Below, in pieces: positions 1 through 64,000 of a stretch of DNA of 64,000 nt. Below the pieces are notes generated by a model. That model was not told the origin of the DNA. It saw only the letters and a program-made list of their open reading frames with translations, and did no database searches. Position 1 is the first letter of the stretch. Each line of letters begins with the position of its first letter. The stretch is from NCBI GenBank assembly GCA_017304475.1, contig JAFKKV010000017.1:1-64000 (forward strand), read 5' to 3'. Source of the DNA: Hyphomicrobiales bacterium. Lineage in GTDB: Bacteria; Pseudomonadota; Alphaproteobacteria; Rhizobiales; Phreatobacteraceae. The position numbers and the translations under genes are program-made.

Positions 1-101
1 AATGCGCCCTCATCGCTGTCGCCCGAAAGCTCGTCGTGCTCGCCAACACCCTCATCGCTCAGGACCGCATCTGGACCGCCCACGCCCCAAAACAGGCTTG
101 A
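1..101 (+). mobile_element. IS110-family transposase, C-terminal end (partial)
   Basis: The frame starting at base 3 is open from the window edge to TGA at 99-101. It ends in a peptide with the pattern ALIAVARKLVVLANTLI followed by a short polar tail. This matches the C-terminal end typical of IS110-family transposases, where a conserved helix of this type follows the transposase_20 domain. Only about 32 residues are visible, so I cannot tell whether the element is intact. The palindromic repeat at 118-170 follows directly. Confidence 0.6.
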
Positions 102-117
102 CGCGGAACACAGATGC

Positions 118-170
118 TCACCCGGCCGCTGCCGCGGCCACCCTCTCCCACGAAGACGTGGGCGAGGGTT
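118..170. repeat. Palindromic intergenic repeat, family A
   Basis: The segment contains CCCTCTCCCACG and, after a short loop, CGTGGGCGAGGG, forming a hairpin. Close relatives of the same unit occur at 8136-8196 and 8289-8349, and shorter versions at 17758-17922, 19246-19420 and 36171-36342. It looks like a dispersed REP-type element between genes rather than a coding sequence. Confidence 0.6.
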
Positions 171-181
171 GACGTGCCGCC

Positions 182-595
182 CTAATTCCCCAGCCGCTGC
201 AGGATGGCGCGCATCTGGGCGATTTCGGCCTCCTGGGCCTTGATCACCTCTTCGGCGATTTTCCGCACCTCGGGGTCGCGGCCATATTGCAGTACCACCT
301 TGGCCATATCGATCGCGCCCTGGTGATGCGGGATCATGCCGGCGACGAAATCGCGGTCGGCATTGCCGCTGTAGCGGATCGCCATGCCCTGATGCATGCG
401 GCTATTGGCCTCCTCGAAAGCCTTGGTCGACGGCGCGGCCGCGGCCGGCTGGCCGTGGCCCTGATGGCCGCCCATCGAGCCGTGGCCCATGGAACCGTGG
501 CCCGTGGAGCCGCCGCCCTGCTGGGCGAAACCGGCGCCGGCGGCGCCGATGGCGAGGGCCAGCGCCACCGCGCCGATGATCGTCGATCGGGTCAT
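182..595 (-). CDS. DUF305 family periplasmic protein
   Basis: This is a 137-residue protein with a signal peptide (cleavage near residue 25, after GFAQ). A Gly/His/Met-rich linker ([12 protein letters not shown], residues 32-43) follows, then a DUF305 domain carrying the signature [12 protein letters not shown] at 87-98. DUF305 proteins are ferritin-like helical proteins often found beside copper resistance genes. The His/Met-rich linker would suit metal binding. It is the last gene of a minus-strand run that begins with a two-component regulator and includes an RND metal efflux pump, 10 bp after the preceding gene. A role in periplasmic metal (probably copper) handling is inferred, not shown. 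Confidence 0.85.
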
Positions 596-605
596 GATCT
601 CCTCC

Positions 606-977
606 TCAGCGCACCTGGGCCTGGATCATCCGGCGCCCCGGCGGGGTCAGCTGGACGGCGCCGCGCGGCCGCTGCGGCAGGGCGACGCTCGACGTTCCGG
701 TCAACCGGTTGGCGGTCACCGGCGCCAGCGTCACGCGGACCGACTTGCCGTCGACCACCAGGATGGCGACGCCCTGGAAGCCCGCGGCGGCGACCAGCTT
801 GTCGTCATGGTCGGTCAGGTAGATGTCGAGCGTCGTGCCCTTGGCCACCAACTCGACATGATAGGTATCGGCCATCTCGTAGACGGTGCCGCCATTCGGC
901 CCGGCATGCGGCTCATGAGCGAGCACGGGGGTGGCGCTCAGCGCCGCGGCGAGCGCCAGGAACAGCAATCGTTTCAT
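606..977 (-). CDS. Small secreted protein of the metal-efflux operon
   Basis: This 123-residue protein starts at 977, chosen because GAAGGAGA lies just upstream and the first 20 residues form a clean signal peptide ending at VLAHE. The frame stays open further upstream, but that part is low-complexity Pro/Arg sequence overlapping the pump gene. The mature N-terminus [14 protein letters not shown] resembles short His/Gly metal-site segments seen near CusB-type adaptors. The rest looks like a beta-rich domain. I do not recognise a named family with certainty. Its position between the RND pump and the DUF305 gene points to a periplasmic accessory role in metal export. Confidence 0.7.
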
Positions 978-1071
978 CGGATGGTCTCCTTCGGGGGACG
1001 GATGGATGGATGGCGGCCGGAACGACCGCGGCAGGTCAGAACGTCTCGGGGGTTCAGAGGGTCTCAGCGGT

Positions 1072-4000
1072 TCAGAAGGTTTCGGCTCTGGCACCCGTCG
1101 GCTCCGCGGTTTCGTCGGATGAGGAATGGAGCGCCATGAGCCGCTCCAGGGGTTTGCGCCCGAACAGCAGGAACAGCACCGGCGTGACGATGGTGTCGAG
1201 CAGGGTCGCGGTGACCAGGCCGCCGAAAATCGTCACGGCGACCGGGTGCAGGATCTCCTTGCCCGGAGCCAGCGGGTCGATCATCAGTGGCACCAGCGCG
1301 ACGCCGGCCGACAGCGCGGTCATCAGCACCGGCGTCAGCCGCTCCAGGCTGCCGCGCACCACCAGGTCGCGGCCGAAGCTCATGCCCTCGTGCAGCGCCA
1401 GATTGACCGTGTGGCTGATCTTCAGGATGCCGTTGCGGGTGGCGATGCCGGTCAGCGTGATGAAACCGACCATGGAGGCGACCGACATCGGCTGGCCGGC
1501 GACCCACAAGGCCGCCACCGAGCCGATCAGCGCCAGCGGGATCGAGCCCATGATGATCAGCGCCAGCACGGTCGAGCGGTAGCGCGAATAGAGAATGGCG
1601 AAGATCAGGCCGAGCGACAGAAGCGACAAGAGCCCGATCGTCCGGCTCGCCTCCTCCTGCGCCTGGAACGCGCCCTCCAGGCTGACGAAGAAGCCCGGTG
1701 GCAAGCTGGTCGCGGCGATCTCCTTGCGGATATCGGCGATCAGGCGCGCCATGTCGGCGACGCCATCGGAATTGGCCAGCACCACGACCCGCCGCTTGCC
1801 GTTTTCGCGCAGGATCTGGTTCGGGCCGTCGGTCTCGGTGACGGTGGCGATCTGGCGCACCGGCACCCAGCCGACCGGCGTCTCGATCAGGAGGTCGCCG
1901 AGCCCCTGGGTGGTGCGCACCTGGTCGGACAGCCTGACCACCACGTCGAAACGCCTGATGCCGTCGACGATGCGCGAGACCACCCGGCCGTTGGACAGGC
2001 GTTCGAGCTGTTCGGTGACCGCCGAGGGCTGCACGCCGTAAAGGGCTGCGCGCTGATGGTCGACGACGATTTCCAGCTGCGGGATGCGCACCTGCTTCTC
2101 GACCTGCAGGTCGGCCAGGCCCTCGATGCGGGCGAGCTTGGCGCGGAACTCCTCGCCGACCGCGCGCAGCGCGTCGAGATCCTCGCCGAAGATCTTCAGC
2201 GCGATCTGGGCCCGCACGCCCGACAGCATGTGGTCGAGCCGGTGCGAGATCGGCTGGCCGACATTGGTGGTCACCGGCAGCACGGCGAGCCGCTGGCGGA
2301 TATCCGCGACGATCTCGGGCTTCGGCCGGCCGCCGGGCTTCAGCGCCACTTCGAGGTCGGAAACGTGGACGCCCTCGGCATGTTCGTCGAGTTCCGCCCG
2401 GCCGGTCCGGCGCCCCACCGTCTTGACCTCGGGCACGTCGATCAAGAGGCGTTCGGCGATCAGCCCGACCCGGTTGCTTTCGGCCAGCGAAATGCCCGGA
2501 TTGAACTGCATGGTGATGGTGAAGGTGCCCTCGTTGAACGGCGGCAGGAAGGCCCGGGGCAATTGCGTCGCGGCGAAGCCGGCGAGCAGCACCGCCAGCA
2601 CCACGCTCGCCAGCAACCGGCGCGGCCGGTCGAAAAACCAGAGAAGCGCCCGGCGGTTGATGCTCTTCAGGGTGCGGATCAGCCCGCTTTCCTTGTGGTC
2701 GAGCCGCTTCAGGCCGGGCAGCAGCCAATAGGCCATGACCGGGGTCAGCGTGATCGACACGACGAGGCTCGCCAGGATCGAGACGATATAGGCAATGCCG
2801 AGCGGCGCGAACAGCCGGCCTTCGATGCCGGACAGGGCGAATAGCGGCACGAAGACCAGCACGATGATGGCGGTGGCATAGACGATGCCGGAACGAACCT
2901 CGTTGGAGGCCGCCACCACCACCTGGAACACCGAGCGCGGATTGCCCTGCTCGCGGTTCTCGCGCAGCCGCCGGAAGATGTTCTCGACATCGACCACGGC
3001 GTCGTCGACCAGTTCGCCGATGGCGATGGCGAGCCCGCCGAGCGTCATCGTGTTGATCGACAGTCCCGCGAAATGGAAGATGATCGCGGTCGCCAGCAGC
3101 GACACCGGAATGGCGGTCAGCGAGATCAGCGTGGTGCGGACGTTCAGGAGGAAGGCGAACAGGATGATCGCCACCACGATGATCGCCTCGCCCAGCACCT
3201 TCTTGAGATTGGCGATCGAGGTCTCGATGAAGTCGGCCTGACGGAACAGGATATGGTCGGCCTTGACGTCGCGCGGCAGGTTGGCGCCGATCTCCTTCAG
3301 CGCTTGCTCGATCTCGCGGGTCAGCCTGATCGTGTCGGCGCCCGGCTGCTTCTCGATCGACAGGCTGACCGCCGGCCGGCCCATGAAGCCGACATCGCCG
3401 CGCTTCTGGCGGGCGCCGAAGGAGACATCCGCCACCTGGTGCAGATAGACCGGCTGGCCCGCGACGGTAGCGATGACCACCTGGCGCAGGTCGTCGAGGC
3501 TGGCGGTGCGGCCGATGTTCCTGATCAGGAATTCGCGGGCATATTGATCGGTGAAGCCGCCGCCGCTGTTGACGCCGAACTGGGCGAGCGCGGTTTCCAG
3601 CTGGGTCTGGGTGACGCCGGTGGCGCGCATCGCCGCCGGGTTCGGCGCGACGCGGAACTGCCGCACTTCGCCGCCCATCGGGATCACCTGCGCGACGCCC
3701 GGAATGGTCAAGAGCCTCGGCCGCATCACCCAGTCGGCGATCTCGCGCAATTCCATCGGCGAGGTGGTCTCGGCCGTCAGCCCGACCAGCAGCACCTGGC
3801 CCATGATCGAATTGATCGGCCCCATCTGCGGGCGCGCGGTGGGCGGCAACTGGTCGCGCACCAGCGTCAGGCGCTCGTTGACCAGTTGCCGGTTGCGGAA
3901 GATCTCGGTGTTCCAGTCGAATTCGACATAGATGATCGACAGGCCGACGCCGGAGACCGAGCGCACCCGGGTCACCCCCGGCAGGCCGTTCATCTGGGTC

Positions 4001-4209
4001 TCGATCGGGAACGAGACGAGCTGCTCGACCTCGGGCGGGGCGAGCCCCTCGGCCTCGGTCATGATGGTGACGGTCGGCCGGTTGAGATCCGGAAACACGT
4101 CGACCGGCAGGCGGGTGACGTTCAACGCGCCGAACAGGATGATCACCGCCGCGAAGGCGAGCACGAAGAGCCGGTTCTTCAGCGACTGGGTAACGAGAAA
4201 TGTGAACAT
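1072..4209 (-). CDS. CusA/CzcA-type heavy-metal RND efflux pump
   Basis: This is an inner-membrane RND permease of 1045 residues, the usual length for the heavy-metal efflux (HME) branch. The first transmembrane helix spans about residues 10-30. The motif GELVDDAVVDVEN at 398-410 (TM4) carries the acidic residues expected for proton coupling. The large periplasmic loops and two-fold repeat of the family are evident. The gene begins 7 bp after the adaptor gene ends, so the two are co-translated partners. Substrate cannot be fixed from sequence. The neighbouring DUF305 and His-rich proteins suggest copper/silver or another soft metal. No outer-membrane channel gene is present in the window. Confidence 0.93.
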   Translation of the reverse strand: MFTFLVTQSLKNRLFVLAFAAVIILFGALNVTRLPVDVFPDLNRPTVTIMTEAEGLAPPEVEQLVSFPIETQMNGLPGVTRVRSVSGVGLSIIYVEFDWNTEIFRNRQLVNERLTLVRDQLPPTARPQMGPINSIMGQVLLVGLTAETTSPMELREIADWVMRPRLLTIPGVAQVIPMGGEVRQFRVAPNPAAMRATGVTQTQLETALAQFGVNSGGGFTDQYAREFLIRNIGRTASLDDLRQVVIATVAGQPVYLHQVADVSFGARQKRGDVGFMGRPAVSLSIEKQPGADTIRLTREIEQALKEIGANLPRDVKADHILFRQADFIETSIANLKKVLGEAIIVVAIILFAFLLNVRTTLISLTAIPVSLLATAIIFHFAGLSINTMTLGGLAIAIGELVDDAVVDVENIFRRLRENREQGNPRSVFQVVVAASNEVRSGIVYATAIIVLVFVPLFALSGIEGRLFAPLGIAYIVSILASLVVSITLTPVMAYWLLPGLKRLDHKESGLIRTLKSINRRALLWFFDRPRRLLASVVLAVLLAGFAATQLPRAFLPPFNEGTFTITMQFNPGISLAESNRVGLIAERLLIDVPEVKTVGRRTGRAELDEHAEGVHVSDLEVALKPGGRPKPEIVADIRQRLAVLPVTTNVGQPISHRLDHMLSGVRAQIALKIFGEDLDALRAVGEEFRAKLARIEGLADLQVEKQVRIPQLEIVVDHQRAALYGVQPSAVTEQLERLSNGRVVSRIVDGIRRFDVVVRLSDQVRTTQGLGDLLIETPVGWVPVRQIATVTETDGPNQILRENGKRRVVVLANSDGVADMARLIADIRKEIAATSLPPGFFVSLEGAFQAQEEASRTIGLLSLLSLGLIFAILYSRYRSTVLALIIMGSIPLALIGSVAALWVAGQPMSVASMVGFITLTGIATRNGILKISHTVNLALHEGMSFGRDLVVRGSLERLTPVLMTALSAGVALVPLMIDPLAPGKEILHPVAVTIFGGLVTATLLDTIVTPVLFLLFGRKPLERLMALHSSSDETAEPTGARAETF

Positions 4210-4216
4210 GGCCGGC

Positions 4217-5902
4217 TTACCGGACCTGGTTCAGGAGTTCGGCGCCGCGGGTCACCACCCGCTGCTCCGGTGCCAGCCCCGCGACGACGACGACGCGCTC
4301 GCCGTCCAGCGGCTCGACCCTGACCTCGCGCTGCTCGAACCGCTCGCCGGTCGCCTTCACATAGAGGATGGTCTGGCCGTTCTGGCCGCGCAGCACGGCC
4401 GCGCGCGGCACGGCGAGCCCTTGGCGCCGGTCGCCGCTCTCCGCCGCCACCGTGACGAACTGGCCGAGCCGAAGTCCCCGGGTTTCGCCGTCTATGGCGA
4501 AATGCACGGGGATCGCCTGGTTGCGGTCGGCAAATCCCGACCCGCGATAGGCCAGCGTCTCGCTGCGGCCCTCGGCCGTGCGCATGGTCGCGCCCCGCAC
4601 GCCCGCCGAGGTGTCGAAGGACAAGGCCTCGACCCACAATCGAGCGGGATCGACGATCAGGAAGATCAGGGTGGCGGGGTCGGCGATCTGGCCGGCCACC
4701 GCATTGGCCGAGGCGACGACGCCGCTGACCGGCGCCACCAGGGTCTCCGGCTCGCGCCGGAATCGGTCGAGCCGCGCCCGGCGTTCTTTCAGGCCCTGGA
4801 TCTCCAGGCGCAACTCGTCCGCCTGCACCCGCGGCGCCGCCGATCCCATCTGCAGCGAGCGGGCAAGCCGCGTCTCGGCGAGCGTGATCTGCTGGTCGAG
4901 CTCGGCGGCGCGCTGGCGCTGGTCAGAGGCTTCCGCCGAGGTCAAAGGCGGCGTGACGAAGCCCAGCACGTCGCCGGCCTGGACGCGAGTGCCGAGGCGC
5001 GGAAAGCCGCCCGGCGGCGGCGTCAGCCGGCCGGCCACGGCCGCCTGGACATTGCCCGCCGAATTCGGGTCCGGGATCACCCGGCCCGGCAGCTCGACGG
5101 AACGGCCATGCTCGGCCGGCTCCACCAGCAAGGTCCTGACGCCCAGAATGCGCTGGGTGGTCTTGGGCACGAAGACGGCGCCGTCCGGCAGGCGGATCGC
5201 CACATCGCGCTCGACCGGAGCCGCTGCCGTTTGCCCATGTCCGCCGGCATCGGCCCGCGCCGGATCGGTCGCGGACGAAAGCGCCAGGCCGAGGCCGAGC
5301 AGCACGGCCACGGCGGCACGCCGCCGGCGCACCAGGAAGGCCACCAGGAATCCGCCGGCGAAACTGGCGCCGACGATCGCGTAGAGCGAAACGTCGCGGC
5401 CCTGGATCCGCTCGCGCAGGCCGTCGGCAAAGGCCGCCGGAATCAGCCACGAGCCCCGCGCCGGCGGCGCCTCGCCGCCGGCGGCTTCCGGGATCACCAG
5501 CGTCGCGGTCATGATCTCGGTCTCGCCGCGCGCGGTCACCGTGAACAGCAGCTCATGCGAGCCCGCCTGCCGCGCCCAGGGCGCCGGCACCAGCCAGGAT
5601 TCCGCCTGCGCGCCCCTGCCCTTCACCGCATTGACCGAGCCGCCCGGCCCTTCCAGCACGATCTCGGCCTCGGTGATCGGCTCGTTGGTGCGAAAATCGT
5701 CGAGCGTCAGTTCCAGCGCCTCGCCACGCCGGACCACCACCAGCTCGAAGGCCGCCGACACCGCATCCACCCGCGGCGCCAGGGCGCCCGGCGGCGGCGG
5801 CGCTGCCTCGTCATGGCCCGGATGGGCCGCGGCGGGCGCGACCATCAGGGCGAGAGACAAGAGTAGGCTGGCTATGGACAGGCGCATGAGGGGCATCGTC
5901 AA
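4217..5902 (-). CDS. HlyD/CusB-type RND adaptor with N-terminal extension
   Basis: This 561-residue protein is longer than typical CusB/CzcB adaptors (about 380-420). It has a signal peptide (residues 1-26), a His-containing start (AHPGHDE), a beta-rich periplasmic domain to about 150, a hydrophobic stretch near 176-194 flanked by RRRR, and a second one near 200-215. The adaptor proper starts around 240, with lipoyl-like halves (RVQAGDVLGFV and LVAPVSGVVASANAVAGQI), an alpha-hairpin and a C-terminal barrel. It would bridge the RND pump to an outer-membrane channel. The extra domain with its own membrane span is unusual and may be a fused metal sensor or chaperone. It lies 42 bp downstream of the kinase gene, so it is probably in the same operon. 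Confidence 0.9.
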   Translation of the reverse strand: MTMPLMRLSIASLLLSLALMVAPAAAHPGHDEAAPPPPGALAPRVDAVSAAFELVVVRRGEALELTLDDFRTNEPITEAEIVLEGPGGSVNAVKGRGAQAESWLVPAPWARQAGSHELLFTVTARGETEIMTATLVIPEAAGGEAPPARGSWLIPAAFADGLRERIQGRDVSLYAIVGASFAGGFLVAFLVRRRRAAVAVLLGLGLALSSATDPARADAGGHGQTAAAPVERDVAIRLPDGAVFVPKTTQRILGVRTLLVEPAEHGRSVELPGRVIPDPNSAGNVQAAVAGRLTPPPGGFPRLGTRVQAGDVLGFVTPPLTSAEASDQRQRAAELDQQITLAETRLARSLQMGSAAPRVQADELRLEIQGLKERRARLDRFRREPETLVAPVSGVVASANAVAGQIADPATLIFLIVDPARLWVEALSFDTSAGVRGATMRTAEGRSETLAYRGSGFADRNQAIPVHFAIDGETRGLRLGQFVTVAAESGDRRQGLAVPRAAVLRGQNGQTILYVKATGERFEQREVRVEPLDGERVVVVAGLAPEQRVVTRGAELLNQVR

Positions 5903-5944
5903 ACCGGTTCGCGGACACTATCCGCCCCGTTTGCGTGGCCCCTG

Positions 5945-7303
5945 TTACGCGCCGATTTCGCCTTTGTTACGGATTGTTGCAGCCGAGCGCGGCAAGGTTA
6001 CGGAAACCCGGAGGCCGCCGCCGTCGCGATTGGCCATGGTTACGTCGCCGCCATGGCCGCGCAGGATGGTGCGGGCGACCGTCAATCCGAGCCCGACGCC
6101 GCCGGTCTCGACATTGCGCGAGGCCTCGAGCCGGACGAAGGGCCGGAACATGTCCTCGACCGCGGCGGCGGGAATGCCCGGGCCGTCATCGTCGATCGTC
6201 ACGATCGCCGATTGCTCCGATATGGTCATGCCGACACGCGCGGTGCCGCCATATTTCACCGCATTGTCGATGAGGTTCGACAGGGCCCGCTTCAAGGCGA
6301 GCCGCCGCCCCTTGACCACCACCGAGCGCGGCCCGTCATAGCTCACCTTCGCGCCCTGGTCGGCGAGGTCGTCGACAATGGTCTCGATCAGGCTGGCGAG
6401 GTCGATCGATCGCACCGCCTCGTCGGACCGGTCGCCCTTCAGAAAGGCGAGTGTGCCGTCCAGCATGCGTTCCATCTCGGTCAGGTCGGCGGCGATCAGC
6501 ACGCGGCTCTTCGCCGGCAGCTCCTCGATCCGGAAGCGCAGCCGGGTGATCGGCGTCTTCAGGTCGTGCGACACGGCGGCCAGTGTCTGGGTCCGGTCGT
6601 CGATCAGCTTGGCGATGCGGCGCTGCATCTCGTTGAAGGCATGGGCGAGGTCGCGCACCTCGCGCGGGCCGGTCTCGGCGACCGGCTTCGGTTCGGCTGT
6701 CGTGTAGAGATCGCGCGAGGCCGCGGCGAACAGCGCCAGCGGCCGGGCGAACCAGCGCACCAGCAGAATGCCGACGATGACGATGCCCACCGCCATCAGC
6801 GTGGTCGACAGCACCGTGCCATGGGCCGTGCCGAAATGCGCATGAGGCCGGACTTGCACCAGGTTGACATTGACCCAGCTCTGGTCCGGCAGCCGCATCG
6901 ACACGAGCGCGAGATGCGGGTCGTCGTCGGCCACCGTATGGGCGCCGGTGACCACGCCGTCGGCGCCGATATCGGGGGCTGCCTCCAGGATGCGGGCGCG
7001 CAGGCCGGCGAGGAAGGGCGACGGCTCGTTGATCGGAATGGCCTGCCGGTTGAGGTTCCAATGGGCGTTCAGCGGCCCGCCCGACAGGGCATGGGCGGTG
7101 GCGTCGCGCTCGTCCGGCGCGGCCCGCGCCACCGCCCGCGCCACCGCGACCAGCCGGTCGGCGACCAATGTCTCATTGGTGATCGAGACTTCCTGCTCGA
7201 TCGACGACTGATAGGCCCACAGGCTCGCCAGATGCAGCATGCCCATGGCCACCAGCAGCACCACGATGGTGCGTCCGGCAATGGTATCGCCGAGCCATGT
7301 CAT
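5945..7303 (-). CDS. Sensor histidine kinase (EnvZ-like)
   Basis: This 452-residue kinase has a first membrane span near 10-30, a periplasmic sensor of about 130 residues and a second span near 165-185. HAMP follows at 185-240. The H-box is AVSHDLKTPITRLRF, with His246 as phospho-acceptor, and the HATPase domain has N-box NLIDNAVKYGG (Asn343, Asn347) and G-boxes DDDGPGIP and GGVGLGLTVA. Its start overlaps the stop of the response regulator by 4 bp (ATGA), so the two are translationally coupled. It heads straight into the RND adaptor gene, which implies the signal is the metal exported by that pump. Confidence 0.93.
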   Translation of the reverse strand: MTWLGDTIAGRTIVVLLVAMGMLHLASLWAYQSSIEQEVSITNETLVADRLVAVARAVARAAPDERDATAHALSGGPLNAHWNLNRQAIPINEPSPFLAGLRARILEAAPDIGADGVVTGAHTVADDDPHLALVSMRLPDQSWVNVNLVQVRPHAHFGTAHGTVLSTTLMAVGIVIVGILLVRWFARPLALFAAASRDLYTTAEPKPVAETGPREVRDLAHAFNEMQRRIAKLIDDRTQTLAAVSHDLKTPITRLRFRIEELPAKSRVLIAADLTEMERMLDGTLAFLKGDRSDEAVRSIDLASLIETIVDDLADQGAKVSYDGPRSVVVKGRRLALKRALSNLIDNAVKYGGTARVGMTISEQSAIVTIDDDGPGIPAAAVEDMFRPFVRLEASRNVETGGVGLGLTVARTILRGHGGDVTMANRDGGGLRVSVTLPRSAATIRNKGEIGA

Positions 7304-8055
7304 GCCCGCTCGACCTTCGGCACGAACATATAGCCGGCTCCGCGCACCGTCTTGATCATTGGCGGCGCATCCTCGGTCGGCTCGATCTTGCGGCGCAGCC
7401 GGCTGATCTGCACATCGATCGAGCGATCGAAACCCGAGGCCACGCGATTATGCGCGCGGTCGAGCAGCTGATCGCGCGACAGGACCCGCTGCGGCCCTTC
7501 GATGAAGGACAGCAGCAGGTCGTATTCGCCGGTCGACAGGTCGACCACCACGCCCGCCGGATCGGTCAGCTCGCGCCGCGCCGGATCCAGCGTCCAGCCC
7601 TCGAAACGGAACAATTTGCCCGGCGTGCCGCTGACCACCGGCGCGATATTGACCCGCCTGAGCACCGCCTTGATCCGCGCCAGCAATTCGCGCGGGCTGA
7701 ACGGCTTGGCGATATAGTCGTCGGCGCCGATCTCCAGCCCGACCACCCGGTCGGTCTCGTCACCCTTGGCGGTCAGCATGACGATCGGCAGCGTCGAGGT
7801 GCGCCTGAGGTCACGGGCGAGATCCAGCCCGTTGGTGCCCGGCAGCATGATGTCGAGCACCACCAGATTGATCGCCGCGACCGCAAGCACGTCGCGCATC
7901 TCCCGCCCGTCGCGCGCGGTCGAGACGCGAAAGCCGTTGTCGCGCAGGAATTTGGCGACCAGCGTGCGGATCTCGCCATCGTCGTCGACAACCAGCACAT
8001 GCGGCTCGGTCTCCGTCGCCGCGACGCTGGGGAATGGCATGTGCTCGTCTGGCAT
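7300..8055 (-). CDS. OmpR-family response regulator
   Basis: Two domains are present: a receiver with acidic pocket VVDDD and phospho-acceptor Asp68 in LDIMLPGTNG, and a C-terminal winged helix with the OmpR ending (SIDVQISRLRRKIE, RGAGYMF). I chose the ATG at 8055, giving 251 residues. The open frame continues upstream to 8226, but that part encodes repeat sequence. An ATG at 8040 is also possible. It is the first gene of the six-gene minus-strand metal-efflux operon. Confidence 0.9.
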   Translation of the reverse strand: MPDEHMPFPSVAATETEPHVLVVDDDGEIRTLVAKFLRDNGFRVSTARDGREMRDVLAVAAINLVVLDIMLPGTNGLDLARDLRRTSTLPIVMLTAKGDETDRVVGLEIGADDYIAKPFSPRELLARIKAVLRRVNIAPVVSGTPGKLFRFEGWTLDPARRELTDPAGVVVDLSTGEYDLLLSFIEGPQRVLSRDQLLDRAHNRVASGFDRSIDVQISRLRRKIEPTEDAPPMIKTVRGAGYMFVPKVERA

Positions 8056-8080
8056 GGTGCGGCAGTCCCGGTGCGTGGAA

Positions 8081-8110
8081 GGCGAATGGCGAATGGCGAA
8101 TGGCGAATGG
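8081..8110. repeat. 7-bp tandem repeat (GGCGAAT x4)
   Basis: Four exact head-to-tail copies of GGCGAAT plus two further bases lie directly upstream of the response-regulator gene, inside its likely leader region. A variable-number tract here could alter spacing in the promoter region. Confidence 0.7.
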
Positions 8111-8135
8111 AAGATGAGTCGCGCCCCCGTCGCGC

Positions 8136-8349
8136 GCAACCCTCTCCCGCGCCTTCGTGGGAGAGGGTGGGTCCGGAGGACCCGGGTGAGGGTCGCCGCA
8201 TCGATGCGTGACGTGCATTCCGGCAACCGGCGATGGACCGAGCGTCGCCCCAGACATCGATCGGGAATGCACCGACAGCGTCGACGCAGCCACCCTCACC
8301 CGGCCGCTGCCGCGACCACCCTCTCCCACGAAGGCGTGGGAGAGGGTTT
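8136..8349. repeat. Pair of inverted family A repeats
   Basis: The gap between the metal-efflux operon and the MgtC-like gene (8056-8444) holds no gene I can support. It contains two inverted copies of the family A unit. The first (8136-8196) reads CCCTCTCCCGCGCCTTCGTG and the second (8289-8349) carries CACGAAGGCGTGGGAGAGGG. Each copy is itself a hairpin and together they form a larger stem. They may act as a transcription barrier between divergently transcribed genes. Confidence 0.7.
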
Positions 8350-8444
8350 GCGCGCTCCCGACACGCTCCTGTCATAACACTTGAGCATTGAGCCGGGCCT
8401 GTCATGCTCATGCCAGTCCGATCCGCTCGCGCCGCAAGTGCCCC

Positions 8445-9161
8445 ATGAATGCCCTGACCGCCTTCAATCTCGCCGAATTCCTCAACACGCTGGTCAGCCT
8501 GATCACGGCATTCGTGCTGGGCACCGCGATCGGCGCCGAGCGTCAATACCGCCAGCGCACCGCGGGCTTGCGGACCGCGGTGCTGGTGGCGGTGGGCGCC
8601 GCCGCCTTCGTCGATCTCGGCATGCGGCTCGAAGGAACCCGCGGCGCCATTCAGGTCACGGCCTATGTCGTCTCCGGCATCGGCTTTCTCGGCGCCGGCG
8701 TGATCATGAAGGAGGGCATGAATGTCCGCGGCCTGAACACCGCGGCGACGCTCTGGTGCTCGGCCGCCGTCGGCGCCTTCGCCGGAGCCGATCTGCCGGC
8801 CGAAGCCGTGCTCCTGGCGCTGGTGGTGCTGGCCGGCAATACGCTGCTGCGGCCCCTGGTCAATGCCATCAACCGGTCGCCGATCGACGAGAGCCAGACC
8901 GAGGCGACCTATGAGATCCGCGTCACCGTGCCGGCCGAGCGCCAGGATCAGGCGCGCGAGCTGATCGTCGACTTGCTCGACAAGGCCCATTACCCGGCGC
9001 GCGAGGTCGACGCGGTCGAACGCGCCGACGACCTCATCGAGGTCGTCGCCACCTTGATGTCGACGGCCGTCGATTCGGCCGAGCTCGACACGGTCGCCCG
9101 CATGCTGGAGGCACAGCCCTTCGTCCAGCACGCCACCTGGACCATCCGGACCAGCGACTGA
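8445..9161 (+). CDS. MgtC/SapB family membrane protein
   Basis: This 238-residue protein starts with the ATG at 8445. The N-terminal half has hydrophobic spans at about 12-32, 45-60, 75-95 and 110-135, with the family signature ERQYRQRTAGLRTAVLVAVG and GIGFLGAGVIMKEG. The C-terminal 80 residues form a soluble ACT-like domain. MgtC proteins help bacteria cope with low magnesium and can modulate the F-type ATPase. No magnesium riboswitch is evident upstream. The gene ends 14 bp before the convergent TerC-CBS gene. Confidence 0.88.
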   Translation: MNALTAFNLAEFLNTLVSLITAFVLGTAIGAERQYRQRTAGLRTAVLVAVGAAAFVDLGMRLEGTRGAIQVTAYVVSGIGFLGAGVIMKEGMNVRGLNTAATLWCSAAVGAFAGADLPAEAVLLALVVLAGNTLLRPLVNAINRSPIDESQTEATYEIRVTVPAERQDQARELIVDLLDKAHYPAREVDAVERADDLIEVVATLMSTAVDSAELDTVARMLEAQPFVQHATWTIRTSD

Positions 9162-9175
9162 CCGCCCGCCCGGGG

Positions 9176-10738
9176 TCAGGACGGCTCGGCCAGGGCGGCC
9201 TGCACTGAGATTCTGACCTTGCCGATATTGCGGCCGTCGGTTTCGACGATCTCGAAGGCCAGGCCCTGCTCGACCACGCGTTCGCCCGTCACGGGCAGGT
9301 GGCCGAGATGGGACAGGAGATAGCCGGCAAGCGTCGCATAGCGGTTGTGACGGTCGACCAGATTGACCTCGACCAGGCTGCTCAGACGGCGAATGTCGAC
9401 GGCGCCGTCGACCATCCAGGAACCGTCCTCGGCGCGCGCGACCGCTGCCGCCCGCTCGCCCTCGTCGGGGAACTCGCCGGCGATCGCCTCCAGAATGTCG
9501 GCCGGCGTCGCCACTCCCTCGAAGGCGCCGTGCTCGTCGACGACCACGGCCATCTGCACCGGCGCCTGGCGCAGTTGCTCCATGGCGCGCAGCACCTTGA
9601 TGCTCTCGTGAACGACCAGCGGCTGCCGCTGCACGCTCGCCCAATCGATCCGCCCGTCATTGGCGAGCGCATTCAAGAGATCCTTGACCAGCGCGACGCC
9701 GACGAAATCGTCGACCCGGCCATGGGCGAGAACGACGCGCGAATGGGTGAGCCGGCGGATCTCCTCGCGCAACGTCTCCTCGGGATCGTCGAGGTCGAGC
9801 CACTCGACCCGGTTGCGCGGCGACATGATGGAGCGGATCGGCCGCTCCGCGAGCTCGAGGACGCCGCGGATCATCTCCTTCTCTTCGGGCTTGAAGACGG
9901 CGGACGCCGCGGTGCGCTCGGCAATGCCGTCGACGGTCTCCGACAGGGGTGACGTCTCGCGCTCGCCGCCGAGCAGGCGCAGAACCGCCGAGGCCGTGCG
10001 GTCACGCAGGTCCCTGGAGCTCGCCACGCGCACGCGGTTGGCCCGGCCGACCTGGTTGGCCGCTTCGATCAGCACCGAGAAGCCGATCGCCGCATAGAGA
10101 TAGCCCTTCGGAATGTGGAAACCGAAGCCTTCGACGATCAGGCTGAAGCCGATCATCATCAGGAAGCCGAGGCAGAGAATGACCACGGTCGGATGGCGGC
10201 TGACGAACACCATCAACGGCCTGGACGCGGCCATCATGACGACCACGGCGATGACCACGGCGATCATCATGACAGCGGGTTCGCTGACCATGCCAACGGC
10301 GGTGATGACGCTGTCGAGCGAGAACACCGCGTCGAGCACGACGATCTGGGCGATGACCTGCCAGAACACCGCGTGGACGACCTGGCCGAGCTTCTGCTCC
10401 TGCGGGCCCTCGAGGCGATGATGCAGCTCCATCGTGCCCTTCGCCAGCAAGAAGGCGCCGCCCAGGATCAGGATCAGGTCGCGTCCGGAAAACGGCCACC
10501 CGCCGAGCGAGAACAGCGGCGTCCGGAGCGTGACGATCCAGGCGATCGAGGCCAAAAGGCCGAGCCGCATGACGAGGGCGAGCGACAGGCCGATGATCCG
10601 CGCCCGGTTGCGCTGATGCGGTGGCAGCTTGTCGGCGAGGATAGCGATGAACACGAGATTGTCGATGCCGAGCACGATCTCCAGCACGACGAGCGTGCCG
10701 AGACCGATCCAGGCGTTGGGGTCGGCAATCCATTCCAT
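9176..10738 (-). CDS. TerC-family membrane protein with CBS and CorC_HlyC domains
   Basis: This 520-residue fusion has an N-terminal TerC-type membrane domain (residues 1-240, with the family motif [14 protein letters not shown] and a second [15 protein letters not shown]). A CBS pair follows at about 290-410 ([15 protein letters not shown]) and a CorC/HlyC transporter-associated domain at 420-510. Such fusions (YgdQ/YoaE type) are linked to metal-ion homeostasis, with manganese export known for other TerC proteins. The 5' region carries a strong hairpin (10776-10802). Confidence 0.9.
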
Positions 10739-10775
10739 GATCGAAGCGGTCCTGTTGTCGGGAAAATGGCAGCAA

Positions 10776-10802
10776 GCGACCGCCGCTCCGCGCGGCGGTC
10801 GC
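10776..10802 (-). other. Perfect hairpin in TerC-CBS gene leader
   Basis: GCGACCGCCG and its exact complement CGGCGGTCGC flank a 7-base loop, giving a 10-bp GC-only stem about 40 bases upstream of the start codon. It is not followed by a T-run in the direction of transcription, so it is unlikely to be a terminator. I do not see the conserved elements of a yybP-ykoY riboswitch. Confidence 0.5.
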
Positions 10803-11084
10803 GCGGAACTTCAGAAAACATCCTTGGGATGCTGATGATGCGAAGGGATTTCACGCTGACATCGGCTCTGCGATGCCAGCCGACTTCGTGGTCGGGGACC
10901 TGAGGAATCGTCGCTATTCTCGCCCGGCATTTGCCTCGGCCAACCCTGTCTCATCGGTAGAAGTCGTGCGCCATCATGCCAAAACCGGGCGCGCGGCTCA
11001 AGCCGGCCGTCGCTTCCGGGCCTGTTGCCGGTGTCGCAGCCACCAGTGGAGCGAGGCTGGGAATACCGTAAGGCCGACACATCG

Positions 11085-11322
11085 CCGTGCCCGGGCTTGT
11101 CGCTTATGTCGCCTGTGGAAGTCGTGGATGCCCGGCCCAAGGCCGGGCAAGACGAGAATACTTGTGGCGCGAGGCGCCTGGATCGACCGGGCGCAGGATC
11201 CGCTCCGTGGCCGAGAACACCGTGACGCCCACACATCGTCTTGCCCGGGCTTGTCCCGGGCATCCACGTATTGACGCCGGTTCAAGTCGTGGATGCCCGG
11301 CCCAAGGCCGGGCAAGACGAGG
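11085..11322. repeat. Dispersed repeat family B (three or four copies)
   Basis: The 620-bp gap between the TerC-CBS gene and the GntR gene holds no supportable gene. Two direct copies of a 36-bp unit (11121-11156 and 11286-11321) contain the palindrome GCCCGGCCCAAGGCCGGGC. An inverted relative (TTGCCCGGGCTTGTCCCGGG) lies at 11239-11268 and a partial one at 11088-11105. This is a typical REP-like cluster. Confidence 0.75.
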
Positions 11323-11361
11323 TCAGTGAGCTTGCGGACAGAAAACAGCCGGCCCCCGCCC

Positions 11362-12057
11362 TCAGCTGAAATAGCTCGGATAGCGGCTGCGGATCGCGGC
11401 GCTGAAGGCGAGCGACTTCGACAGGTGCTCGCGCACCATTGCCTGTGCCTCGCGCGGCTTGCCGGCCTCGATCGCCCTGACGATGGCGAAGTGATCGTCG
11501 ATCACCTGCTGCGCCTTGCCTTCCACGGGCAGGTGCAGCCGGCGCAACCGGTCGATCTGGCCGCTCTGCCTGCGCACCAGGACCCAGAGGCTCGCGACCT
11601 TGGCGGCCTCGTACATGGTCTTGTGGAATTCCAGGTCGAGCACCGAGAACTGATTGAGATCGCCCCTGCCCGCCACCCATTCCTGGTGCTCGGTGATCGA
11701 CCTGAGGCGTGCCGCCAGCGCCGCATCGGGCGCTTCGGCGAGCACGCCGGCGATCTCGATCTCGATCGAGCGGCGCAGGAACTGCGCCTGCCGCGCGCTG
11801 TCGAGATCGATCAGGCTGACGATCGTCGCATGTTGCGGGAAGACCTCGACGAGCCCCTCCTCTTGCAGGCGCAGCAGCGCGTCGCGCACCGGCGTGGAGC
11901 TGACCCGGAAGCGCTCCTGCAGATCGAGCCGGGACAGCGGCGCGCCGGGCGGCAGGCTCAGCGCGATGATCTCATCGCGCAAAGCGTCGAACACCCGCGA
12001 GGCCGCGTGGCGCGAGCGGTCCTGCATGAGCGGCGATGCGACGGCGAGGTCGTCCAT
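11362..12057 (-). CDS. GntR-family regulator, FCD (FadR) type
   Basis: This 231-residue regulator starts at the ATG at 12057; a TTG three codons upstream is less likely. The N-terminal winged helix has RLDLQERFRVSSTPVRDALLRLQEEGLV, the signature of FadR-type GntR repressors. The C-terminal FCD effector domain carries the expected helical pattern (LDLEFHKTMYEAA and DDHFAIVRAIE, whose His residues are the usual metal ligands). It is divergent from an ABC importer and catabolic genes. A perfect 16-bp palindrome between the promoter elements of that operon is the natural operator. Confidence 0.9.
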   Translation of the reverse strand: MDDLAVASPLMQDRSRHAASRVFDALRDEIIALSLPPGAPLSRLDLQERFRVSSTPVRDALLRLQEEGLVEVFPQHATIVSLIDLDSARQAQFLRRSIEIEIAGVLAEAPDAALAARLRSITEHQEWVAGRGDLNQFSVLDLEFHKTMYEAAKVASLWVLVRRQSGQIDRLRRLHLPVEGKAQQVIDDHFAIVRAIEAGKPREAQAMVREHLSKSLAFSAAIRSRYPSYFS

Positions 12058-12109
12058 GGGCGGCAAGCTCCGGTTCTTCCAGCGACCAATAACACAAGAC
12101 GCGGTCGCG

Positions 12110-12141
12110 TTGACACACTAATGCATTAGTGCTTTTCTAAA
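12110..12141 (+). promoter_or_regulatory. Promoter with 16-bp palindromic operator
   Basis: TTGACA at 12110-12115 matches a sigma-70 -35 box. It is followed immediately by the perfect palindrome CACTAATGCATTAGTG (12116-12131) and an AT-rich stretch (12133-12141) that can serve as -10. A repressor bound at the palindrome would sit exactly in the spacer. The divergent GntR/FCD regulator is the obvious candidate. The box elements and palindrome are seen; the pairing with this regulator is inferred. Confidence 0.75.
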
Positions 12142-12191
12142 TCAAGAAGCGCGGCGACAAGCCCGCATGCGTCAATCGCCGAGGAAACGTC

Positions 12192-13205
12192 ATGCTGAAC
12201 AGGCGCCACGTCGCCACCTTGCTGGGTGGCCTCCCCTTCGCCGCGGTCGCGGGCCCGGCCCTCGCCCAGCAGAAGAGCGAGATCTCGATCACCCGGCAGC
12301 CGGGCATTCTCTATCTCGCCACCCATGTGATCGAGAAGCAGAAGCTGATCGAGAAACATGCCGAACGGCTCGGCCTCGCCGGCATCACCACCAAATGGAT
12401 CATGTTCAGCGGCGGCGGCGCCCAGACCGACGCCCTGCTGTCGGGCAATGTCGACGTGGTCAATACCGGCACCGGCAACCTGCTTCTGCTGTGGGATCGC
12501 ACCCGCGGCGGCGTCAAGGGAATTGCCGCCTCCTCGGCCTTGCCGCTGCAGCTGATCACCCGCAATCCGAACATCCGCTCGCTGAAGGATTTCGGCCCGG
12601 CCGACCGCATCGCGGTGCCGACCGTCAAGGTGTCGACCCAGGCGATCCTCCTGCAAATGGCCGCCGCCCAGCTCTACGGACCCGACCAATGGGCCAAGCT
12701 CGACGCCAACACGGTGCAGCTCGGCCATCCCGACGCGGTTGCCGCGCTGTCCAATCCCCAGCACGAGGTGGCGAGCCATTTCTCGGCGCCGCCGTTCCAG
12801 GCCAACGAGCTGAAGACGGTGCCCGGCGCCCGCATCGTGATCGAATCGCCCGCCATCATCGGCGGCCCGCTGACCCAGGGCCAGTTCTTCGCCACCACCC
12901 GCTTCGCCAATGCCAATCCGAAGGTGATCGAGGCGATCCGCGCGGCGTCCGTCGAGGCGATCGCCTTCATCCGCAAGGACACGCGCGCCGCGGTCGAGAT
13001 CTACAAGGAGATCACCAACGACCGGACCGGTGTCGAGGACCTGCTCCAGCTGCTCGCCCAGCCCGGCATGATGGAATGGAATCTCGAGCCGCAGGGCACG
13101 ATGAAATTCGCCCAGCACCTGCACAAGGTCGGCACGCTGAAGACGCTGCCGGCCTCCTGGCGCGACTATTATTTCCCGGTCGCCCACGACCTCGCCGGAA
13201 GCTGA
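12192..13205 (+). CDS. ABC transporter substrate-binding protein (NitT/TauT type)
   Basis: This 337-residue protein has a twin-arginine-like start (MLNRRHVATLLGG) and cleavage near residue 25 (GPALAQ). The mature protein has the SsuA/NMT1-like pattern (GGGAQTDALLSGNVDVVNTGTGN). It would bind substrate in the periplasm for the importer formed with the next two genes. Family members take up sulfonates, nitrate, thiamine precursors or aromatic acids. The downstream dehydratase and aldolase suggest an organic acid. Confidence 0.9.
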   Translation: MLNRRHVATLLGGLPFAAVAGPALAQQKSEISITRQPGILYLATHVIEKQKLIEKHAERLGLAGITTKWIMFSGGGAQTDALLSGNVDVVNTGTGNLLLLWDRTRGGVKGIAASSALPLQLITRNPNIRSLKDFGPADRIAVPTVKVSTQAILLQMAAAQLYGPDQWAKLDANTVQLGHPDAVAALSNPQHEVASHFSAPPFQANELKTVPGARIVIESPAIIGGPLTQGQFFATTRFANANPKVIEAIRAASVEAIAFIRKDTRAAVEIYKEITNDRTGVEDLLQLLAQPGMMEWNLEPQGTMKFAQHLHKVGTLKTLPASWRDYYFPVAHDLAGS

Positions 13206-13211
13206 ACAGCG

Positions 13212-14027
13212 ATGGTCGTGACCGTGACTGAAACCGCGCCGAAGCCGTCGACGTCCATTCAAGGCGCGGCAGCGCCCCTGCTCGACGTGAACGGCGTCAC
13301 GCTGCGCTACAAGACCCCCGATGTCCTGGTCACCGCGACCGAGCGGGTCAGCTTCCAGGTCGGCCGGTCCGACCGCTTCGTGCTGCTCGGCCCGTCGGGC
13401 TGCGGCAAGTCGACCTTGCTGAAGGCCGTCGGCGGCTACATGCAGCCGGGCGAGGGCAGCATCACCATCAACGGGCGCAAGGTGACGGCACCGGGCGCCG
13501 ACCGGATGATGGTGTTCCAGGAATTCGACCAGTTGCTGCCCTGGAAGACGGTGCTGGAAAACGTCACCTTCCCACTCATGACCGCGCGCGGCCTGTCGCG
13601 CGCCGAGGCCGTCGACAAGGCGCGCCACGCCATCGAGAAGGTCAATCTGACGCGGGCGCTCGACGCCTATCCGCACACGCTGTCGGGCGGCATGAAACAG
13701 CGCGTCGCCATTGCCCGCGGCATGGCGATGGAGCCGGACATCCTGCTGATGGACGAACCCTTCGCCGCGCTCGACGCGCTGACGCGCCGGACCTGCCAGG
13801 ACGAATTGCTGCAGCTCTGGGACGAAACCCGCTTCACCGTGCTGTTCGTCACCCATTCGATCGCCGAGGCGATCAAGATCGGCAACCGCATCCTGCTGCT
13901 CTCGCCCCATCCCGGCCGGGTCAAGGCGGAAGTCTTCGACGTCGACAAGGTCTCCGCCTCGGACGGCAGTGCGGCGCGGCTGGAAAAGCAGATCCACGAC
14001 CTGCTGTTCACTGAAGCGCAACACTGA
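13212..14027 (+). CDS. ABC transporter ATP-binding protein (NitT/TauT type)
   Basis: This 271-residue ATPase has Walker A GPSGCGKST (60-68), a Q-loop in VFQEFDQLLPW, the signature LSGGMKQR, Walker B ILLMDEP and the H-loop VTHSIAEA. It starts 6 bp after the binding-protein gene. The sequence is complete and typical of SsuB/TauB-like ATPases. Confidence 0.94.
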   Translation: MVVTVTETAPKPSTSIQGAAAPLLDVNGVTLRYKTPDVLVTATERVSFQVGRSDRFVLLGPSGCGKSTLLKAVGGYMQPGEGSITINGRKVTAPGADRMMVFQEFDQLLPWKTVLENVTFPLMTARGLSRAEAVDKARHAIEKVNLTRALDAYPHTLSGGMKQRVAIARGMAMEPDILLMDEPFAALDALTRRTCQDELLQLWDETRFTVLFVTHSIAEAIKIGNRILLLSPHPGRVKAEVFDVDKVSASDGSAARLEKQIHDLLFTEAQH

Positions 14028-14065
14028 TGGGGTGTCGGACCGAACCGAGGTGCTCTGCACGGAGC

Positions 14066-14245
14066 TCAGTCGTCCTTCGAGGCTCGCAAGAGCTCGCACC
14101 TCAGGATGAGGGATGTGGTGTATCGCACCAGCGTCGGTGCCGGATGCGCAGTATCGGCGACACTTCATGAGCAACGCCGATGCCGATCACCAATCCTCCT
14201 CATCCTGAGGTGCGAGCGCAGCGAGCCTCGAAGGACGGCCAACCG
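14066..14245. repeat. Inverted pair of repeat family C inside the ABC operon
   Basis: Two inverted copies (about 14068-14110 and 14199-14241) carry CGTCCTTCGAGGCTCGC and its complement flanking CACCTCAGGATGAGG. The 276-bp gap between the ATPase and permease genes is filled by this pair. It may form a large hairpin that dampens permease expression or stabilises the upstream mRNA. Confidence 0.75.
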
Positions 14246-14303
14246 CCGTGCAAAGCCGCCCGAAACCTCAATTCACGCAGCCAGAACCCTAGGACCGATC
14301 GCC

Positions 14304-15164
14304 ATGGCCGAGGCCACCATCGTTCTGCGCGAACAGACCGACATGACCACGAAGCCCGAGGATGTCGAGCGCCAGCTCGGCCTCCTGGAACGGGCCTGGG
14401 ACAACGGCTTCGTGCGCAAGACCCTGCTGATCGCCGCGCTCGCCATCCTCTGGGAGCTCTATGCCCGTTATCTCGACCAGCCGCTGCTGATGCCGACGCT
14501 CTCCGATACCTTGTCGGCGCTGGCTGAGCGGCTCGCCGACGGATCCCTCGTCGAACGGATCGGCACGTCGCTGAAGGTCCTGCTGATCGGCTACGCCACC
14601 GGCATCGTGCTGGCCGCGACGCTGACCATTCTCGCGATCAATACCCGCATCGGCACCGATTTCCTCGAGACGATGACGGCCATGTTCAATCCGCTGCCGG
14701 CCATCGCGCTCTTGCCGCTGGCGCTGATCTGGTTCGGCCTCGGCATTACCAGCCTGGTCTTCGTGCTGGTTCATTCGGTGCTCTGGGCGGTGGCGCTCAA
14801 CACCCATTCCGGCTTCCGCTCGGTGTCGCAGACGCTCCGGATGGTCGGCCGCAATTACGGGCTGACCGGCGTGCGCTACGTCGTGCTGATCCTGGTGCCG
14901 GCGGCCTTCCCGTCGATCCTGACCGGCCTGAAGATCGGCTGGGCCTTCGCTTGGCGCACCCTGATCGCCGCGGAACTGGTCTTCGGCGTCTCCTCCGGCA
15001 AGGGCGGCCTCGGCTGGTTCATCTTCGAGAACCGCAACCTCCTCGACATTCCCGCGGTCTTTGCCGGTCTGCTCACCGTGATCATCATCGGCCTCATCGT
15101 CGAGAACCTCATCTTCCGCAGCATCGAGCGGGCGACGGTGCTCAAATGGGGCCTGCAGAACTGA
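14304..15164 (+). CDS. ABC transporter permease (NitT/TauT type)
   Basis: This 286-residue permease starts at the ATG at 14304; the frame is open from 14106 but the added part is repeat sequence. Membrane spans are visible at about 40-58, 95-115, 130-160, 195-215 and 240-262. The EAA-type loop reads ALNTHSGFRSVSQTLRMVGRNYG and the membrane signature AWRTLIAAELVFG. It completes an importer with the two upstream genes. Confidence 0.9.
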   Translation: MAEATIVLREQTDMTTKPEDVERQLGLLERAWDNGFVRKTLLIAALAILWELYARYLDQPLLMPTLSDTLSALAERLADGSLVERIGTSLKVLLIGYATGIVLAATLTILAINTRIGTDFLETMTAMFNPLPAIALLPLALIWFGLGITSLVFVLVHSVLWAVALNTHSGFRSVSQTLRMVGRNYGLTGVRYVVLILVPAAFPSILTGLKIGWAFAWRTLIAAELVFGVSSGKGGLGWFIFENRNLLDIPAVFAGLLTVIIIGLIVENLIFRSIERATVLKWGLQN

Positions 15165-15241
15165 GCTTGTCTTCGGCCAAGACAAGCCTTTGGATGGATC
15201 CAAAGACCGCCAGGACAGAGAATCTCCGAGAGAAACGCCTC

Positions 15242-16975
15242 ATGACCCGCAAATCGCCTTCCGACCTGCGCAGCGCCCGCTGGTTCGCCGCCGACGACCT
15301 GCGCAGCTTCGGCCATCGCTCGCGCTGGATGCAGATGGGCTATGACGCGGCCGACTGGGCCGGCAAGCCGATGATCGCCATTCTCAACACCTGGTCGGAC
15401 GCTCAGCCCTGCCACGCCCATTTCAAGACGCGGGTCGAGGATGTGAAGCGCGGCATCTTCCAGGCTGGCGGCTTTCCCATCGAATTGCCGGCGATCTCGC
15501 TCTCCGAGAGCAATGTCAAACCCACCACCATGCTCTATCGCAACCTCCTGGCGATGGATGCCGAGGAGCTGATCCGCTCCCATTCGGTCGATGGCGTGGT
15601 GCTGATGGGCGGCTGCGACAAGACCACGCCCGCGCTCCTGATGGGCGCCACCAGCGCCGGCCTGCCGATGATCTATGTGCCGGCCGGACCGATGCTGCGC
15701 GGCAACTGGAAGGGCCATGTGCTGGGTTCGGGCTCGGACGCCTGGAAATACTGGGACGAGCGGCGCGCCGGCAAGATCAGCGACGCCGACTGGACCGAGG
15801 TCGAGGGCGGCATCGCCCGCTCCTACGGCGTCTGCATGACCATGGGCACCGCTTCCACCATGACCGCCATCGCGGAGGCGATCGGCATGACCTTGCCCGG
15901 CGCTTCCGCCATCCCCGCCCCCGACGCCAACCATATCCGCATGTGCACCCAGGCCGGCCGGCGCATCGTCGACATGGTCTGGGAGGACCTGACGCCGGCC
16001 AAGATCCAGACCCGCGAGGCCTACGAAAACGGCATCACGGTCGCCATGGCCATGGGCTGCTCGACCAATGCGATCATCCATGTGATCGCCATGGCGCGCC
16101 GCGCCGGCGTCGACATCACGCTGGATGATTTCGACAAGGCGAGCCGCAAGGTGCCCGTCATCGCCAATGTGCGGCCGAGCGGCGACACCTATCTGATGGA
16201 GGACTTCTTTTATGCTGGCGGGCTGCCCGGCCTGATGAGCCGGCTGACCGGCCACCTCCATCTCGACGCGCTGACCGTCACCGGCCGGCCGCTGTCGGAA
16301 ACGCTCGAAGGCGCCGGCGTCTACAATGACGACGTCATCCGCACCGTCGACAACCCGATCTATGCCGAGGGCGCACTCGCCGTGCTGCGCGGCAATCTCG
16401 CGCCTGACGGCTGCGTCATCAAGCCGAGCGCCTGCGCCCAGCGCTTCCTCAAGCATACCGGCCCTGCTTTGGTCTTCGACGACTATCCGTCGATGAAAGC
16501 CAATATCGACCGCGACGATCTCGACGTCACCGAGGATACGGTGCTGGTGCTGCGGAATGCCGGCCCCCATGGCGGCCCGGGCATGCCGGAATGGGGCATG
16601 CTGCCGATCCCGAAAAAGCTGGTGAAACAGGGCGTGCGCGACATGGTGCGCATGTCCGACGCCCGCATGTCCGGCACCAGCTACGGCGCCTGCATCCTGC
16701 ACGTCTCGCCGGAAGCCTATATCGGTGGGCCCCTGGCGCTGATCCGCACCGGCGACATGGTTTCGCTCGACGTCGCGGCCCGACGCATCGACATGGAGGT
16801 GAGCGAGGCTGAACTCGCGCGCCGCCGCGCCGAATGGACGCCGCCGCCCAAGCGCTACGAGCGCGGTTACGGCTGGATGTTCACCCAGCATATCCGCCAG
16901 GCCAATGACGGCTGCGATTTCGACTTCCTGGAAACCCAGTTCGGCGCGCCAGTGGGCGAACCGGCCATCTATTAA
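15242..16975 (+). CDS. IlvD/Edd-family dehydratase
   Basis: This 577-residue enzyme starts at the ATG at 15242. The iron-sulfur cysteines expected for the family appear in MGGCDKTTPALLMG, in SYGVCMTMGTASTM and in the conserved PGASAIPAPDA region. The C-terminal barrel ends with RMSDARMSGTSYGA. Family members dehydrate dihydroxy-acids or sugar acids (IlvD, Edd, L-arabonate or D-xylonate dehydratase). The neighbouring importer and RraA-like aldolase favour a catabolic aldonic or hydroxy-acid substrate over branched-chain amino acid synthesis. Confidence 0.92.
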   Translation: MTRKSPSDLRSARWFAADDLRSFGHRSRWMQMGYDAADWAGKPMIAILNTWSDAQPCHAHFKTRVEDVKRGIFQAGGFPIELPAISLSESNVKPTTMLYRNLLAMDAEELIRSHSVDGVVLMGGCDKTTPALLMGATSAGLPMIYVPAGPMLRGNWKGHVLGSGSDAWKYWDERRAGKISDADWTEVEGGIARSYGVCMTMGTASTMTAIAEAIGMTLPGASAIPAPDANHIRMCTQAGRRIVDMVWEDLTPAKIQTREAYENGITVAMAMGCSTNAIIHVIAMARRAGVDITLDDFDKASRKVPVIANVRPSGDTYLMEDFFYAGGLPGLMSRLTGHLHLDALTVTGRPLSETLEGAGVYNDDVIRTVDNPIYAEGALAVLRGNLAPDGCVIKPSACAQRFLKHTGPALVFDDYPSMKANIDRDDLDVTEDTVLVLRNAGPHGGPGMPEWGMLPIPKKLVKQGVRDMVRMSDARMSGTSYGACILHVSPEAYIGGPLALIRTGDMVSLDVAARRIDMEVSEAELARRRAEWTPPPKRYERGYGWMFTQHIRQANDGCDFDFLETQFGAPVGEPAIY

Positions 16976-16990
16976 AGATCGGATCTGACC

Positions 16991-17707
16991 ATGGCGATGA
17001 CCGCTTCGACCCGCGACAAGCTCAAGGGCGTCTCGACCGCGACGCTGTGCACCGCGCTGTTCAAGCGCGGCCTGCGCAACCAGTTCATCCAGGAGGTGCA
17101 CCCGCTCAACCCCACGCTCGGCAACATGGTGGGCGAGGCCTTCACGCTGCGCTACATCCCGGCCCGCGAGGACCTGAACCCGCTTTCGGTCTTCCTCGAC
17201 CGCGGCCACCCGCAGCGCAAGGCGGTGGAGGAATGCCCGCCCGGCGCTGTCATGGTCATCGACAGCCGCAAGAATGCCCGCGCGGCCTCGGCCGGTGGCA
17301 TCCTGGTGTCGCGGCTGATGAAGCGCGGCGTCGCCGGCGTGGTGACCGATGGCGGTTTCCGCGACAGCCCCGAAATCGCCACCCTGTCGATCCCGGCCTA
17401 TCACCACCGCCCCTCGGCGCCGACCAACCTGACCCTGCACCAGGCCCTCGACATCAACGTGCCCATCGGCTGCGGCGACGTCGCTGTCTGGCCCGGCGAC
17501 GTGGTGGTCGGTGACGGCGAAGGCGTGGTGATCATTCCCGCCGACATCGCCGACGCGATCGCCGACGAGGCCGTGGAAATGACCGCGTTTGAGGACTTCG
17601 TCACCGAGAAGGTGATGGAGGGCCGCTCGATCCTGGGGCTCTATCCGCCGACCGACGAGCAGTCGAAGGTGGACTTTGCCGCGTGGCGCAAGGCCAAGGG
17701 TCGGTGA
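16991..17707 (+). CDS. RraA-like aldolase/decarboxylase family protein
   Basis: This 238-residue protein has the RraA/4-hydroxy-4-methyl-2-oxoglutarate aldolase fold pattern. The metal and substrate loop is GVVTDGGFRDSPEIA (the GxxRD motif), and the C-terminal signature GDVVVGDGEGVVIIPADIAD is present. True RraA proteins inhibit RNase E and are usually about 160 residues. The longer size and the location 15 bp after a dehydratase gene favour an aldolase or oxaloacetate-decarboxylase-type enzyme. Confidence 0.88.
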   Translation: MAMTASTRDKLKGVSTATLCTALFKRGLRNQFIQEVHPLNPTLGNMVGEAFTLRYIPAREDLNPLSVFLDRGHPQRKAVEECPPGAVMVIDSRKNARAASAGGILVSRLMKRGVAGVVTDGGFRDSPEIATLSIPAYHHRPSAPTNLTLHQALDINVPIGCGDVAVWPGDVVVGDGEGVVIIPADIADAIADEAVEMTAFEDFVTEKVMEGRSILGLYPPTDEQSKVDFAAWRKAKGR

Positions 17708-17757
17708 AGTGGAGCGGCGAAGAGCGCCGGGGTCGGAAAGCAAAAGCGCAGCTGAAT

Positions 17758-17922
17758 CAACCCTCTCCCATAGGGAGAGGGTGGCAGCGTCAGCTGCCGG
17801 GTGAGGGGTCGTCCCTCTCCGGGTGAGCTCTATGCGCGACGAGCACCGGCATCCGTTCTGAACGCTCACGCCCCTCACCCGGCGCCTGACGGCGCCACCC
17901 TCTCCCTTTGGGAGAGGGTTGA
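17758..17922. repeat. Inverted pair of family A repeats between convergent genes
   Basis: CCCTCTCCCATAGGGAGAGGG (a near-perfect hairpin, 17761-17781) is answered by an inverted copy ending CCCTCTCCCTTTGGGAGAGG at 17899-17918. The pair lies between the convergent aldolase and glycosylase genes and could serve as a bidirectional transcription stop. No gene is seen in 17708-17926. Confidence 0.7.
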
Positions 17923-17926
17923 TTGG

Positions 17927-19147
17927 TCAGCCCCGCGCCAGCGCTCCCGCCAGATCGCCTTTGCCCTTGATCTCCACCCGCTCCAGCCCGAGCCACGCCG
18001 CCATCAGCGCCAGTTCGGCCTTCAGCGGCTCGACGATCCCGGCCGCTTCGACACCCGGCTCGGCATGCGCCGCCTGCACCACCATGGTCGAGCGCGCCCG
18101 GTCGGCCTTCAGGTCGGTGCGTCCGACGATCCGGTCGCCGAGCAGGAAGGGCAGCACGTAATAGCCGTGGGTGCGCTTGTGCTCCGGCACATAGATCTCC
18201 AGCCGGATGCGCGCGCCGAACAGGGCCTCGGTGCGCTCGCGCTGCCAGACCAGGGGGTCGAACGGGGCGAGCAAAGCGCGCGCCTCGATGCGCCGGGGAA
18301 TGCGGGCCTGCGCCGCGAGATAGCCGGGCTTCGACCAGCCCTCGACGGTCACCGGCACCAGCTCGCCGGCTTCCACCAGGCTCGCCACCGCCACCCTGGC
18401 ATCGGCCAGCTCCAGCCGGAAATAGTCCCTGAGGCAGCGCTCGGTCGCGACCCCCATGGCGGAAGCGGCAATGCGCACGAGCGCCCGATGCGCCTCGGCA
18501 TCCTCGGGCGTCGGCGCGTCGACGACCGCCTGCGGCAGCACCCGCTCGGTCAGGTCATAGACCCGCTCGAAGGCGCCGCGGCGCGTCCTGGTGGTGACCA
18601 CGCCGGCCCAGAACAGCCATTCGATGGCGCGCTTGCCGTCGGACCAGCCCCACCAGCCACCTTCGCCACGATGGTCATGTGAGAGTTCGGAGGCCGCCAG
18701 CGGACCGCGATCGGCGATCTCGCGCCGCACTTCGCCGATCAGTTCCTGCCGCTCGCGGCCGAATTTGGCGAGGCCGCTATAGGTCCCCTCGCCGCGCGCG
18801 GCGCGTGCCATGCGCCAGCGCATCATCGGCTGCAGGTCGACCGGCAGGTAGGAGGCCTCATGGCCCCAATATTCGAACAGGCTGCGCTTGCGGCCGCCAT
18901 AGGCGAGCACGTCGAGATCGGCGGTGTCGTAGCGGCCGAGCCGGGAGAACCCCGGCAAGGTATGGGCCCGGGCAATCACATTGACCGAGTCGATCTGCAC
19001 CACGCCCAGCCGCTCGATCATCGCCTTCAGGTCGCGCCGGCGCGCCGGCACTTCGGCGCGCGGCTGGCCAAAGCCTTGCGCCGCCAGCGCGATCCGCCGC
19101 GCTTGCTTCAGGGACAGGCTGTCGGAACGGCGCGGAATCGGGGTCAT
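17927..19147 (-). CDS. YcaQ/AlkX-like winged-helix DNA glycosylase
   Basis: This 406-residue protein starts at the ATG at 19147. It belongs to the HTH_42 family: LSLKQARRIALAAQGF at the N-terminus and the signature VVQIDSVNVIARAHTLPGFSRLG. The Gln-Ile-Asp at 51-53 fits the Q-x-D catalytic motif described for YcaQ (AlkX), which unhooks interstrand crosslinks and removes N-alkylated purines. The C-terminal PEHKRTHGYYVLPFLLGDRIVGRTDLK is also typical. It is monocistronic and flanked by repeats on both sides. Confidence 0.88.
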   Translation of the reverse strand: MTPIPRRSDSLSLKQARRIALAAQGFGQPRAEVPARRRDLKAMIERLGVVQIDSVNVIARAHTLPGFSRLGRYDTADLDVLAYGGRKRSLFEYWGHEASYLPVDLQPMMRWRMARAARGEGTYSGLAKFGRERQELIGEVRREIADRGPLAASELSHDHRGEGGWWGWSDGKRAIEWLFWAGVVTTRTRRGAFERVYDLTERVLPQAVVDAPTPEDAEAHRALVRIAASAMGVATERCLRDYFRLELADARVAVASLVEAGELVPVTVEGWSKPGYLAAQARIPRRIEARALLAPFDPLVWQRERTEALFGARIRLEIYVPEHKRTHGYYVLPFLLGDRIVGRTDLKADRARSTMVVQAAHAEPGVEAAGIVEPLKAELALMAAWLGLERVEIKGKGDLAGALARG

Positions 19148-19245
19148 GCCGGGAGGGTAGAACAGGAATTGTTTCAAGCGAAGCGATGGCATCGAAGCGC
19201 ACACGGGTTGCAGTCGCCGGCGGCCTCGCACCAGAACCACCGCCC

Positions 19246-19420
19246 TCACCTCGCCCCGGCGGGGAGAGGTCGACCTTGAGCGCAGCGAAAGGTCGGGAGA
19301 GGGGGCGAGGCGCTCGACGGGAAGGCGCGATGCGAAGCGCGCAAGGCCTTAATCGGAGGCCTCCAATCCCCCTCTCCCGGCGCTGACGCGCCGACCTCTC
19401 CCCGCCGGCGAGAGGTGAGG
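19246..19420. repeat. Family A repeats between YcaQ-like and Bug genes
   Basis: Copies around 19246-19300 and 19370-19420 contain CGGGGAGAGGTCG and CGACCTCTCCCCG in opposite orientation. The 364-bp gap 19148-19511 shows no coding signal besides this. A short AT-richer patch lies at 19438-19475. Confidence 0.6.
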
Positions 19421-19511
19421 GCAGTGGCTCTGGCACGATACCTCAAAGGGTACAGAGACTTGATATTCCTGCACTCTTGTCCCGGCCACTCGCCCCCGCC
19501 CCCCTCGCCCG

Positions 19512-20489
19512 TCACTGCGGCTCGATACCCGCCGCCTTGACGATGTCGCGGTAACGCGCCCGTTCCGACGCGCCGAAAGCCGCGAAGACATCGGGCGTAT
19601 TGGGCGCGGCGACCGCGCCGATCTCCTTCAGCTTGGCGATCACGTCGGGCTGCGAATAGATCCGCTTCACCTCGGCCGCGATCAGGTCGACGATCGGCCG
19701 CGGCGTGCCGGCCGGCGCATAGAGCCCGTGCCAGGTCGCGACGTCGAAGCCCGGCAGCGTCTCGGCGATCGCCGGGATGTCGGGCGCGGTCGGGCTGCGC
19801 TCCTTGCTGGTGACGGCGATGGCGCGCACCGTGCCACCCTGGGCCTGCGGCCAGGCGAGCGTCATATTGTCGAAGGCGAGATCCAGATGGCCGCCGGCCA
19901 GCGCGTTCATGATCTCGTTGGACGACCGGAACGGGATATGGGTCATCTTGGCGCCGGTCATGTTCTGGAAGATCTCGGCCGGGATATGGTTGGAGGCGCC
20001 GATGCCCGAGGAGCCGTAATTGAGCTTGCCGGAATTGGCGCGCACATAAGCGATCAGCTCGGGCAGCGTCCGCGCCGGGATGCGCGGATTGATCACCAGC
20101 AGGTTCGGCAAGGTGGCGAACAGGCTGACCGGCTGGAAATCCTTGTCCGGATCATAGGGCAGCGTCTTGTAGACATAGGGCGCGATGGCGTGGGTGCTCG
20201 CCGTGCCGACGAACAGGGTATAGCCGTCATTGGCCTGGCGCGCCGCATAACCCGCCCCCACCGTGCCGCCGGCGCCGGCCCGGTTCTCGACGATGAACGG
20301 CACGCCGAATTTCTGCTGCATGGCCTGGGCGAAGATGCGCGCGAACAGGTCGGTCGTGCCGCCGGCGGTGAAGGGCACCACGACATTGACCTGCCTTTGC
20401 GGCCAGCCCGCCGGGTTCGCGCCCTGTGCTTCGGCCCGCCCGATCAGGCCGGCAAACGCACACAGGGCCGCAATCATCAATTTTCTCAT
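19512..20489 (-). CDS. Bug-family (TctC-like) substrate-binding protein
   Basis: This 325-residue periplasmic protein has a signal peptide (cleavage near AEAQG, residue 22) and the Bug hallmarks WPQRQVNVVVPFTAGGTTDLFAR, VENRAGAGGTVG and LPYDPDKDF. Bug proteins bind carboxylates or amides, usually for TctAB-type transporters. No TctA/TctB genes are nearby, as is common for orphan Bugs. It is the last gene of a minus-strand group with an amidohydrolase, an aminotransferase-fold enzyme and a kinase. Confidence 0.9.
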   Translation of the reverse strand: MRKLMIAALCAFAGLIGRAEAQGANPAGWPQRQVNVVVPFTAGGTTDLFARIFAQAMQQKFGVPFIVENRAGAGGTVGAGYAARQANDGYTLFVGTASTHAIAPYVYKTLPYDPDKDFQPVSLFATLPNLLVINPRIPARTLPELIAYVRANSGKLNYGSSGIGASNHIPAEIFQNMTGAKMTHIPFRSSNEIMNALAGGHLDLAFDNMTLAWPQAQGGTVRAIAVTSKERSPTAPDIPAIAETLPGFDVATWHGLYAPAGTPRPIVDLIAAEVKRIYSQPDVIAKLKEIGAVAAPNTPDVFAAFGASERARYRDIVKAAGIEPQ

Positions 20490-20612
20490 GGACTTCCTCC
20501 CGATTCCTCAAGTTCGGCTTCCTTGCATGGAAGCTCTCATGCTCAGACGGTAGGACGCCCTATGCCGTGACGCAACGGCACGATTTGACGCAAGTGCATT
20601 GCGTAGCGCCGC

Positions 20613-22007
20613 TCAGGCGCCGAGCCACTGCAACTCGCCCGGCGGACGCGCGATATCGGGATTTTCCGCCACCATGCGTTCCCAGACGCGTTTGGTGACG
20701 ATGTCCGCCTCCTTCAGCAGCGCTTCCTCGTCGATGGTCAGGACCTTGCGGTCGCGCATCACGAAGGCCCCGTCGACCATGACCGAATGGACGATGCCGG
20801 GATGGCCGTAATGGACGATGTTGGAGACGAGCCGGATCAGCGGCCTGAGCGCCGGCGTATTGAGATCGATGAAGGTCAGGTCGGCCTTCTTGCCGACCTC
20901 GATCGAGCCGATCTCGGCTTCCGCGCCGACCGAGCGGGCCCCGGCACGGGTCACCGCGTCCAGCACCTCCTGCGGCGACGGCGAGACGCCGCCCTCCTCC
21001 GCCCGGCCGCGGCCGGTGCGATGGATGATCGAGCCGAAGGCCATGGCCTGGAACATGTCCTCGCTCATATTGTCGGTGCCGAAGGCGACGCTGACGCCGG
21101 CATCGCGGATCTTGCCGATCAGCGCCTTGTGGGCGCCGCGCCGGGAAATGCTGGCCGGCGTATGGGCCATCTGGACGCCCCGCTCCGCCAGGAGCGCGAT
21201 ATCGTCCTCGGTGCAGAAGGTCCAATGGGCTGCGATCAGGTCGGGGCCGAGAAAACCCTCGCGGTCGAGATAGGCAGCCGAGGTCAGGCCATGGGCCTGT
21301 TTCACCGCGGCGACCTCGCCGAGGCTCTGCGACAGGTGAATGGTCCGGGTCACGCCGTGGCGCGCGGCCATCTCGCGCACCCTGGCGAGCATGGCCGGCG
21401 AGCAATTGTCCGGCGCATGCGCCGCCACCTGGCAACGCACCCGGTCGCCGTGGCTGCCATGCATGGTCTCGATCAGCGAGGTCGCGCGCTCGATAAAGGC
21501 CTCGCCGAAGGCCTGGTCGACCGAATAGTCGCCGTGGCGGATGCGCCGGGTGTCGATATCGGCGCAGGCCTCCGACAGCCACAGGCGCATGCCGGTGGAG
21601 GCCATGGCCTTGGCATAGGTGGTGACATGGCGGAACGGGTCGACCAGCGTGGTCGTGCCGCTGCGGATCGCCTCCAGGCAGCCGAGCATGGCGATGACCG
21701 AGCGTTCCTCCGGCGTCATCACATAGGAAACCGGCGTCATGTAGCGGTAGATCGCCTCGCCCGACCAGTCCTCCACCGTGCCGCGCAGCGCCATCAGCAC
21801 GGTGTGGGTATGGGCGTTGACCAGGCCCGGCAGCACAGCGAGCCGCCGCCCGTCGAAGCGCTCCAGCGCCGGATAGTCCGCTTCCAGCGTCGCCGTCGGT
21901 CCGATCGCGGCGATCCGGCCGTCCACCACGGCGATGGCGTGATGGTCGAGAATGCGTCGCGCATCGTCGCAGGTGATCGCGACGGTGTCGGTGATCAGCA
22001 GGTTCAC
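20613..22007 (-). CDS. Amidohydrolase (cytosine-deaminase/TrzN-like)
   Basis: This 464-residue metal-dependent hydrolase carries the N-terminal metal motif PGLVNAHTHTV, later ligands in RTIHLSQSLGE and AAHWTFCTEDD, and a conserved FGTDNMSEDMF. The composite beta domain is formed by both ends (VVDGRIAAIGP and GSIEVGKKADLTFIDL). The subfamily deaminates or dechlorinates N-heterocycles or hydrolyses guanidines. The second HxH-type metal ligand appears as IHLSQ rather than HxH, so substrate is uncertain. Confidence 0.9.
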   Translation of the reverse strand: MNLLITDTVAITCDDARRILDHHAIAVVDGRIAAIGPTATLEADYPALERFDGRRLAVLPGLVNAHTHTVLMALRGTVEDWSGEAIYRYMTPVSYVMTPEERSVIAMLGCLEAIRSGTTTLVDPFRHVTTYAKAMASTGMRLWLSEACADIDTRRIRHGDYSVDQAFGEAFIERATSLIETMHGSHGDRVRCQVAAHAPDNCSPAMLARVREMAARHGVTRTIHLSQSLGEVAAVKQAHGLTSAAYLDREGFLGPDLIAAHWTFCTEDDIALLAERGVQMAHTPASISRRGAHKALIGKIRDAGVSVAFGTDNMSEDMFQAMAFGSIIHRTGRGRAEEGGVSPSPQEVLDAVTRAGARSVGAEAEIGSIEVGKKADLTFIDLNTPALRPLIRLVSNIVHYGHPGIVHSVMVDGAFVMRDRKVLTIDEEALLKEADIVTKRVWERMVAENPDIARPPGELQWLGA

Positions 22008-22061
22008 GCCGGATACTCCGCTAGAAGGCCACGCTCGGCGGCACTGGGGTCAACGCGTCGG

Positions 22062-23390
22062 TCAACGCGTCCTTGCGATGTCGGTCAGGACCTCGTCGAC
22101 CGCGGTCAGGAACAGGTCGGCATTGTCTGACGAGAAGACCAGCGGCGGCCGGATCTTCAGCACGTTGGCGGCAGGACCGGCGGCGCTGATCAGCACCCGC
22201 TTGTCGCGCAGGCCATTGACCAGTCGCGCGGTTTCGAGCGTCGCCGGCTGGCGCGTCTCACGGTCGGTGACGAGTTCCGCGCCGACGAACAGGCCGGCGC
22301 CGCGCACGTCGCCGATCAGCTCGTGGCGTTTGGCGATCTGCCTCAACCCGTCCATCAGGCGGGCGCCGACGGTCTTCGCATTGGCGACCAGGCCCTGGTC
22401 CTCGATGACGTCGAGCACCGCCATGCCGACCGCGCATGACACCGGATTGCCGCCGAACGTGTTGAAATAGCGGGTGCGCCGGCCGAAGGTTTCGAGAATG
22501 TCCGGCCGTGCCACCATGCCGGCGACCGGATGGCCATTGCCCATCGGCTTGCCCATGGTGACCATGTCCGGCACCAGGCCGTGGCGCTCGAAGCCCCACA
22601 TGCCCTCGCCGGTGCGGCCGAAGCCCGGCTGCACCTCGTCGGCGATGAACAGGCCGCCGGCCTCGCGGATCGCCGCGACCGCCGGTTTCAGGAAGCCGGC
22701 CGGGTCGGAAAACACGCCGTCGGAGGAAAAGATCGTATCGACCAGCAGCGCGGCGGGTTTGATGCCGCTCGCCTGCATGTCGGCGATCGCCGCGCGGACA
22801 TGGCCTGCGAAGACCTCGCCGACATCGCTCCCACCCGAACGATAGAGGTCGGGTGCCGGAATTGTCCGGATATTGGGCGCGAGCGTAATGCCTTGGCCGA
22901 GCGACGGCGACATTTCCGAAATCGCCACGGTGACGCCGTGATAGGCGAGCTCGGTGACGATGAAGCCGGTCCCGCCGGTGAAGGTGCGCGCGGCGCGATA
23001 GGCGAGATCATTGGCCTCGCTGCCAGTGCAGGTGAACATGACATGGCCGAGCTCGGCCGGGAATTTGGCGAGCAGCCGCTCGGCATAGTCGAGAATGCCG
23101 TCGGTGATGTAGCGGGTATGGGTGTTCAGCACCGCCGACTGGCGGGCGAGTGCCGCCACCACATGCGGATGGCAATGGCCGACGGAGGCAACGTTGTTAT
23201 AGACGTCGAGATAGGCCTTGCCGTCGGGATCGTAGAGCCAGACACCCTCACCGCGGACGAAATGCACGGGATTGGCGTAGAACAACCGGTAGGCCGGGCC
23301 GAGCAGGCGCTCGCGGCGGGCGATCAGCTGGCGCTCGCGCTCGCTGATGCCGGTGGCCGCCGCCGCGTCATAGGCGTTGATCATGGTCAT
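22062..23390 (-). CDS. Class III PLP enzyme (aminotransferase/phospho-lyase type)
   Basis: This 442-residue enzyme starts at the ATG at 23390, with AAGGGGTGA just upstream; a second ATG at 23384 is possible. PLP-site residues are visible: GSEAND, ADEVQPGFGRTGE (Asp251) and MVTMGKPMGNGHPVAG with Lys281. The closest familiar pattern is the AGXT2-like branch, which includes ethanolamine-phosphate and 5-phosphohydroxylysine phospho-lyases. The gene starts 4 bp after an APH-fold kinase, the same partnership known for hydroxylysine breakdown. That makes a phospho-lyase role plausible, although a plain transaminase cannot be excluded. Confidence 0.88.
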   Translation of the reverse strand: MTMINAYDAAAATGISERERQLIARRERLLGPAYRLFYANPVHFVRGEGVWLYDPDGKAYLDVYNNVASVGHCHPHVVAALARQSAVLNTHTRYITDGILDYAERLLAKFPAELGHVMFTCTGSEANDLAYRAARTFTGGTGFIVTELAYHGVTVAISEMSPSLGQGITLAPNIRTIPAPDLYRSGGSDVGEVFAGHVRAAIADMQASGIKPAALLVDTIFSSDGVFSDPAGFLKPAVAAIREAGGLFIADEVQPGFGRTGEGMWGFERHGLVPDMVTMGKPMGNGHPVAGMVARPDILETFGRRTRYFNTFGGNPVSCAVGMAVLDVIEDQGLVANAKTVGARLMDGLRQIAKRHELIGDVRGAGLFVGAELVTDRETRQPATLETARLVNGLRDKRVLISAAGPAANVLKIRPPLVFSSDNADLFLTAVDEVLTDIARTR

Positions 23391-23394
23391 GGCG

Positions 23395-24471
23395 TCACCC
23401 CTTCGAAATTTCGGCGCCGAGCCAGACAATGGCGTCCTCGCGGGCCAGTTCGTCGAGCCGCGCGAGCCCGGTCCAGGCAGCGGCCTGGTTGCGCAGGATA
23501 TAATCGGCATTGTCCGGATGCCGCGCGGCGCGCCATGAGCTGATGGCGATGGTCAGCGCCAGGCGGGTGGCGACCAGCTCCGGCAGCACGGCGATCTCCT
23601 CGGGCAGCAGCGGATAGATCGCGTGGAAGGCCGCGGCCATGTCGGCGACGCCCTGCAGCGGATGGCCGTCCGGGGTCAGCTGGTACGCGCAGGCGGTGGC
23701 GAGATCCTGGATCAGCGGCGAGCGCACCATGTCGCCGAAATCGATCACGCCGGCGATCTCGTCGTCGTCGGTCGCCCCGGCCAGCACATTGTGCGGATTG
23801 AAGTCGTTATGCACCACCTGGCTGCGCAGATCGGGCAGAACCGGCAGGACATGGGCCGCGAACCGGTCGAGCGCGCGCTCCGGCAAGGCCCGGCGTTCGG
23901 CATCCGGGATCTCGGCCAGCAGGCCACGCACGCGGTTCGCCCGCTTCAGGTCCCAGAGCAGGTCGTGATTCTCGGCGGGATGGCGGAAGCCGGCCAGCGC
24001 CCGGTCGAGGCGGCCTAAGAAGGTGCCGAGATTGCGCCGCTGCGCCGTGCTGCGTTCGGTCAGGTGCAGTGGCCGCCCTTCGAGATAGGTCAGGCAGCGC
24101 ACCCGCCGGTCCGGTTGGCCCGGCACGCGCCAGGCGACGTCGCCGAAATGACTGCCGCGCGGGCGGATGATGCGCGGCGTCGCCAGGCCCGGATCGACGC
24201 TGGCGACGTGCAGCAGCGCCTGGCTCTGAAAATCGGTCACCGCCCGATCCTCGGCCGGGTGCACGACCTTCAGCACATAGGCCCGGCGCCGGATGTCGGT
24301 CAGGTGGAAATTCCGGTCGCGCTCGCCGGTGAGCGGCCGGACCGTGACGTCGAGACCGAAATGATCGCGCGCGAGCGACCGGGCCTGTTCGACCGAGACG
24401 GCGGGCGCCGCCACGTCGAGAAGCTCGCCCAATTGTTCAGCCACCTGCATGTTCAGCACATTCTCCGTCAT
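23395..24471 (-). CDS. APH-fold small-molecule kinase (hydroxylysine-kinase-like)
   Basis: This 358-residue kinase starts at the ATG at 24471 (GGAGG 14 bases upstream). The nucleotide-binding lysine lies in AYVLKVVHPAED (Lys68). The catalytic loop is VVHNDFNPHNVL (Asp223, Asn228) and the metal Asp is in GVIDFGD (Asp244). Homology by pattern is to hydroxylysine/homoserine-type kinases of the phosphotransferase family, often adjacent or fused to class III PLP phospho-lyases. It is first in the minus-strand operon running to the Bug protein. Confidence 0.85.
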   Translation of the reverse strand: MTENVLNMQVAEQLGELLDVAAPAVSVEQARSLARDHFGLDVTVRPLTGERDRNFHLTDIRRRAYVLKVVHPAEDRAVTDFQSQALLHVASVDPGLATPRIIRPRGSHFGDVAWRVPGQPDRRVRCLTYLEGRPLHLTERSTAQRRNLGTFLGRLDRALAGFRHPAENHDLLWDLKRANRVRGLLAEIPDAERRALPERALDRFAAHVLPVLPDLRSQVVHNDFNPHNVLAGATDDDEIAGVIDFGDMVRSPLIQDLATACAYQLTPDGHPLQGVADMAAAFHAIYPLLPEEIAVLPELVATRLALTIAISSWRAARHPDNADYILRNQAAAWTGLARLDELAREDAIVWLGAEISKG

Positions 24472-24714
24472 CCTGCCGCCAGCCTCCGGATTCGCGAAAA
24501 CCGAGGCTTTGGCCGCCCACCTTATAGGTGAGATGGCCCGCTCTTTTCGACAGGAATGGCCGCCCCGCTGCCATGCGGGCGACATCCCAGACTTTCCGCG
24601 CATCGCAGGTCGCTGGCAATAACCCGCGCTATGATATTTTGCAGGCCCCTATTCAGCCGGCCAATAGATTTTCCACCGATGCGGTCTCCGCCCGGCGGGA
24701 CCGAAACCGCATGG

Positions 24715-27420
24715 TCAGCCGATCAAGCCCAGCTCGCGCGCCCGCTGAATGGCGCCGGACCGCCGGCGCACGCCGATCCGGTCGTAGATCTGCTGCAGAT
24801 ACCATTTGACCGAGCCTTCGGTCATGCCGACCCGTTCGGCGATCTCGCTGTTGCGCATGCCGGCACCGGCCATTTGCAGGATGTCGATCTGGCGCGCGCT
24901 CAAGGCGCCGTGCTCGCCCGCGACGATGCCGGCATGGCCGGCGGCCTGACGGTCGGGCTGGTCCGGGCGCGTCGCCAGGAGTCGCGCCAGGAAGCGGTCG
25001 GCCGGCGTGTCGCAGATCGGCGAGGCATCGAGCTGCCCGCGCAGCAGGCCCAGGACCTCGCCGCCCTCGTCGAGGAAGCTGCGGACGAACCCGCCGGGCG
25101 CCGCGCGCGCGACCGCGGATCTGAGCGCGCGCTGGGCCTGCCGCTCGTCGTCGCCGGCCAGGAAGGCGCGCGCCAGCAGGATCTCCCAGCGGATGACCGA
25201 TCGCAGCGCACCGGCCTGCGCGGCGAATCGCATCCAGCGTTGCGCGAGCCCCGCCGCGTCGGCCGCCGCACCGCGGGCGATCGCCAGCCGCATCCAGCCG
25301 AACGCCCGCGCCTCCTCGCGCGAGGTCAGCTCGGCACGCGGCTTGACGCTGTCGGGAGCCGCCAGAAGCGCTTCCTCCTGGCCGATCCTGAGCGCCTCGT
25401 CGCGCCGGCCGAAATGCAGCAGCAGCCTGATCCGCTCGGTGACCAGGTTCTGGCGCAGGCGATCCAGGTTGCGCTGCTCGGCCACCGCCAGGCCCTTGAC
25501 CAGGAGGTCGTCAGCCGCGGCGACGTCGCCGCGCAAGGCGGTCAGGCGCGCATCGGTCAGATATCCCGCCACATATTGGTCGACAAAGCCCCTGGCACTC
25601 GACGGAAAATGCCGGGCGAGCAGGTCGCGGCTGCGCTCCAGGTCATCGCGCTCGTAAGCGACTTCGGCCAGGAGCGGCCCCGGCAGCTCGGCAAGCCAGC
25701 TCTGGTCCTCGAAGGCGGTCGCCAGCGTCAAGGCCTGTTCGAGCCGGCGCGCCGCACCGGCGAGGTCGCCGGTCATGAAACGTGTCGGCCCGACCACCGA
25801 GAGATGCCAGACCAGGCCGTAGGGGCTGTTGCACCGGTTGAACTCGCGGATGCCCGAACCCTCGAGGTCATGGCCGTCGACCAGCTTGAACTGCTCGCGC
25901 CGCGCATAGAGCAGCGAGCCGTAGATGGTGCCGCGCGTATAGGGATCGAAACTGTCGCAATTGCGCAGCAGCTCGATGCATTTGCGCTCGGCGGCCGGCT
26001 GGTCGTCCTCTGCCTGAGCCATCAGCATGCGCTTGTGCAGGACCAGATGGTCGAGCTGCGCCCCGTCCGACGTCGGCTGCGCGCTGGCCGACCGCATATG
26101 GTCGGCGACCAGGCCCAGCAGGTCCTCGGCCAGGCCGAATTCGCGGCTGACGGAGGCTGCCTGCGCGGCATAGAGCAGCAGTTTCGGATGTTTGCGCAGC
26201 ACCCGCCGGGGCAGCCGCAACATCAGCGATGCGAAACCGTGGCCGGTTCCGTTGCAATAGGCGGTGAAGCAATGGGCCTGCAGGATATCGGCGGCGCGCT
26301 CGAAGGCCCCGGCTTCGATCGCCTGGCCCGCGGCGTCGCCGTACCAGCCCTTGAGCTCGAGCCAGTCGGCCGCCCGGATCGCCAGGCCCCGAACCTCGGA
26401 CGGCGGCCGCCGGCGCAACAGGCTGCGCAGGAACTGGCTGAACAGCTGATGGGTGCGATAACCGCCGCGCTGGTCGTCGACCGCCTCGACGAACAGGCCG
26501 GCCTGTTCGAGCTGCTCCAGGATGTCGGCGCTGCCGAACCCACCGAGTACGCTGTCGCAAAGATCCGCATCGAGCCGGTCGAGCAGCGCGGTACGGACCA
26601 GAAAGTCGCGCACCGCAGAGGGCAGCGGGCCGACGATCTCCTCCCGGAAGAAGTCGTGAATGAGCCCGGCTTCGCCGGAGATCCGCGCCGCGGCACCTCG
26701 CCTGGCGCCGTTGCGCAGGCCGGCGGCCTCGGCCCGCACGGCGAAGGGCCAGCCCTCGCTCGTCCGCATCAGCTCGGCCAGCAAGGTCGCGTCGGGACTG
26801 AGGCCGGCCTCGGCGCGCAGCAGGTCGGCGGCTTCCTCGCGGCTGAAGCGCAGGGCCCGCGCATCGATATCGAAAACCTTGCCCAGCGCCCGGGCGCGCG
26901 CCAGCGCGGTGCGCGGCGCATGCCGCGAGACGATCAGCACATGCAGCCCCGAATCGCGCCCGGCCAGGATCCGCGCGATCAGCCCGTCCGCGAGATCGGC
27001 GGCCAGCAGATGCCAGTCGTCAACGATCAGCACGCTCTCGCCGCGCTGGCGCTGGCGCTCCTCGATCACCGGTGCGATCGCCGCATGGCTGTCGAGCCTG
27101 ACGGTGGCGGGGCGCCTGATACTGTCGGTGAGCACGGCCCCCTGCCCGGTCACGGCGATGGTCACGACATGGCGCCGCTCGGCGGCCAGATGATCGCGCC
27201 ACTGCCGCGCCAGCGCCGATTTTCCATAACCCGCCGGCGCCCGCACGATGGTCAGGCGGCCGCCCCGCATCGCCTGCAGGTCGGCCATCAGGCGCGGCCG
27301 GGGCAGAAGCGCCGGTTCCGGCGGCGCCGGCGCCCGGCGATCGGACACCGCCTGCCGGTCGAGGACGCCGGCGCGCCCGAACCCGGGATCGAAAATGTCT
27401 TCGGCGATAAGATCGGTCAT
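24715..27420 (-). CDS. MalT-like large LuxR-family ATP-dependent regulator
   Basis: This 901-residue LAL-type regulator has a P-loop (APAGYGKSALARQW, Lys67), a Walker-B-like SVLIVDDWHLLAADL, a long TPR-like helical middle, and a C-terminal LuxR helix-turn-helix (LSARQIDILQMAGAGMRNSEIAERVGMTEGSVKWYLQQIY split by motif). It is divergent from the hydrolase-MFS-monooxygenase genes at 27.7-32.4 kb and is their likely activator, since MalT-type proteins switch on catabolic operons when bound to inducer and ATP. Confidence 0.92.
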   Translation of the reverse strand: MTDLIAEDIFDPGFGRAGVLDRQAVSDRRAPAPPEPALLPRPRLMADLQAMRGGRLTIVRAPAGYGKSALARQWRDHLAAERRHVVTIAVTGQGAVLTDSIRRPATVRLDSHAAIAPVIEERQRQRGESVLIVDDWHLLAADLADGLIARILAGRDSGLHVLIVSRHAPRTALARARALGKVFDIDARALRFSREEAADLLRAEAGLSPDATLLAELMRTSEGWPFAVRAEAAGLRNGARRGAAARISGEAGLIHDFFREEIVGPLPSAVRDFLVRTALLDRLDADLCDSVLGGFGSADILEQLEQAGLFVEAVDDQRGGYRTHQLFSQFLRSLLRRRPPSEVRGLAIRAADWLELKGWYGDAAGQAIEAGAFERAADILQAHCFTAYCNGTGHGFASLMLRLPRRVLRKHPKLLLYAAQAASVSREFGLAEDLLGLVADHMRSASAQPTSDGAQLDHLVLHKRMLMAQAEDDQPAAERKCIELLRNCDSFDPYTRGTIYGSLLYARREQFKLVDGHDLEGSGIREFNRCNSPYGLVWHLSVVGPTRFMTGDLAGAARRLEQALTLATAFEDQSWLAELPGPLLAEVAYERDDLERSRDLLARHFPSSARGFVDQYVAGYLTDARLTALRGDVAAADDLLVKGLAVAEQRNLDRLRQNLVTERIRLLLHFGRRDEALRIGQEEALLAAPDSVKPRAELTSREEARAFGWMRLAIARGAAADAAGLAQRWMRFAAQAGALRSVIRWEILLARAFLAGDDERQAQRALRSAVARAAPGGFVRSFLDEGGEVLGLLRGQLDASPICDTPADRFLARLLATRPDQPDRQAAGHAGIVAGEHGALSARQIDILQMAGAGMRNSEIAERVGMTEGSVKWYLQQIYDRIGVRRRSGAIQRARELGLIG

Positions 27421-27682
27421 CTGCGCGGAAATGGTTCGCGATCTGGTCGGTACGCGGGCATCACCGCGGCCGTCGGCTCAGTGCCGACCGGGTGGCCATT
27501 CTGTCAGCGCTCCGCCAGGAATCAACCGCCGTCAGGGCACGGTTGCATCGGCGCTTCGGCACAGCCGGATGACGATTCCGCCGCCACTATCTTTCGATAG
27601 GTGACGGTCGCCGCCGCCCATCCCCACACTCGACCCCAGGTACAGAGCCGCCGGCGCATGGCGGCCAAATGGGGAGAATGCC

Positions 27683-28489
27683 ATGGGATCCGTCATCGAC
27701 CGCACCCGCGAGACCCTCGCCGGTTTCGATCGGCAGGAGATCGAGATCGGCGGCATCAAGACCGTCGTCTATTCCGCCGGCAGCGGCCGGCCGCTGGTTT
27801 TCCTGCACGGCTCCGGCACCTTCCCGGGTTTCGGCTTCGCCCGCCGCTGGACCGACAGCCACCGGGTGATCATTCCCTACCATCCGGGCTTCGGTGAATC
27901 CGGCGACGACGACCGGATCGATTCCATGCAGGACTATGTGCTGCATTATCTCGATCTGTTCGACGCCATGGGGCTCGAGCGTTTCGATCTGGTCGGCTTC
28001 TCCTTCGGCGGCTGGATGGCCGCGGAATTCGCCATCGCCCATGCCCATCGGCTCGACAGGCTCGTGCTGGTCGCGCCGGCCGGCCTGGTGGTCAAGGATC
28101 CACCGGCGACCGACCTGTTCACCATCCCGCCGGCCCAGCTGCCGGGCTATCTGGCCACTAATCCGGCGGCGCTGGCGCCCTTCCTGCCCGAGGGCCACGA
28201 CCTCGAATTCCTCACCCTGCGCTACCGCGAGACGACCGCCGTCGCACGCCTGATCTGGGAGCGCGCATCGGGCAATCCCAAGCTGGGCCAATGGCTGCAT
28301 CGCGTGCGGGTGCCGACCCTGCTGCTGTGGGGCGAGCAGGATCGGGTCCGCCCGATCGCCCATGCCGCCCATTGGCTGAAACTGCTGCCCGACGCCCGGC
28401 TGGAGAGCCTGCCCGGCACCGGCCACCTCGTCTTCGAGGACACGCCTTCGGCGGCGGCCCGCGTCACTGCTTTCCTCGATCCCCGCTGA
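27683..28489 (+). CDS. Alpha/beta hydrolase
   Basis: This 268-residue hydrolase has GGGGAGAA just upstream of its ATG. The oxyanion motif LHGSG and the nucleophile elbow GFSFG (Ser107) are clear. The acid lies in LLWGEQDRVRP and the catalytic His in GTGHLVFED near the end. It is the first gene of a plus-strand catabolic set. It could hydrolyse a lactone or ester formed by the downstream monooxygenase. Confidence 0.9.
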   Translation: MGSVIDRTRETLAGFDRQEIEIGGIKTVVYSAGSGRPLVFLHGSGTFPGFGFARRWTDSHRVIIPYHPGFGESGDDDRIDSMQDYVLHYLDLFDAMGLERFDLVGFSFGGWMAAEFAIAHAHRLDRLVLVAPAGLVVKDPPATDLFTIPPAQLPGYLATNPAALAPFLPEGHDLEFLTLRYRETTAVARLIWERASGNPKLGQWLHRVRVPTLLLWGEQDRVRPIAHAAHWLKLLPDARLESLPGTGHLVFEDTPSAAARVTAFLDPR

Positions 28490-28580
28490 CCGCGGCGCGA
28501 CCACAGGCCCGGCGCCAGGACGCGGTCGTCCAAGAACCGCCCGGCGCCCCAGAGCTGACCATTTCAGTCCGGAGGGGACC

Positions 28581-29912
28581 ATGCCCACGACACGAGAGAG
28601 CCTGAAACCCTGGTTCATCGTCTTCATGCTGACGCTGTTCATGATCCTCGCCTTCGCCGACCGGGCGGTGCTGGGATTTGCCGCGGTGCCGCTGATGCGG
28701 GACCTGAACCTGACGCCGAGCCAGTTCGGGCTGGCGGCGAGCGCCATGTACTGGGTCTATCCGGTGGCCGGCATTGCCGGTGGCTTCCTGGTCAATCGCT
28801 GGCCGACCAAATGGGTACTCGCCGGGCTCGCGACCGTCTGGGCCGCCACGCAATTTCCGATGCTCTGGGCCTCGACGCTGAACGAGGTGGTGGCCGCTCG
28901 CGTCCTGCTCGGCCTCGGCGAGGGGCCGGCTTTCGCGGTGGTGCTGCATGCCGTGTTCAAATGGTTCGAGGATGACCGGCGCGCCGTGCCGACCAGCATC
29001 GTCTCGGAAGGGGCGGCCTTCGGCATCGTGCTGGCCGCACCGGTCGTCGCCTATTTCATCGTCGCCCAGGGCTGGCGCTTCGGTTTCGGTCTGCTCGGCA
29101 CCCTCACCGCCGCCTGGGTGGTGCTCTGGCTGATCTTCGGCAGCGAAGGCAAGGTCACCAGGCCGAGCGCGGAGGCCGGCAATCTGCAGCCGGTCAGCTA
29201 TCGCCTGCTGCTGCTCGACCGGACCTTCATCGGCAATACGCTCGCCGGTTTCGCGGTCGCCTGCGGCATCACCATCATGCTCGCCTGGCTGCCGCCCTAC
29301 CTGACCCGCGGCCTCGGCTATTCCACGACGGAAACCGGCTGGCTGACCACCTTGCCCTGGATCGCCAGCATCGTACTGGTGCTCGGCGGCGGCTACCTGT
29401 CCCAGCGCCTGCTGCTCGCCGGCGTGCCGAGCCGCCACGCCCGGGCGAGCTTCCTCTGCCTGTGCCTGGTGGCCGGCGGAGCGGCGACCGCGGCTATGAC
29501 CTTCCTGTCGCCCGGGCCGTTGCAACTGGCCTTGCTGGCGATCGGCTTCGGCCTGCCGACCCTGGTCTGGACGCTCAGCCCCGCGGTCATTGCCGAAGTC
29601 ACCCCGGTCGCCCAGCGCGGCGCCATGCTCGGCCTGTTCTCGACCATCGCCAATTCGGCCGCCGGCTCGTTCGCGCCCTACCTGATGGGCCTCGTGGTCG
29701 AGCGCGGGGCAACGCCTTCGGCCGGTTATGCCCTGGGTTTCCTCACCCTCGGCCTGCTGCAGGCCGTCTGCGCGGTCCTCGCCTGGATCCTGATCCGCCC
29801 GGCCACGACCATTGCCAGGTTCCGGGCCAAGGCCCAGCCGGCCGGCACGCGCCCGTCGACCGCTCCCACGGCCATGGCGATCCAGCCGGCGCGCGCCGCC
29901 GCCGGCGATTGA
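28581..29912 (+). CDS. MFS transporter
   Basis: This 443-residue protein has about 12 membrane spans. The first span ends in the charged start motif FADRAVLGFAAVPLMRDL, typical of the anion:cation symporter (ACS) subfamily. The loop VNRWPTKWVL replaces the usual loop-2 motif. Its place in the operon suggests it imports the substrate oxidised by the downstream monooxygenase. Confidence 0.9.
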   Translation: MPTTRESLKPWFIVFMLTLFMILAFADRAVLGFAAVPLMRDLNLTPSQFGLAASAMYWVYPVAGIAGGFLVNRWPTKWVLAGLATVWAATQFPMLWASTLNEVVAARVLLGLGEGPAFAVVLHAVFKWFEDDRRAVPTSIVSEGAAFGIVLAAPVVAYFIVAQGWRFGFGLLGTLTAAWVVLWLIFGSEGKVTRPSAEAGNLQPVSYRLLLLDRTFIGNTLAGFAVACGITIMLAWLPPYLTRGLGYSTTETGWLTTLPWIASIVLVLGGGYLSQRLLLAGVPSRHARASFLCLCLVAGGAATAAMTFLSPGPLQLALLAIGFGLPTLVWTLSPAVIAEVTPVAQRGAMLGLFSTIANSAAGSFAPYLMGLVVERGATPSAGYALGFLTLGLLQAVCAVLAWILIRPATTIARFRAKAQPAGTRPSTAPTAMAIQPARAAAGD

Positions 29913-30000
29913 AACGCTCCCGGGCGAGCCTGCCAAGACACGCCTTCGGCCCAAGACACGCCGCCGCTGAAAGACACCCCTTCGGTCAAAACGGAGAGAA

Positions 30001-31194
30001 ATGATGCCGATCCTGCCGGACACCAAATTCTACGCCTGGCATTTCATGCCCTATACGGAGCTGCCCGAGAATATCGACGACTTCGACTCGCTCTGGGTCG
30101 ACTTTCCCAACAAATATTTCGACCCCAAGGTCGGCCACGCCTTCTACCAGCGCTACCTCTCCGAGCTCGTCCTCGCCGACAAGCTCGGCTTCGATGGCGT
30201 CTGCGTGAACGAGCATCACAACACGCCCTACAGCCTGATGCCGATCGCCTCCGTGATCGCGGCAGCCCTGATCCCGCAGACCACCAAGGCCAAGATCTGC
30301 GTCATGGGCACGCCGGCCGGCCTCGACCAGCCGCATCGCCTGGCCGAATCCTACGCCATGCTCGACGTCATGTCGGGCGGCCGCCTGGAGGTCGCCTTCC
30401 CGCTCGGCACGCCGATGGAATATTGGTCGAACTCGGTCAATCCGGTGACCTCGCGCGAGCGCCAGCAGGAAGCGCTCGACGTCATCATCCGGGCCTGGAC
30501 CGAGGATGGCCCGATCCGCCACGAGGGGCGCTTCTACAATTATCGCTACCTGAACATCTGGCCCAAGCCCTATCAGCAGCCGCATCCCAAGGTCTATCTG
30601 GTCGGCTCGGGCAGCCCGGGCACCATCGAGCTCGCGGCGCAGCGCGGCTTCGGCTATTCCTCCACCTTCAGCCCGATCGCGACCCAGCTTGCCGCGCAGA
30701 AGACGCTGAAGGAACGCGCCGCCCATTACGGCCACACCATCACGCCCGACCAGATCCCGATCGTCTGCATGGTCTATATCGGCGATGACGACGAGAGCGC
30801 GCTCGCCGAGATGGAGCCGCATGTCCGCTATTTCTTTACCACGCTGACCAAGGCCGGCCGGTTCATCGACGCGCCGGGCTATCTGAGCCTGGACGAGTTC
30901 AGGAAGCGCAATGGCCGCATGCTGCCCTCGAGCCATGGCGGCGCCTTCGACTGGCACCAGATCCGCCAGCAGTTCCGTGTCGTCGCCGGCACCGCCAAGA
31001 CGGTCGCCGACACGATCGAGCAATGGGCCGAGGAGGCCGGTTCGAGCCGGATCATCTTCCAGATCCATCGGGGCGACATGCCGCACTGGAAGGTCGTGCG
31101 GACGCTGACCGGCCTCGCCAACGAGGTCATCCCGATGCTGAAGGCCAGGCAGATCCAGGCCGAGGAGCCGGCTCTCAACGTCGCGGCCGAGTGA
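30001..31194 (+). CDS. Luciferase-like (LLM) flavin-dependent monooxygenase
   Basis: This 397-residue TIM-barrel protein has the LLM hallmarks LGFDGVCVNEHHNTPYSLMP, ESYAMLDVMSGGRLEVAFPLG and the phosphate-binding YLVGSGSPGTIELAAQRGFG. It uses reduced flavin supplied by a separate reductase; the FMN reductase two genes downstream is the obvious partner. Family reactions include Baeyer-Villiger oxidations, alkane hydroxylation and C-S or C-N cleavage. Substrate is not evident. Confidence 0.9.
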   Translation: MMPILPDTKFYAWHFMPYTELPENIDDFDSLWVDFPNKYFDPKVGHAFYQRYLSELVLADKLGFDGVCVNEHHNTPYSLMPIASVIAAALIPQTTKAKICVMGTPAGLDQPHRLAESYAMLDVMSGGRLEVAFPLGTPMEYWSNSVNPVTSRERQQEALDVIIRAWTEDGPIRHEGRFYNYRYLNIWPKPYQQPHPKVYLVGSGSPGTIELAAQRGFGYSSTFSPIATQLAAQKTLKERAAHYGHTITPDQIPIVCMVYIGDDDESALAEMEPHVRYFFTTLTKAGRFIDAPGYLSLDEFRKRNGRMLPSSHGGAFDWHQIRQQFRVVAGTAKTVADTIEQWAEEAGSSRIIFQIHRGDMPHWKVVRTLTGLANEVIPMLKARQIQAEEPALNVAAE

Positions 31195-31290
31195 GCGGCG
31201 GACCGGGCACCGCTTCGACGATCAACCGTTCGGCGGCCGGCGGCCCGAGACAGGCCGGCCCGACCGCACCATCCACCAAGGAAACCACCC

Positions 31291-31734
31291 ATGACCATGA
31301 CCGCCGGCCTGACCCGCAGCCAAGACGGCCTCGACGGGATCGCCTGGAACATTCTCGGCCAGACCTATGTGCCGAAGCAGCATTCGGTGAATTCGCTGTC
31401 CTGGCACGCGACCTTTCCGAAAGACACCTTCGTGCCGCCGCATATCCATCCGACCCAGGACGAGTTCGTCTATGTGCTCGACGGAACGCTGGATTTCTGG
31501 CTGGACGGAAAGGACATGCAGGCGGTTGCCGGCGATCTCGCCCGGCTGCCCACCGGCATTCCCCACGGCATTTTCAACCGGTCGGGCAAGACCACCACCT
31601 GCCTGTTCTGGGTGTCGCCGACGCGCCGGCTGTTCGACCTGTTCCACGCCCTGCACAACGTGCCGGATCCGGCCGAAGTGGTGCGGCTCGCAGCCCAACA
31701 CGAGGTCGAATTCCTGCCGCCGCCGAACGCGTGA
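31291..31734 (+). CDS. Cupin-domain protein
   Basis: This 147-residue single-cupin protein has a first motif FVPPHIHPTQDEFVYVLDGTLDF (two His and a Glu) and a second motif with LPTGIPHGIFNRSG. Metal ligands are intact. In monooxygenase operons such cupins act as isomerases, decarboxylases or dioxygenases on ring-cleavage products. Its position between the monooxygenase and the reductase makes it part of the pathway. Confidence 0.88.
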   Translation: MTMTAGLTRSQDGLDGIAWNILGQTYVPKQHSVNSLSWHATFPKDTFVPPHIHPTQDEFVYVLDGTLDFWLDGKDMQAVAGDLARLPTGIPHGIFNRSGKTTTCLFWVSPTRRLFDLFHALHNVPDPAEVVRLAAQHEVEFLPPPNA

Positions 31735-31778
31735 ACACGTCCGGCCGCAAGATATCCCCGCCTGACCAGGAGCATCCC

Positions 31779-32396
31779 ATGCCGGCGCGCCATTCCGACC
31801 AGACAGGGCGAAAGCAGTTGGTGGTTGCGATATCGGGCAGCCCTTCGCCGGCCTCCGCCACCGCCGAACTGGCCGAGCATGCGCTCGGCCAGCTGCCGCC
31901 GGCGTCATTCGCCGTCAGGCACATCCGGCTGCGGGATATCGACGCGCAAGCCATGCTCGGCGGCAAGCCCGACGATGCCGGCCTTGCCGAGGCGATCGCC
32001 TGCATCGCGGCGGCCGACGGCGTCATCGTCGCGACGCCGATCTACAAGGCGGCCTATTCGGGCCTGCTGAAGGCCTTTCTCGACCTGCTCCCGCAATTCG
32101 GCTTCGCCGGCAAGACCATCCTGCAACTGGCGACCGGCGGCAGCCTCGCCCATGTCCTGGCGCTCGACTACGCCTTGCGGCCGGTGCTGCAATCCATGGG
32201 CGCGCGCCACATCGTCCAGAGCACGTTCATCGCGGCCGGCCAGGCCCGGCGCGGCGAGACCGGGTTGGTCCTGGAACACGACGCAGCGACCCTGCTGAAT
32301 GAGGCGCTCCTGCATTTCCGTCATGCGGTCGGGCTCGCGCCGCCGGCTACCCTGCTCGGCCATCCGCGCCCGGTCCGCCAGCACGCCGCCGAATAG
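31779..32396 (+). CDS. NAD(P)H-dependent FMN reductase (SsuE-like)
   Basis: This 205-residue protein starts at the ATG at 31779. The flavodoxin-like fold begins VVAISGSPSPASATAELAEH (phosphate loop) and continues ADGVIVATPIYKAAYSGLLKAFLDLLP, the SsuE/MsuE signature with the Tyr-containing pi-helix region. It would reduce FMN for the LLM monooxygenase upstream. Confidence 0.9.
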   Translation: MPARHSDQTGRKQLVVAISGSPSPASATAELAEHALGQLPPASFAVRHIRLRDIDAQAMLGGKPDDAGLAEAIACIAAADGVIVATPIYKAAYSGLLKAFLDLLPQFGFAGKTILQLATGGSLAHVLALDYALRPVLQSMGARHIVQSTFIAAGQARRGETGLVLEHDAATLLNEALLHFRHAVGLAPPATLLGHPRPVRQHAAE

Positions 32397-32497
32397 GCAG
32401 CGCCGCCGTCTCGCCTGCCGGCTGATGCCGGGTTCAGACCTGTCATCACCTCGACGGAAGCCCTCGTCTTGCGGGCGGGCGTGCCTGATGATCGCTA

Positions 32498-32682
32498 CGT
32501 CACCCCCAAGGCAAAGCAATTGCTTTGCCGGGGCGAGCGAAGCGAGGGAAGGGGGTCCAGGAGTTGCAGGGCGCGACTCAGAAAAGATTAAGCCATCGAA
32601 ATATTGACGGAAGGCCCGGCCCTGCAACTCCTGGACCCCCTTCCCTCCCTCGCTACGCTCGCTCGCCGGGGGTGACGTCGTG
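32498..32682. repeat. Large inverted repeat, family D
   Basis: Two arms (32530-32572 and 32619-32668) carry GCGAGCGAAGCGAGGGAAGG and the complement, enclosing about 46 bases. The left flank includes the perfect palindrome GCAAAGCAATTGCTTTGC at 32511-32528. The same family recurs at 55771-56030. The 650-bp gap 32397-33048 has no supportable gene besides this element and the AT-rich operator near 32905-32929. Confidence 0.8.
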
Positions 32683-32904
32683 GTTCCCGCACGCGTCGAG
32701 AGGGCACGAAGATCGTTTCGCTGCGCATTCGATGCCGCGCATGATTCATATGACGGAGATGTGCGCCCCCTCCCCGCCGGAAGTGGCGAGAATGGTGGTT
32801 TCTGCGCGAGATCCCAACGGGCAACGCATTCAGGCCCATCGGAACGAGGGAGGCGAACGCTCCGCGCTTGCCGCGGCGGCGGATTTCTGTATAAATCTTA
32901 AAAC

Positions 32905-32929
32905 AGAATGAAATTCTATTAGATAGAAT
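32905..32929 (+). promoter_or_regulatory. Nested AT-rich inverted repeats upstream of the CoA-transferase operon
   Basis: AGAAT-GAA-ATTCT (32905-32917) interleaves with ATTCTAT-TAG-ATAGAAT (32913-32929), sharing the ATTCT arm. In such a GC-rich genome this AT-rich nested palindrome, 120 bases upstream of the CaiB-type gene, looks like a two-site operator. No regulator gene is adjacent, so the binding protein is unknown. Confidence 0.6.
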
Positions 32930-33048
32930 GAATGCAATCACCAAGAACTTGACCGACCGGCCCATGCTCGGATTCGTCACCCATTGACCTATCCTGATCT
33001 CTTCCGCCGGCCAGCCGGCAGCCCCTATCCCCTCCAGGAGCACGGCCG

Positions 33049-34251
33049 ATGACGCTGCCGCTTGCCGATCTGCGCATTCTCGACATGACCAATGTGCTGG
33101 CCGGCCCGTTCTGCTGCTATCAGCTCGCCCAGCTCGGCGCCGACGTCATCAAGGTCGAGACGCCCGGCACCGGCGACCTGGCGCGCCAGCTCGGCGCCGA
33201 TCCGGAACTCAACAAACGGCTGATGGGCGCCTCGTTCCTGGCCCAGAACGCCGGCAAGCGCTCGGTGACGATCAACCTGAAGAGCCCGGCCGGCAAGGCC
33301 GTCTTCCTGCGCCTGGTGGCGAGCGCCGACGCTGTGATCGAGAATTTCCGGCCGGGCGTGATGGATCGCCTGGGGCTCGGCTACGAGGCGCTGAAGGCCG
33401 TCAAGCCGGACCTCGTCTATTGCGCCATATCGGGCTTCGGCCAGGACGGGCCGCTGAAGGACAATCCGGCCTATGACCAGATCGTGCAGGGCCTGTCGGG
33501 GGTGATGAGCGTCACCGGCGACAAGGCGTCGGCACCGCTGCGCGTCGGTTATCCCGTTGCCGACACCTTCGGCGGCATCACGGCCGCCTTCGCGGTGGCC
33601 GCCGCGCTGTTCCGGCGCGAGCGCGACGGCGCGGGCGAGAAGATCGACGTGTCCATGCTGGAAGCGACCCTCGTCTCGATGGGCTGGGCCGTGTCCAACT
33701 GGCTGATCGCCGGCGTCCGGCCCGAGCCGATGGGCAATGAGAACATGACCGCCAGCCCGTCCGGCACATTCCGCACCGGCGACGGTCTGCTCAACATCGC
33801 CGCCAACAAGCAGGAGCAATTCGTCACGCTTTGCCGGCTCATCGGCCGGCCGGAGCTTACCGGGGATGCCCGCTTCGCCCAGCGCGAGGACCGCAAGCGG
33901 CATCGTGCCGCCCTGACCCTCGAAATCGAAGCCGCGCTGGCGACAAGGCCCGCGGCCGAATGGGCGGCGCTGATGAACAAGCAGGGCGTGCCGGCCGGCG
34001 AGGTGTTGAGTGTGCCCGAAGTGCTGGAGCACCCGCAGGTCGAGGCGCGCGGCCTGATCAAGCACTTCCCTGACGCTCCCGGCGTCGATCGCAAGGTTTC
34101 CGTCGTCCGTGCCGGCTTCCGCCTCGCCAGCGGCGACCCGCAGCCGCTGACGCCGCCGCCGGCGCTCGGCGCCGACACCGCCGCCATTTTCGCCGAGCTC
34201 GGCTATGCGCCGGCCGACATCGACCAGTTGCGCGCCGACGGCGCGATCTGA
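33049..34251 (+). CDS. CaiB/BaiF family (type III) CoA-transferase
   Basis: This 400-residue enzyme has AGGAG upstream. The family start LADLRILDMTNVLAGPFCCYQLAQLGADVIKVETPGTGD is present in pieces, including Asp169-type catalytic context in YDQIVQGLSGVMSVTG. It transfers CoA between acyl-CoA and a carboxylate. The next gene is a citryl-CoA-lyase-like protein 14 bp away, so the CoA ester formed may be cleaved by it. Confidence 0.92.
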   Translation: MTLPLADLRILDMTNVLAGPFCCYQLAQLGADVIKVETPGTGDLARQLGADPELNKRLMGASFLAQNAGKRSVTINLKSPAGKAVFLRLVASADAVIENFRPGVMDRLGLGYEALKAVKPDLVYCAISGFGQDGPLKDNPAYDQIVQGLSGVMSVTGDKASAPLRVGYPVADTFGGITAAFAVAAALFRRERDGAGEKIDVSMLEATLVSMGWAVSNWLIAGVRPEPMGNENMTASPSGTFRTGDGLLNIAANKQEQFVTLCRLIGRPELTGDARFAQREDRKRHRAALTLEIEAALATRPAAEWAALMNKQGVPAGEVLSVPEVLEHPQVEARGLIKHFPDAPGVDRKVSVVRAGFRLASGDPQPLTPPPALGADTAAIFAELGYAPADIDQLRADGAI

Positions 34252-34265
34252 AGGAGCCGAGCATC

Positions 34266-35138
34266 ATGACCGGACCCGCCACCGCCGCAACCAGGCCGGC
34301 AACCACGCCGGAGGACTGGTGGCGGACATCGATCATCGAGATGCAGCCGGGCATGATCCGCTATCGCGGCTATGCCATCGAGGAGCTGATCGGCCAGGTC
34401 GGCTTCGTCGACATGATCTATCTGATGACCCGCGGTGAATTGCCCTCCAGGCCCGCCGCGACACTTCTGGAGGCAGCCCTGGTCGCCGCGGTCGACCACG
34501 GCCCCCAGGCGCCTTCGATCGCGGTGGCGCGCATGGCCATCACCTGCGGCGTCGGCATCAACAACGCCATGGCCTCGGCGATCAACACGCTCGGCGACGT
34601 CCATGGCGGCGCCGGCGAGCAATGCGTCGAACTCTATCAGGCCATTGCAGGCCGGCTCGCAGAAGGCGAACGCGACGCCGGAGCGATCAAGCAGGCGGCC
34701 GCCGACGCGATCGACGCGCTGAAAGCCCGGGGCATCCACCATGTTCCGGGCTTCGGCCACCGGTTCCATCCGCGCGATCCCAGGGCGCCGCGCCTGCTCG
34801 GGCTGGTCGACGACTGCGCCGCGACAGGCGCGATCTCCGGCCGCTTTGCCGCGATCGGCCGGGCCGTGGAGGATGTCCTGGCCGAACGGCGCGGCGGTCG
34901 GCGCGTGCCGATGAATATCGACGGCGCCACCGCGGTCATCTTCGCCGAGCTCGGCTTCCCGCCACCGCTCTGCCGCGGCCTGTTCGTCCTGTCGCGTTCG
35001 GTCGGCGTGCTCGCCCACGCCTGGGAGGAAAGCCAGTCCGACTATCGCAACAAGGGCCCGATCCCGCGCCAGATGACCTGGACCTATGACGGCCCCGCCG
35101 CCCGTCCGGTGCCCGGGTCCGGCGGATCGGCCGAATGA
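34266..35138 (+). CDS. Citrate-synthase-fold protein, citryl-CoA lyase-like
   Basis: This 290-residue protein is much shorter than citrate synthase (about 430) and keeps only the core. Catalytic residues align: His113 in GDVHGGAG, His165 in GFGHRFHPRDPR and Asp219 in MNIDGATA. The length and ending (QMTWTYDGP) fit bacterial citryl-CoA lyase, which splits citryl-CoA or a homologue into acetyl-CoA and an oxo-acid. Pairing with a CoA-transferase supports a degradative direction. Confidence 0.88.
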   Translation: MTGPATAATRPATTPEDWWRTSIIEMQPGMIRYRGYAIEELIGQVGFVDMIYLMTRGELPSRPAATLLEAALVAAVDHGPQAPSIAVARMAITCGVGINNAMASAINTLGDVHGGAGEQCVELYQAIAGRLAEGERDAGAIKQAAADAIDALKARGIHHVPGFGHRFHPRDPRAPRLLGLVDDCAATGAISGRFAAIGRAVEDVLAERRGGRRVPMNIDGATAVIFAELGFPPPLCRGLFVLSRSVGVLAHAWEESQSDYRNKGPIPRQMTWTYDGPAARPVPGSGGSAE

Positions 35139-35229
35139 CGGACGCGCGATCGCCTGTCGCGGCATCCGGGATGGAGTAGCATCACGCCCATACGAGGCGG
35201 CTGATGACCTCGATCCTCGGGAGGCGACC

Positions 35230-36054
35230 ATGAACGCCAGCAAATATCTGCCGATCACCCTGCTCAAGGGCCATACGGTCTTCGTCACCGGCGGCGGCAG
35301 CGGCATCAATCTCGGCATCGCCAAGAGCTTCGCTTCCGTCGGCGCCGACATCGCGATCTGCGGCCGCACCGCCGAACGTCTCGAGAGCGCCGCCGCAGAG
35401 CTGCGCCATATGGGCGCCCGTGTCTCGACCTCGGTCGCCGATGTCCGCGACTACGCCGCGGTCGAGACGGCGCTCGCCAAGAGCCGCGAGGAACTGGGGG
35501 CGGTGCACACGATGGTCTGCGGCGCGGCCGGCAATTTCGTCGCACGCGCCGAGGCGATCAGCGCCAAGGGCTTCCGGACGGTGGTCGAGATCGACCTGCT
35601 CGGCGCCTTTCACGGGGCGCACGCCGCCTTCGAGCAGTTGAAGGAGACACGCGGCAACCTGATCTTCGTCTCGGCCGGACAGGCCTACCTGCCCTTCGCC
35701 TTCCAGGCCCATGTCGGCGCGGCCAAGGCCGGCATCGACAATCTCATGCGCAACCTCGCGCTCGAATGGGGCCGCCACGGCATCCGCTCCAATTCCATCG
35801 TGCCCGGCCCGATCGAGGGCACGGAGGGGATGAAGCGGCTCGGCGGCGCGGCCGGCGAAGACACCTGGAAACGCATGGTGCCGCTCGGGCGCTACGGCAC
35901 GGTCGACGATATCGGCGGCATGGCCGTGGTGCTCGCCTCGCCGCTCGGAGCCTATGTCACCGGCGCCCAGATCGTGGTCGACGGCGGCATCGGGCTGCAG
36001 GGCTCGGGCCTGTTCAACCAGGCCATGGAACAGGCCATGCCGGCATCGCCGTGA
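35230..36054 (+). CDS. SDR of the 2,4-dienoyl-CoA reductase type
   Basis: This 274-residue protein starts at the ATG at 35230. It has an NAD(P)-binding VTGGGSGINLGIA and lacks the classical YxxxK. Instead it reads AFQAHVGAAKAGIDNL, followed by NSIVPGPIEGTEGMKRLGG. This is the pattern of peroxisomal/mitochondrial 2,4-dienoyl-CoA reductases rather than ordinary SDRs. With the upstream CoA-transferase and lyase it implies catabolism of an unsaturated acyl-CoA. Confidence 0.85.
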   Translation: MNASKYLPITLLKGHTVFVTGGGSGINLGIAKSFASVGADIAICGRTAERLESAAAELRHMGARVSTSVADVRDYAAVETALAKSREELGAVHTMVCGAAGNFVARAEAISAKGFRTVVEIDLLGAFHGAHAAFEQLKETRGNLIFVSAGQAYLPFAFQAHVGAAKAGIDNLMRNLALEWGRHGIRSNSIVPGPIEGTEGMKRLGGAAGEDTWKRMVPLGRYGTVDDIGGMAVVLASPLGAYVTGAQIVVDGGIGLQGSGLFNQAMEQAMPASP

Positions 36055-36170
36055 CCGGAGCACCGGGAGCGCGCCCCCTTGAGCCGGGATGCGCGCCCTT
36101 GCCTGCCCTAGCCAACGTTCGCACACGTCTTTCAGGCGAGCCTGAATGCGTCGCCTTTCGCGATCTCGCG

Positions 36171-36342
36171 CCGGAACCACCACTCCTTACCTCTCCCCGG
36201 CGGGGAGAGGTCGGCGCGTAGCGCCGGGAGAGGGGGAGTGGCGGCTTCAGAACAACGCTTTGTGCGCTTCGCATGGTGACATCCCGTCTCGCGCCTCGCC
36301 CCCCTCTCCCCGCTGGGGAGAGGTAAGGAGTGGTGGTTCCGG
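36171..36342. repeat. 28-bp perfect inverted repeats (family A variant)
   Basis: Arms 36171-36198 and 36315-36342 are exact reverse complements (core ACCACTCCTTACCTCTCCCC), enclosing 116 bases with smaller hairpins (CGGCGGGGAGAGG, CCGCTGGGGAGAGG). It sits between the convergent SDR and ThrRS genes and could serve as a terminator for both. The gap 36055-36425 holds nothing else I can support. Confidence 0.8.
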
Positions 36343-36425
36343 CGCGCCTTCGAGCCCGGAAAGATCGCGCGTAAGGCGCTGAAAAAACGCATACTTCCGG
36401 GACACGTTCGAACACCGGCCTGTTC

Positions 36426-37673
36426 CTAGCCCCCTTTCGCCGAAGCTCCCGCGCCCCTCGCCTCCAACCCGTCAGCCGCTAGCCCGCCCGGCCGGGCCCG
36501 CGCCTTGAGGCGGGACACCGCCTCGGCGAGCGGAATGTCGGCCTGCGCGCCGCCGCGCTCGCGCAGGGTCACCCGCCCCTCCCGCATCTCGCGCCCGCCG
36601 ACGATGGCGATCACCGGCACCGCCATGTCATGCGCCGCCACGATACGCCGTGACAGGGTCTCGCCGTCGTCATAGGCGACGGCCCGGATCCCGGCATCCT
36701 CGAACGCCGCCAGGACCTCGGCGCCGTATCCGGCCTGGTCCCTGCCGATCGGCGCGACCGCGACCTGGTCCGGTGACAGCCAGAACGGCAGCACGCCGCC
36801 ATGGTGTTCGAGCAGGATCGCGATCATCCGGCCGAGCGATCCGAAAATGGCGTGATGGATCATCACCGGCCGCGCGCGATCGCCGTCGGGCGCGATATAG
36901 GACGCTTCCAGCCGCTCCGGCAGCACGCCGTCGAGCTGCACCGTGCCGCACTGCCAGGATCGTCCCAGCCGGTCGCGCAGCGCGAATTCCAGCTTCGGTC
37001 CGTAGAAGGCACCTTCCCCCGCATTGATCTGAGGCGCGAGGCCACAGCGCCGCGCGGCATCGCCGAGCTTGGCCTCCGACCAGTCCCAGGTCGCGTCGTC
37101 GCCGGCGCGCACCACCGGCCGTGTCGACAGCGCCACCTCGCAATCGGGAAAGCCGAGGTCGCGATAGACCTCGCCCAGCAGGGCGATGAAGCTCGCGACT
37201 TCGCCTTCCACATCCTCCTCGCGGCAGAACACATGGGCATCGTCCTGCTCGAAGGCGCGTGTCCGCATGATTCCGTGCAGCGAGCCGGAAGGCTCGTTGC
37301 GGTGGCAGGCGCCGAACTCGGCATAGCGGATCGGCAGCTCGCGCCACGAGCGCAGGCCCTTGTTGAAGATCTGCACGTGGCACGGGCACGACATCGGCTT
37401 CAGCGCCATCGCCTGCTCGCCGTCGTCGACCCGGAACATATGCGCGCCGAACTTGTCCCAGTGGCCGCTGCGGATCCAGAGCTCCCTCGGCAGCAATTGC
37501 GGCGTCCGCACCTCGGCATAGCCGGCCCGGCGCATCTTGTGCCGGACATAGTCCTCCAGCACCCGGTAGATCGCGTAGCCGCGCGGATGCCAGAACACCA
37601 TGCCCGGCGCATCCTCCTGAATGTGCCAGAGCTTGAGTTTGACGCCGAGATGTCTGTGGTCGAGATCGTCCAT
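36426..37673 (-). CDS. Short threonyl-tRNA synthetase without TGS and editing domains
   Basis: This 415-residue class II synthetase consists only of the catalytic core and a short anticodon-binding domain. Bacterial ThrRS is normally about 640 residues with N-terminal TGS and editing domains; here the protein begins at LKLWHIQEDAPGMVFWHP, the start of the catalytic domain. Zinc ligands Cys96, His147 and His273 keep the spacing of the E. coli enzyme (51 and 126 residues). Motif 2 is YAEFGACHRNEPSGSLHG. Motif 3 reads GSLGRM, with Gly instead of the usual Glu. It would charge tRNA-Thr but lacks the domain that clears Ser-tRNA-Thr. It is probably a second, conditional copy, because its leader has a threonine attenuator. 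Confidence 0.9.
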   Translation of the reverse strand: MDDLDHRHLGVKLKLWHIQEDAPGMVFWHPRGYAIYRVLEDYVRHKMRRAGYAEVRTPQLLPRELWIRSGHWDKFGAHMFRVDDGEQAMALKPMSCPCHVQIFNKGLRSWRELPIRYAEFGACHRNEPSGSLHGIMRTRAFEQDDAHVFCREEDVEGEVASFIALLGEVYRDLGFPDCEVALSTRPVVRAGDDATWDWSEAKLGDAARRCGLAPQINAGEGAFYGPKLEFALRDRLGRSWQCGTVQLDGVLPERLEASYIAPDGDRARPVMIHHAIFGSLGRMIAILLEHHGGVLPFWLSPDQVAVAPIGRDQAGYGAEVLAAFEDAGIRAVAYDDGETLSRRIVAAHDMAVPVIAIVGGREMREGRVTLRERGGAQADIPLAEAVSRLKARARPGGLAADGLEARGAGASAKGG

Positions 37674-37715
37674 GGCTCATTCCTCACGATGGGAAAAAGA
37701 GCGGACGGGATCGTC

Positions 37716-37760
37716 AAAAACCAGAAAGGCCCCGTCCGTCGCCGGCGGGGCCTTTTCTGG
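37716..37760 (-). terminator. Rho-independent attenuator terminator upstream of ThrRS gene
   Basis: Read on the minus strand, CCAGAAAAGGCCCCG (37760-37746) pairs with CGGGGCCTTTCTGG (37734-37721), a 14-bp stem with one bulged A. TTTTT follows at 37720-37716. The terminator lies 43 bases before the ThrRS start and 18 bases after the leader-peptide stop, as in amino-acid attenuators. Confidence 0.88.
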
Positions 37761-37820
37761 GTGAATGACGCTTGTCTCTAGCGCGCGCAACCAGAAGGCG
37801 ACCCGCCAAAAGCGGTCGCC
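37751..37820 (-). promoter_or_regulatory. Alternative pairings of a threonine attenuator
   Basis: On the minus strand, segment 1 GGCGACC (37820-37814) pairs with segment 2 GGTCGCC (37803-37797). The overlapping CCTTCTGG (37798-37791) can instead pair with the terminator's left arm CCAGAAAAGG (37760-37751), 8 bp with a two-base bulge, and so prevent the terminator. A ribosome stalled at the Thr codons (37814-37828) would cover segment 1 and favour the antiterminator. One reaching the stop codon (37778) would cover segment 2 and allow termination. Confidence 0.78.
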
Positions 37821-37855
37821 GTAGTGGTCGAAGCGGCTGAAAGAAGCTTGCTCAT
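37778..37855 (-). CDS. Threonine leader peptide for the ThrRS attenuator
   Basis: This 25-codon open frame runs from ATG at 37855 to TAG at 37778. Codons 9-15 read S-T-T-T-A-T-A, so four threonine codons (ACC, ACT, ACG, ACC) fall within five codons. This matches the organisation of leader peptides such as thrL. A GAGG lies two bases before the ATG, too close to act as a normal ribosome site. The predicted promoter would start the transcript at the ATG itself, so translation may be leaderless, as known for the trpL leader of Sinorhizobium meliloti. Function is inferred from codon content and the terminator directly downstream. Confidence 0.8.
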   Translation of the reverse strand: MSKLLSAASTTTATAFGGSPSGCAR

Positions 37856-37861
37856 GCCTCG

Positions 37862-37890
37862 TATATGGCGGCAAAGCGCCCTGACGTCAA
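37862..37890 (-). promoter_or_regulatory. Predicted sigma-70 promoter of the leader-ThrRS transcript
   Basis: On the minus strand TTGACG (37890-37885) is followed by a 17-base spacer and CATATA (37867-37862). Seven bases further is the A of the leader ATG (37855), which would be the transcription start. Confidence 0.6.
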
Positions 37891-38061
37891 CGCGAGCCGC
37901 CGGCGTGGCGCAGTCCGGGTGACGCGCGGGACATCCAGGCTCCTTTGGCGGATCACCTCTCTCATGCCGGATAGCCCTGCAGCTCCATGCCTGGACTCCC
38001 ACCGCCCTCCTGCTAACGTCACAGTAGCGATGCGCCAAAAGCGCACGCCAGGGGGGAATTC

Positions 38062-38754
38062 ATGCGTAGGGTTTGTTGCGTCGCGCTTGCCGCGGCGATG
38101 ATGGTCGGTTGTGTCACGACCGACCGGGTCAGCTTCCGCCCGACCGGCCCGGGGCAATTGCCGATCTATCGCGACGGCCGGGCGGCCATAGCCTCGACCG
38201 GATCGGTCACGCGCGTCGTGGTCGCGCCAAAACTGCGCCAGCAGCAGCGCAACCAGCGCCCGGTCTTCGTCGTAGCGATCCAGAATGGCGGCAACCAGCC
38301 GGTCAATTTCATGCTGGCCAGCACCACCGTCGAGCTGACCCGCTCCGGAGGCGTCCAGCCGCTGCAGGTCATCGGTTATGAGCAGCTGGTCCAGGAAGCG
38401 CGCAACGAGCAGATCGCCGGTCTCATCCTCGGCGCAGTGCTGATTGGCGCCGGCGCGGCGGCCGCATCGGGCAGCCCCTCTTATAGCAACGCCGTTCTGG
38501 CGGGGTCTCTGGCCGGCGTCGGCGTCGGCACGATGATCGGCAGCGCGGAACGTGGCGACGAGGCCATTGCACGCTTCGAAGAGGTCGTCATGAAGGACCA
38601 TACGGTCATGCCCGGCGAGTGGTTCGGCGGTCAGCTTCACGTCCAGGCACCGAGCGATATCCCTGCCGACCAGACCGTGACCTACCGGGTCACCATCCGG
38701 CTCGGTCCGGATACGCATTCGTTCGATGTCGTCCAGACGCCCGGACAGCGATAG
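38062..38754 (+). CDS. Putative lipoprotein with glycine-zipper-like segment
   Basis: This 230-residue protein has a signal sequence ending in a lipobox-like MMVGC (Cys17), preceded by a strong GGGGGG ribosome site. The middle (residues 118-155) is a Gly/Ala-rich hydrophobic stretch (IAGLILGAVLIGAGAAAASG and GSLAGVGVGTMIG), while the ends are beta-rich. I do not recognise a named family. It is likely an outer-membrane-anchored envelope protein. Confidence 0.75.
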   Translation: MRRVCCVALAAAMMVGCVTTDRVSFRPTGPGQLPIYRDGRAAIASTGSVTRVVVAPKLRQQQRNQRPVFVVAIQNGGNQPVNFMLASTTVELTRSGGVQPLQVIGYEQLVQEARNEQIAGLILGAVLIGAGAAAASGSPSYSNAVLAGSLAGVGVGTMIGSAERGDEAIARFEEVVMKDHTVMPGEWFGGQLHVQAPSDIPADQTVTYRVTIRLGPDTHSFDVVQTPGQR

Positions 38755-38886
38755 GCCGGCGCCGCCGGCCGCGCCCCTCCCCCATCGGCAACCGCCCCCG
38801 CCGCTCCGTCGGCCCCCGATGAATCGCGCCCTTATGGAGCTTGGAAAAAACAACCCCATATAGAATCGCATCAGGAGGTCCCTGCC

Positions 38887-40284
38887 ATGAAAGTGGCGCT
38901 GCAGACCTTTCTTGCCGCGATGCTCGGCCTCGTCCTGGCCGCCTCTGCCGCGCCGGCATCGGCGCAGGACGCCGCCGGGCACGGGCCGGCGGTGACCATC
39001 GATCTCGAAGGGCCGATCGGCCCGGCGACCGCCCGTTATGTCAAGGAAGCCCTGGCGACCGCCGCCGAACGGCGCGCGACGGTTGTCATCCTGCGCCTGA
39101 ACACGCCGGGCGGCCTTGCCACCAGCATGCGCGAGATCATCGTCGACGTGGTCGGCTCCACCGTCCCGGTCATCGGCTATGTCGCCCCGTCGGGCGCCCA
39201 TGCCGCCAGCGCCGGCACCTATATCCTCTATGCCACCCATGTTGCCGCCATGGCGCCGGGCACCAATCTCGGCGCCGCCACGCCGGTCCAGATCGGGGCT
39301 CCCCCGCCGGGCCTGCCGGCCGGCCGTGACGACCGGAAGGACGGCACGCCGCCACCGCCGGCTCCGGCCCAGGATGCCATGACCGCCAAGGTCACCAATG
39401 ACGCCGTGGCCCTGATCCGAAGCCTCGCCGAACTGCGCGGGCGCAATGCCGACTGGGCGGAAAGAGCCGTGCGCGAGGCTGCCAGCCTGTCCGCCGCGGG
39501 CGCCCTGCAGGCGGGCGTCATCGACCTCGTCGCCCGCAGCCCCGCCGAACTGCTGGAAGCCGTCGACGGCCGCACGGTCGAGGTTACCGGCCGCGGCCAG
39601 GTTCGGCTGGCGACCAAGGGGCTCGCCATCGAGACGATCGAGACGGGATGGCTGATCCAGCTCCTGTCGGTGATCAGCAATCCCAACATCGCCTTCATCC
39701 TGATGCTGGCCGGCATCTATGGCCTGGTGATCGAGTTCTCCTCCCCCGGGGTCATCGCACCCGGCGTGATCGGCACGATCTGCCTGCTGCTCGGGCTCTA
39801 TGGCCTCAACATGCTGCCGATCAACTATGCCGGCCTCGCCCTGATGCTGCTCGGCGTCGCCCTGCTGATCGTCGAGACGGTCAATACGACCGTGGTCGTC
39901 GGCCTCGGCGGCCTCGTCTCCTTCCTGCTCGGCGCGGCATTGCTGTTCAAGATCGAAGCCCCCGGCTACCGGCTGTCATGGACGCTCGTCGGCGGCGCGA
40001 CCATCATGCTGGCCGGCCTCGTCATGGTGGTCACCGGCGCCCTGTGGCGCGCCCGCCGGAGCCCGGTCCGCACCGGCGCGCAGGCCATGCGCGGCCTGGC
40101 GGCGGAGGTTCTCGACTGGTCCGGCGGCACCGGCCATGTCCTCGCCCATGGCGAAAGATGGCAGGCGCAAGCCGCGGAGTTGCTGACCTCGGGCGAAACC
40201 GTCGAGGTCACCGATATCAAGGATCTGACGCTCCTGGTGCGGCGCAGGCCGGCACGCAGCGTCCCTGAAGGAGGCATGCCGTGA
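38887..40284 (+). CDS. NfeD-family membrane serine protease
   Basis: This 465-residue protein has a signal peptide (to about residue 26), a ClpP-class protease domain with the catalytic Ser108 in HAASAGTYI and Lys168 in [10 protein letters not shown], four to five membrane spans (about 250-370) and a C-terminal OB-fold (about 395-455). NfeD proteases partner with SPFH/stomatin proteins and cleave their C-terminus. The stomatin gene here overlaps its stop codon, which fits that partnership. Confidence 0.92.
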
Positions 40285-41039
40285 TGCTCGACTACCTGGC
40301 CTATCTTCTGCTCGCGGTCATCGTCGTCATCTTTCTCGCGGCGGCGATCCGCATCCTGCGCGAATATGAGCGCGGCATCGTCTTCACGCTTGGCCGCTTC
40401 ACCGGCGTCAAAGGGCCCGGCCTGTTCATCCTGGTGCCCTTCGTCCAGCAGATGGTGAAGGTCGATCTCAGGCTGATCGTCCAGGACGTGCCGCCGCAGG
40501 ACGTGATTTCGCGCGACAATGTCTCGGTCAAGGTCAGCGCGGTCCTCTATTTCCGCATCATCGATCCCGAACGGGCGATCATCAAGGTCGCCGACTTCAT
40601 GGCGGCCACCAGCCAATTGGCGCAGACGACGCTGCGCTCCGTGCTCGGCAAGCACGAACTCGACGAGATGCTGGCCGAGCGCGACCGGCTCAATGCCGAC
40701 ATTCAGGAGATCCTCGATCAGCAGACCGATGCCTGGGGCATCAAGGTGGCCAATATCGAGATCAAGCATATCGACCTCAATGAATCGATGATCCGGGCCA
40801 TTGCCAAACAGGCCGAGGCCGAGCGGCTGCGGCGCGCCAAGATCATCAATGCCGAGGGCGAGCAGCAGGCCGCGGAGAAGCTGGTCGAAGCCGGCCGGAT
40901 CCTCGCCGGCGAGCCGCAGGCGATGCAGCTGCGCTATTTCTCGGCGCTGCACGACATCGCTGGCGAACGGTCGTCGACCGTGGTGTTCCCGCTGCCGATG
41001 GACCTCATCGGCGGCATGATGCCGGGCCGGGCGAAATAG
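40281..41039 (+). CDS. SPFH/stomatin-like (slipin) protein
   Basis: This 252-residue protein has one N-terminal membrane span (about 5-24), the band-7 domain ([22 protein letters not shown] in the family pattern) and a coiled C-terminus ([25 protein letters not shown] in part). The start is either GTG at 40281 or ATG at 40284, both after GGAGG and overlapping the NfeD stop. It probably assembles membrane microdomains with the NfeD protease. Confidence 0.92.
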
Positions 41040-41090
41040 CGAGGTTCCAGCGGGCAGGAAGGGATGGCCGCGCGGCGATCGCGCCGCCGT

Positions 41091-41486
41091 TCAGGCATCG
41101 CTCCTGCGCCGATGCACGGCCGGTGCCTGCACGGCCTCCTCGCGGGATTGCCGCGCATAATAGAGGCCGACGAGCACGCCGGCGACCGCCGCCACGCCCA
41201 GCGCGCCGAGCGGATGGCGGCCCGCATGCTTGAACAGCAGGCGCTGCAGTTTGGTCGCCTGTGTCCCGGCGGCCTGCGCGACCACTTCCGGGCCGATGCC
41301 GAACTGGCGGAGCTGGTCATTGGCGGCGGAAGCCATCCCGGAGGCATTGGCCGTCAGGTAACGCTTGAGCGTGTCGGCGTCCTGCTGCAGGCGGGTGGCG
41401 GCTTCGCCCGCGCGCTCCATGGCATCGTCGGCCAAGCCACGGGCATTGTGCATCTGATTGCGCAGGGCGGACGGAAAATAGGCCAT
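41091..41486 (-). CDS. Small membrane-anchored stress protein (DUF883-like pattern)
   Basis: This 131-residue protein starts at the ATG at 41486 after GGAGG. It has an amphipathic helical N-terminal half (GLADDAMERAGEAATRLQQDADTLKRYL in the pattern of ElaB/DUF883-type proteins) and one membrane span near 97-115 (PLGALGVAAVAGVLVGLYYA). An exact EcfG-type promoter lies 42 bases upstream. It is probably a stress-induced inner-membrane protein; the family assignment is tentative. Confidence 0.75.
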   Translation of the reverse strand: MAYFPSALRNQMHNARGLADDAMERAGEAATRLQQDADTLKRYLTANASGMASAANDQLRQFGIGPEVVAQAAGTQATKLQRLLFKHAGRHPLGALGVAAVAGVLVGLYYARQSREEAVQAPAVHRRRSDA

Positions 41487-41527
41487 GGAAACCTCCGGCT
41501 CATGATGGGCACATCGCTCGTCGAAGC

Positions 41528-41552
41528 AACGGCCCGAACGCCCGATGGTTCC
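41528..41552 (-). promoter_or_regulatory. EcfG-type stress promoter
   Basis: The minus strand reads GGAAC (41552-41548), 16 bases, CGTT (41531-41528). It lies upstream of the small membrane protein starting at 41486 and matches the alphaproteobacterial general-stress consensus exactly. Confidence 0.75.
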
Positions 41553-41610
41553 GCGGGAACGGCCCATGGCCGGCAGGCCGACGGCGGCGATGCCCTCTGT
41601 TGCCGGCCGC

Positions 41611-42351
41611 TCAGGAGGCCGCTTGCGCCGCCTGCGCCGGCGCACGGATCGCGCCGCCGGCCTCGGGCTGCGGCCAGCGAACGAGCGCCTCGCGGCCGGC
41701 ATCGGTCAGGCCATAGAGGCCGCGCTCAGGCCGGGAAAACCAGCCATAGACATTGCCCTGCAGGATCTTCGGCGCCTCCGGCACCAGCAGCTTGACGTCG
41801 CGTGGCCGGAGCGGCCCCTCGCGCAGCGCGGCGGCGCAGCAGAGCGCCTGCTGGCGATAGGCCGTCATGATCGGCTGGCGCGTACTGCCCCCGGCGGCCG
41901 GGTCGCCCTGGCGCTTGCGATGCTCCTCGACGATGCGCGAGCGCCGCTTGGCGTTCTTGCGCAGCCCCGGCGCCTCCGGATTGGCCAGCACGTGCACATC
42001 GCCCGCCTCAGACACTCCGAGCAGTCCGAAGCCGAGGCGGCGGCAGAGATTGCGGAAACGTGCGTCGCTCTCCCGCCCCTTGCCGCGGACCGACATCCGC
42101 GCGGCGAGCCACACCTCATCGCAGACCGCTGCCCGGTCGACGCCCTGCAGCACCAGTTCGAGATTGAAGGTCAGCTTCAGCTCGCCGATCACCACCACAG
42201 GCGGCTCGCCGTCCTTGACCGCGACCAGGTCGCAGCCGGCCACCTCCCCCTTCACGACGAAGCCGAGAGTTTCCAGGAAGCGTTTGACCGGCAGATAGAG
42301 TGACGTTTCCAGGGTCGGGATCTCCACGGGGCGAATGGAGACGTTAGACAC
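41611..42351 (-). CDS. DUF2161 family protein (PDDEXK-like)
   Basis: Conserved segments are LETSLYLPVKRFLETLGF, VKGEVAGCDLVAVKDGEPPVV and GELKLTFNLELVLQGVDR, which define DUF2161. The order D...E-L-K resembles a PDDEXK nuclease core (Asp in GCDLVAV, Glu-Leu-Lys in GELKL). No ATG fits; GTG at 42351 or 42327 is the likely start. The C-terminal part has a helix-turn-helix look (GNVYGWFSRPERGLYGLTDAGREAL). The family is sometimes labelled phosphodiesterase without proof. Confidence 0.75.
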   Translation of the reverse strand: MSNVSIRPVEIPTLETSLYLPVKRFLETLGFVVKGEVAGCDLVAVKDGEPPVVVIGELKLTFNLELVLQGVDRAAVCDEVWLAARMSVRGKGRESDARFRNLCRRLGFGLLGVSEAGDVHVLANPEAPGLRKNAKRRSRIVEEHRKRQGDPAAGGSTRQPIMTAYRQQALCCAAALREGPLRPRDVKLLVPEAPKILQGNVYGWFSRPERGLYGLTDAGREALVRWPQPEAGGAIRAPAQAAQAAS

Positions 42352-42411
42352 GAGTCGCGCGCCGCGATCATGTCGAATTGCTTCACCCCGCCGCCCGCCT
42401 CTCCCGCCGGC

Positions 42412-42436
42412 GGAACCCGGCCGGACGGTCGACGTT
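42412..42436 (+). promoter_or_regulatory. EcfG-type stress promoter
   Basis: GGAAC (42412-42416), 16 bases, CGTT (42433-42436), 37 bases upstream of the small secreted protein starting at 42473. Exact consensus. Confidence 0.75.
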
Positions 42437-42472
42437 GTCGGGACAGATGGACGGTCTCGAGGAGGAGCTGCC

Positions 42473-42739
42473 ATGGACCGCAGATTGTTCTTCACCATCC
42501 TGGCCGGCGGCGTGGTCGCCGGCATGGCCGGCAAGGCGCAAGCCGCGCCGATCGCGGCGGAGCCGCTGGAGATGCAATGGGGATGGGGTCCCCGGCCCTA
42601 TTACGGTTACGGCTGGGGCCGCCCGCGCCCCTGGCGCCGCGGCTATTACGGTTATGGTCCCGGTCCCTGGGGACCGCCGCCGCCATGGCGCCGCCGCTGC
42701 TGGATCAACCGCTGGGGCGAACGGGTCTGCCGGTTCTGA
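42473..42739 (+). CDS. Small secreted Tyr/Gly/Pro/Trp-rich protein
   Basis: This 88-residue protein starts at 42473 after GAGGAGGAG. The signal peptide ends near GKAQA (residue 23). The mature part is dominated by Tyr, Gly, Pro, Trp and Arg (GWGPRPYYGYGWGRPRPW, YYGYGPGPWGPPPPWRR) and ends in CWINRWGERVCRF with two Cys. It resembles the GCG/YXWGxR-type small secreted proteins of Rhizobiales. Function is unknown; it is preceded by an EcfG promoter. Confidence 0.75.
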   Translation: MDRRLFFTILAGGVVAGMAGKAQAAPIAAEPLEMQWGWGPRPYYGYGWGRPRPWRRGYYGYGPGPWGPPPPWRRRCWINRWGERVCRF

Positions 42740-42773
42740 TGCAGGCGTGGGACGGCCGGACCAGCACGGCCGT

Positions 42774-43685
42774 TCACGCGGCGCGCGGATGTTCGGCCGG
42801 GCCGTCGTCGGGCAGTCCGACGATGTCGACCCCGACGAACAGCCCGCCGAGCGCGCCCGCCGGACCGACAAAGCTTCCCGATACCGGCGAAGCCTCCCAG
42901 GGAACCCGGGCCATGGCGACGCGGATGAGATGCGGGTCGGCGACCAGCGCATTGGTCGGATCGAACTCCACCCAGCCGTCTTCCGGAATGAAGATCTCGG
43001 CCCAGGCATGGGTCAGGCTGACCGGCGCGCGCATGGTGTCCGGGCTGGACAGATCGCCATGCAGATAGCCGGTGACGAAGCGGGCGGCGTAGCCGAGCCG
43101 CCGCACCGCCTCGATGAACAGCCAGGCGAGATCCCGGCAGGAGCCCGAGCGAAGCGAGAGCGTCAAGGCCGGCGCCTGCACCCCTTCCTCGTAGCGCACC
43201 GCATAAGCGAAGCCGGCATGAATGGCGTTCAGCAGCCGTGAGATCGGATCGGTGCCGAGCTCGGCTCCGACGAGATCCTCGGCCAGGACCTGATGGATCC
43301 AGTCGGCCAGCAGCGATCCGTCATCACCGCTCGCCGGCGCCAGGAAGGGCTGCAGCACGATGCGTTCGCCGTCGGAATAGCGCGGCGCGAACTGGGCGCT
43401 GCGGGCCGAGGCATGGTTGCGCGGAAAGGTCGAGCCGTAACGCCTGAGCGTCAGCTCGCTGACGATCTCGAGCTTGTCGCCCGGCTCCTGGAACGTCGCT
43501 ATGGCGACCGGATTGCCATAGACGTCGTGAATCCACTCGACCTGGGCGATGGGCTGGATGTCGAGCCGCGTGTCGAGGATTCGCAGGTCGAAACTGTCGC
43601 GCGGCCGGAGGATCAGCCGGTGCGGACCGAATTCGACCGGACAGCCGTAGTGATAGGTCGTGACGTGCCTGATCGAGAGATCCAT
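42774..43685 (-). CDS. Transglutaminase-like cysteine protease family protein
   Basis: This 303-residue protein begins with the bacterial transglutaminase N-terminal domain (MDLSIRHVTTYHYGCPVEFGPH). The core triad follows: Cys183 in GSCRDLAWLF, His226 in LTHAWAEIFIP and Asp242 in WVEFDPTNA. There is no signal peptide, so it is cytoplasmic. Such proteins often accompany peptide-modifying or protease genes; none is adjacent here. Confidence 0.9.
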   Translation of the reverse strand: MDLSIRHVTTYHYGCPVEFGPHRLILRPRDSFDLRILDTRLDIQPIAQVEWIHDVYGNPVAIATFQEPGDKLEIVSELTLRRYGSTFPRNHASARSAQFAPRYSDGERIVLQPFLAPASGDDGSLLADWIHQVLAEDLVGAELGTDPISRLLNAIHAGFAYAVRYEEGVQAPALTLSLRSGSCRDLAWLFIEAVRRLGYAARFVTGYLHGDLSSPDTMRAPVSLTHAWAEIFIPEDGWVEFDPTNALVADPHLIRVAMARVPWEASPVSGSFVGPAGALGGLFVGVDIVGLPDDGPAEHPRAA

Positions 43686-43971
43686 GTCGCTCCGTCCAAT
43701 CGTCCCGCATCGCCGGGCCCGGCCCGGATTTTGTCCCGCAAAAGGCCGCGTGGCGCAAACCCGCGCGGCCCCCGGTCCGGAAGCCGCCGCCCCTTCGCGA
43801 TGCCGGCTCCGCGGACCTCCCAGATCCTCGCAACTCGCAAGACGGTCTTGGGTTCATTTACGCCCATGCCGGCGATCGGATCCGCCTTCGCCGGCCGCGG
43901 GGTCGATGCGCCGGCCGGCGCCTTCTCCCTGGCCGCCGAGACCTGCCGGCGCCCGAAACCGGCTCGAAACC

Positions 43972-43997
43972 GGAACGAACCGGCCGGCTCAGCCGTT
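43972..43997 (+). promoter_or_regulatory. EcfG-type stress promoter
   Basis: GGAAC (43972-43976), 17 bases, CGTT (43994-43997), 35 bases upstream of the small Pro-rich protein at 44032. The gap 43686-44031 contains no other recognisable feature. Confidence 0.75.
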
Positions 43998-44031
43998 CAT
44001 TGCAGGAGCCGAGAGAGATGAGCAGAGGGAG

Positions 44032-44226
44032 ATGACCATGGCCAGCCAGGTCGAAGGCGCCGATCACATCGACATCCGGTGGGCGGGAGATCCGCACCCC
44101 CCTCCGGAACCCTTTCCGGGCCCGATTCCCCCGCCGATCCCACCGCAACCGGAACAGCCGGAACCGCCGACCCAGCCTATTCCTCCGGCCGATCCGACCA
44201 ATCCGCCGGACCGGATGTCGATGTGA
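44032..44226 (+). CDS. Small proline-rich protein
   Basis: This 64-residue protein has GAGGGAG just upstream of the ATG. After a short acidic N-terminus (ADHIDIRW) nearly half of the residues are proline (PFPGPIPPPIPPQPEQPEPP). There is no signal peptide. I do not recognise a family. The ribosome site and the exact EcfG promoter upstream are the reasons to accept it. Confidence 0.6.
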   Translation: MTMASQVEGADHIDIRWAGDPHPPPEPFPGPIPPPIPPQPEQPEPPTQPIPPADPTNPPDRMSM

Positions 44227-44290
44227 GGCCGCCTCGGCAGCGCCATCCGGCTGGATGGACCCGCCGCCGCGGCAAACGCCGCCCTCATGA

Positions 44291-46750
44291 TCAATTGAAC
44301 TGGGACTGCAGCTCCGCGTCCGAATTGGCGAGGACGCCGTTGTCGCGCCAACGCTGCATGACGGCATCGATCTCGGTCGCCGCGCGGGCGGCGATGGTCT
44401 GCGCCGGATCCGAATGCCGGCCGTCCCGGCGATTGGCCTCCAGAATGCGGTCGACCGCATCGATCACAGCCTTGGTCATCCGCGCCGTGATCAGCCGCTC
44501 GGCAGTGATGGAGCCGCCGTCATGCGGCACGGCGCTCTCCTCCACGAAGCGGATATAGGAGAGAAAAATGAAATAGTTGCGGATCGAGGCGACGCTCCAG
44601 GCTTCGTGATTGTCCCGCCTTGTCCAGTCGTGATCGTTGGCCAGCAGGACCCGTGGAAACAGGGTCTTGTGGAAGACGTGTTCGAGATAATTCGGCGACA
44701 GGATGAAATTGCGCACCAGCACCCGGCCGCGCGCCGTGCCTCGGAAGATATTGCCCGAGAAGGGATCGATGGAGATGGCGCCGGTATAGCGCAGAATGAC
44801 CAGGGCATCGTCGATCAGGTTGCGATGCGTCGTGTCGTAGCCCATGGCCGCGACGGCCTCGCGGATCCCGGCCTCGGACAGCACGACATCCACCGGCTCC
44901 AGCAGCTGCAGGATGCGGATATTGATCAGGAGATGATGGAATTCGTTGCCGCGTGTGCGGTTCACGCAGTGGTAGTTGAAGATATTGTCGACCAGTCCCG
45001 TGAAGGCGTGGTTCCGCCTGATATCGCCGCCGCGCCAGCCGGCATCCTGGCTCGGCACGGACGGCGCATCCCTGTGCACCATGGCGTTGTGAAAATACGG
45101 CGTGCCGAGAAACAGGATCAGCTCGACGGCCCGATAGGCCCTTCGACGCGCGATGTTGATGCTTTCGCTCGCCGAGGCGAAGGCGATCATGTCGTCGATC
45201 GACGGCCGCCGCGGCAGGAGATCGGCCATTTCGCCCTCCTCGCGCAGCAAAGCCAGCATGCGCCGCACCAGATCCAGGCAATCCCTGAGATTGCCGTCGA
45301 AAATCGCCAATATCGGTAAAAGCCGACGGCGGACTCCGGGCTCCTCGGGATCGTAGACCTCACCGACGAGCTCGCGGAAGCGGCCGAGCAGGATCGTCAA
45401 AATGTTGAAGATCGCATTGGCCTTCTCGACCGCGTCCTGGCCCTCGGCGGCCTCGTCGGGCGCCACCTTCAGCGCGCGCAGGAAGGCCTTGAACAGAATG
45501 ACATCCGGCGACAAAGGCGCAAGGTAGATCGGGCGGGCGTCGCGCCTGATCGTCTCCCGGTCCTTGACCGCGACGAGATAGTCGAACGTGTTCTGCCGCA
45601 GCAGAATGAAGGCGTGATGCTGGAACGGCACTTCCAGAGCGATGCGGGGCAATCGCACGTCGTCGAACGCCTGTTCATGGCCGGAATTGGGGTTCCAGAG
45701 GCCGTAGGTATGCAGGATGAATTTGAGCGTATTGAGCTTGCTCGGGGCGACCTGCGCATCCTCGGGCCCGAGCAGGTCGAAGCCATCATAGATGACGCAC
45801 ATCTTGATCGCCTGTCCGGTCCGCCGCTCGACCCGCCGAACGAAGGCCGTCAGCAGGCGATTGGTGATCTCCGGCTCCAGCTTGAATATTTTGTGGAACT
45901 GGAATTGCTGCGTCGCGATGAGATCGGTCACCAGCTCGAAGACATCCTGGATCTGCGCCTCGAAACCGGAGCCGGCGAGTGCCCGCTCCACCGTGTCATA
46001 GACACTCTTCGGAGCCGCGAGGCCGTCTCTCGCCGGCATGATGCGCCCGGCGCCGTTGATCACGCAGAAATAGTTGAACAGGATGTCGCGCAGGCATATC
46101 GACCGATAATAGTGGTCGAACGAGACGATCATCCGCCTTGCATAGGCCAAGCCGTCAAACGGCGCGTCGAGATCGAGCGCCGAATACATCGTGTCGACAT
46201 AACGGAAGAATTTGCTCGATTCGAAACGGGAAAAGACGACGCCTCGCTCGAGCGCGTAATGTCTTTCGCGATTGACGACATATTTGAAGAATGTCGACTT
46301 TCCCGTGCCGGGATTGCCCAGGAGGAACCGGCAGGTTCCGTCATCCGCGTGGTGGATCTCGTCGATGACGTCGTGGCGAAACCAATCGGACGCGAATTCC
46401 GGCGATTCATTGGGCAGCGCATGCTTGCCAGGCTGCCGCGCGGCCACCGACAGAAGCCCGCCATCGCGCTCCAGGACCTCGCCCGCCCAGCACAGGACTT
46501 CCGGGCCGTCGTTGCGAAAGAAGTCCTGGAAATGAAACCGGCGTGTCGCTTGGGCGACGAACCGGGTGAACGGGCTGGCGGTCGCATGCCGGTCGCTGCG
46601 TTCCTGCAAATGGATGGCCGGAAAGGCAAAGGCCAATGGCGTGGCCTGCCTGTCGAATGTCAGCCGGGGCAGATTGCGAAAATGATCGAGAACGCGTCGT
46701 TCGGCATCGGGCCTTTCGGGAAAATCCGGATCGGGTTGCCGGTGGTTCAC
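44291..46750 (-). CDS. Large P-loop NTPase (STAND/AAA-like), partner of nitrilase-fold protein
   Basis: This 819-residue protein has Walker A LLGNPGTGKSTFFKYV (Lys151), Walker B KMCVIYDGFDLL (Asp322) and a sensor-like HHAFILLRQNT (Arg385). An N-terminal domain of about 140 residues precedes the P-loop. A long helical C-terminal region of about 420 residues follows, with a possible winged helix near 640-680 (NLIDDALVILRYTGAISID). There are no membrane spans. It does not resemble a metabolic enzyme or a known transporter ATPase. The gene starts 9 bp after the nitrilase-fold gene stops, so both are expressed together. The layout recalls NTPase-plus-effector defence modules; this is inference. 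Confidence 0.75.
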   Translation of the reverse strand: MNHRQPDPDFPERPDAERRVLDHFRNLPRLTFDRQATPLAFAFPAIHLQERSDRHATASPFTRFVAQATRRFHFQDFFRNDGPEVLCWAGEVLERDGGLLSVAARQPGKHALPNESPEFASDWFRHDVIDEIHHADDGTCRFLLGNPGTGKSTFFKYVVNRERHYALERGVVFSRFESSKFFRYVDTMYSALDLDAPFDGLAYARRMIVSFDHYYRSICLRDILFNYFCVINGAGRIMPARDGLAAPKSVYDTVERALAGSGFEAQIQDVFELVTDLIATQQFQFHKIFKLEPEITNRLLTAFVRRVERRTGQAIKMCVIYDGFDLLGPEDAQVAPSKLNTLKFILHTYGLWNPNSGHEQAFDDVRLPRIALEVPFQHHAFILLRQNTFDYLVAVKDRETIRRDARPIYLAPLSPDVILFKAFLRALKVAPDEAAEGQDAVEKANAIFNILTILLGRFRELVGEVYDPEEPGVRRRLLPILAIFDGNLRDCLDLVRRMLALLREEGEMADLLPRRPSIDDMIAFASASESINIARRRAYRAVELILFLGTPYFHNAMVHRDAPSVPSQDAGWRGGDIRRNHAFTGLVDNIFNYHCVNRTRGNEFHHLLINIRILQLLEPVDVVLSEAGIREAVAAMGYDTTHRNLIDDALVILRYTGAISIDPFSGNIFRGTARGRVLVRNFILSPNYLEHVFHKTLFPRVLLANDHDWTRRDNHEAWSVASIRNYFIFLSYIRFVEESAVPHDGGSITAERLITARMTKAVIDAVDRILEANRRDGRHSDPAQTIAARAATEIDAVMQRWRDNGVLANSDAELQSQFN

Positions 46751-46759
46751 GGGGCGGCC

Positions 46760-48625
46760 TCAGCGCAGGAAAGGTGACCAGGGAGCCGATGGGTCGGTCG
46801 CGACCTTGATGTTCTGATGGCCCCGATAGCGCCAGGCCTGCGTGTCGTCATTCGACCGGCCATCAAGGGTGAATTCTTCGGCGGTCGTGCCGGAGAGGCT
46901 GATGACGACCGCCTGCGCATCCCGGGGACAGCTGATCTGCACCGTCTGCCCGCTGTCGTCCTTCCAGATCGCGACGTCGCGTGACGGCGGATAGCGCCCC
47001 GATGCATTGGCCCGTTCGATCAGGCCGAGCGAGGTCAGCGTCAGCACCGACGAACCCGGATCGTCGGCCAGAGTCGTCGCATAGCGGGCCGGCCAGCGGT
47101 GTTGCAGTTGCGGCCCATCCATGAGCAGGACGAAGACGAGATTGGGACCGACCGCGCGCAGCGGCTCGTGGCACGGCTCGCTGCGGGCGAGGTCCTCGCA
47201 GATCATGGTGGCGAAGATCGCGCCCGCCCGGAACACCGTCAGGCCGATCTCGCGCGTATCGACCGCATTGGCTTCCCACCAGGTGACATTCGGGTCGAGC
47301 GACGCCGCCAGGCCGTAGCTGGTGATCTGCGCGCTGTTGAGCTGCCAGCGGTGATGCTTGGCGCGCGAATAGGTCGCGGCGCGGAGCTCGCGCTGGTCGC
47401 CGAGGGAAAAGGTGGTGACGGCGACGAAATTGCCGCGCAAGTCCTGGTCGGCGACCGGATTTTCGGACACGCCGCAGACCAGGAAGTCGATCGGCGGCCG
47501 GGGGGCCCGCCCGGCCTCGTCGGACGGGCTGTCCTGGCTCTCCTTGAGGGCCCGCATGATGGCGCGATGAGTGCGGGCATCCAAGGCGAGTTCCGGAAAG
47601 ACGACGCCGTGAACCCGCCCGACATCCTTCTCTGTCTCGGCGATCAAAGCGAGCACGAAAGCGGCGAAGGCCTCGGCCGCGGAATTGTCGTCCGCCGTTG
47701 CGCCGAGGCCGGCCGGGCGCAGCCAGGTCTGCTCGACGTCGAACCAGCCCCAGCCGTTCTTTTTCGGATCGGCATGTCTGGCCACGCCGGCACTGCGGAA
47801 CGAGCGCCCGGAAATGCGATAGGGAAAGGGCACGAGCAGCAGGTTGAGCGGCTCCCGGTCGCCGGGAAACGGCACCCGCTCACGGTACCAGGTGAAGTTG
47901 ACGATGCCCTGGGGCGGCACCAGCGCCAGGTTGTGGCTCAAGGTGCGGGTGGTGCATCCGACCGCGGGCGTCCGCGACTTGGGCAGGACGCGCGCAAGCT
48001 TCGGGTTGAGCATCGGCGCGAAGGATGTCGGCGCGCTGGCGCTGAGGTGCCAGGCCGTCTCGTCGCGGTAGAACATCGAATAGTCGTCACGGACCAGCGC
48101 CTCGAAGGGGTCGATCTGGCCGTCCGCCCGGCCATAGCCGAAATCCCGCGCGGCCTCGTCGGCGATGACGAGCAGCTTGTAGGCGGGCAGACACCAATCC
48201 GGCAGTGGCTGGTCCGGCTCGATATGGAGCGGCGCGTCCACGTGCTGGTAGAGCTCCTTCCAGAACTCGTCGATCTTCGCGCGCACGCCGATGACTTTCG
48301 ACCGGACATCGTGCGTCGTCTTGGTTTGCGCGTCGAGGATGGCGGCCAGCCATTCGCGCCCCAGTTCCTCGCAGAAGGCGCGATCCTCCACGCGCACCGC
48401 GAGCACCCGATTGCCGGCCGCCGCGGCGCCGTCGATCGGCGGCAGGATATGATGATAGGCGCCGCTGCGCTCGAGAAGGTAGGCGGCGGCGCCGAAAACG
48501 GTAGCGGGACCGGCCGGCAGATCGACGCGGTCGATGCCAAGGCCATTCGTTCCGTGCGGAAACAGGCTCCGGAGAACCTGGCCGACCGTCGCGTCGAAGG
48601 ACAGATTCTCGTTCTTGGCAACCAT
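46760..48625 (-). CDS. Nitrilase-superfamily domain protein of a two-gene system
   Basis: This 621-residue protein starts at the ATG at 48625. The first 320 residues are unrecognised. The rest fits the carbon-nitrogen hydrolase fold: Glu345 in VVFPELALD, Lys423 in RAKHHRWQL and Cys476 in TMICEDLAR give a plausible Glu-Lys-Cys triad with normal spacing. LVFVLLMDGPQLQHRW and SVLTLTSLGL complete the pattern. Nitrilases of metabolism are about 270-350 residues, so the long N-terminal part is unusual. A nitrilase domain is known as the partner of reverse transcriptase in type 1 defence-associated RTs. Here it is paired with a P-loop NTPase instead. Confidence 0.75.
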   Translation of the reverse strand: MVAKNENLSFDATVGQVLRSLFPHGTNGLGIDRVDLPAGPATVFGAAAYLLERSGAYHHILPPIDGAAAAGNRVLAVRVEDRAFCEELGREWLAAILDAQTKTTHDVRSKVIGVRAKIDEFWKELYQHVDAPLHIEPDQPLPDWCLPAYKLLVIADEAARDFGYGRADGQIDPFEALVRDDYSMFYRDETAWHLSASAPTSFAPMLNPKLARVLPKSRTPAVGCTTRTLSHNLALVPPQGIVNFTWYRERVPFPGDREPLNLLLVPFPYRISGRSFRSAGVARHADPKKNGWGWFDVEQTWLRPAGLGATADDNSAAEAFAAFVLALIAETEKDVGRVHGVVFPELALDARTHRAIMRALKESQDSPSDEAGRAPRPPIDFLVCGVSENPVADQDLRGNFVAVTTFSLGDQRELRAATYSRAKHHRWQLNSAQITSYGLAASLDPNVTWWEANAVDTREIGLTVFRAGAIFATMICEDLARSEPCHEPLRAVGPNLVFVLLMDGPQLQHRWPARYATTLADDPGSSVLTLTSLGLIERANASGRYPPSRDVAIWKDDSGQTVQISCPRDAQAVVISLSGTTAEEFTLDGRSNDDTQAWRYRGHQNIKVATDPSAPWSPFLR

Positions 48626-48765
48626 GACCGCCCGCCCCTCGTCAACTTTGTGACAGGGTCGATCGCCGGGCAAGAGGCGTGCAGAATTTCTTTTCTACAA
48701 CCAGGCGACAGCGCGGCACGACCGTCATGCCGCCCCAGATGCGGGGCCGCCGGCCGTGCAGCCGG

Positions 48766-48996
48766 TCAGTCGCGGACCGCGCGGAACGGGCGGATTTCGC
48801 GCGTCAGTTCCCGCGCCAGCACATTCGTCTCTTCGTCGGTCAGGCCCAGCCGGCGGAACACGTCGTAATTCGGCTGCGGCGCGCGGTTCCGTTCGGCGAA
48901 AGTGACTTCGGCGGCCGGATGCGGCATCTCGACCGCAACCTCTTCGGTCGCCGGCTCGGCGTCCGTGGGCGAAGGAGCGTGGATTGGGTCCGACAT
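48766..48996 (-). CDS. Small hypothetical protein
   Basis: This 76-residue acidic protein starts at the ATG at 48996 after GAGGC. It has a disordered Pro/Ala/Glu-rich N-terminus and a C-terminal helix pair (YDVFRRLGLTDEETNVLARELTREI). No family is recognised. It lies 140 bp upstream of the nitrilase-fold gene on the same strand and might be its first operon member. The following gap 48997-49275 shows nothing identifiable. Confidence 0.55.
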   Translation of the reverse strand: MSDPIHAPSPTDAEPATEEVAVEMPHPAAEVTFAERNRAPQPNYDVFRRLGLTDEETNVLARELTREIRPFRAVRD

Positions 48997-49275
48997 TTCA
49001 AGCCTCGATCGAGAGGCGCCAGCGCCCGGGCACTGGTGCATCGCCTGGAAAAATGCGCCCGGGACGTTAACCGACGATTGCCGACGCGTCGACTCGTCCC
49101 CGGCGCCTGCCAATACTTATCCCCGGATCCGGCGCGAATTATGATCATTCCGGTGCAAATGCCGGCAAGAATGTCGCAAATGGGCAGCCGGCGAGCTCGC
49201 CCTGGGATGACGTCGGCCGGCGCGACAGGCTTCCAAAGCCCCCGTCTCCGCACCGATTCGTGAGGGCCGGGCCGG

Positions 49276-50385
49276 TCATTTGCCCGGCTTGTTGCTGAAG
49301 CTCGCATTGCCGAGCCCGGTGCCGATCGTCACCACGCCCCATTTTCCGACATCCTGCATGAAGGGGATTTCGGCGAGCCCCTGCACCACCGCGTCATTGT
49401 GGATCACCACGAAGGTCTCGTGGTCGCCGATGTCGGGGATCGCCTTGGCGAGCGCATTGGCCAGGTTGAAGCTCTCGCTCTCCCAATTGCCGCCGGGCAG
49501 GTTCTGGCCGCCCCGGTCGATCCGGCCATCCGCCTCGATCAGGCCGGGGCAACCGATGCCGACGAAGGGCGCGAGCTTCAGCTCGGCCTTCTCGGCCTTG
49601 GCGATCAGGTCTTTCAGCATCCGGATCAGCCGGCCAACCGCATCGGTCCGCGACGGACTGTCATCGGCATGGCGCCAGAGCTCCGACTTCCAGATCTCGG
49701 CCTCGGACAGGTCGCTGGCCTTTTTCAGGTTGAGCCTGACCACACCGGCCCGGATATTGCTGCCGCCGATATCGACCGCCAGAATGGCGTCGTGACCGGC
49801 GAACATCCAGGCCGGCACTAGGTGAATGGCACCGATCAGGCCGGCTTCGTCGGGATGATGATGGATCGGCCGGACATCGACCTTGCTGCCGCCGGCATTC
49901 AGGATGACTCCGGCCCTGGCGATCGCCAGTTCGCCGACCCTGCTCTCCTTGAAGCCGCCGCCGGCGGCGATCCGCTCGACGCCGCCCCACCCCTTGGTGC
50001 GCATGAAGCGCCTGATGACCTCGGCGAGCTCGGCGGCGAATTCCTCGATCGCGCCATGGACGAGCGCGGCGGCGGCGGCGTCTTCCCCGGTCACGTGCTG
50101 GTCGAGCTGCTTCTTGCTGATATCTTCGGTCGCGACATCACCCATCGGATCGGCATCGACCTTCTGCAGGCGTGAACGCAGATCGTCGAGCTTGTCGGCG
50201 AAAGCGCGCTTGCTCGCCCGGTCGCCGATGAAGCCGTCCTTGTCGCGCAGCTCCAGATTGTAGCTGTCGATCGTCACCGAGGACAATTCGAGAGCGCCAT
50301 GACCAATGGTCAGTTCGGCGGAGCGGCTTTTGGTTTCGCCGGTTTCCGTGTCGCGAGCGCGGGTCTTCGCTTCGCTCTTGGCCAT
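49276..50385 (-). CDS. ROK/hexokinase-like sugar kinase
   Basis: This 369-residue protein starts at the ATG at 50385. The C-terminal half has the ROK ATP-binding pattern LAVDIGGSNIRAGVV, substrate region GIGCPGLIEADGRIDRGGQNLPG and adenosine loop VVTIGTGLGNASF. The N-terminal 150 residues (with GGVERIAAGGGFKESRVGELAIARA) are not typical of glucokinases and may be an additional domain. The family's CXCGXXGC zinc motif is absent. Sugar specificity is unknown. Confidence 0.8.
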   Translation of the reverse strand: MAKSEAKTRARDTETGETKSRSAELTIGHGALELSSVTIDSYNLELRDKDGFIGDRASKRAFADKLDDLRSRLQKVDADPMGDVATEDISKKQLDQHVTGEDAAAAALVHGAIEEFAAELAEVIRRFMRTKGWGGVERIAAGGGFKESRVGELAIARAGVILNAGGSKVDVRPIHHHPDEAGLIGAIHLVPAWMFAGHDAILAVDIGGSNIRAGVVRLNLKKASDLSEAEIWKSELWRHADDSPSRTDAVGRLIRMLKDLIAKAEKAELKLAPFVGIGCPGLIEADGRIDRGGQNLPGGNWESESFNLANALAKAIPDIGDHETFVVIHNDAVVQGLAEIPFMQDVGKWGVVTIGTGLGNASFSNKPGK

Positions 50386-50479
50386 GTCGGTCACGTGCCT
50401 CTTGCCGTTGGGCGGAATGGGGAAGGTGCTGCCGGTCAACGCGCCATGACGCATCGCGTTCCGCCGTGCCGGCCGGCCG

Positions 50480-51730
50480 TCAGCGCGGCCTGTCGCGATC
50501 CAGCGCGAAGTCCTCGTGCCAGGGCGCCGCGTCGCCGGCGATCATCGCGCCGATCATGCGGGAGGCCAGGAAGCTGAAGGTGATGCCGTTCCCGCCATAG
50601 CCATAGGCGGCGAGAATGCGCCGCCGGCCGGGCACCGGGCCGATCAGGGGCAGGCCGTCCGCGGTCTGGCCGAAGGCCCCGGACCAGGCGAAGGCGATGT
50701 CGCCATGTGCCCGCGGCCAGAATGCCGACAGCATGGCGCGCAGGGCCGCGTGCTTGCCCGCGGCCTCGCCGATACGCCGGTCCTGATCGCCATAGGGCTC
50801 GTCGCCGCCTCCGATGATGATCCGGTCGTCGGCCGTCGTCCGAAGATAGTGATAGACCTGCGACGCCTCCCAGATCAGCACGCGATCACGCCACAGCCGT
50901 GCCGGCGACTGAGGCCGGGTCGCGATGGCAAAGGTCGAGGTCACCGTGTGAAGCGCGCTGGAGACGACATCCGGCATGACGTAGCCGGTGGCGAGAACCG
51001 CATGCCGGGCTTCGATTTCATGACCGTCGGCAAGGCCGATATGGACCATGCGATCGGTCGCGTCGAAATCGCGCGCATCGCCGGCGATGCGCCGGACGCC
51101 ACGGCCGGCCGCGATGCCGGTCAATCCGCCCGCCAGCGCCATCGGGTCGGCCTCGGCCGATCCCGGTGACAGGATCGCCGCCGCGCGATCGATGTCGAAC
51201 GACCGGCGCAAGGCGCCGAAATCGAGATGCCGGCCCGGCAGGCCGGCGCGCCGGCGCAAGGCGAATTCGGCGGCGATATCGTCCGGCCCCGCCGCGCCGG
51301 CGGCCAGATAGAGTGTCGATCGCGGGCGAAATGCGCAGGCGAGCCCCAGCCCATTGATCAGGCCGCGAAGCCCGGCCACCGCGGCGAGGCTCAGCCGATA
51401 GGCGCGCACCGCGCGCTCGAAGCCATGGAGTTCAGTGAGTTCGACAAGCGAGCGATCGATCTCCCATTGCAGCATGGCGGTGCTGGCGGCGGTGCTGCCG
51501 TGGGACGCCTGCTCGCGATCGATGAGGACGACGTTCAGGCCGCGCGCCGAGAGATGTTCGGCCACCAGTGAACCGGTGATTCCGGCGCCGACGACGGCGA
51601 CGTCGCATGTCAGGCTTTCGCGCGGCGCCACGAAACGCGGCACGTCCGGGTGGATCCAAGGCGCCCTGCCCTCGCGCAGGTCGTCATGGGCCAGGGTCTC
51701 GCTCTCGCCAGGCTGCTGATCAGGAGCCAT
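50480..51730 (-). CDS. FAD-dependent oxidoreductase (DAO family)
   Basis: This 416-residue protein has the Rossmann start CDVAVVGAGITGSLVAEHLSARG, then VLIDREQASHGSTAASTAML, and the C-terminal FAD segment GLPLIGPVPGRRRILAAYGYGGNGITFS. It resembles GlpD/OrdL-type amine or hydroxy-acid oxidases. Its start overlaps the end of the topoisomerase gene by 11 bp, so it is translationally coupled to it. Confidence 0.9.
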   Translation of the reverse strand: MAPDQQPGESETLAHDDLREGRAPWIHPDVPRFVAPRESLTCDVAVVGAGITGSLVAEHLSARGLNVVLIDREQASHGSTAASTAMLQWEIDRSLVELTELHGFERAVRAYRLSLAAVAGLRGLINGLGLACAFRPRSTLYLAAGAAGPDDIAAEFALRRRAGLPGRHLDFGALRRSFDIDRAAAILSPGSAEADPMALAGGLTGIAAGRGVRRIAGDARDFDATDRMVHIGLADGHEIEARHAVLATGYVMPDVVSSALHTVTSTFAIATRPQSPARLWRDRVLIWEASQVYHYLRTTADDRIIIGGGDEPYGDQDRRIGEAAGKHAALRAMLSAFWPRAHGDIAFAWSGAFGQTADGLPLIGPVPGRRRILAAYGYGGNGITFSFLASRMIGAMIAGDAAPWHEDFALDRDRPR

Positions 51731-52829
51731 GGTGACCGATCGAAACCTCCGGCGGCTGCGCCGCGGTGGCCTCCCGGCGCGACCGGCGGTTCCTGGCGCG
51801 CCCGGCCAGGCGACGCAGCATCTGCTCGACCCGCCTGATGTTGCGGCGCGGCGCGGTGTCGCGATAGAGCCGCTTCAGCGTTCCCGCCGTGAAGGCGTCG
51901 ATCAGGATGGCATGAACATAACTCTTGCGCGCCACGGCCGGCGTGTTGCCGAGTTGCTCCGACACGGCGCGCATGACCGCGGCCAGCTGGCGCCGCCTGG
52001 CGCGCTCCTCGGGCGCCGGCTCGGCCTTGATCAGGATCTCGGCGGCGAGCGCGCTGCCGGCGAGCATTCTGAGATCCTTGGCGCTGATCGCCGTTCCCGC
52101 CGCGTCGCGCAGATAGGAATTGATCTCAGCCGAGCCGACCTTGCGAATGGCGCCGTCCTCGCTCCGGTATTGCAGGATCCGCCGGCCGGGCAGTGTCGCC
52201 AGGCTCGACAGCGCCTTGGCGATCGCCGCATCGGCGAGATCGCAGGTGATCGCCTTGCCGCCCTTGCCACGAAAGCTGAGCCGGACGCCGGTGCCGACGA
52301 TGCGCACGTCCCGCTTCAGCAAGGTCGCCGCGCCGCGGCCGCCATCGGCGCGGGCATAGGCATCGCCGCCGACCCGGATGAAGGCACGATCGATCAACGC
52401 CACCGCCAAGGCCAGCGCCTGGCGGCGCCCACCCGCCTCCATGGCGAGGTCGCGTTTGACCACCGCGCGCACCCGCGGCAGGGCCTCGGCGATACGGGCG
52501 AGCCGCTTCGCCTTGCGGGCCTCGCGCACCGCTTCCCAGTCCGGATGATAGCGATATTGCAGCCGGCCGGCCTCATCCCGCCCCACCGCCTGGAGATGGG
52601 CATCCGGATCGGCGGAAATGCGCACCTCGGCATAGGCCGGCGGCACGGCGAGCGCGCGAATGCGCGCCAGCACGCTGGCTTTCCTCACCGGCTTGTCCGC
52701 GGCATCCCGGTAGACGAAACCGCGCCCGGCACGGATCCGGCGGATCGACAGATCCGCTGGTCCGACGGCCGTCAGCGGCCCGGTCGGACCGAAGGCAAGC
52801 GCTCGGCCAGGACGTCGCGCCTGGGTCAT
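51720..52829 (-). CDS. DNA topoisomerase IB (poxvirus type)
   Basis: This 369-residue enzyme has the bacterial TopIB pattern: IRRIRAGRGFVYRDA, YRYHPDWEAVREARKAKRL, and the active-site region NTPAVARKSYVHAILIDAF with catalytic Tyr304. It relaxes both positive and negative supercoils by single-strand breaks. TopIB is frequent in Rhizobiales and often lies with DNA-repair or stress genes, as here. The gap 52830-53011 carries no recognisable element. Confidence 0.93.
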   Translation of the reverse strand: MTQARRPGRALAFGPTGPLTAVGPADLSIRRIRAGRGFVYRDAADKPVRKASVLARIRALAVPPAYAEVRISADPDAHLQAVGRDEAGRLQYRYHPDWEAVREARKAKRLARIAEALPRVRAVVKRDLAMEAGGRRQALALAVALIDRAFIRVGGDAYARADGGRGAATLLKRDVRIVGTGVRLSFRGKGGKAITCDLADAAIAKALSSLATLPGRRILQYRSEDGAIRKVGSAEINSYLRDAAGTAISAKDLRMLAGSALAAEILIKAEPAPEERARRRQLAAVMRAVSEQLGNTPAVARKSYVHAILIDAFTAGTLKRLYRDTAPRRNIRRVEQMLRRLAGRARNRRSRREATAAQPPEVSIGHHGS

Positions 52830-53011
52830 GACGACACCTCGATGCTGAAAATGACGCGGCGGATCATCGGCCCTGCCATGGGCCGGCCCACGACATGACG
52901 GCCGGCCGCACGGCGCCCGTCCGAAAACAGCGGCGCCGGCGCGCCCTTACGGTCACGCCGGCGCAGCCTTGATCTCACCGGACCTCGAAGGCCCTGGCAT
53001 CATCCACGGCG

Positions 53012-53206
53012 TCAGGCGCCGTCGACAACCTTCTTGACCGCGTCCTTGGCCTTGCCGACCGCCTGCTGGGCCTCGCCCTTGCGCTCCTGCATGGCGCCCT
53101 TGATCTGCATTTCCTTGTTGCCGATCGCCTTGCCGGCGGCCTGCTTCACATTGCCGGCGGCTTCATTGGCGAGACCTTTGATCTTGTCGGTGGTGCTGCT
53201 CATCAT
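53012..53206 (-). CDS. CsbD-family stress protein
   Basis: This 64-residue protein has the CsbD pattern (DKIKGLANEAAGNVKQAAGK, GNKEMQIKGAMQERKGEAQQ). CsbD proteins are small hydrophilic helices induced by the general stress response in many bacteria. An EcfG-like promoter with one mismatch lies upstream. Confidence 0.93.
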   Translation of the reverse strand: MMSSTTDKIKGLANEAAGNVKQAAGKAIGNKEMQIKGAMQERKGEAQQAVGKAKDAVKKVVDGA

Positions 53207-53251
53207 CAGTCATCCTTCTGATCGGGAACGGCCCTGCGCCGCTGCCGATAG

Positions 53252-53277
53252 AACCGCCGCATCCCCTCGGCGGTTCC
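53252..53277 (-). promoter_or_regulatory. EcfG-like promoter (one mismatch)
   Basis: The minus strand reads GGAAC (53277-53273), 17 bases, GGTT (53255-53252). It precedes the CsbD-like gene at 53206. The -10 has G in place of C. Confidence 0.5.
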
Positions 53278-53430
53278 GCATTTCGACGCCGCCGCGGGCA
53301 TCGATCTTTTTCGCGTGGCAGGGAACCAATCGGACCGGGAGCGGTTTGCGGCGCCCCGTGCCGGTCGCCCGAACAGGCAAACGGGCCGCCCATCGGCGAC
53401 CCGCAGCAAAGCCTTGCCGAAACCACCGGC

Positions 53431-54006
53431 TCACTGCGGCGAGGTCGGCGGCGAGGTCGGCGGCGAACGTCCGGTCCAGCCCTCGCTGCGCCAGGCCTCG
53501 TCACGCGCGGCGAGCTCATAGGACCCTTGATCGAGGATCAGCTTGATGCGGCCGCGATCGGCGTCGGGCACCCGGGCATTGACCAGCGTGCCGCCGCGCC
53601 GCACCCCCTCGGCATAGCCATGGGCGTGGCTCTCGTCGACGCCGGCTCCCACCAGGGCGCCGACAATGCCGCCGGCGACGCCGACGGTCGCTGCCCCGAC
53701 CAAGGTGGAAGCGAGCCAGCCTGCGGCGACCACGGGGCCGACGCCGGGAATGGCGATGATGCCGAGACCGGCCAGGAGGCCGCCGGCGGCACCGACCGCC
53801 GCGCCGAGGCCTGCCCCGGTGCCCGCGCCGTCGGCCGCCTCGGTCGTAGCGGGATAACGGTAATCGCCGTGACCCGAGCGATCCGCCGTGGTGTCGTTGG
53901 ACACCAGGCTGATATCCGCGGCCGGAATGCCCGCCGCTTTCACCCGCTCGACCGCCGCCGCTGCGTCGCCATAGCTGTCATAGATCGCCGAAACCACCGT
54001 CGTCAT
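53431..54006 (-). CDS. General stress protein (YflT-like N-terminus with glycine zipper)
   Basis: This 191-residue protein starts at the ATG at 54006 after GAGGAG. The N-terminus (VVSAIYDSYGDAAAAVERVKAAGIPAADISLVSND) matches the heat-induced YflT/general stress protein domain. A long Gly/Ala hydrophobic region follows (70-125), then a soluble tail with DEAWRSEGWTG. It lies 37 bp after the PepSY-like gene and likely shares its EcfG promoter. Confidence 0.85.
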   Translation of the reverse strand: MTTVVSAIYDSYGDAAAAVERVKAAGIPAADISLVSNDTTADRSGHGDYRYPATTEAADGAGTGAGLGAAVGAAGGLLAGLGIIAIPGVGPVVAAGWLASTLVGAATVGVAGGIVGALVGAGVDESHAHGYAEGVRRGGTLVNARVPDADRGRIKLILDQGSYELAARDEAWRSEGWTGRSPPTSPPTSPQ

Positions 54007-54043
54007 GATCGTCTCCTCAGAAATGAGCTTGTGTTCAATCGCG

Positions 54044-54370
54044 TCACTGGGCGCTGACATTGCCGCGAAAATCGACGCCGACCGCGACCGTCGCGCCGTT
54101 GCGCATGGCGCGGCCGCGCCAGATGCCCTGATCGTCCTTCTTCAATTCGCCGACACCGGTAAGCCCTGCCTGTTCCAGGCGGGCGCGCGCCTGCGCCTCG
54201 GTGAAGCTGTTCGCGCCGTTCTCCAGGGGCGCCGCGTTCACGGCGGGAGGCGCGCTGGGCGCCGTCGAACCGGTGCTGCCGGGAGCTGCAGCCTGCGCGA
54301 GCGCGCCGGCCGTCATTGCCCCCGTCATGGCGATCGACAAGACAAAGGCGGTCAGAATTTTCCGGGACAT
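54044..54370 (-). CDS. Secreted PepSY-like protein
   Basis: This 108-residue protein starts at the ATG at 54370 after GAGGAG. The signal peptide ends near GALAQA (residue 27). A Pro/Ala/Ser linker follows, then a PepSY-like domain (SFTEAQARARLEQAGLTGVGELKKDD, ATVAVGVDFRGNV). PepSY domains often inhibit proteases or act in the periplasm. An exact EcfG promoter precedes it. Confidence 0.8.
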   Translation of the reverse strand: MSRKILTAFVLSIAMTGAMTAGALAQAAAPGSTGSTAPSAPPAVNAAPLENGANSFTEAQARARLEQAGLTGVGELKKDDQGIWRGRAMRNGATVAVGVDFRGNVSAQ

Positions 54371-54404
54371 CGGCTTCTCCTCGAGCGTGCATCGCTGTGG
54401 AGGA

Positions 54405-54430
54405 AACGTCCCGCCGGAACGGGCGGTTCC
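54405..54430 (-). promoter_or_regulatory. EcfG-type stress promoter
   Basis: The minus strand reads GGAAC (54430-54426), 17 bases, CGTT (54408-54405), 35 bases upstream of the PepSY-like gene. Exact consensus. Confidence 0.75.
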
Positions 54431-54486
54431 GGCCGGGGCCACAATCAGCCCGCGAGTCCGGCCGCCGACAAAAAAGCCCCCGTCGC

Positions 54487-54511
54487 GGAACGGCCGGTCA
54501 ATCCATCGGTT
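54487..54511 (+). promoter_or_regulatory. EcfG-like promoter (one mismatch)
   Basis: GGAAC (54487-54491), 16 bases, GGTT (54508-54511), 41 bases upstream of the small winged-helix-like gene at 54552. Confidence 0.5.
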
Positions 54512-54551
54512 GGGTCTGACAATCATCCACAGCAGCGCAATGGGAGGCCGG

Positions 54552-54821
54552 ATGGCTGAGAGCCCTCTTTTTCAACCCCTTGAAGTCCAATCCGAAGATC
54601 TCGGCGAGCTCGAAAAGCGCTTTCTTCTCGACGTCGCCAGTGGCGTCGTGCGGGTGGTCGATGCCGTGATGATCGCGCGCATGAAGAGTTTTGGCCTGAT
54701 CGAGGTGATGAACCGCCATATCAAGCTGACCGAACGCGGCGAGCTCTTCTGCCGCAGCTATACGGTCAAGCGGCCGGCTTTCGCCGACAGCACAGGCAAG
54801 GCGCTGCGGGCGCCACGCTGA
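54552..54821 (+). CDS. Small winged-helix-like hypothetical protein
   Basis: This 89-residue protein starts at the ATG at 54552 after GGGAGG; an ATG at 54540 is in frame. The central part (KRFLLDVASGVVRVVDAVMIARMKSFGLIEVMNRHIKLTERGELF in pieces) has the spacing of a small winged helix. It is divergent from the PepSY/YflT-like genes. A local regulator role is possible but unproven. Confidence 0.65.
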   Translation: MAESPLFQPLEVQSEDLGELEKRFLLDVASGVVRVVDAVMIARMKSFGLIEVMNRHIKLTERGELFCRSYTVKRPAFADSTGKALRAPR

Positions 54822-54958
54822 GATGGCGTGTCGGCCCGGAACGGCCGGGTAGACCCGCCGCCCCGGTCACGCCGGACAAGGATCATGAAAGCTGGCTAAT
54901 GGGCTGCATCGCGATCACGCGATCGGGGCGGCCCACCCGCGCTGTTCGACCATTGCGG

Positions 54959-54983
54959 GGAACCTCGTCCTGCCGAGGGCGTT
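54959..54983 (+). promoter_or_regulatory. EcfG-type stress promoter
   Basis: GGAAC (54959-54963), 16 bases, CGTT (54980-54983), 79 bases upstream of the PRC-barrel gene at 55062. Exact consensus. Confidence 0.75.
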
Positions 54984-55061
54984 TCGTCATGGGATCCCGG
55001 ACGCACGCCGCGTGAGGCGCGGCGACGATGCCGGGTCCCGCATGGCAAACCGGAGACGATC

Positions 55062-55673
55062 ATGTCGCGCAAGGTTGTTTTGGCGACCGCCACCGTTCTC
55101 GCGTTCACCCTCGCCGGTCAGGCCCAGCCCACTGCCCCCGCCCCGCAGCCAGCGCCGCAGACGGGCCCGACCGTGACCCCGGCCCCCGGCGTGCCCGCCG
55201 CGCGTGCACCGGCGCAGCAGACGACACTCAGCCCGAGCGAAACCACGGTCACCAGCATGCTGGGCGTGACGATCTATGCGCCCAAGCAGGGAACGCCCGC
55301 CGCCAATGCGGCCACCACGCGGCCGAGTGGCCCCACGCCTGCCGGCGCAACGGCCACCCCCAATGCACCGGCCCGCAACACGGTGATCCTGACGCTGTCG
55401 GAGGCGGATTGGAACGCGCTGCGCGAAAACCACGACAATATTGGCGACGTCGACGATATCGTGCTCGGAAATGACGGGCGGGCCCTGCAGATCGTGCTGG
55501 GGGTGGGTGGCTTCCTCGGCATCGGCGAGAAGGCCGTGGCGGTCGACTGGACCGATATCAACTGGCTGCGCGATCCCACCGGCAAGATCTTCGGCATCGT
55601 CTATCGCACCAAGCTGCAGCTGGAGGCCGCTCCGCGCTTCGTCGACAGGAATGAGGCGGCTCGCCTTCGGTGA
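55062..55673 (+). CDS. Secreted PRC-barrel domain protein
   Basis: This 203-residue protein has a signal peptide (cleavage near GQAQP, residue 22), then a Pro/Ala/Thr-rich linker to about residue 105. A PRC-barrel-like domain follows (IGDVDDIVLGNDGRALQIVLGVGGFLGIGEKAVAVDW in pieces). Secreted PRC-barrel proteins are common in Rhizobiales stress clusters. It has an exact EcfG promoter. Confidence 0.85.
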   Translation: MSRKVVLATATVLAFTLAGQAQPTAPAPQPAPQTGPTVTPAPGVPAARAPAQQTTLSPSETTVTSMLGVTIYAPKQGTPAANAATTRPSGPTPAGATATPNAPARNTVILTLSEADWNALRENHDNIGDVDDIVLGNDGRALQIVLGVGGFLGIGEKAVAVDWTDINWLRDPTGKIFGIVYRTKLQLEAAPRFVDRNEAARLR

Positions 55674-55770
55674 CGACCGGCCAGTCTGCGACATTCACTC
55701 AAGTCGCGTGACGCGCGCCGCCGACGTGCGACACGCATCGGCACTCTTTGCGTCACCCCGGCACTCTCTA

Positions 55771-56030
55771 CGTCACCCCCGGCGAGCGAAGCGAGGGAAG
55801 GGGGTCCAGGAACCAACGGACCGCGCCATCAGTGCATGTGTCACGCGGATTTCGCGGCGTCGAGGGATAGGCCCGGCAACTCCTGGCCCCCCTTCCCTCG
55901 CTTCGCTCGCCCCGGCAAAGCAATTGCTTTGCCTTGGGGGTGACGTCGTGCCCCTTACCCCTGCCTGCCTCTCCGCGCTTCGTTCGCCCCGGCAAAGCAA
56001 TTGCTTAGCCTTGGGGTGACGTAGAGAACG
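55771..56030. repeat. Repeat family D cluster
   Basis: This is a second occurrence of the family seen at 32498-32682. It carries GGCGAGCGAAGCGAGGGAAG, the inverted arm CTTCCCTCGCTTCGCTCGCC, the exact palindrome GCAAAGCAATTGCTTTGC at 55915-55932 and a one-base variant at 55992-56009. The gap 55674-56230 holds no gene I can support. Confidence 0.8.
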
Positions 56031-56147
56031 CCTACACCCGTCAATTCAGCCACGCGCGCGGCCGCCATCCTCCATCGCGAGGCGCCAACCTCGTTGTCCC
56101 GCGGCCTCGGCTGCAAGCGGAAATGGCGGGTTTATTCGCCTCCCGGT

Positions 56148-56173
56148 CGAACCGGTCTCCGCCGGCAGGCGTT
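56148..56173 (+). promoter_or_regulatory. EcfG-like promoter (one mismatch)
   Basis: CGAAC (56148-56152), 17 bases, CGTT (56170-56173), 58 bases upstream of the DUF1236-like gene. The -35 has C in place of the first G. Confidence 0.5.
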
Positions 56174-56230
56174 CCTCCTCAGTCCATGCAAGGCAGGCGA
56201 CATCGCCTGAGACCTGAGAAGGAGGTTGAA

Positions 56231-56671
56231 ATGACACGCAATTCTCTCGCGAAGATGACCATGCTCGGTATCGTCCTCATACCGGGCCTCGCCTTGGCCC
56301 AGCCGCCTGAACGGGCGCCGGCTCCCGGCGTACCGCCGGGCGTGGGCGCCGGTGCGGCGACCGGCGCGGTCGGTGGCGCGATCGTCGGCGGCCCGATCGG
56401 CGCGGCCGTCGGCGGCGTCGCCGGCGCGGTTGTCGGCGGCATAGCGGAAGCGTCGCGGCCGCAGTTCCGCAGCTATGTGGTCGAGCGGCACCATCCTTCC
56501 TACCACTATTCGTCCGACGTCGTGGTCGGCGCCGAACTGCCGGCCGCGGGCGTGACCTATTACGAGGTGCCGCGCCAATATGGCGAGGTGCAATATCGCT
56601 ACACCATCGTGAACGACCGCACCGTCCTGGTCGATCCGCGAACCCGGCGCATCGTGCAGATCATCGACTGA
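56231..56671 (+). CDS. DUF1236 family secreted protein
   Basis: This 146-residue protein starts at the ATG at 56231 after GAAGGAGG. It has a signal peptide (cleavage near GLALAQP), a Gly/Ala/Val glycine-zipper segment (residues 38-75), and a C-terminal DUF1236 repeat (LPAAGVTYYEVPRQYG, YTIVNDRTVLVDPRTRRIVQII). DUF1236 is frequent in alphaproteobacteria and of unknown function. Confidence 0.85.
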   Translation: MTRNSLAKMTMLGIVLIPGLALAQPPERAPAPGVPPGVGAGAATGAVGGAIVGGPIGAAVGGVAGAVVGGIAEASRPQFRSYVVERHHPSYHYSSDVVVGAELPAAGVTYYEVPRQYGEVQYRYTIVNDRTVLVDPRTRRIVQIID

Positions 56672-56881
56672 GCCGATTGAGAAACCCGACACACAAGGCC
56701 GTAGCCCATGACGTCGGGCTGCGGCCAGGTCGCGACAATCATACCGCACCTGCCCGGAACTGCCCCGAAAGCTCACATCGGCTCATTGACGTCTCCAAAG
56801 AAGACGCCCCTGAACGTCTTTCTCGAACCCTGAGGGCGCCGCCAAGAGGATAAGCCGGCGAGGTCGGAGGCGAGCGAAAGA

Positions 56882-57346
56882 CTACCGCACCCAAAAGGCG
56901 AGATCGATGACATCCGGCTCGACCGGGACACTGTCATCCCGGCTGCCTTGAAACTCCATCCAGCTGATGCGCACCGTCACAGTTGCCGCATCCAGGCAAA
57001 AGACCGGCCCGGCCGGCAGTGGATGGGGCATGGATGGACTTGAAATTACGAATTTTCGCGAAGGAAAGCTCACATCCGCCGTTTCGATCCGCGTCCATGG
57101 CTTGCCGCCCATCGGCTCGACCGGCGCATGATCCGGTTCGCGATCGTGAATGGCGATGCGGATGTGTTGCTGCAGGCTGCCTTCCGTATAGATCACGATC
57201 CCGGCGGCAGGAACGAAGAGACCGCGCCGTTCCATTTCAGCCGTGATCTCCGTTGGCGCCATGAAAGCAGAATCGTCACCGTCGATAAGATAGAACTGGC
57301 CATAATCGGCCTGCCAGGCGAACGTTGCCCAACCACGCAGCGCCAT
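56882..57346 (-). CDS. Hypothetical cytoplasmic protein
   Basis: This 154-residue protein starts at the ATG at 57346 after GGAGGGG; an earlier ATG at 57364 is less well placed. It has no signal peptide or membrane span. Notable segments are FAWQADYGQFYLIDGDD and RIAIHDREPDHAPVEP, suggesting a beta-rich fold like small immunity-type or competence-J-like proteins. I do not recognise a family. Confidence 0.65.
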   Translation of the reverse strand: MALRGWATFAWQADYGQFYLIDGDDSAFMAPTEITAEMERRGLFVPAAGIVIYTEGSLQQHIRIAIHDREPDHAPVEPMGGKPWTRIETADVSFPSRKFVISSPSMPHPLPAGPVFCLDAATVTVRISWMEFQGSRDDSVPVEPDVIDLAFWVR

Positions 57347-57492
57347 GATGCGCCCCTCCTTCATGAAGCAGGTCTGTCGATCGTCGGATCGTCATTCTAC
57401 GCGACGCACTGTTCCCGCCCAGTGACGTCGCCTTGGCCCGGGTGCGGAGAATTGGCAGAGATGGTGCAGGCCACCTTGGCTTGCATGCGGAT

Positions 57493-58809
57493 CTACCCCC
57501 GGAAAGCGGTGGCGACCATGCCGACAACCGCCAGCGCCATGACGACGGTCGTCGCCCAGCCGAGCCCTCGCAGCCAGCCCGTCAGGGTGAACCGGCCCAT
57601 GATCGCCGGCCGCGCCGCGATCAGCATCATGACCACCAGCACCGGCACGGCCACGACGCCGTTCAGCACCGCGCTCCAATAGAGCGCCTGGATCGGATTG
57701 AGCGGCGACAGGTTGAGAGCGGCGCCGAGCAGCGTCGCCAGCGCGATGACCGCATAGAAATTCTTGGCGTCGCCCGGCTTCCGGTCGAGACCGATCCGCC
57801 ATTTGAATGTTTCCGCGACCGCATAGGCCGCCGACCCGGCGAGCACCGGGATCGACAGCAAGCCGGTGCCGACAATGCCCGCGGCGAAGACGAATTCGGC
57901 GGCCGCACCCGCGATCGGCCGGAGCGCCTCGGCCGCCTGGGCTGAGGTCTCGATATCGGATACGCCATGGCCATGCAGGGTGGCGGCCGCTGTCAGCACG
58001 ATGGCGAGCGCGATCAGATTGGAAATCCCCATGCCGATCATCGTGTCCAGGCGAATGCGCTGGAGCGCGGCGGCGCCCTGGCCGGGCCTGCTCCTGAGCG
58101 TCTCCCGCCGTGCCATCGCCTTGACGTCGGCGGCCTCCTGGGAGGCCTGCCAAAAGAACAGATAGGGGCTGATGGTCGTGCCGAGCACCGCGACCAGGCC
58201 GACGACATAGGATTGCTCGAAGCGCAATTCAGGGACAGCCAGGCGATAGAGTGCCTCGGCCCAGTCGATATGGACCATCATCAAGGTCGCGACATAGGCG
58301 AGCAGCACCAGGGCCAGCCATTTGAGCAAGGCGACATAGCGCTCATAGCGCATGAACACCTGCAAGGCCGTCGACAGCACGGCGAAGGCCACGAGATAGA
58401 CGAGTTGCGGGCCGCCCGCGATCAACCGGGTGGCGTCCGCCATGGCGCCGAGATCGGCGCCGATATTGATGATGTTGGCGACGAGCAGCGGCAGGACCAC
58501 CGCAACCAGCAGCCATCGCGGGAAATGCTCGCGCATGATGCCGGCAATGCCCTTGCCGGTGGTCCGCCCGATGCGCGCGCTGATCATCTGCACTGCCGTC
58601 ATCAGGGGATAGGTGACGACCAGCGACCAGCCGAGGCTGTAGCCGAACTGGGCGCCCACCTGGCTATAGGTCGCGATTCCGCTCGGGTCGTCGTCGGAGG
58701 CGCCGGTGATCAGTCCCGGCCCCAGGACGTCGCGAAGCCGCGGCTTGCCGGACCCATCGGCGGCGCAGGCAGCCTCCGCATCGCGCCGTTCGACAGGCTC
58801 GTGGCTCAT
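57493..58809 (-). CDS. Nramp-family metal transporter with non-canonical metal site
   Basis: This 438-residue membrane protein starts at the ATG at 58809. The Nramp scaffold is clear (PGLITGASDDDPSGIATYSQVGAQFG in TM1, LVVANIINIGADLGAMA, and 11 spans). The metal-binding residues differ from MntH. TM1 has DDDPSG instead of DPGN. TM6 has TTISPYLFFWQAS where MntH carries an MPH motif, so the selectivity methionine is missing. Substrate could therefore be magnesium or another hard cation rather than manganese. An exact EcfG promoter lies upstream. Confidence 0.9.
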   Translation of the reverse strand: MSHEPVERRDAEAACAADGSGKPRLRDVLGPGLITGASDDDPSGIATYSQVGAQFGYSLGWSLVVTYPLMTAVQMISARIGRTTGKGIAGIMREHFPRWLLVAVVLPLLVANIINIGADLGAMADATRLIAGGPQLVYLVAFAVLSTALQVFMRYERYVALLKWLALVLLAYVATLMMVHIDWAEALYRLAVPELRFEQSYVVGLVAVLGTTISPYLFFWQASQEAADVKAMARRETLRSRPGQGAAALQRIRLDTMIGMGISNLIALAIVLTAAATLHGHGVSDIETSAQAAEALRPIAGAAAEFVFAAGIVGTGLLSIPVLAGSAAYAVAETFKWRIGLDRKPGDAKNFYAVIALATLLGAALNLSPLNPIQALYWSAVLNGVVAVPVLVVMMLIAARPAIMGRFTLTGWLRGLGWATTVVMALAVVGMVATAFRG

Positions 58810-58890
58810 TGCGGTCGTGGCTCCGGGGCAAGGCGCGGTCGCCGACGTCCATTCGGCACGTCGAGATCGGCCGCCCGGGCCCGAGCCATC

Positions 58891-58915
58891 AACGTCGCGG
58901 CGGGCGATCCGTTCC
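58891..58915 (-). promoter_or_regulatory. EcfG-type stress promoter (divergent pair, left)
   Basis: The minus strand reads GGAAC (58915-58911), 16 bases, CGTT (58894-58891), reading toward the Nramp-like gene. Its -35 box lies in the left arm of the inverted repeat 58906-58996. Confidence 0.75.
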
Positions 58916-58996
58916 ATGGAGACATGCGAACGGCGGCGACCGCACCCCCGCAATGGCTCCCGGCATGACCGCTCGCATGTCCCCATGGAACGGATC
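58906..58996. repeat. 24-bp inverted repeat holding two EcfG -35 boxes
   Basis: Arms 58906-58929 and 58973-58996 are reverse complements with 23 of 24 matches. Each includes CCATGGAACGGATC, so both divergent -35 boxes and the 14 bases upstream of each are duplicated in mirror orientation. The arrangement may reflect promoter duplication. Confidence 0.8.
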
Positions 58997-59011
58997 CGGC
59001 GTCCTCCCGTT
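58987..59011 (+). promoter_or_regulatory. EcfG-type stress promoter (divergent pair, right)
   Basis: GGAAC (58987-58991), 16 bases, CGTT (59008-59011), 35 bases upstream of the Lys/Ala-rich protein at 59046. Confidence 0.78.
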
Positions 59012-59045
59012 TCTCGGAAACAGACCAATCTCGAGGGAGGCGTCC

Positions 59046-59363
59046 ATGCCCCGTGGCGACAAATCCAAATATACCGACAAACAGGAGCGCAAGGCCGACC
59101 ATATCGCCGAGAGCTACGAACAGCGCGGCGTGCCCGAGAAGGAAGCCGAGCGCCGCGCCTGGGCAACCGTCAACAAGGACGACGGCGGCGGCAAGAAGCC
59201 CGGCGGCTCCGGCCGCGGCAAGGATACCGGCCATCCCGCGGCCCATGAGGGCGGGCGCAAGGGCGGCGCGGCGGCCGCGGCCCGTCCGGCAGCGGCCCGC
59301 TCGGCCTCGGCAAAGAAGGCCGCGGCCACGCGCAAGCGCAATGCCGCGCAGCACGCGCATTGA
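59046..59363 (+). CDS. Lys/Ala/Gly-rich small protein, plasmid-stabilisation-like
   Basis: This 105-residue protein starts at the ATG at 59046 after GAGGGAGG. The N-terminal 50 residues (KYTDKQERKADHIAESYEQR, VPEKEAERRAWATVNKDDGG) match a small conserved helix-forming family often labelled plasmid stabilisation protein. The tail is Ala/Lys/Arg-rich, like histone-H1-type nucleoid binders. It may bind DNA under stress. Confidence 0.8.
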   Translation: MPRGDKSKYTDKQERKADHIAESYEQRGVPEKEAERRAWATVNKDDGGGKKPGGSGRGKDTGHPAAHEGGRKGGAAAAARPAAARSASAKKAAATRKRNAAQHAH

Positions 59364-59593
59364 ATGAATCCAGTGCGGCCTGGACAGGCGGACCGTCCTG
59401 AGAGCGACTCGATCCGAAGAAGCCGGCTAAGATCTATGAGGCGCGGTCGGCCGGGCTCGCTGCCTCGCGCCACGCCACGCGGCCGGAAAGATGGCGCGAT
59501 ACTTCGGCCTCCTGAGGCGCGGGCCGTCGAAGCGAAGGCCCCAAACCCGGCATGGAACGTCATCATCACCGCGGAGCCGACAGGCCCGGCGCT

Positions 59594-59752
59594 TCAAGCC
59601 GCCAGCGAGCGCTCCCGGTAGAGGATACGCCTCGCTTCCGCCCGATAGGCCTCGCGGGCCACTTCCGAGAGGTCGGCCCAGGTCACATTGGTCAGGCATT
59701 CCCGCAGGAACAGCTTCTTCGCCAACCGCTCGACGTCCGCCAGAGCAAACAT
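59594..59752 (-). CDS. Small hypothetical helical protein
   Basis: This 52-residue protein starts at the ATG at 59752, with AAGGTGAG six bases upstream. Two helices are predicted (ALADVERLAKKLFLREC and WADLSEVAREAYRAEARRIL). An exact EcfG promoter lies about 80 bases upstream. The family is not recognised. The gap 59364-59593 shows nothing else. Confidence 0.65.
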   Translation of the reverse strand: MFALADVERLAKKLFLRECLTNVTWADLSEVAREAYRAEARRILYRERSLAA

Positions 59753-59829
59753 GTGAAACTCACCTTTCATGCATCCGGCAGCCATCACAGGATCCGCGCG
59801 GGATCCACGATCGTCGCCTTCGGCGGGTC

Positions 59830-59854
59830 AACGCCCGATCCGACAAGAGGTTCC
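59830..59854 (-). promoter_or_regulatory. EcfG-type stress promoter
   Basis: The minus strand reads GGAAC (59854-59850), 16 bases, CGTT (59833-59830), 77 bases before the 52-residue protein starting at 59752. Confidence 0.72.
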
Positions 59855-59938
59855 AGCGGCCGCCGTTCAATCAGATTCGAATGACCGATTTATGCCGGCG
59901 GCCGCTGCCCGCCAGCCATGGTCGCATCCCTGCCCGCC

Positions 59939-60877
59939 TCAGCCCGTGCCGCCCGGCTGCAGCGTCCTGGCCTCGGCGCGGAAATCGCGCCAGGGGTCGG
60001 TCTTCAGGATGGCCCGCAGCGTCGGCGACCCCACCCGGCAATCGGCCGGTCCGATGCCCTCCTCCACCGCCTGCCAGGACACCGGCATGGCAATTGGCGC
60101 GCCCGGGCGTGCCCGGGTCGAATAGGGCGCGATCGCCGTCGCGCCGCGGCCATTGCGCAAATAGTCGATGAAAATCTTGCCTTTGCGGACGCTTTTCGCC
60201 GCCGCCGCCGTATAGGCCTTGGGCTCGGCCAGTTCGAGGCCGCGGGCGAAATCATGCGCGAAGGTCTTGATTACGGACCATTCGGCCTGCGGCTCGAGGG
60301 GCACCACGACGTGAAAGCCCTTGCCGCCCGAGGTCTTGGCGAAGCTCGCCAGACCGAGATCGGCCAGCCGGTCACGCAGCGCGACGGCAGCGGCACGCAC
60401 CCGGTCCAGGGGCACCCCGGGATCGGGATCGAGGTCGAAAATGACCTGATCCGGCTTTTCCAGCTTCGCGATGGTCGAACCCCAGACATGGATTTCCACC
60501 ACGCCCAGTTGGACCAGCGCTGCCAGTCCGTCGAAATCCGCAATCGACAGCAGTTCTTCGCCGTCCTTGGGGTCCCTGAGCGTGGCGATCGCGCGATCCA
60601 TGCCGGCGGAAGCGTGTTTCTGGAAGAATGTCGGCTTGCCGACGCCCCCCGGCGCGCGCAGCAGGCTGAGCGGCCGGTCGACGACATGCGGCCGCATGAG
60701 CGGCCAGACCGACTGGTAATAGGCGAGCAGGCCACGCTTGGTCAGGCCGGCATCCGGCCATAGCAGCTTGTCCGGATGGCTCAGCGCGATCCTGGTCTCC
60801 GGCGCGGGCACGGCCTCTTTCGGCCTGCGTCCCGGCCCCCGGCGCGATCGGCCGGTCTGCGGCTGCGCTTGGTCCAC
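59939..60877 (-). CDS. Stand-alone LigD-type polymerase/primase domain
   Basis: This protein has about 312 residues if GTG at 60877 is the start, chosen because GGGAGG lies five bases upstream. The frame is open to 61039. LigD-Pol hallmarks are present: ALSHPDKLLWPDAGLTKRGL, VIFDLDPDPG (the metal-binding Asp pair), KTSGGKGFHVVVPL and KGKIFIDYLRNGRGATAIAPYS. Neither a ligase nor a nuclease domain accompanies it and no Ku gene is in the window. It could fill gaps in non-homologous end joining with partners elsewhere. The sequence just upstream of the start (LVWAR and LRHRAARKSAREV) looks like a decayed end of a LigD ligase domain. Confidence 0.85.
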   Translation of the reverse strand: MDQAQPQTGRSRRGPGRRPKEAVPAPETRIALSHPDKLLWPDAGLTKRGLLAYYQSVWPLMRPHVVDRPLSLLRAPGGVGKPTFFQKHASAGMDRAIATLRDPKDGEELLSIADFDGLAALVQLGVVEIHVWGSTIAKLEKPDQVIFDLDPDPGVPLDRVRAAAVALRDRLADLGLASFAKTSGGKGFHVVVPLEPQAEWSVIKTFAHDFARGLELAEPKAYTAAAAKSVRKGKIFIDYLRNGRGATAIAPYSTRARPGAPIAMPVSWQAVEEGIGPADCRVGSPTLRAILKTDPWRDFRAEARTLQPGGTG

Positions 60878-61164
60878 GACCACCTCCCTGGCGGACTTCC
60901 TCGCCGCGCGGTGCCTCAAACGGGCCCGGCGCGGGACCCTGCCGGCTGCCCGGGCCCAGACAAGGCCCGTTTCAGGTCCCCCCAGACCGCCGCGGCCATC
61001 ATCACCGTCGGCCGCGCCCGATGCCTTGATCTGCCACAAGGCGGCGCGCCTCCCGCGCCGCGCAATCCGGTGACTTCCGAAGGCGCTGTCTCCAAATTGC
61101 AGGCCGGACGAGGCCGGCTCCGGTCATTGTCCGATCGCCCTGCCCTCCCGGCGGCCTGTCGCAC

Positions 61165-62151
61165 TCATTGCGCCAGAACCATGCCGAGCGGCGCCTCCAC
61201 CGACCATTCGAGCCCCGCCGGCGCATAGGTCATCGAAGCGCGCGCCTGAAGCGACGCCTCCGTCATGCGGACCAGCACGACATGGCCGAACCCGCGCTCG
61301 CTCGGCGCGCTGACGGGCGGACCGCCGCTCTCGGTCCAGATGAGGACGAAGCGGCTGGTCTCGTCGAGCACGCTCCAGCGCAAGCGGACGCTGCCGTGCT
61401 CGGTCGACAACGCGCCGAATTTCAGCGCATTGATCGACAATTCGTGCAGCGCCATGCCGAGCGCCTGGGCGCTGGCCGGCGACAGCATCAGCGAGGGCCC
61501 TTCGATTTCGATGCGCGGCGCCGCCGGGCCGCCGGCGTGATCGGTCTGGGTCCTGGCGAGCGTGGTCATGTCGACGCCGATCCAGTCGCCGGCGAACAGC
61601 AGGTCCTGGCTGGCGGCCATGGATTGCAGGCGGCCCGACAGGCTTCTGGCGAAGGCTTCCGCCGAGATCGGCCTGACGGTCTGGCGCACGATCGCCTCGA
61701 CGATGGCCAGCATGTTCTTCGAGCGATGGGCCACCTCGCGCATGAGTGCCTGGCGGATTTCCTCCGCCCGCAGCGCCTCGCTGATGTCGCGCGCGATCTT
61801 AGAGGCGCCGATGATCTCGCCGCGCCGGTCGATGATCGGCGAGATCGTCAGCGAAACCGGTATCAGCTCGCCATTCTTCCTCAGCCGCATGCTGGTGAAC
61901 GTCTCCACCCGCCGGCCGCTTCGAATGCTGTCGAGAATAACTTGTTCTTCGGCCTGGCGATCGGGTGGAATGAGCCGCATGACCGGCTGGCCGATGATTT
62001 CGTCGGCTGCGAAGCCGAAGATCCGTTGCGCCGCCCGGTTCCACGAGGTGATGATGCCGTCGAGATCCTTGCTGACGATGGCATCGTCGGTCGAATCGAC
62101 GATCGAGGCGAGCAGTGCCTGATAGTCGAGTTCTGCCCGGGTTTGCGCCAT
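61165..62151 (-). CDS. PAS-domain HWE-family histidine kinase
   Basis: This 328-residue soluble kinase has a PAS domain (residues 10-125: STDDAIVSKDLDGIITSWN, ending KIARDISE) and the HWE phospho-acceptor MREVAHRSKNMLAIVEAIVRQT with His142. The ATPase region has ALHELSINALKFGAL and the family's W-x-E (LIWTESGGPPV). HWE kinases commonly feed PhyR-NepR-EcfG, the general stress pathway of alphaproteobacteria. The stress promoters around it make that role likely but unproven. Confidence 0.92.
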   Translation of the reverse strand: MAQTRAELDYQALLASIVDSTDDAIVSKDLDGIITSWNRAAQRIFGFAADEIIGQPVMRLIPPDRQAEEQVILDSIRSGRRVETFTSMRLRKNGELIPVSLTISPIIDRRGEIIGASKIARDISEALRAEEIRQALMREVAHRSKNMLAIVEAIVRQTVRPISAEAFARSLSGRLQSMAASQDLLFAGDWIGVDMTTLARTQTDHAGGPAAPRIEIEGPSLMLSPASAQALGMALHELSINALKFGALSTEHGSVRLRWSVLDETSRFVLIWTESGGPPVSAPSERGFGHVVLVRMTEASLQARASMTYAPAGLEWSVEAPLGMVLAQ

Positions 62152-62179
62152 GTCTGCCAGCCCTAGTCGTCGAAATACC

Positions 62180-62204
62180 GGAACAGGGGGCCGGCTGCGC
62201 CGTT
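62180..62204 (+). promoter_or_regulatory. EcfG-type stress promoter
   Basis: GGAAC (62180-62184), 16 bases, CGTT (62201-62204). The downstream gene start at 62397 is about 190 bases away, leaving a long leader in which I see no clear structure. Confidence 0.65.
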
Positions 62205-62396
62205 TCGGGCATCATGCGAATGCCCTGCCGACACAACCTGCCCGAAAACCGGGACATCTCATCATACTCCTGAAAGGATGTGGAAGTTCCAAACGGCGTG
62301 TCATGCCACGCGCATGAACCTCGGCGGGCCAACCGCGGGCTTCGGCACATGTCGACGATTCAGCCGGACGCCGCGGCAATGAAGGCGGAGGGAAAC

Positions 62397-63143
62397 ATGC
62401 CTGCCGGCCCAATCCTACCGCCGCCCGCGCCATCCGGGGTTTCGCCGCTGGTCGCCGGCCTGTCCTTCATCATCGAATATGAGGATGCCGCCGGCCGCTC
62501 GCGGCTTCGCCCGGTCACCGTCTGGTCGGTCAGGACCGGCGCCGACGGGGTTCCGCGCCTCATCGTCCGGAGTCATGACAGCAAAACCTCGCATGACGAC
62601 GGGGCCCTGCGCTCGTTCCGGCTCGACCGGATCAAGGCGGTCGCCGATCTCGACGGCGTCGTACAGGAGCCGCTGGCCGACTTCTTCCGCGACGCTCTCG
62701 GGCTCGTCTGGCCTGTCCCGGGCCAAAAGCCGGCCGATCCGAAACGCGACGCCGATCGCTGGGCCGTCATCCGCAAGGTGACGCGCGACGGCGGCCTCAC
62801 TTTGCTGGCGGCCATGGCAGCGGCCGACAGCGATGTCTCGGCCGAGGAAATCCAGGTGATGCTGGATCACGCCACGCGCAGCTGCGCCGCCGAGGGCATC
62901 GCTCTCGGTGATGGCGAGCAGGCGCGCCTGCGCCGGTCGATCGCCCGCATGCGGCCGACACCGGAGGCGACTGCAAAAGCCGTCGCGGCGCTGGCGGCCG
63001 AGCACCGCTCGACCATCGAGGCGGTGCTCGCGGCTTGCCTTGCCGTGGCCGACGCCGATGGCTTCCGCCATCACCGTGAAATGACCTTGCTGAACTCCTT
63101 CAGCTTCAACCTGACCGGCAAGCGGCTGTTCGATTCCGCGTGA
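62397..63143 (+). CDS. TerB-like domain protein
   Basis: This 248-residue protein starts at the ATG at 62397, chosen for its GGAGGGA; an ATG at 62349 lacks a ribosome site. The N-terminal half contains a WYL-like beta domain (LSFIIEYEDAAGRSRLRPVTV, RLDRIKAVADLDG). The C-terminal half is a helical TerB-like domain (LLAAMAAADSDVSAEEIQVMLDHA, VADADGFRHHREMTLLNSF) with acidic residues that may bind metal. Confidence 0.78.
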   Translation: MPAGPILPPPAPSGVSPLVAGLSFIIEYEDAAGRSRLRPVTVWSVRTGADGVPRLIVRSHDSKTSHDDGALRSFRLDRIKAVADLDGVVQEPLADFFRDALGLVWPVPGQKPADPKRDADRWAVIRKVTRDGGLTLLAAMAAADSDVSAEEIQVMLDHATRSCAAEGIALGDGEQARLRRSIARMRPTPEATAKAVAALAAEHRSTIEAVLAACLAVADADGFRHHREMTLLNSFSFNLTGKRLFDSA

Positions 63144-63230
63144 GCATCGTGACCCGCTCACGCGATCGATCGGCGCCAGCAGGGCACCCGCCTATCTGCC
63201 CGACGTGCCAAAAAAAGACGCGAGCGCCAT

Positions 63231-63255
63231 GGAACCGGCCGTTCGGCGGCACGTT
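63231..63255 (+). promoter_or_regulatory. EcfG-type stress promoter
   Basis: GGAAC (63231-63235), 16 bases, CGTT (63252-63255), 47 bases upstream of a 30-residue membrane peptide. The context CCATGGAAC is shared with the divergent promoters near 58.9 kb. Confidence 0.75.
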
Positions 63256-63301
63256 GATGGCGAGGCCGGCATTCCTGGCCCGGCCCCACGGGGAGGCTTC
63301 C

Positions 63302-63394
63302 ATGGGCGTGCTCGATCACCTGTCAGTGGCGATCATGATCGGTCTCGGTTTCCTGACCGGCATCTTCGTCGCCGCCCAGCGCCTCGTGTTCTAG
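63302..63394 (+). CDS. 30-residue single-span membrane peptide
   Basis: This very short frame has GGGGAGG six bases before its ATG and an exact EcfG promoter 47 bases upstream. The peptide is almost entirely one hydrophobic span (VAIMIGLGFLTGIFVAAQRL). Size alone would not justify calling it; the promoter and ribosome site do. Confidence 0.6.
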   Translation: MGVLDHLSVAIMIGLGFLTGIFVAAQRLVF

Positions 63395-63490
63395 GCCTCG
63401 GACCAGGCCGGCGCGATCATCGGCGCGGCGGGCCGGAGAGCCCGCCCCCTTCTTCCGCGGCGCGCCCGGCCCGAGCCGGCGAGGTCACGA

Positions 63491-64000
63491 TCACGGCTCT
63501 GTCGCCTCGATCGGCATCGTATCGAGCGCTGCCCCCTCATCGGTCTCGCCGGGCCGCCGCACGGGCTTGGCGGCAATGACCTCCGCGGTCGCCAGCCTTC
63601 GATAGAGATTGCGCGAGCGGCGGACCGGCCACCAATCGTAGAATAGGATCTGCGCCGGCCGCCAATTGGCCACCCAGCCGAACACCGAAATGCCGTCGCG
63701 AATGCCCTCCCGCCAGCCGTCACGGATCGGCGCCTCGTCGACGAGGCGCGACAGGGCGGTGCAACAGGCCAGCACGACCAGCCCGATGGCGAGCGAGATC
63801 AGCCCGGTGCGGATCAGCTTTCGGAGATTCTGCGCTTCCGTCGTCGCGGCGCGCTTGAAGTGGACCCGCAGCACGGTGCGCAGCTTGGCGACCGCCCGGC
63901 GGTCCGCCGCCTCGCCGCGCAGGCCGAGCGCGATGACGAAGCGGTTCCGACGCGGCGCGTACCAGGCCTCCGAGGCGATATATTGGGCGGCGGTCGAATT
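63491..64000 (-). CDS. Conserved hypothetical membrane protein, 5' end outside window
   Basis: The frame is open from the right edge to the stop at 63491 (169 residues visible). The N-terminal visible part (YIASEAWYAPRRNRFVIALGL, LRTVLRVHFKRAATTEAQNL) is soluble. One membrane span follows (LISLAIGLVVLACCTALS), then FGWVANWRPAQILFYDWWP and a charged tail. I recognise it as a type of uncharacterised conserved protein but no function. Confidence 0.7.
   Translation of the reverse strand, partial: NSTAAQYIASEAWYAPRRNRFVIALGLRGEAADRRAVAKLRTVLRVHFKRAATTEAQNLRKLIRTGLISLAIGLVVLACCTALSRLVDEAPIRDGWREGIRDGISVFGWVANWRPAQILFYDWWPVRRSRNLYRRLATAEVIAAKPVRRPGETDEGAALDTMPIEATEP

Follow-up and report, generated by a model that had tools for sequence, protein, structure and literature searches.

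Control of an aminoacyl-tRNA synthetase operon by leader-peptide attenuation is known from pheST of Escherichia coli. Among the genes for threonyl-tRNA synthetase (ThrRS), thrZ of Bacillus subtilis is induced by threonine starvation and encodes a full-length enzyme. Transcription antitermination controls this auxiliary gene (Putzer et al. 1992, as cited in PMC4787780). Other studies report or predict leader-peptide attenuation for Streptomyces trpS and leuS (PMC1262725) and for paralogues of hisS in bacilli (PMC2965389). According to the account given in PMC4787780, the auxiliary, indolmycin-resistant trpS1 of S. coelicolor is also attenuation-controlled (Vecchione & Sello 2010). Three further systems bear on the present work: the ThrRS T2 of Anabaena is inducible and proofreads poorly, with T1 proofreading in trans (Rubio et al. 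2015, PMC4787780); the trpL leader mRNA of Sinorhizobium meliloti is leaderless, and trans action of its products rnTrpL and peTrpL is documented (PMC7298713); and the inhibitor-resistant ThrRS ObaO has Ser in place of Gly463 and Met in place of Leu489 (PMC11252418).

Here we analysed the window, a 64,000-nucleotide stretch of DNA from a Hyphomicrobiales bacterium. On its minus strand lies what we read, with a probability of about 0.93, as a ribosome-mediated transcription attenuator that would induce an auxiliary, editing-less ThrRS when Thr-tRNA is scarce; the case for regulation by the leader is made from sequence. A synthetase behind a leader-peptide attenuator is not a new kind of system, because pheST, trpS, leuS, trpS1 and the hisS paralogues are precedents. 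The original prediction for this locus had rightly named pheST, but its list was too short, as trpS, leuS, trpS1 and the hisS paralogues belong there too.

Organization of the locus

Promoter, leader peptide and three hairpins precede the short ThrRS gene (Table 1). The promoter had been predicted at 37862–37890; its −35 and −10 elements could be read directly, and TTGAC is retained at 35 of 36 homologous loci, with a −10-like hexamer 16–19 nt further on. A generic promoter scan did not list this promoter because it wants a spacing of 16–18 nt and a closer match of the −10 to the TATAAT consensus. The leader mRNA is probably leaderless, because the ATG lies only ~6 nt past the −10; the start codon likewise stands a few bases past the −10 across the homologous loci. 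Base-by-base reading of the 25-codon leader confirmed the predicted Thr at codons 10, 11, 12 and 14, and within the Bradyrhizobium clade (17 loci) codons 10, 12 and 14 are Thr in 17/17 and codon 11 in 16/17. Both strands of the window together hold three Thr-rich short open reading frames (ORFs), and a GC-rich hairpin follows only this one.

Table 1 Coordinates of the leader, its RNA elements and the short ThrRS gene in the window
Feature	Position	Strand	Description	Basis
Promoter	37860..37890	minus	−35 TTGACG (37890-37885); −10 CATATA (37867-37862) or TATACG (37865-37860)	Sequence
Leader peptide ORF	37778..37855	minus	25 codons + TAG; ATG at 37855; MSKLLSAASTTTATAFGGSPSGCAR	Sequence and comparison
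Segment 1	37815-37812	minus	CCGC; overlaps the last Thr codon	Sequence
Segment 2	starts 37807	minus	GGCGGG	Sequence
Segments 1:2 hairpin	37803..37815	minus	CCGC-TTTT-GGCGG, immediately past the Thr codons	
Segments 2:3 antiterminator	37743..37808	minus	TGGCGGG..GCCTTCTGG pairs with CCAGA..AAGGCCCCGCCG	
Segments 3:4 intrinsic terminator hairpin	37721..37760	minus	CCAGAAAAGGCCCCGCCGGCGACGGACGGGGCCTTTCTGG	Folding
Segment 3	37751-37745	minus	CCCCGCC	Sequence
T5 tract of the terminator	37716..37720	minus		Sequence
Auxiliary ThrRS, 415 aa	36426..37673	minus	ATG at 37673; stop ends at 36426	NCBIfam, Pfam

The 1:2, 2:3 and 3:4 hairpins and the T5 terminator of the original prediction were all borne out by sequence and folding, and the three hairpins are mutually exclusive. 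With segment 1 masked and segment 4 not yet made, 2:3 is the minimum-energy fold (−31.9 kcal/mol; 5/200 shuffles as stable); the 3:4 terminator reaches −32.2 kcal/mol (z −5.3; 0/200 shuffles as stable), and its core, GCCCCG..CGGGGC, is invariant across 23 aligned sequences. The covariation score of 2:3 was 0.142, compared with 0.05–0.09 in slid controls and with 2/500 shuffles as high, and the 2:3 pairing was weaker when segments were swapped between 12 lineages (p ~0.03, or 0.05 minus one near-duplicate). This signal is modest, segment 3 being almost without variation because it has to pair with both segment 2 and segment 4. For 3:4, the score was 0.090 against 0.100 for a one-base slide, a control that is uninformative for this hairpin because 3:4 barely varies.

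Conservation of the switch with the short gene

We scored 36 short-ThrRS loci from Alphaproteobacteria and Burkholderia-type Betaproteobacteria, with protein identities down to ~54%, including Burkholderia and Caballeronia replicons (L135, L136), three genomes of Betaproteobacterial type (L142–L144) and an extra family (L145). A Thr-rich leader with 3–10 Thr codons (for example, MNARFVTTTTTTTTTANGGLGGGCTS) stands at the equivalent position in 36/36. Folding across homologues, which had been proposed as a check, yielded the 1:2 hairpin in 28/28 leaders folded, the 2:3 core in 28/28 with segment 1 masked and the 3:4 hairpin in 28/28. Spacing is close to constant as well: 9 nt from the last Thr codon to segment 2 (GGCGG) at 30/36 loci, 27 nt from segment 2 to the stop at 28/36, and 27–33 nt from the stop to segment 3 at nearly all of the 36 (the values of 71–72 at L022 and L023 are an artefact of a second CCCCGCC further down). 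Such spacings are what a ribosome ruler would require. Despite this fixed geometry, the leader peptides have little in common except the Thr runs and GG. At one locus (L029, genome G214), the leader MQSIILTVATIKVTAVGGALGRCA mixes Ile and Val with only three Thr codons, as would suit a leader that responds to the supply of isoleucine or valine as well.

Short-ThrRS homologues lacking the Thr-rich frame or the terminator, which the original prediction had named as evidence against it, number none among the 36 loci with an intact 5′ region. The sole short-type copy without a leader, L017 from an Acidobacteriaceae metagenome-assembled genome (MAG), has itself lost its first 97 codons.

Specificity and related attenuators

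A covariance model (R1) was built from 23 leaders and run on 385 genomes, where its 13 top-scoring matches (E at most 3e-25) coincide one for one with the 13 short-ThrRS loci present. Twelve of them had contributed to the model, and the result therefore shows specificity more than discovery. R1 also detects six leaders left out of its building, Betaproteobacterial and others, with E from 1e-28 to 1e-11. That the housekeeping thrS might share this attenuator was rejected: R1 gave no convincing match at long-thrS loci, and the arrangement of leader plus hairpin was found upstream of 0/25 full-length thrS genes. A survey of 1.6 Mb yielded 106 Thr-rich short ORFs. The hairpin follows 74 of them, and all 74 precede a short thrS or asd (aspartate-semialdehyde dehydrogenase). 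This control and that at the long thrS genes rule out a chance Thr run.

The next R1 matches after the short thrS genes are leaders ahead of asd in which Thr and Lys codons are mixed (L064–L069, L072, L076 and L078–L080), and the terminator core is the same in the R1-detected loci. The window's own genome has a leader, MAFAATTKSTKTTPAAKSGTAG, ~190 nt upstream of asd (L167, contig C51), in which a simple pattern found no shared terminator core. Ribosome profiling and Western blot in S. meliloti detected SEP5, which is encoded in the 5′ untranslated region of a gene termed aspartate dehydrogenase and contains six codons for Thr and three for Lys (PMC10117765). The short-thrS switch is thus one instance of a broader type of proteobacterial attenuator, whose signal would be set by its codon run. 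Further R1 matches have other codon runs (L070, L071, L073, L074, L075 and L077); the one at L075, MSEFRFSGMWFSYWSTGRGPKVQRMR, is rich in Phe, Trp and Tyr and precedes a GNAT-like gene.

The short ThrRS protein

The 415-aa product matches NCBIfam TIGR00418 (thrS; 5.5e-133, above the cut-off), and its sequence leaves no doubt about the fold. Pfam assigns to it PF00587 and PF03129 only, the class II core and the anticodon-binding domain, and neither a TGS nor an editing (tRNA_SAD) domain, in agreement with the editing-less ThrRS gene originally predicted; the long ThrRS of the same genome additionally has PF02824 and PF07973 (TGS, tRNA_SAD). The zinc ligands C334, H385 and H511 and the motif 2/3 arginines (E. 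coli numbering) are kept in 26/26 intact short proteins, as are the other listed substrate residues, and the short ThrRS is likely to be an active synthetase. Near the active site, the short proteins differ from the long ones by N333S (26/26), V376T (24/26) and R512H (25/26), the last adjoining the zinc ligand H511. In the anticodon-binding domain, E600 and R609 remain. Charging of tRNA(Thr) by the short enzyme is nevertheless not certain, because it has lost N575, K577 and R583, which are invariant in 16 long enzymes.

Distribution and transfer

The full-length ThrRS of the window's genome is encoded elsewhere, on contig C50. A full-length enzyme accompanies the short one in 13/13 genomes of the class sample and is present in 14/14 genomes of the named loci (for G407, a contig yielded only its N-terminal part). 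The short gene is an auxiliary, second copy and never the sole ThrRS in the genomes tested: the original prediction was right that it is a ThrRS gene, but it is not the cell's main one. Its distribution is patchy, with the gene present in 1/12 genomes of the window's own family, 5/120 of the Bradyrhizobium family and 13/385 of the class. Some soil bacteria carry this spare, shortened ThrRS, and each intact copy examined sits behind the RNA switch.

In a tree, the short proteins group together as a single clade (support 0.87) within the alphaproteobacterial ThrRSs, and in the catalytic core they are 89% identical, compared with ~78% for the long ones in the same genomes. Across the promoter–attenuator–gene block, the window copy has 85–89% nucleotide identity to Bradyrhizobium and Tardiphaga copies; the similarity extends from 37893 (up to 37953), shortly before the −35, to ~36472 within the 3′ end of the gene, and beyond the block no similarity to those loci was found. 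G011, a complete genome from this genus, runs colinear with the window up to 36054 and again from 38827, with no cassette in between. Across 28 loci, the short gene has no conserved neighbours. The simplest reading would be that promoter, attenuator and gene were transferred between families as one unit. Assembly contamination (5.44%) is an unlikely source of the cassette, because the flanks are 78–88% identical to and colinear with G011.

Besides L017, two short-ThrRS copies are damaged, L012 by an early stop and a deletion and L015 by a frameshift; the damage may reflect decay or assembly error. Phage and prophage records from Acinetobacter, Vibrio and Sinorhizobium (H16–H23) hold ThrRS genes 41–51% identical to the short ThrRS. 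Beside the cassette, positions 33049–36054 (plus strand) carry successive genes for a family III CoA-transferase, a citrate-synthase-like protein (the C-terminal Pfam domain within an ORF of 290 aa) and a short-chain dehydrogenase; G011 is without the citrate-synthase-like stretch (~34252–35126), its flanking genes being colinear. PADLOC gave no match to a defence system at the locus.

Proposed mechanism and alternatives

Immediate ribosome loading is expected because transcription would begin at or next to the leader AUG. When Thr-tRNA(Thr) is plentiful, the ribosome would clear the Thr codons, reach the stop and disturb segment 2, whereupon 3:4 would form and RNA polymerase would terminate ahead of the gene. 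When Thr-tRNA(Thr) is scarce, we infer that a stalled ribosome sits over the Thr codons and masks segment 1 (CCGC), leaving segment 2 (GGCGG) to pair with segment 3 (CCCCGCC); the terminator would not form and the short ThrRS would be induced. Were translation absent, 1:2 would form and protect the terminator. The presumed physiological role of the enzyme, if active, is to add threonylation capacity when the housekeeping enzyme fails to keep tRNA(Thr) charged. Several points speak against this reading: the modest covariation, the residues lost from the anticodon-binding domain, the mixed leader at L029 and the consideration that more synthetase alone would leave a threonine shortage unrelieved.

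The terminator is very stable by itself, and the hairpins might be taken for a constitutive transcript end or an RNA-stability element, with the Thr run as incidental coding in a GC-rich region. The comparison of loci leaves this reading almost no probability, and on those grounds we regard it as already refuted: Thr-rich leaders with fixed geometry stand at every scored short-ThrRS locus, none precedes the 25 long thrS genes, and the arrangement is found only ahead of genes of threonine or lysine/threonine metabolism. We find it hardly credible, too, that a T-box or synthetase autorepression as in E. coli thrS controls the short gene; each is known from other thrS genes, but the parts here are those of a leader-peptide attenuator, and a scan of the whole window gave no match to a T-box or any other Rfam family at the gathering score. 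Additional action in trans by the RNA or peptide of the leader, as for rnTrpL/peTrpL of S. meliloti, could be envisaged, given a probably leaderless small mRNA with a strong terminator in the same bacterial order and the trpL precedent (PMC7298713); the peptide is unconserved apart from the Thr run and GG, however, and we hold such action to be improbable.

The likeliest alternative accepts the attenuator and takes the short protein to be a neofunctionalised ThrRS, for example one that is inhibitor-tolerant, low-zinc-tolerant or error-prone and tolerated, and that is induced upon a block of the main ThrRS. The substitutions by the active site, the altered loop of the anticodon domain, the patchy and mobile distribution and, by analogy, Streptomyces trpS1 (indolmycin), ObaO (obafluorin) and Anabaena T2 (low zinc) are in its favour. 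G463 and L489, the residues changed in ObaO, are however unchanged in 26/26 short proteins, and no neighbour is conserved, hence no biosynthetic cluster or zinc operon; we put this alternative at somewhat below even odds. Two narrower candidates were rejected, namely antibiotic self-resistance through the ObaO substitutions (G463 and L489 being kept) and a ThrRS of the Anabaena T2 type (the editing domain is wholly absent here and there are no conserved neighbours). We raise as a tentative and rather doubtful proposal a self-contained, horizontally mobile 'sense and replace' cassette, in which the attenuator would read failure of the resident ThrRS (through an inhibitor, metal loss or threonine shortage) and only then supply a functionally different, diverged, editing-less enzyme. 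Proofreading would come in trans from the resident enzyme, or the cell under stress would tolerate Ser-for-Thr mistranslation.

For the preferred reading, an attenuator that answers to scarce Thr-tRNA, the switch is linked exclusively to the short paralogue across two classes of Proteobacteria, and we therefore take the short gene to be kept as an inducible reserve. It is surprising that an editing-less paralogue should be reserved for low Thr-tRNA, when Ser mischarging should matter most, and the reason for inducing a ThrRS without proofreading in a cell low on Thr-tRNA becomes a testable question.

Comparison with known systems

A Thr-leader attenuator on thrS appears to be undescribed in the open-access literature searched, where we found no report of a thrS that follows a Thr leader. 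Threonine appears to join the few amino acids whose synthetase genes are under leader-peptide attenuation, and the switch would be a third mode of thrS gene control. In mechanism it resembles E. coli pheST, which also has a leader with codons for the synthetase's own amino acid, a terminator and an antiterminator; unlike the attenuator at the present locus, that of pheST controls the sole, housekeeping PheRS rather than an auxiliary or mobile copy. S. coelicolor trpS1, as described in PMC4787780, is likewise a second synthetase under ribosome-mediated attenuation, induced by a shortage of its own charged tRNA, but it concerns Trp in Actinobacteria, has a resistance function shown and involves no loss of an editing domain. 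S. meliloti trpL/rnTrpL shares the attenuator and, probably, the leaderless leader mRNA and belongs to the same bacterial order, and differs in its Trp codons, biosynthetic operon and trans-acting products. The Thr/Lys leaders before asd, including SEP5, have the same architecture and terminator core as the short-thrS switch, and differ in their mixed codons and in controlling a biosynthetic gene. The enterobacterial Thr operon leader works alike, but the leader at this locus is not a member of that family, the Rfam Thr_leader covariance model having no match in the window.

Among auxiliary ThrRS genes, B. subtilis thrZ is the functional analogue, although its T-box reads uncharged tRNA directly and has no leader peptide; the switch described here would be a convergent counterpart of that T-box. 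Anabaena T2 is similarly an inducible second ThrRS beside a constitutive, accurate one, but it is controlled by Zur and zinc within an operon, and its editing domain is degenerate rather than absent. By analogy with T1, which proofreads for T2, the resident long ThrRS could proofread in trans for the short enzyme.
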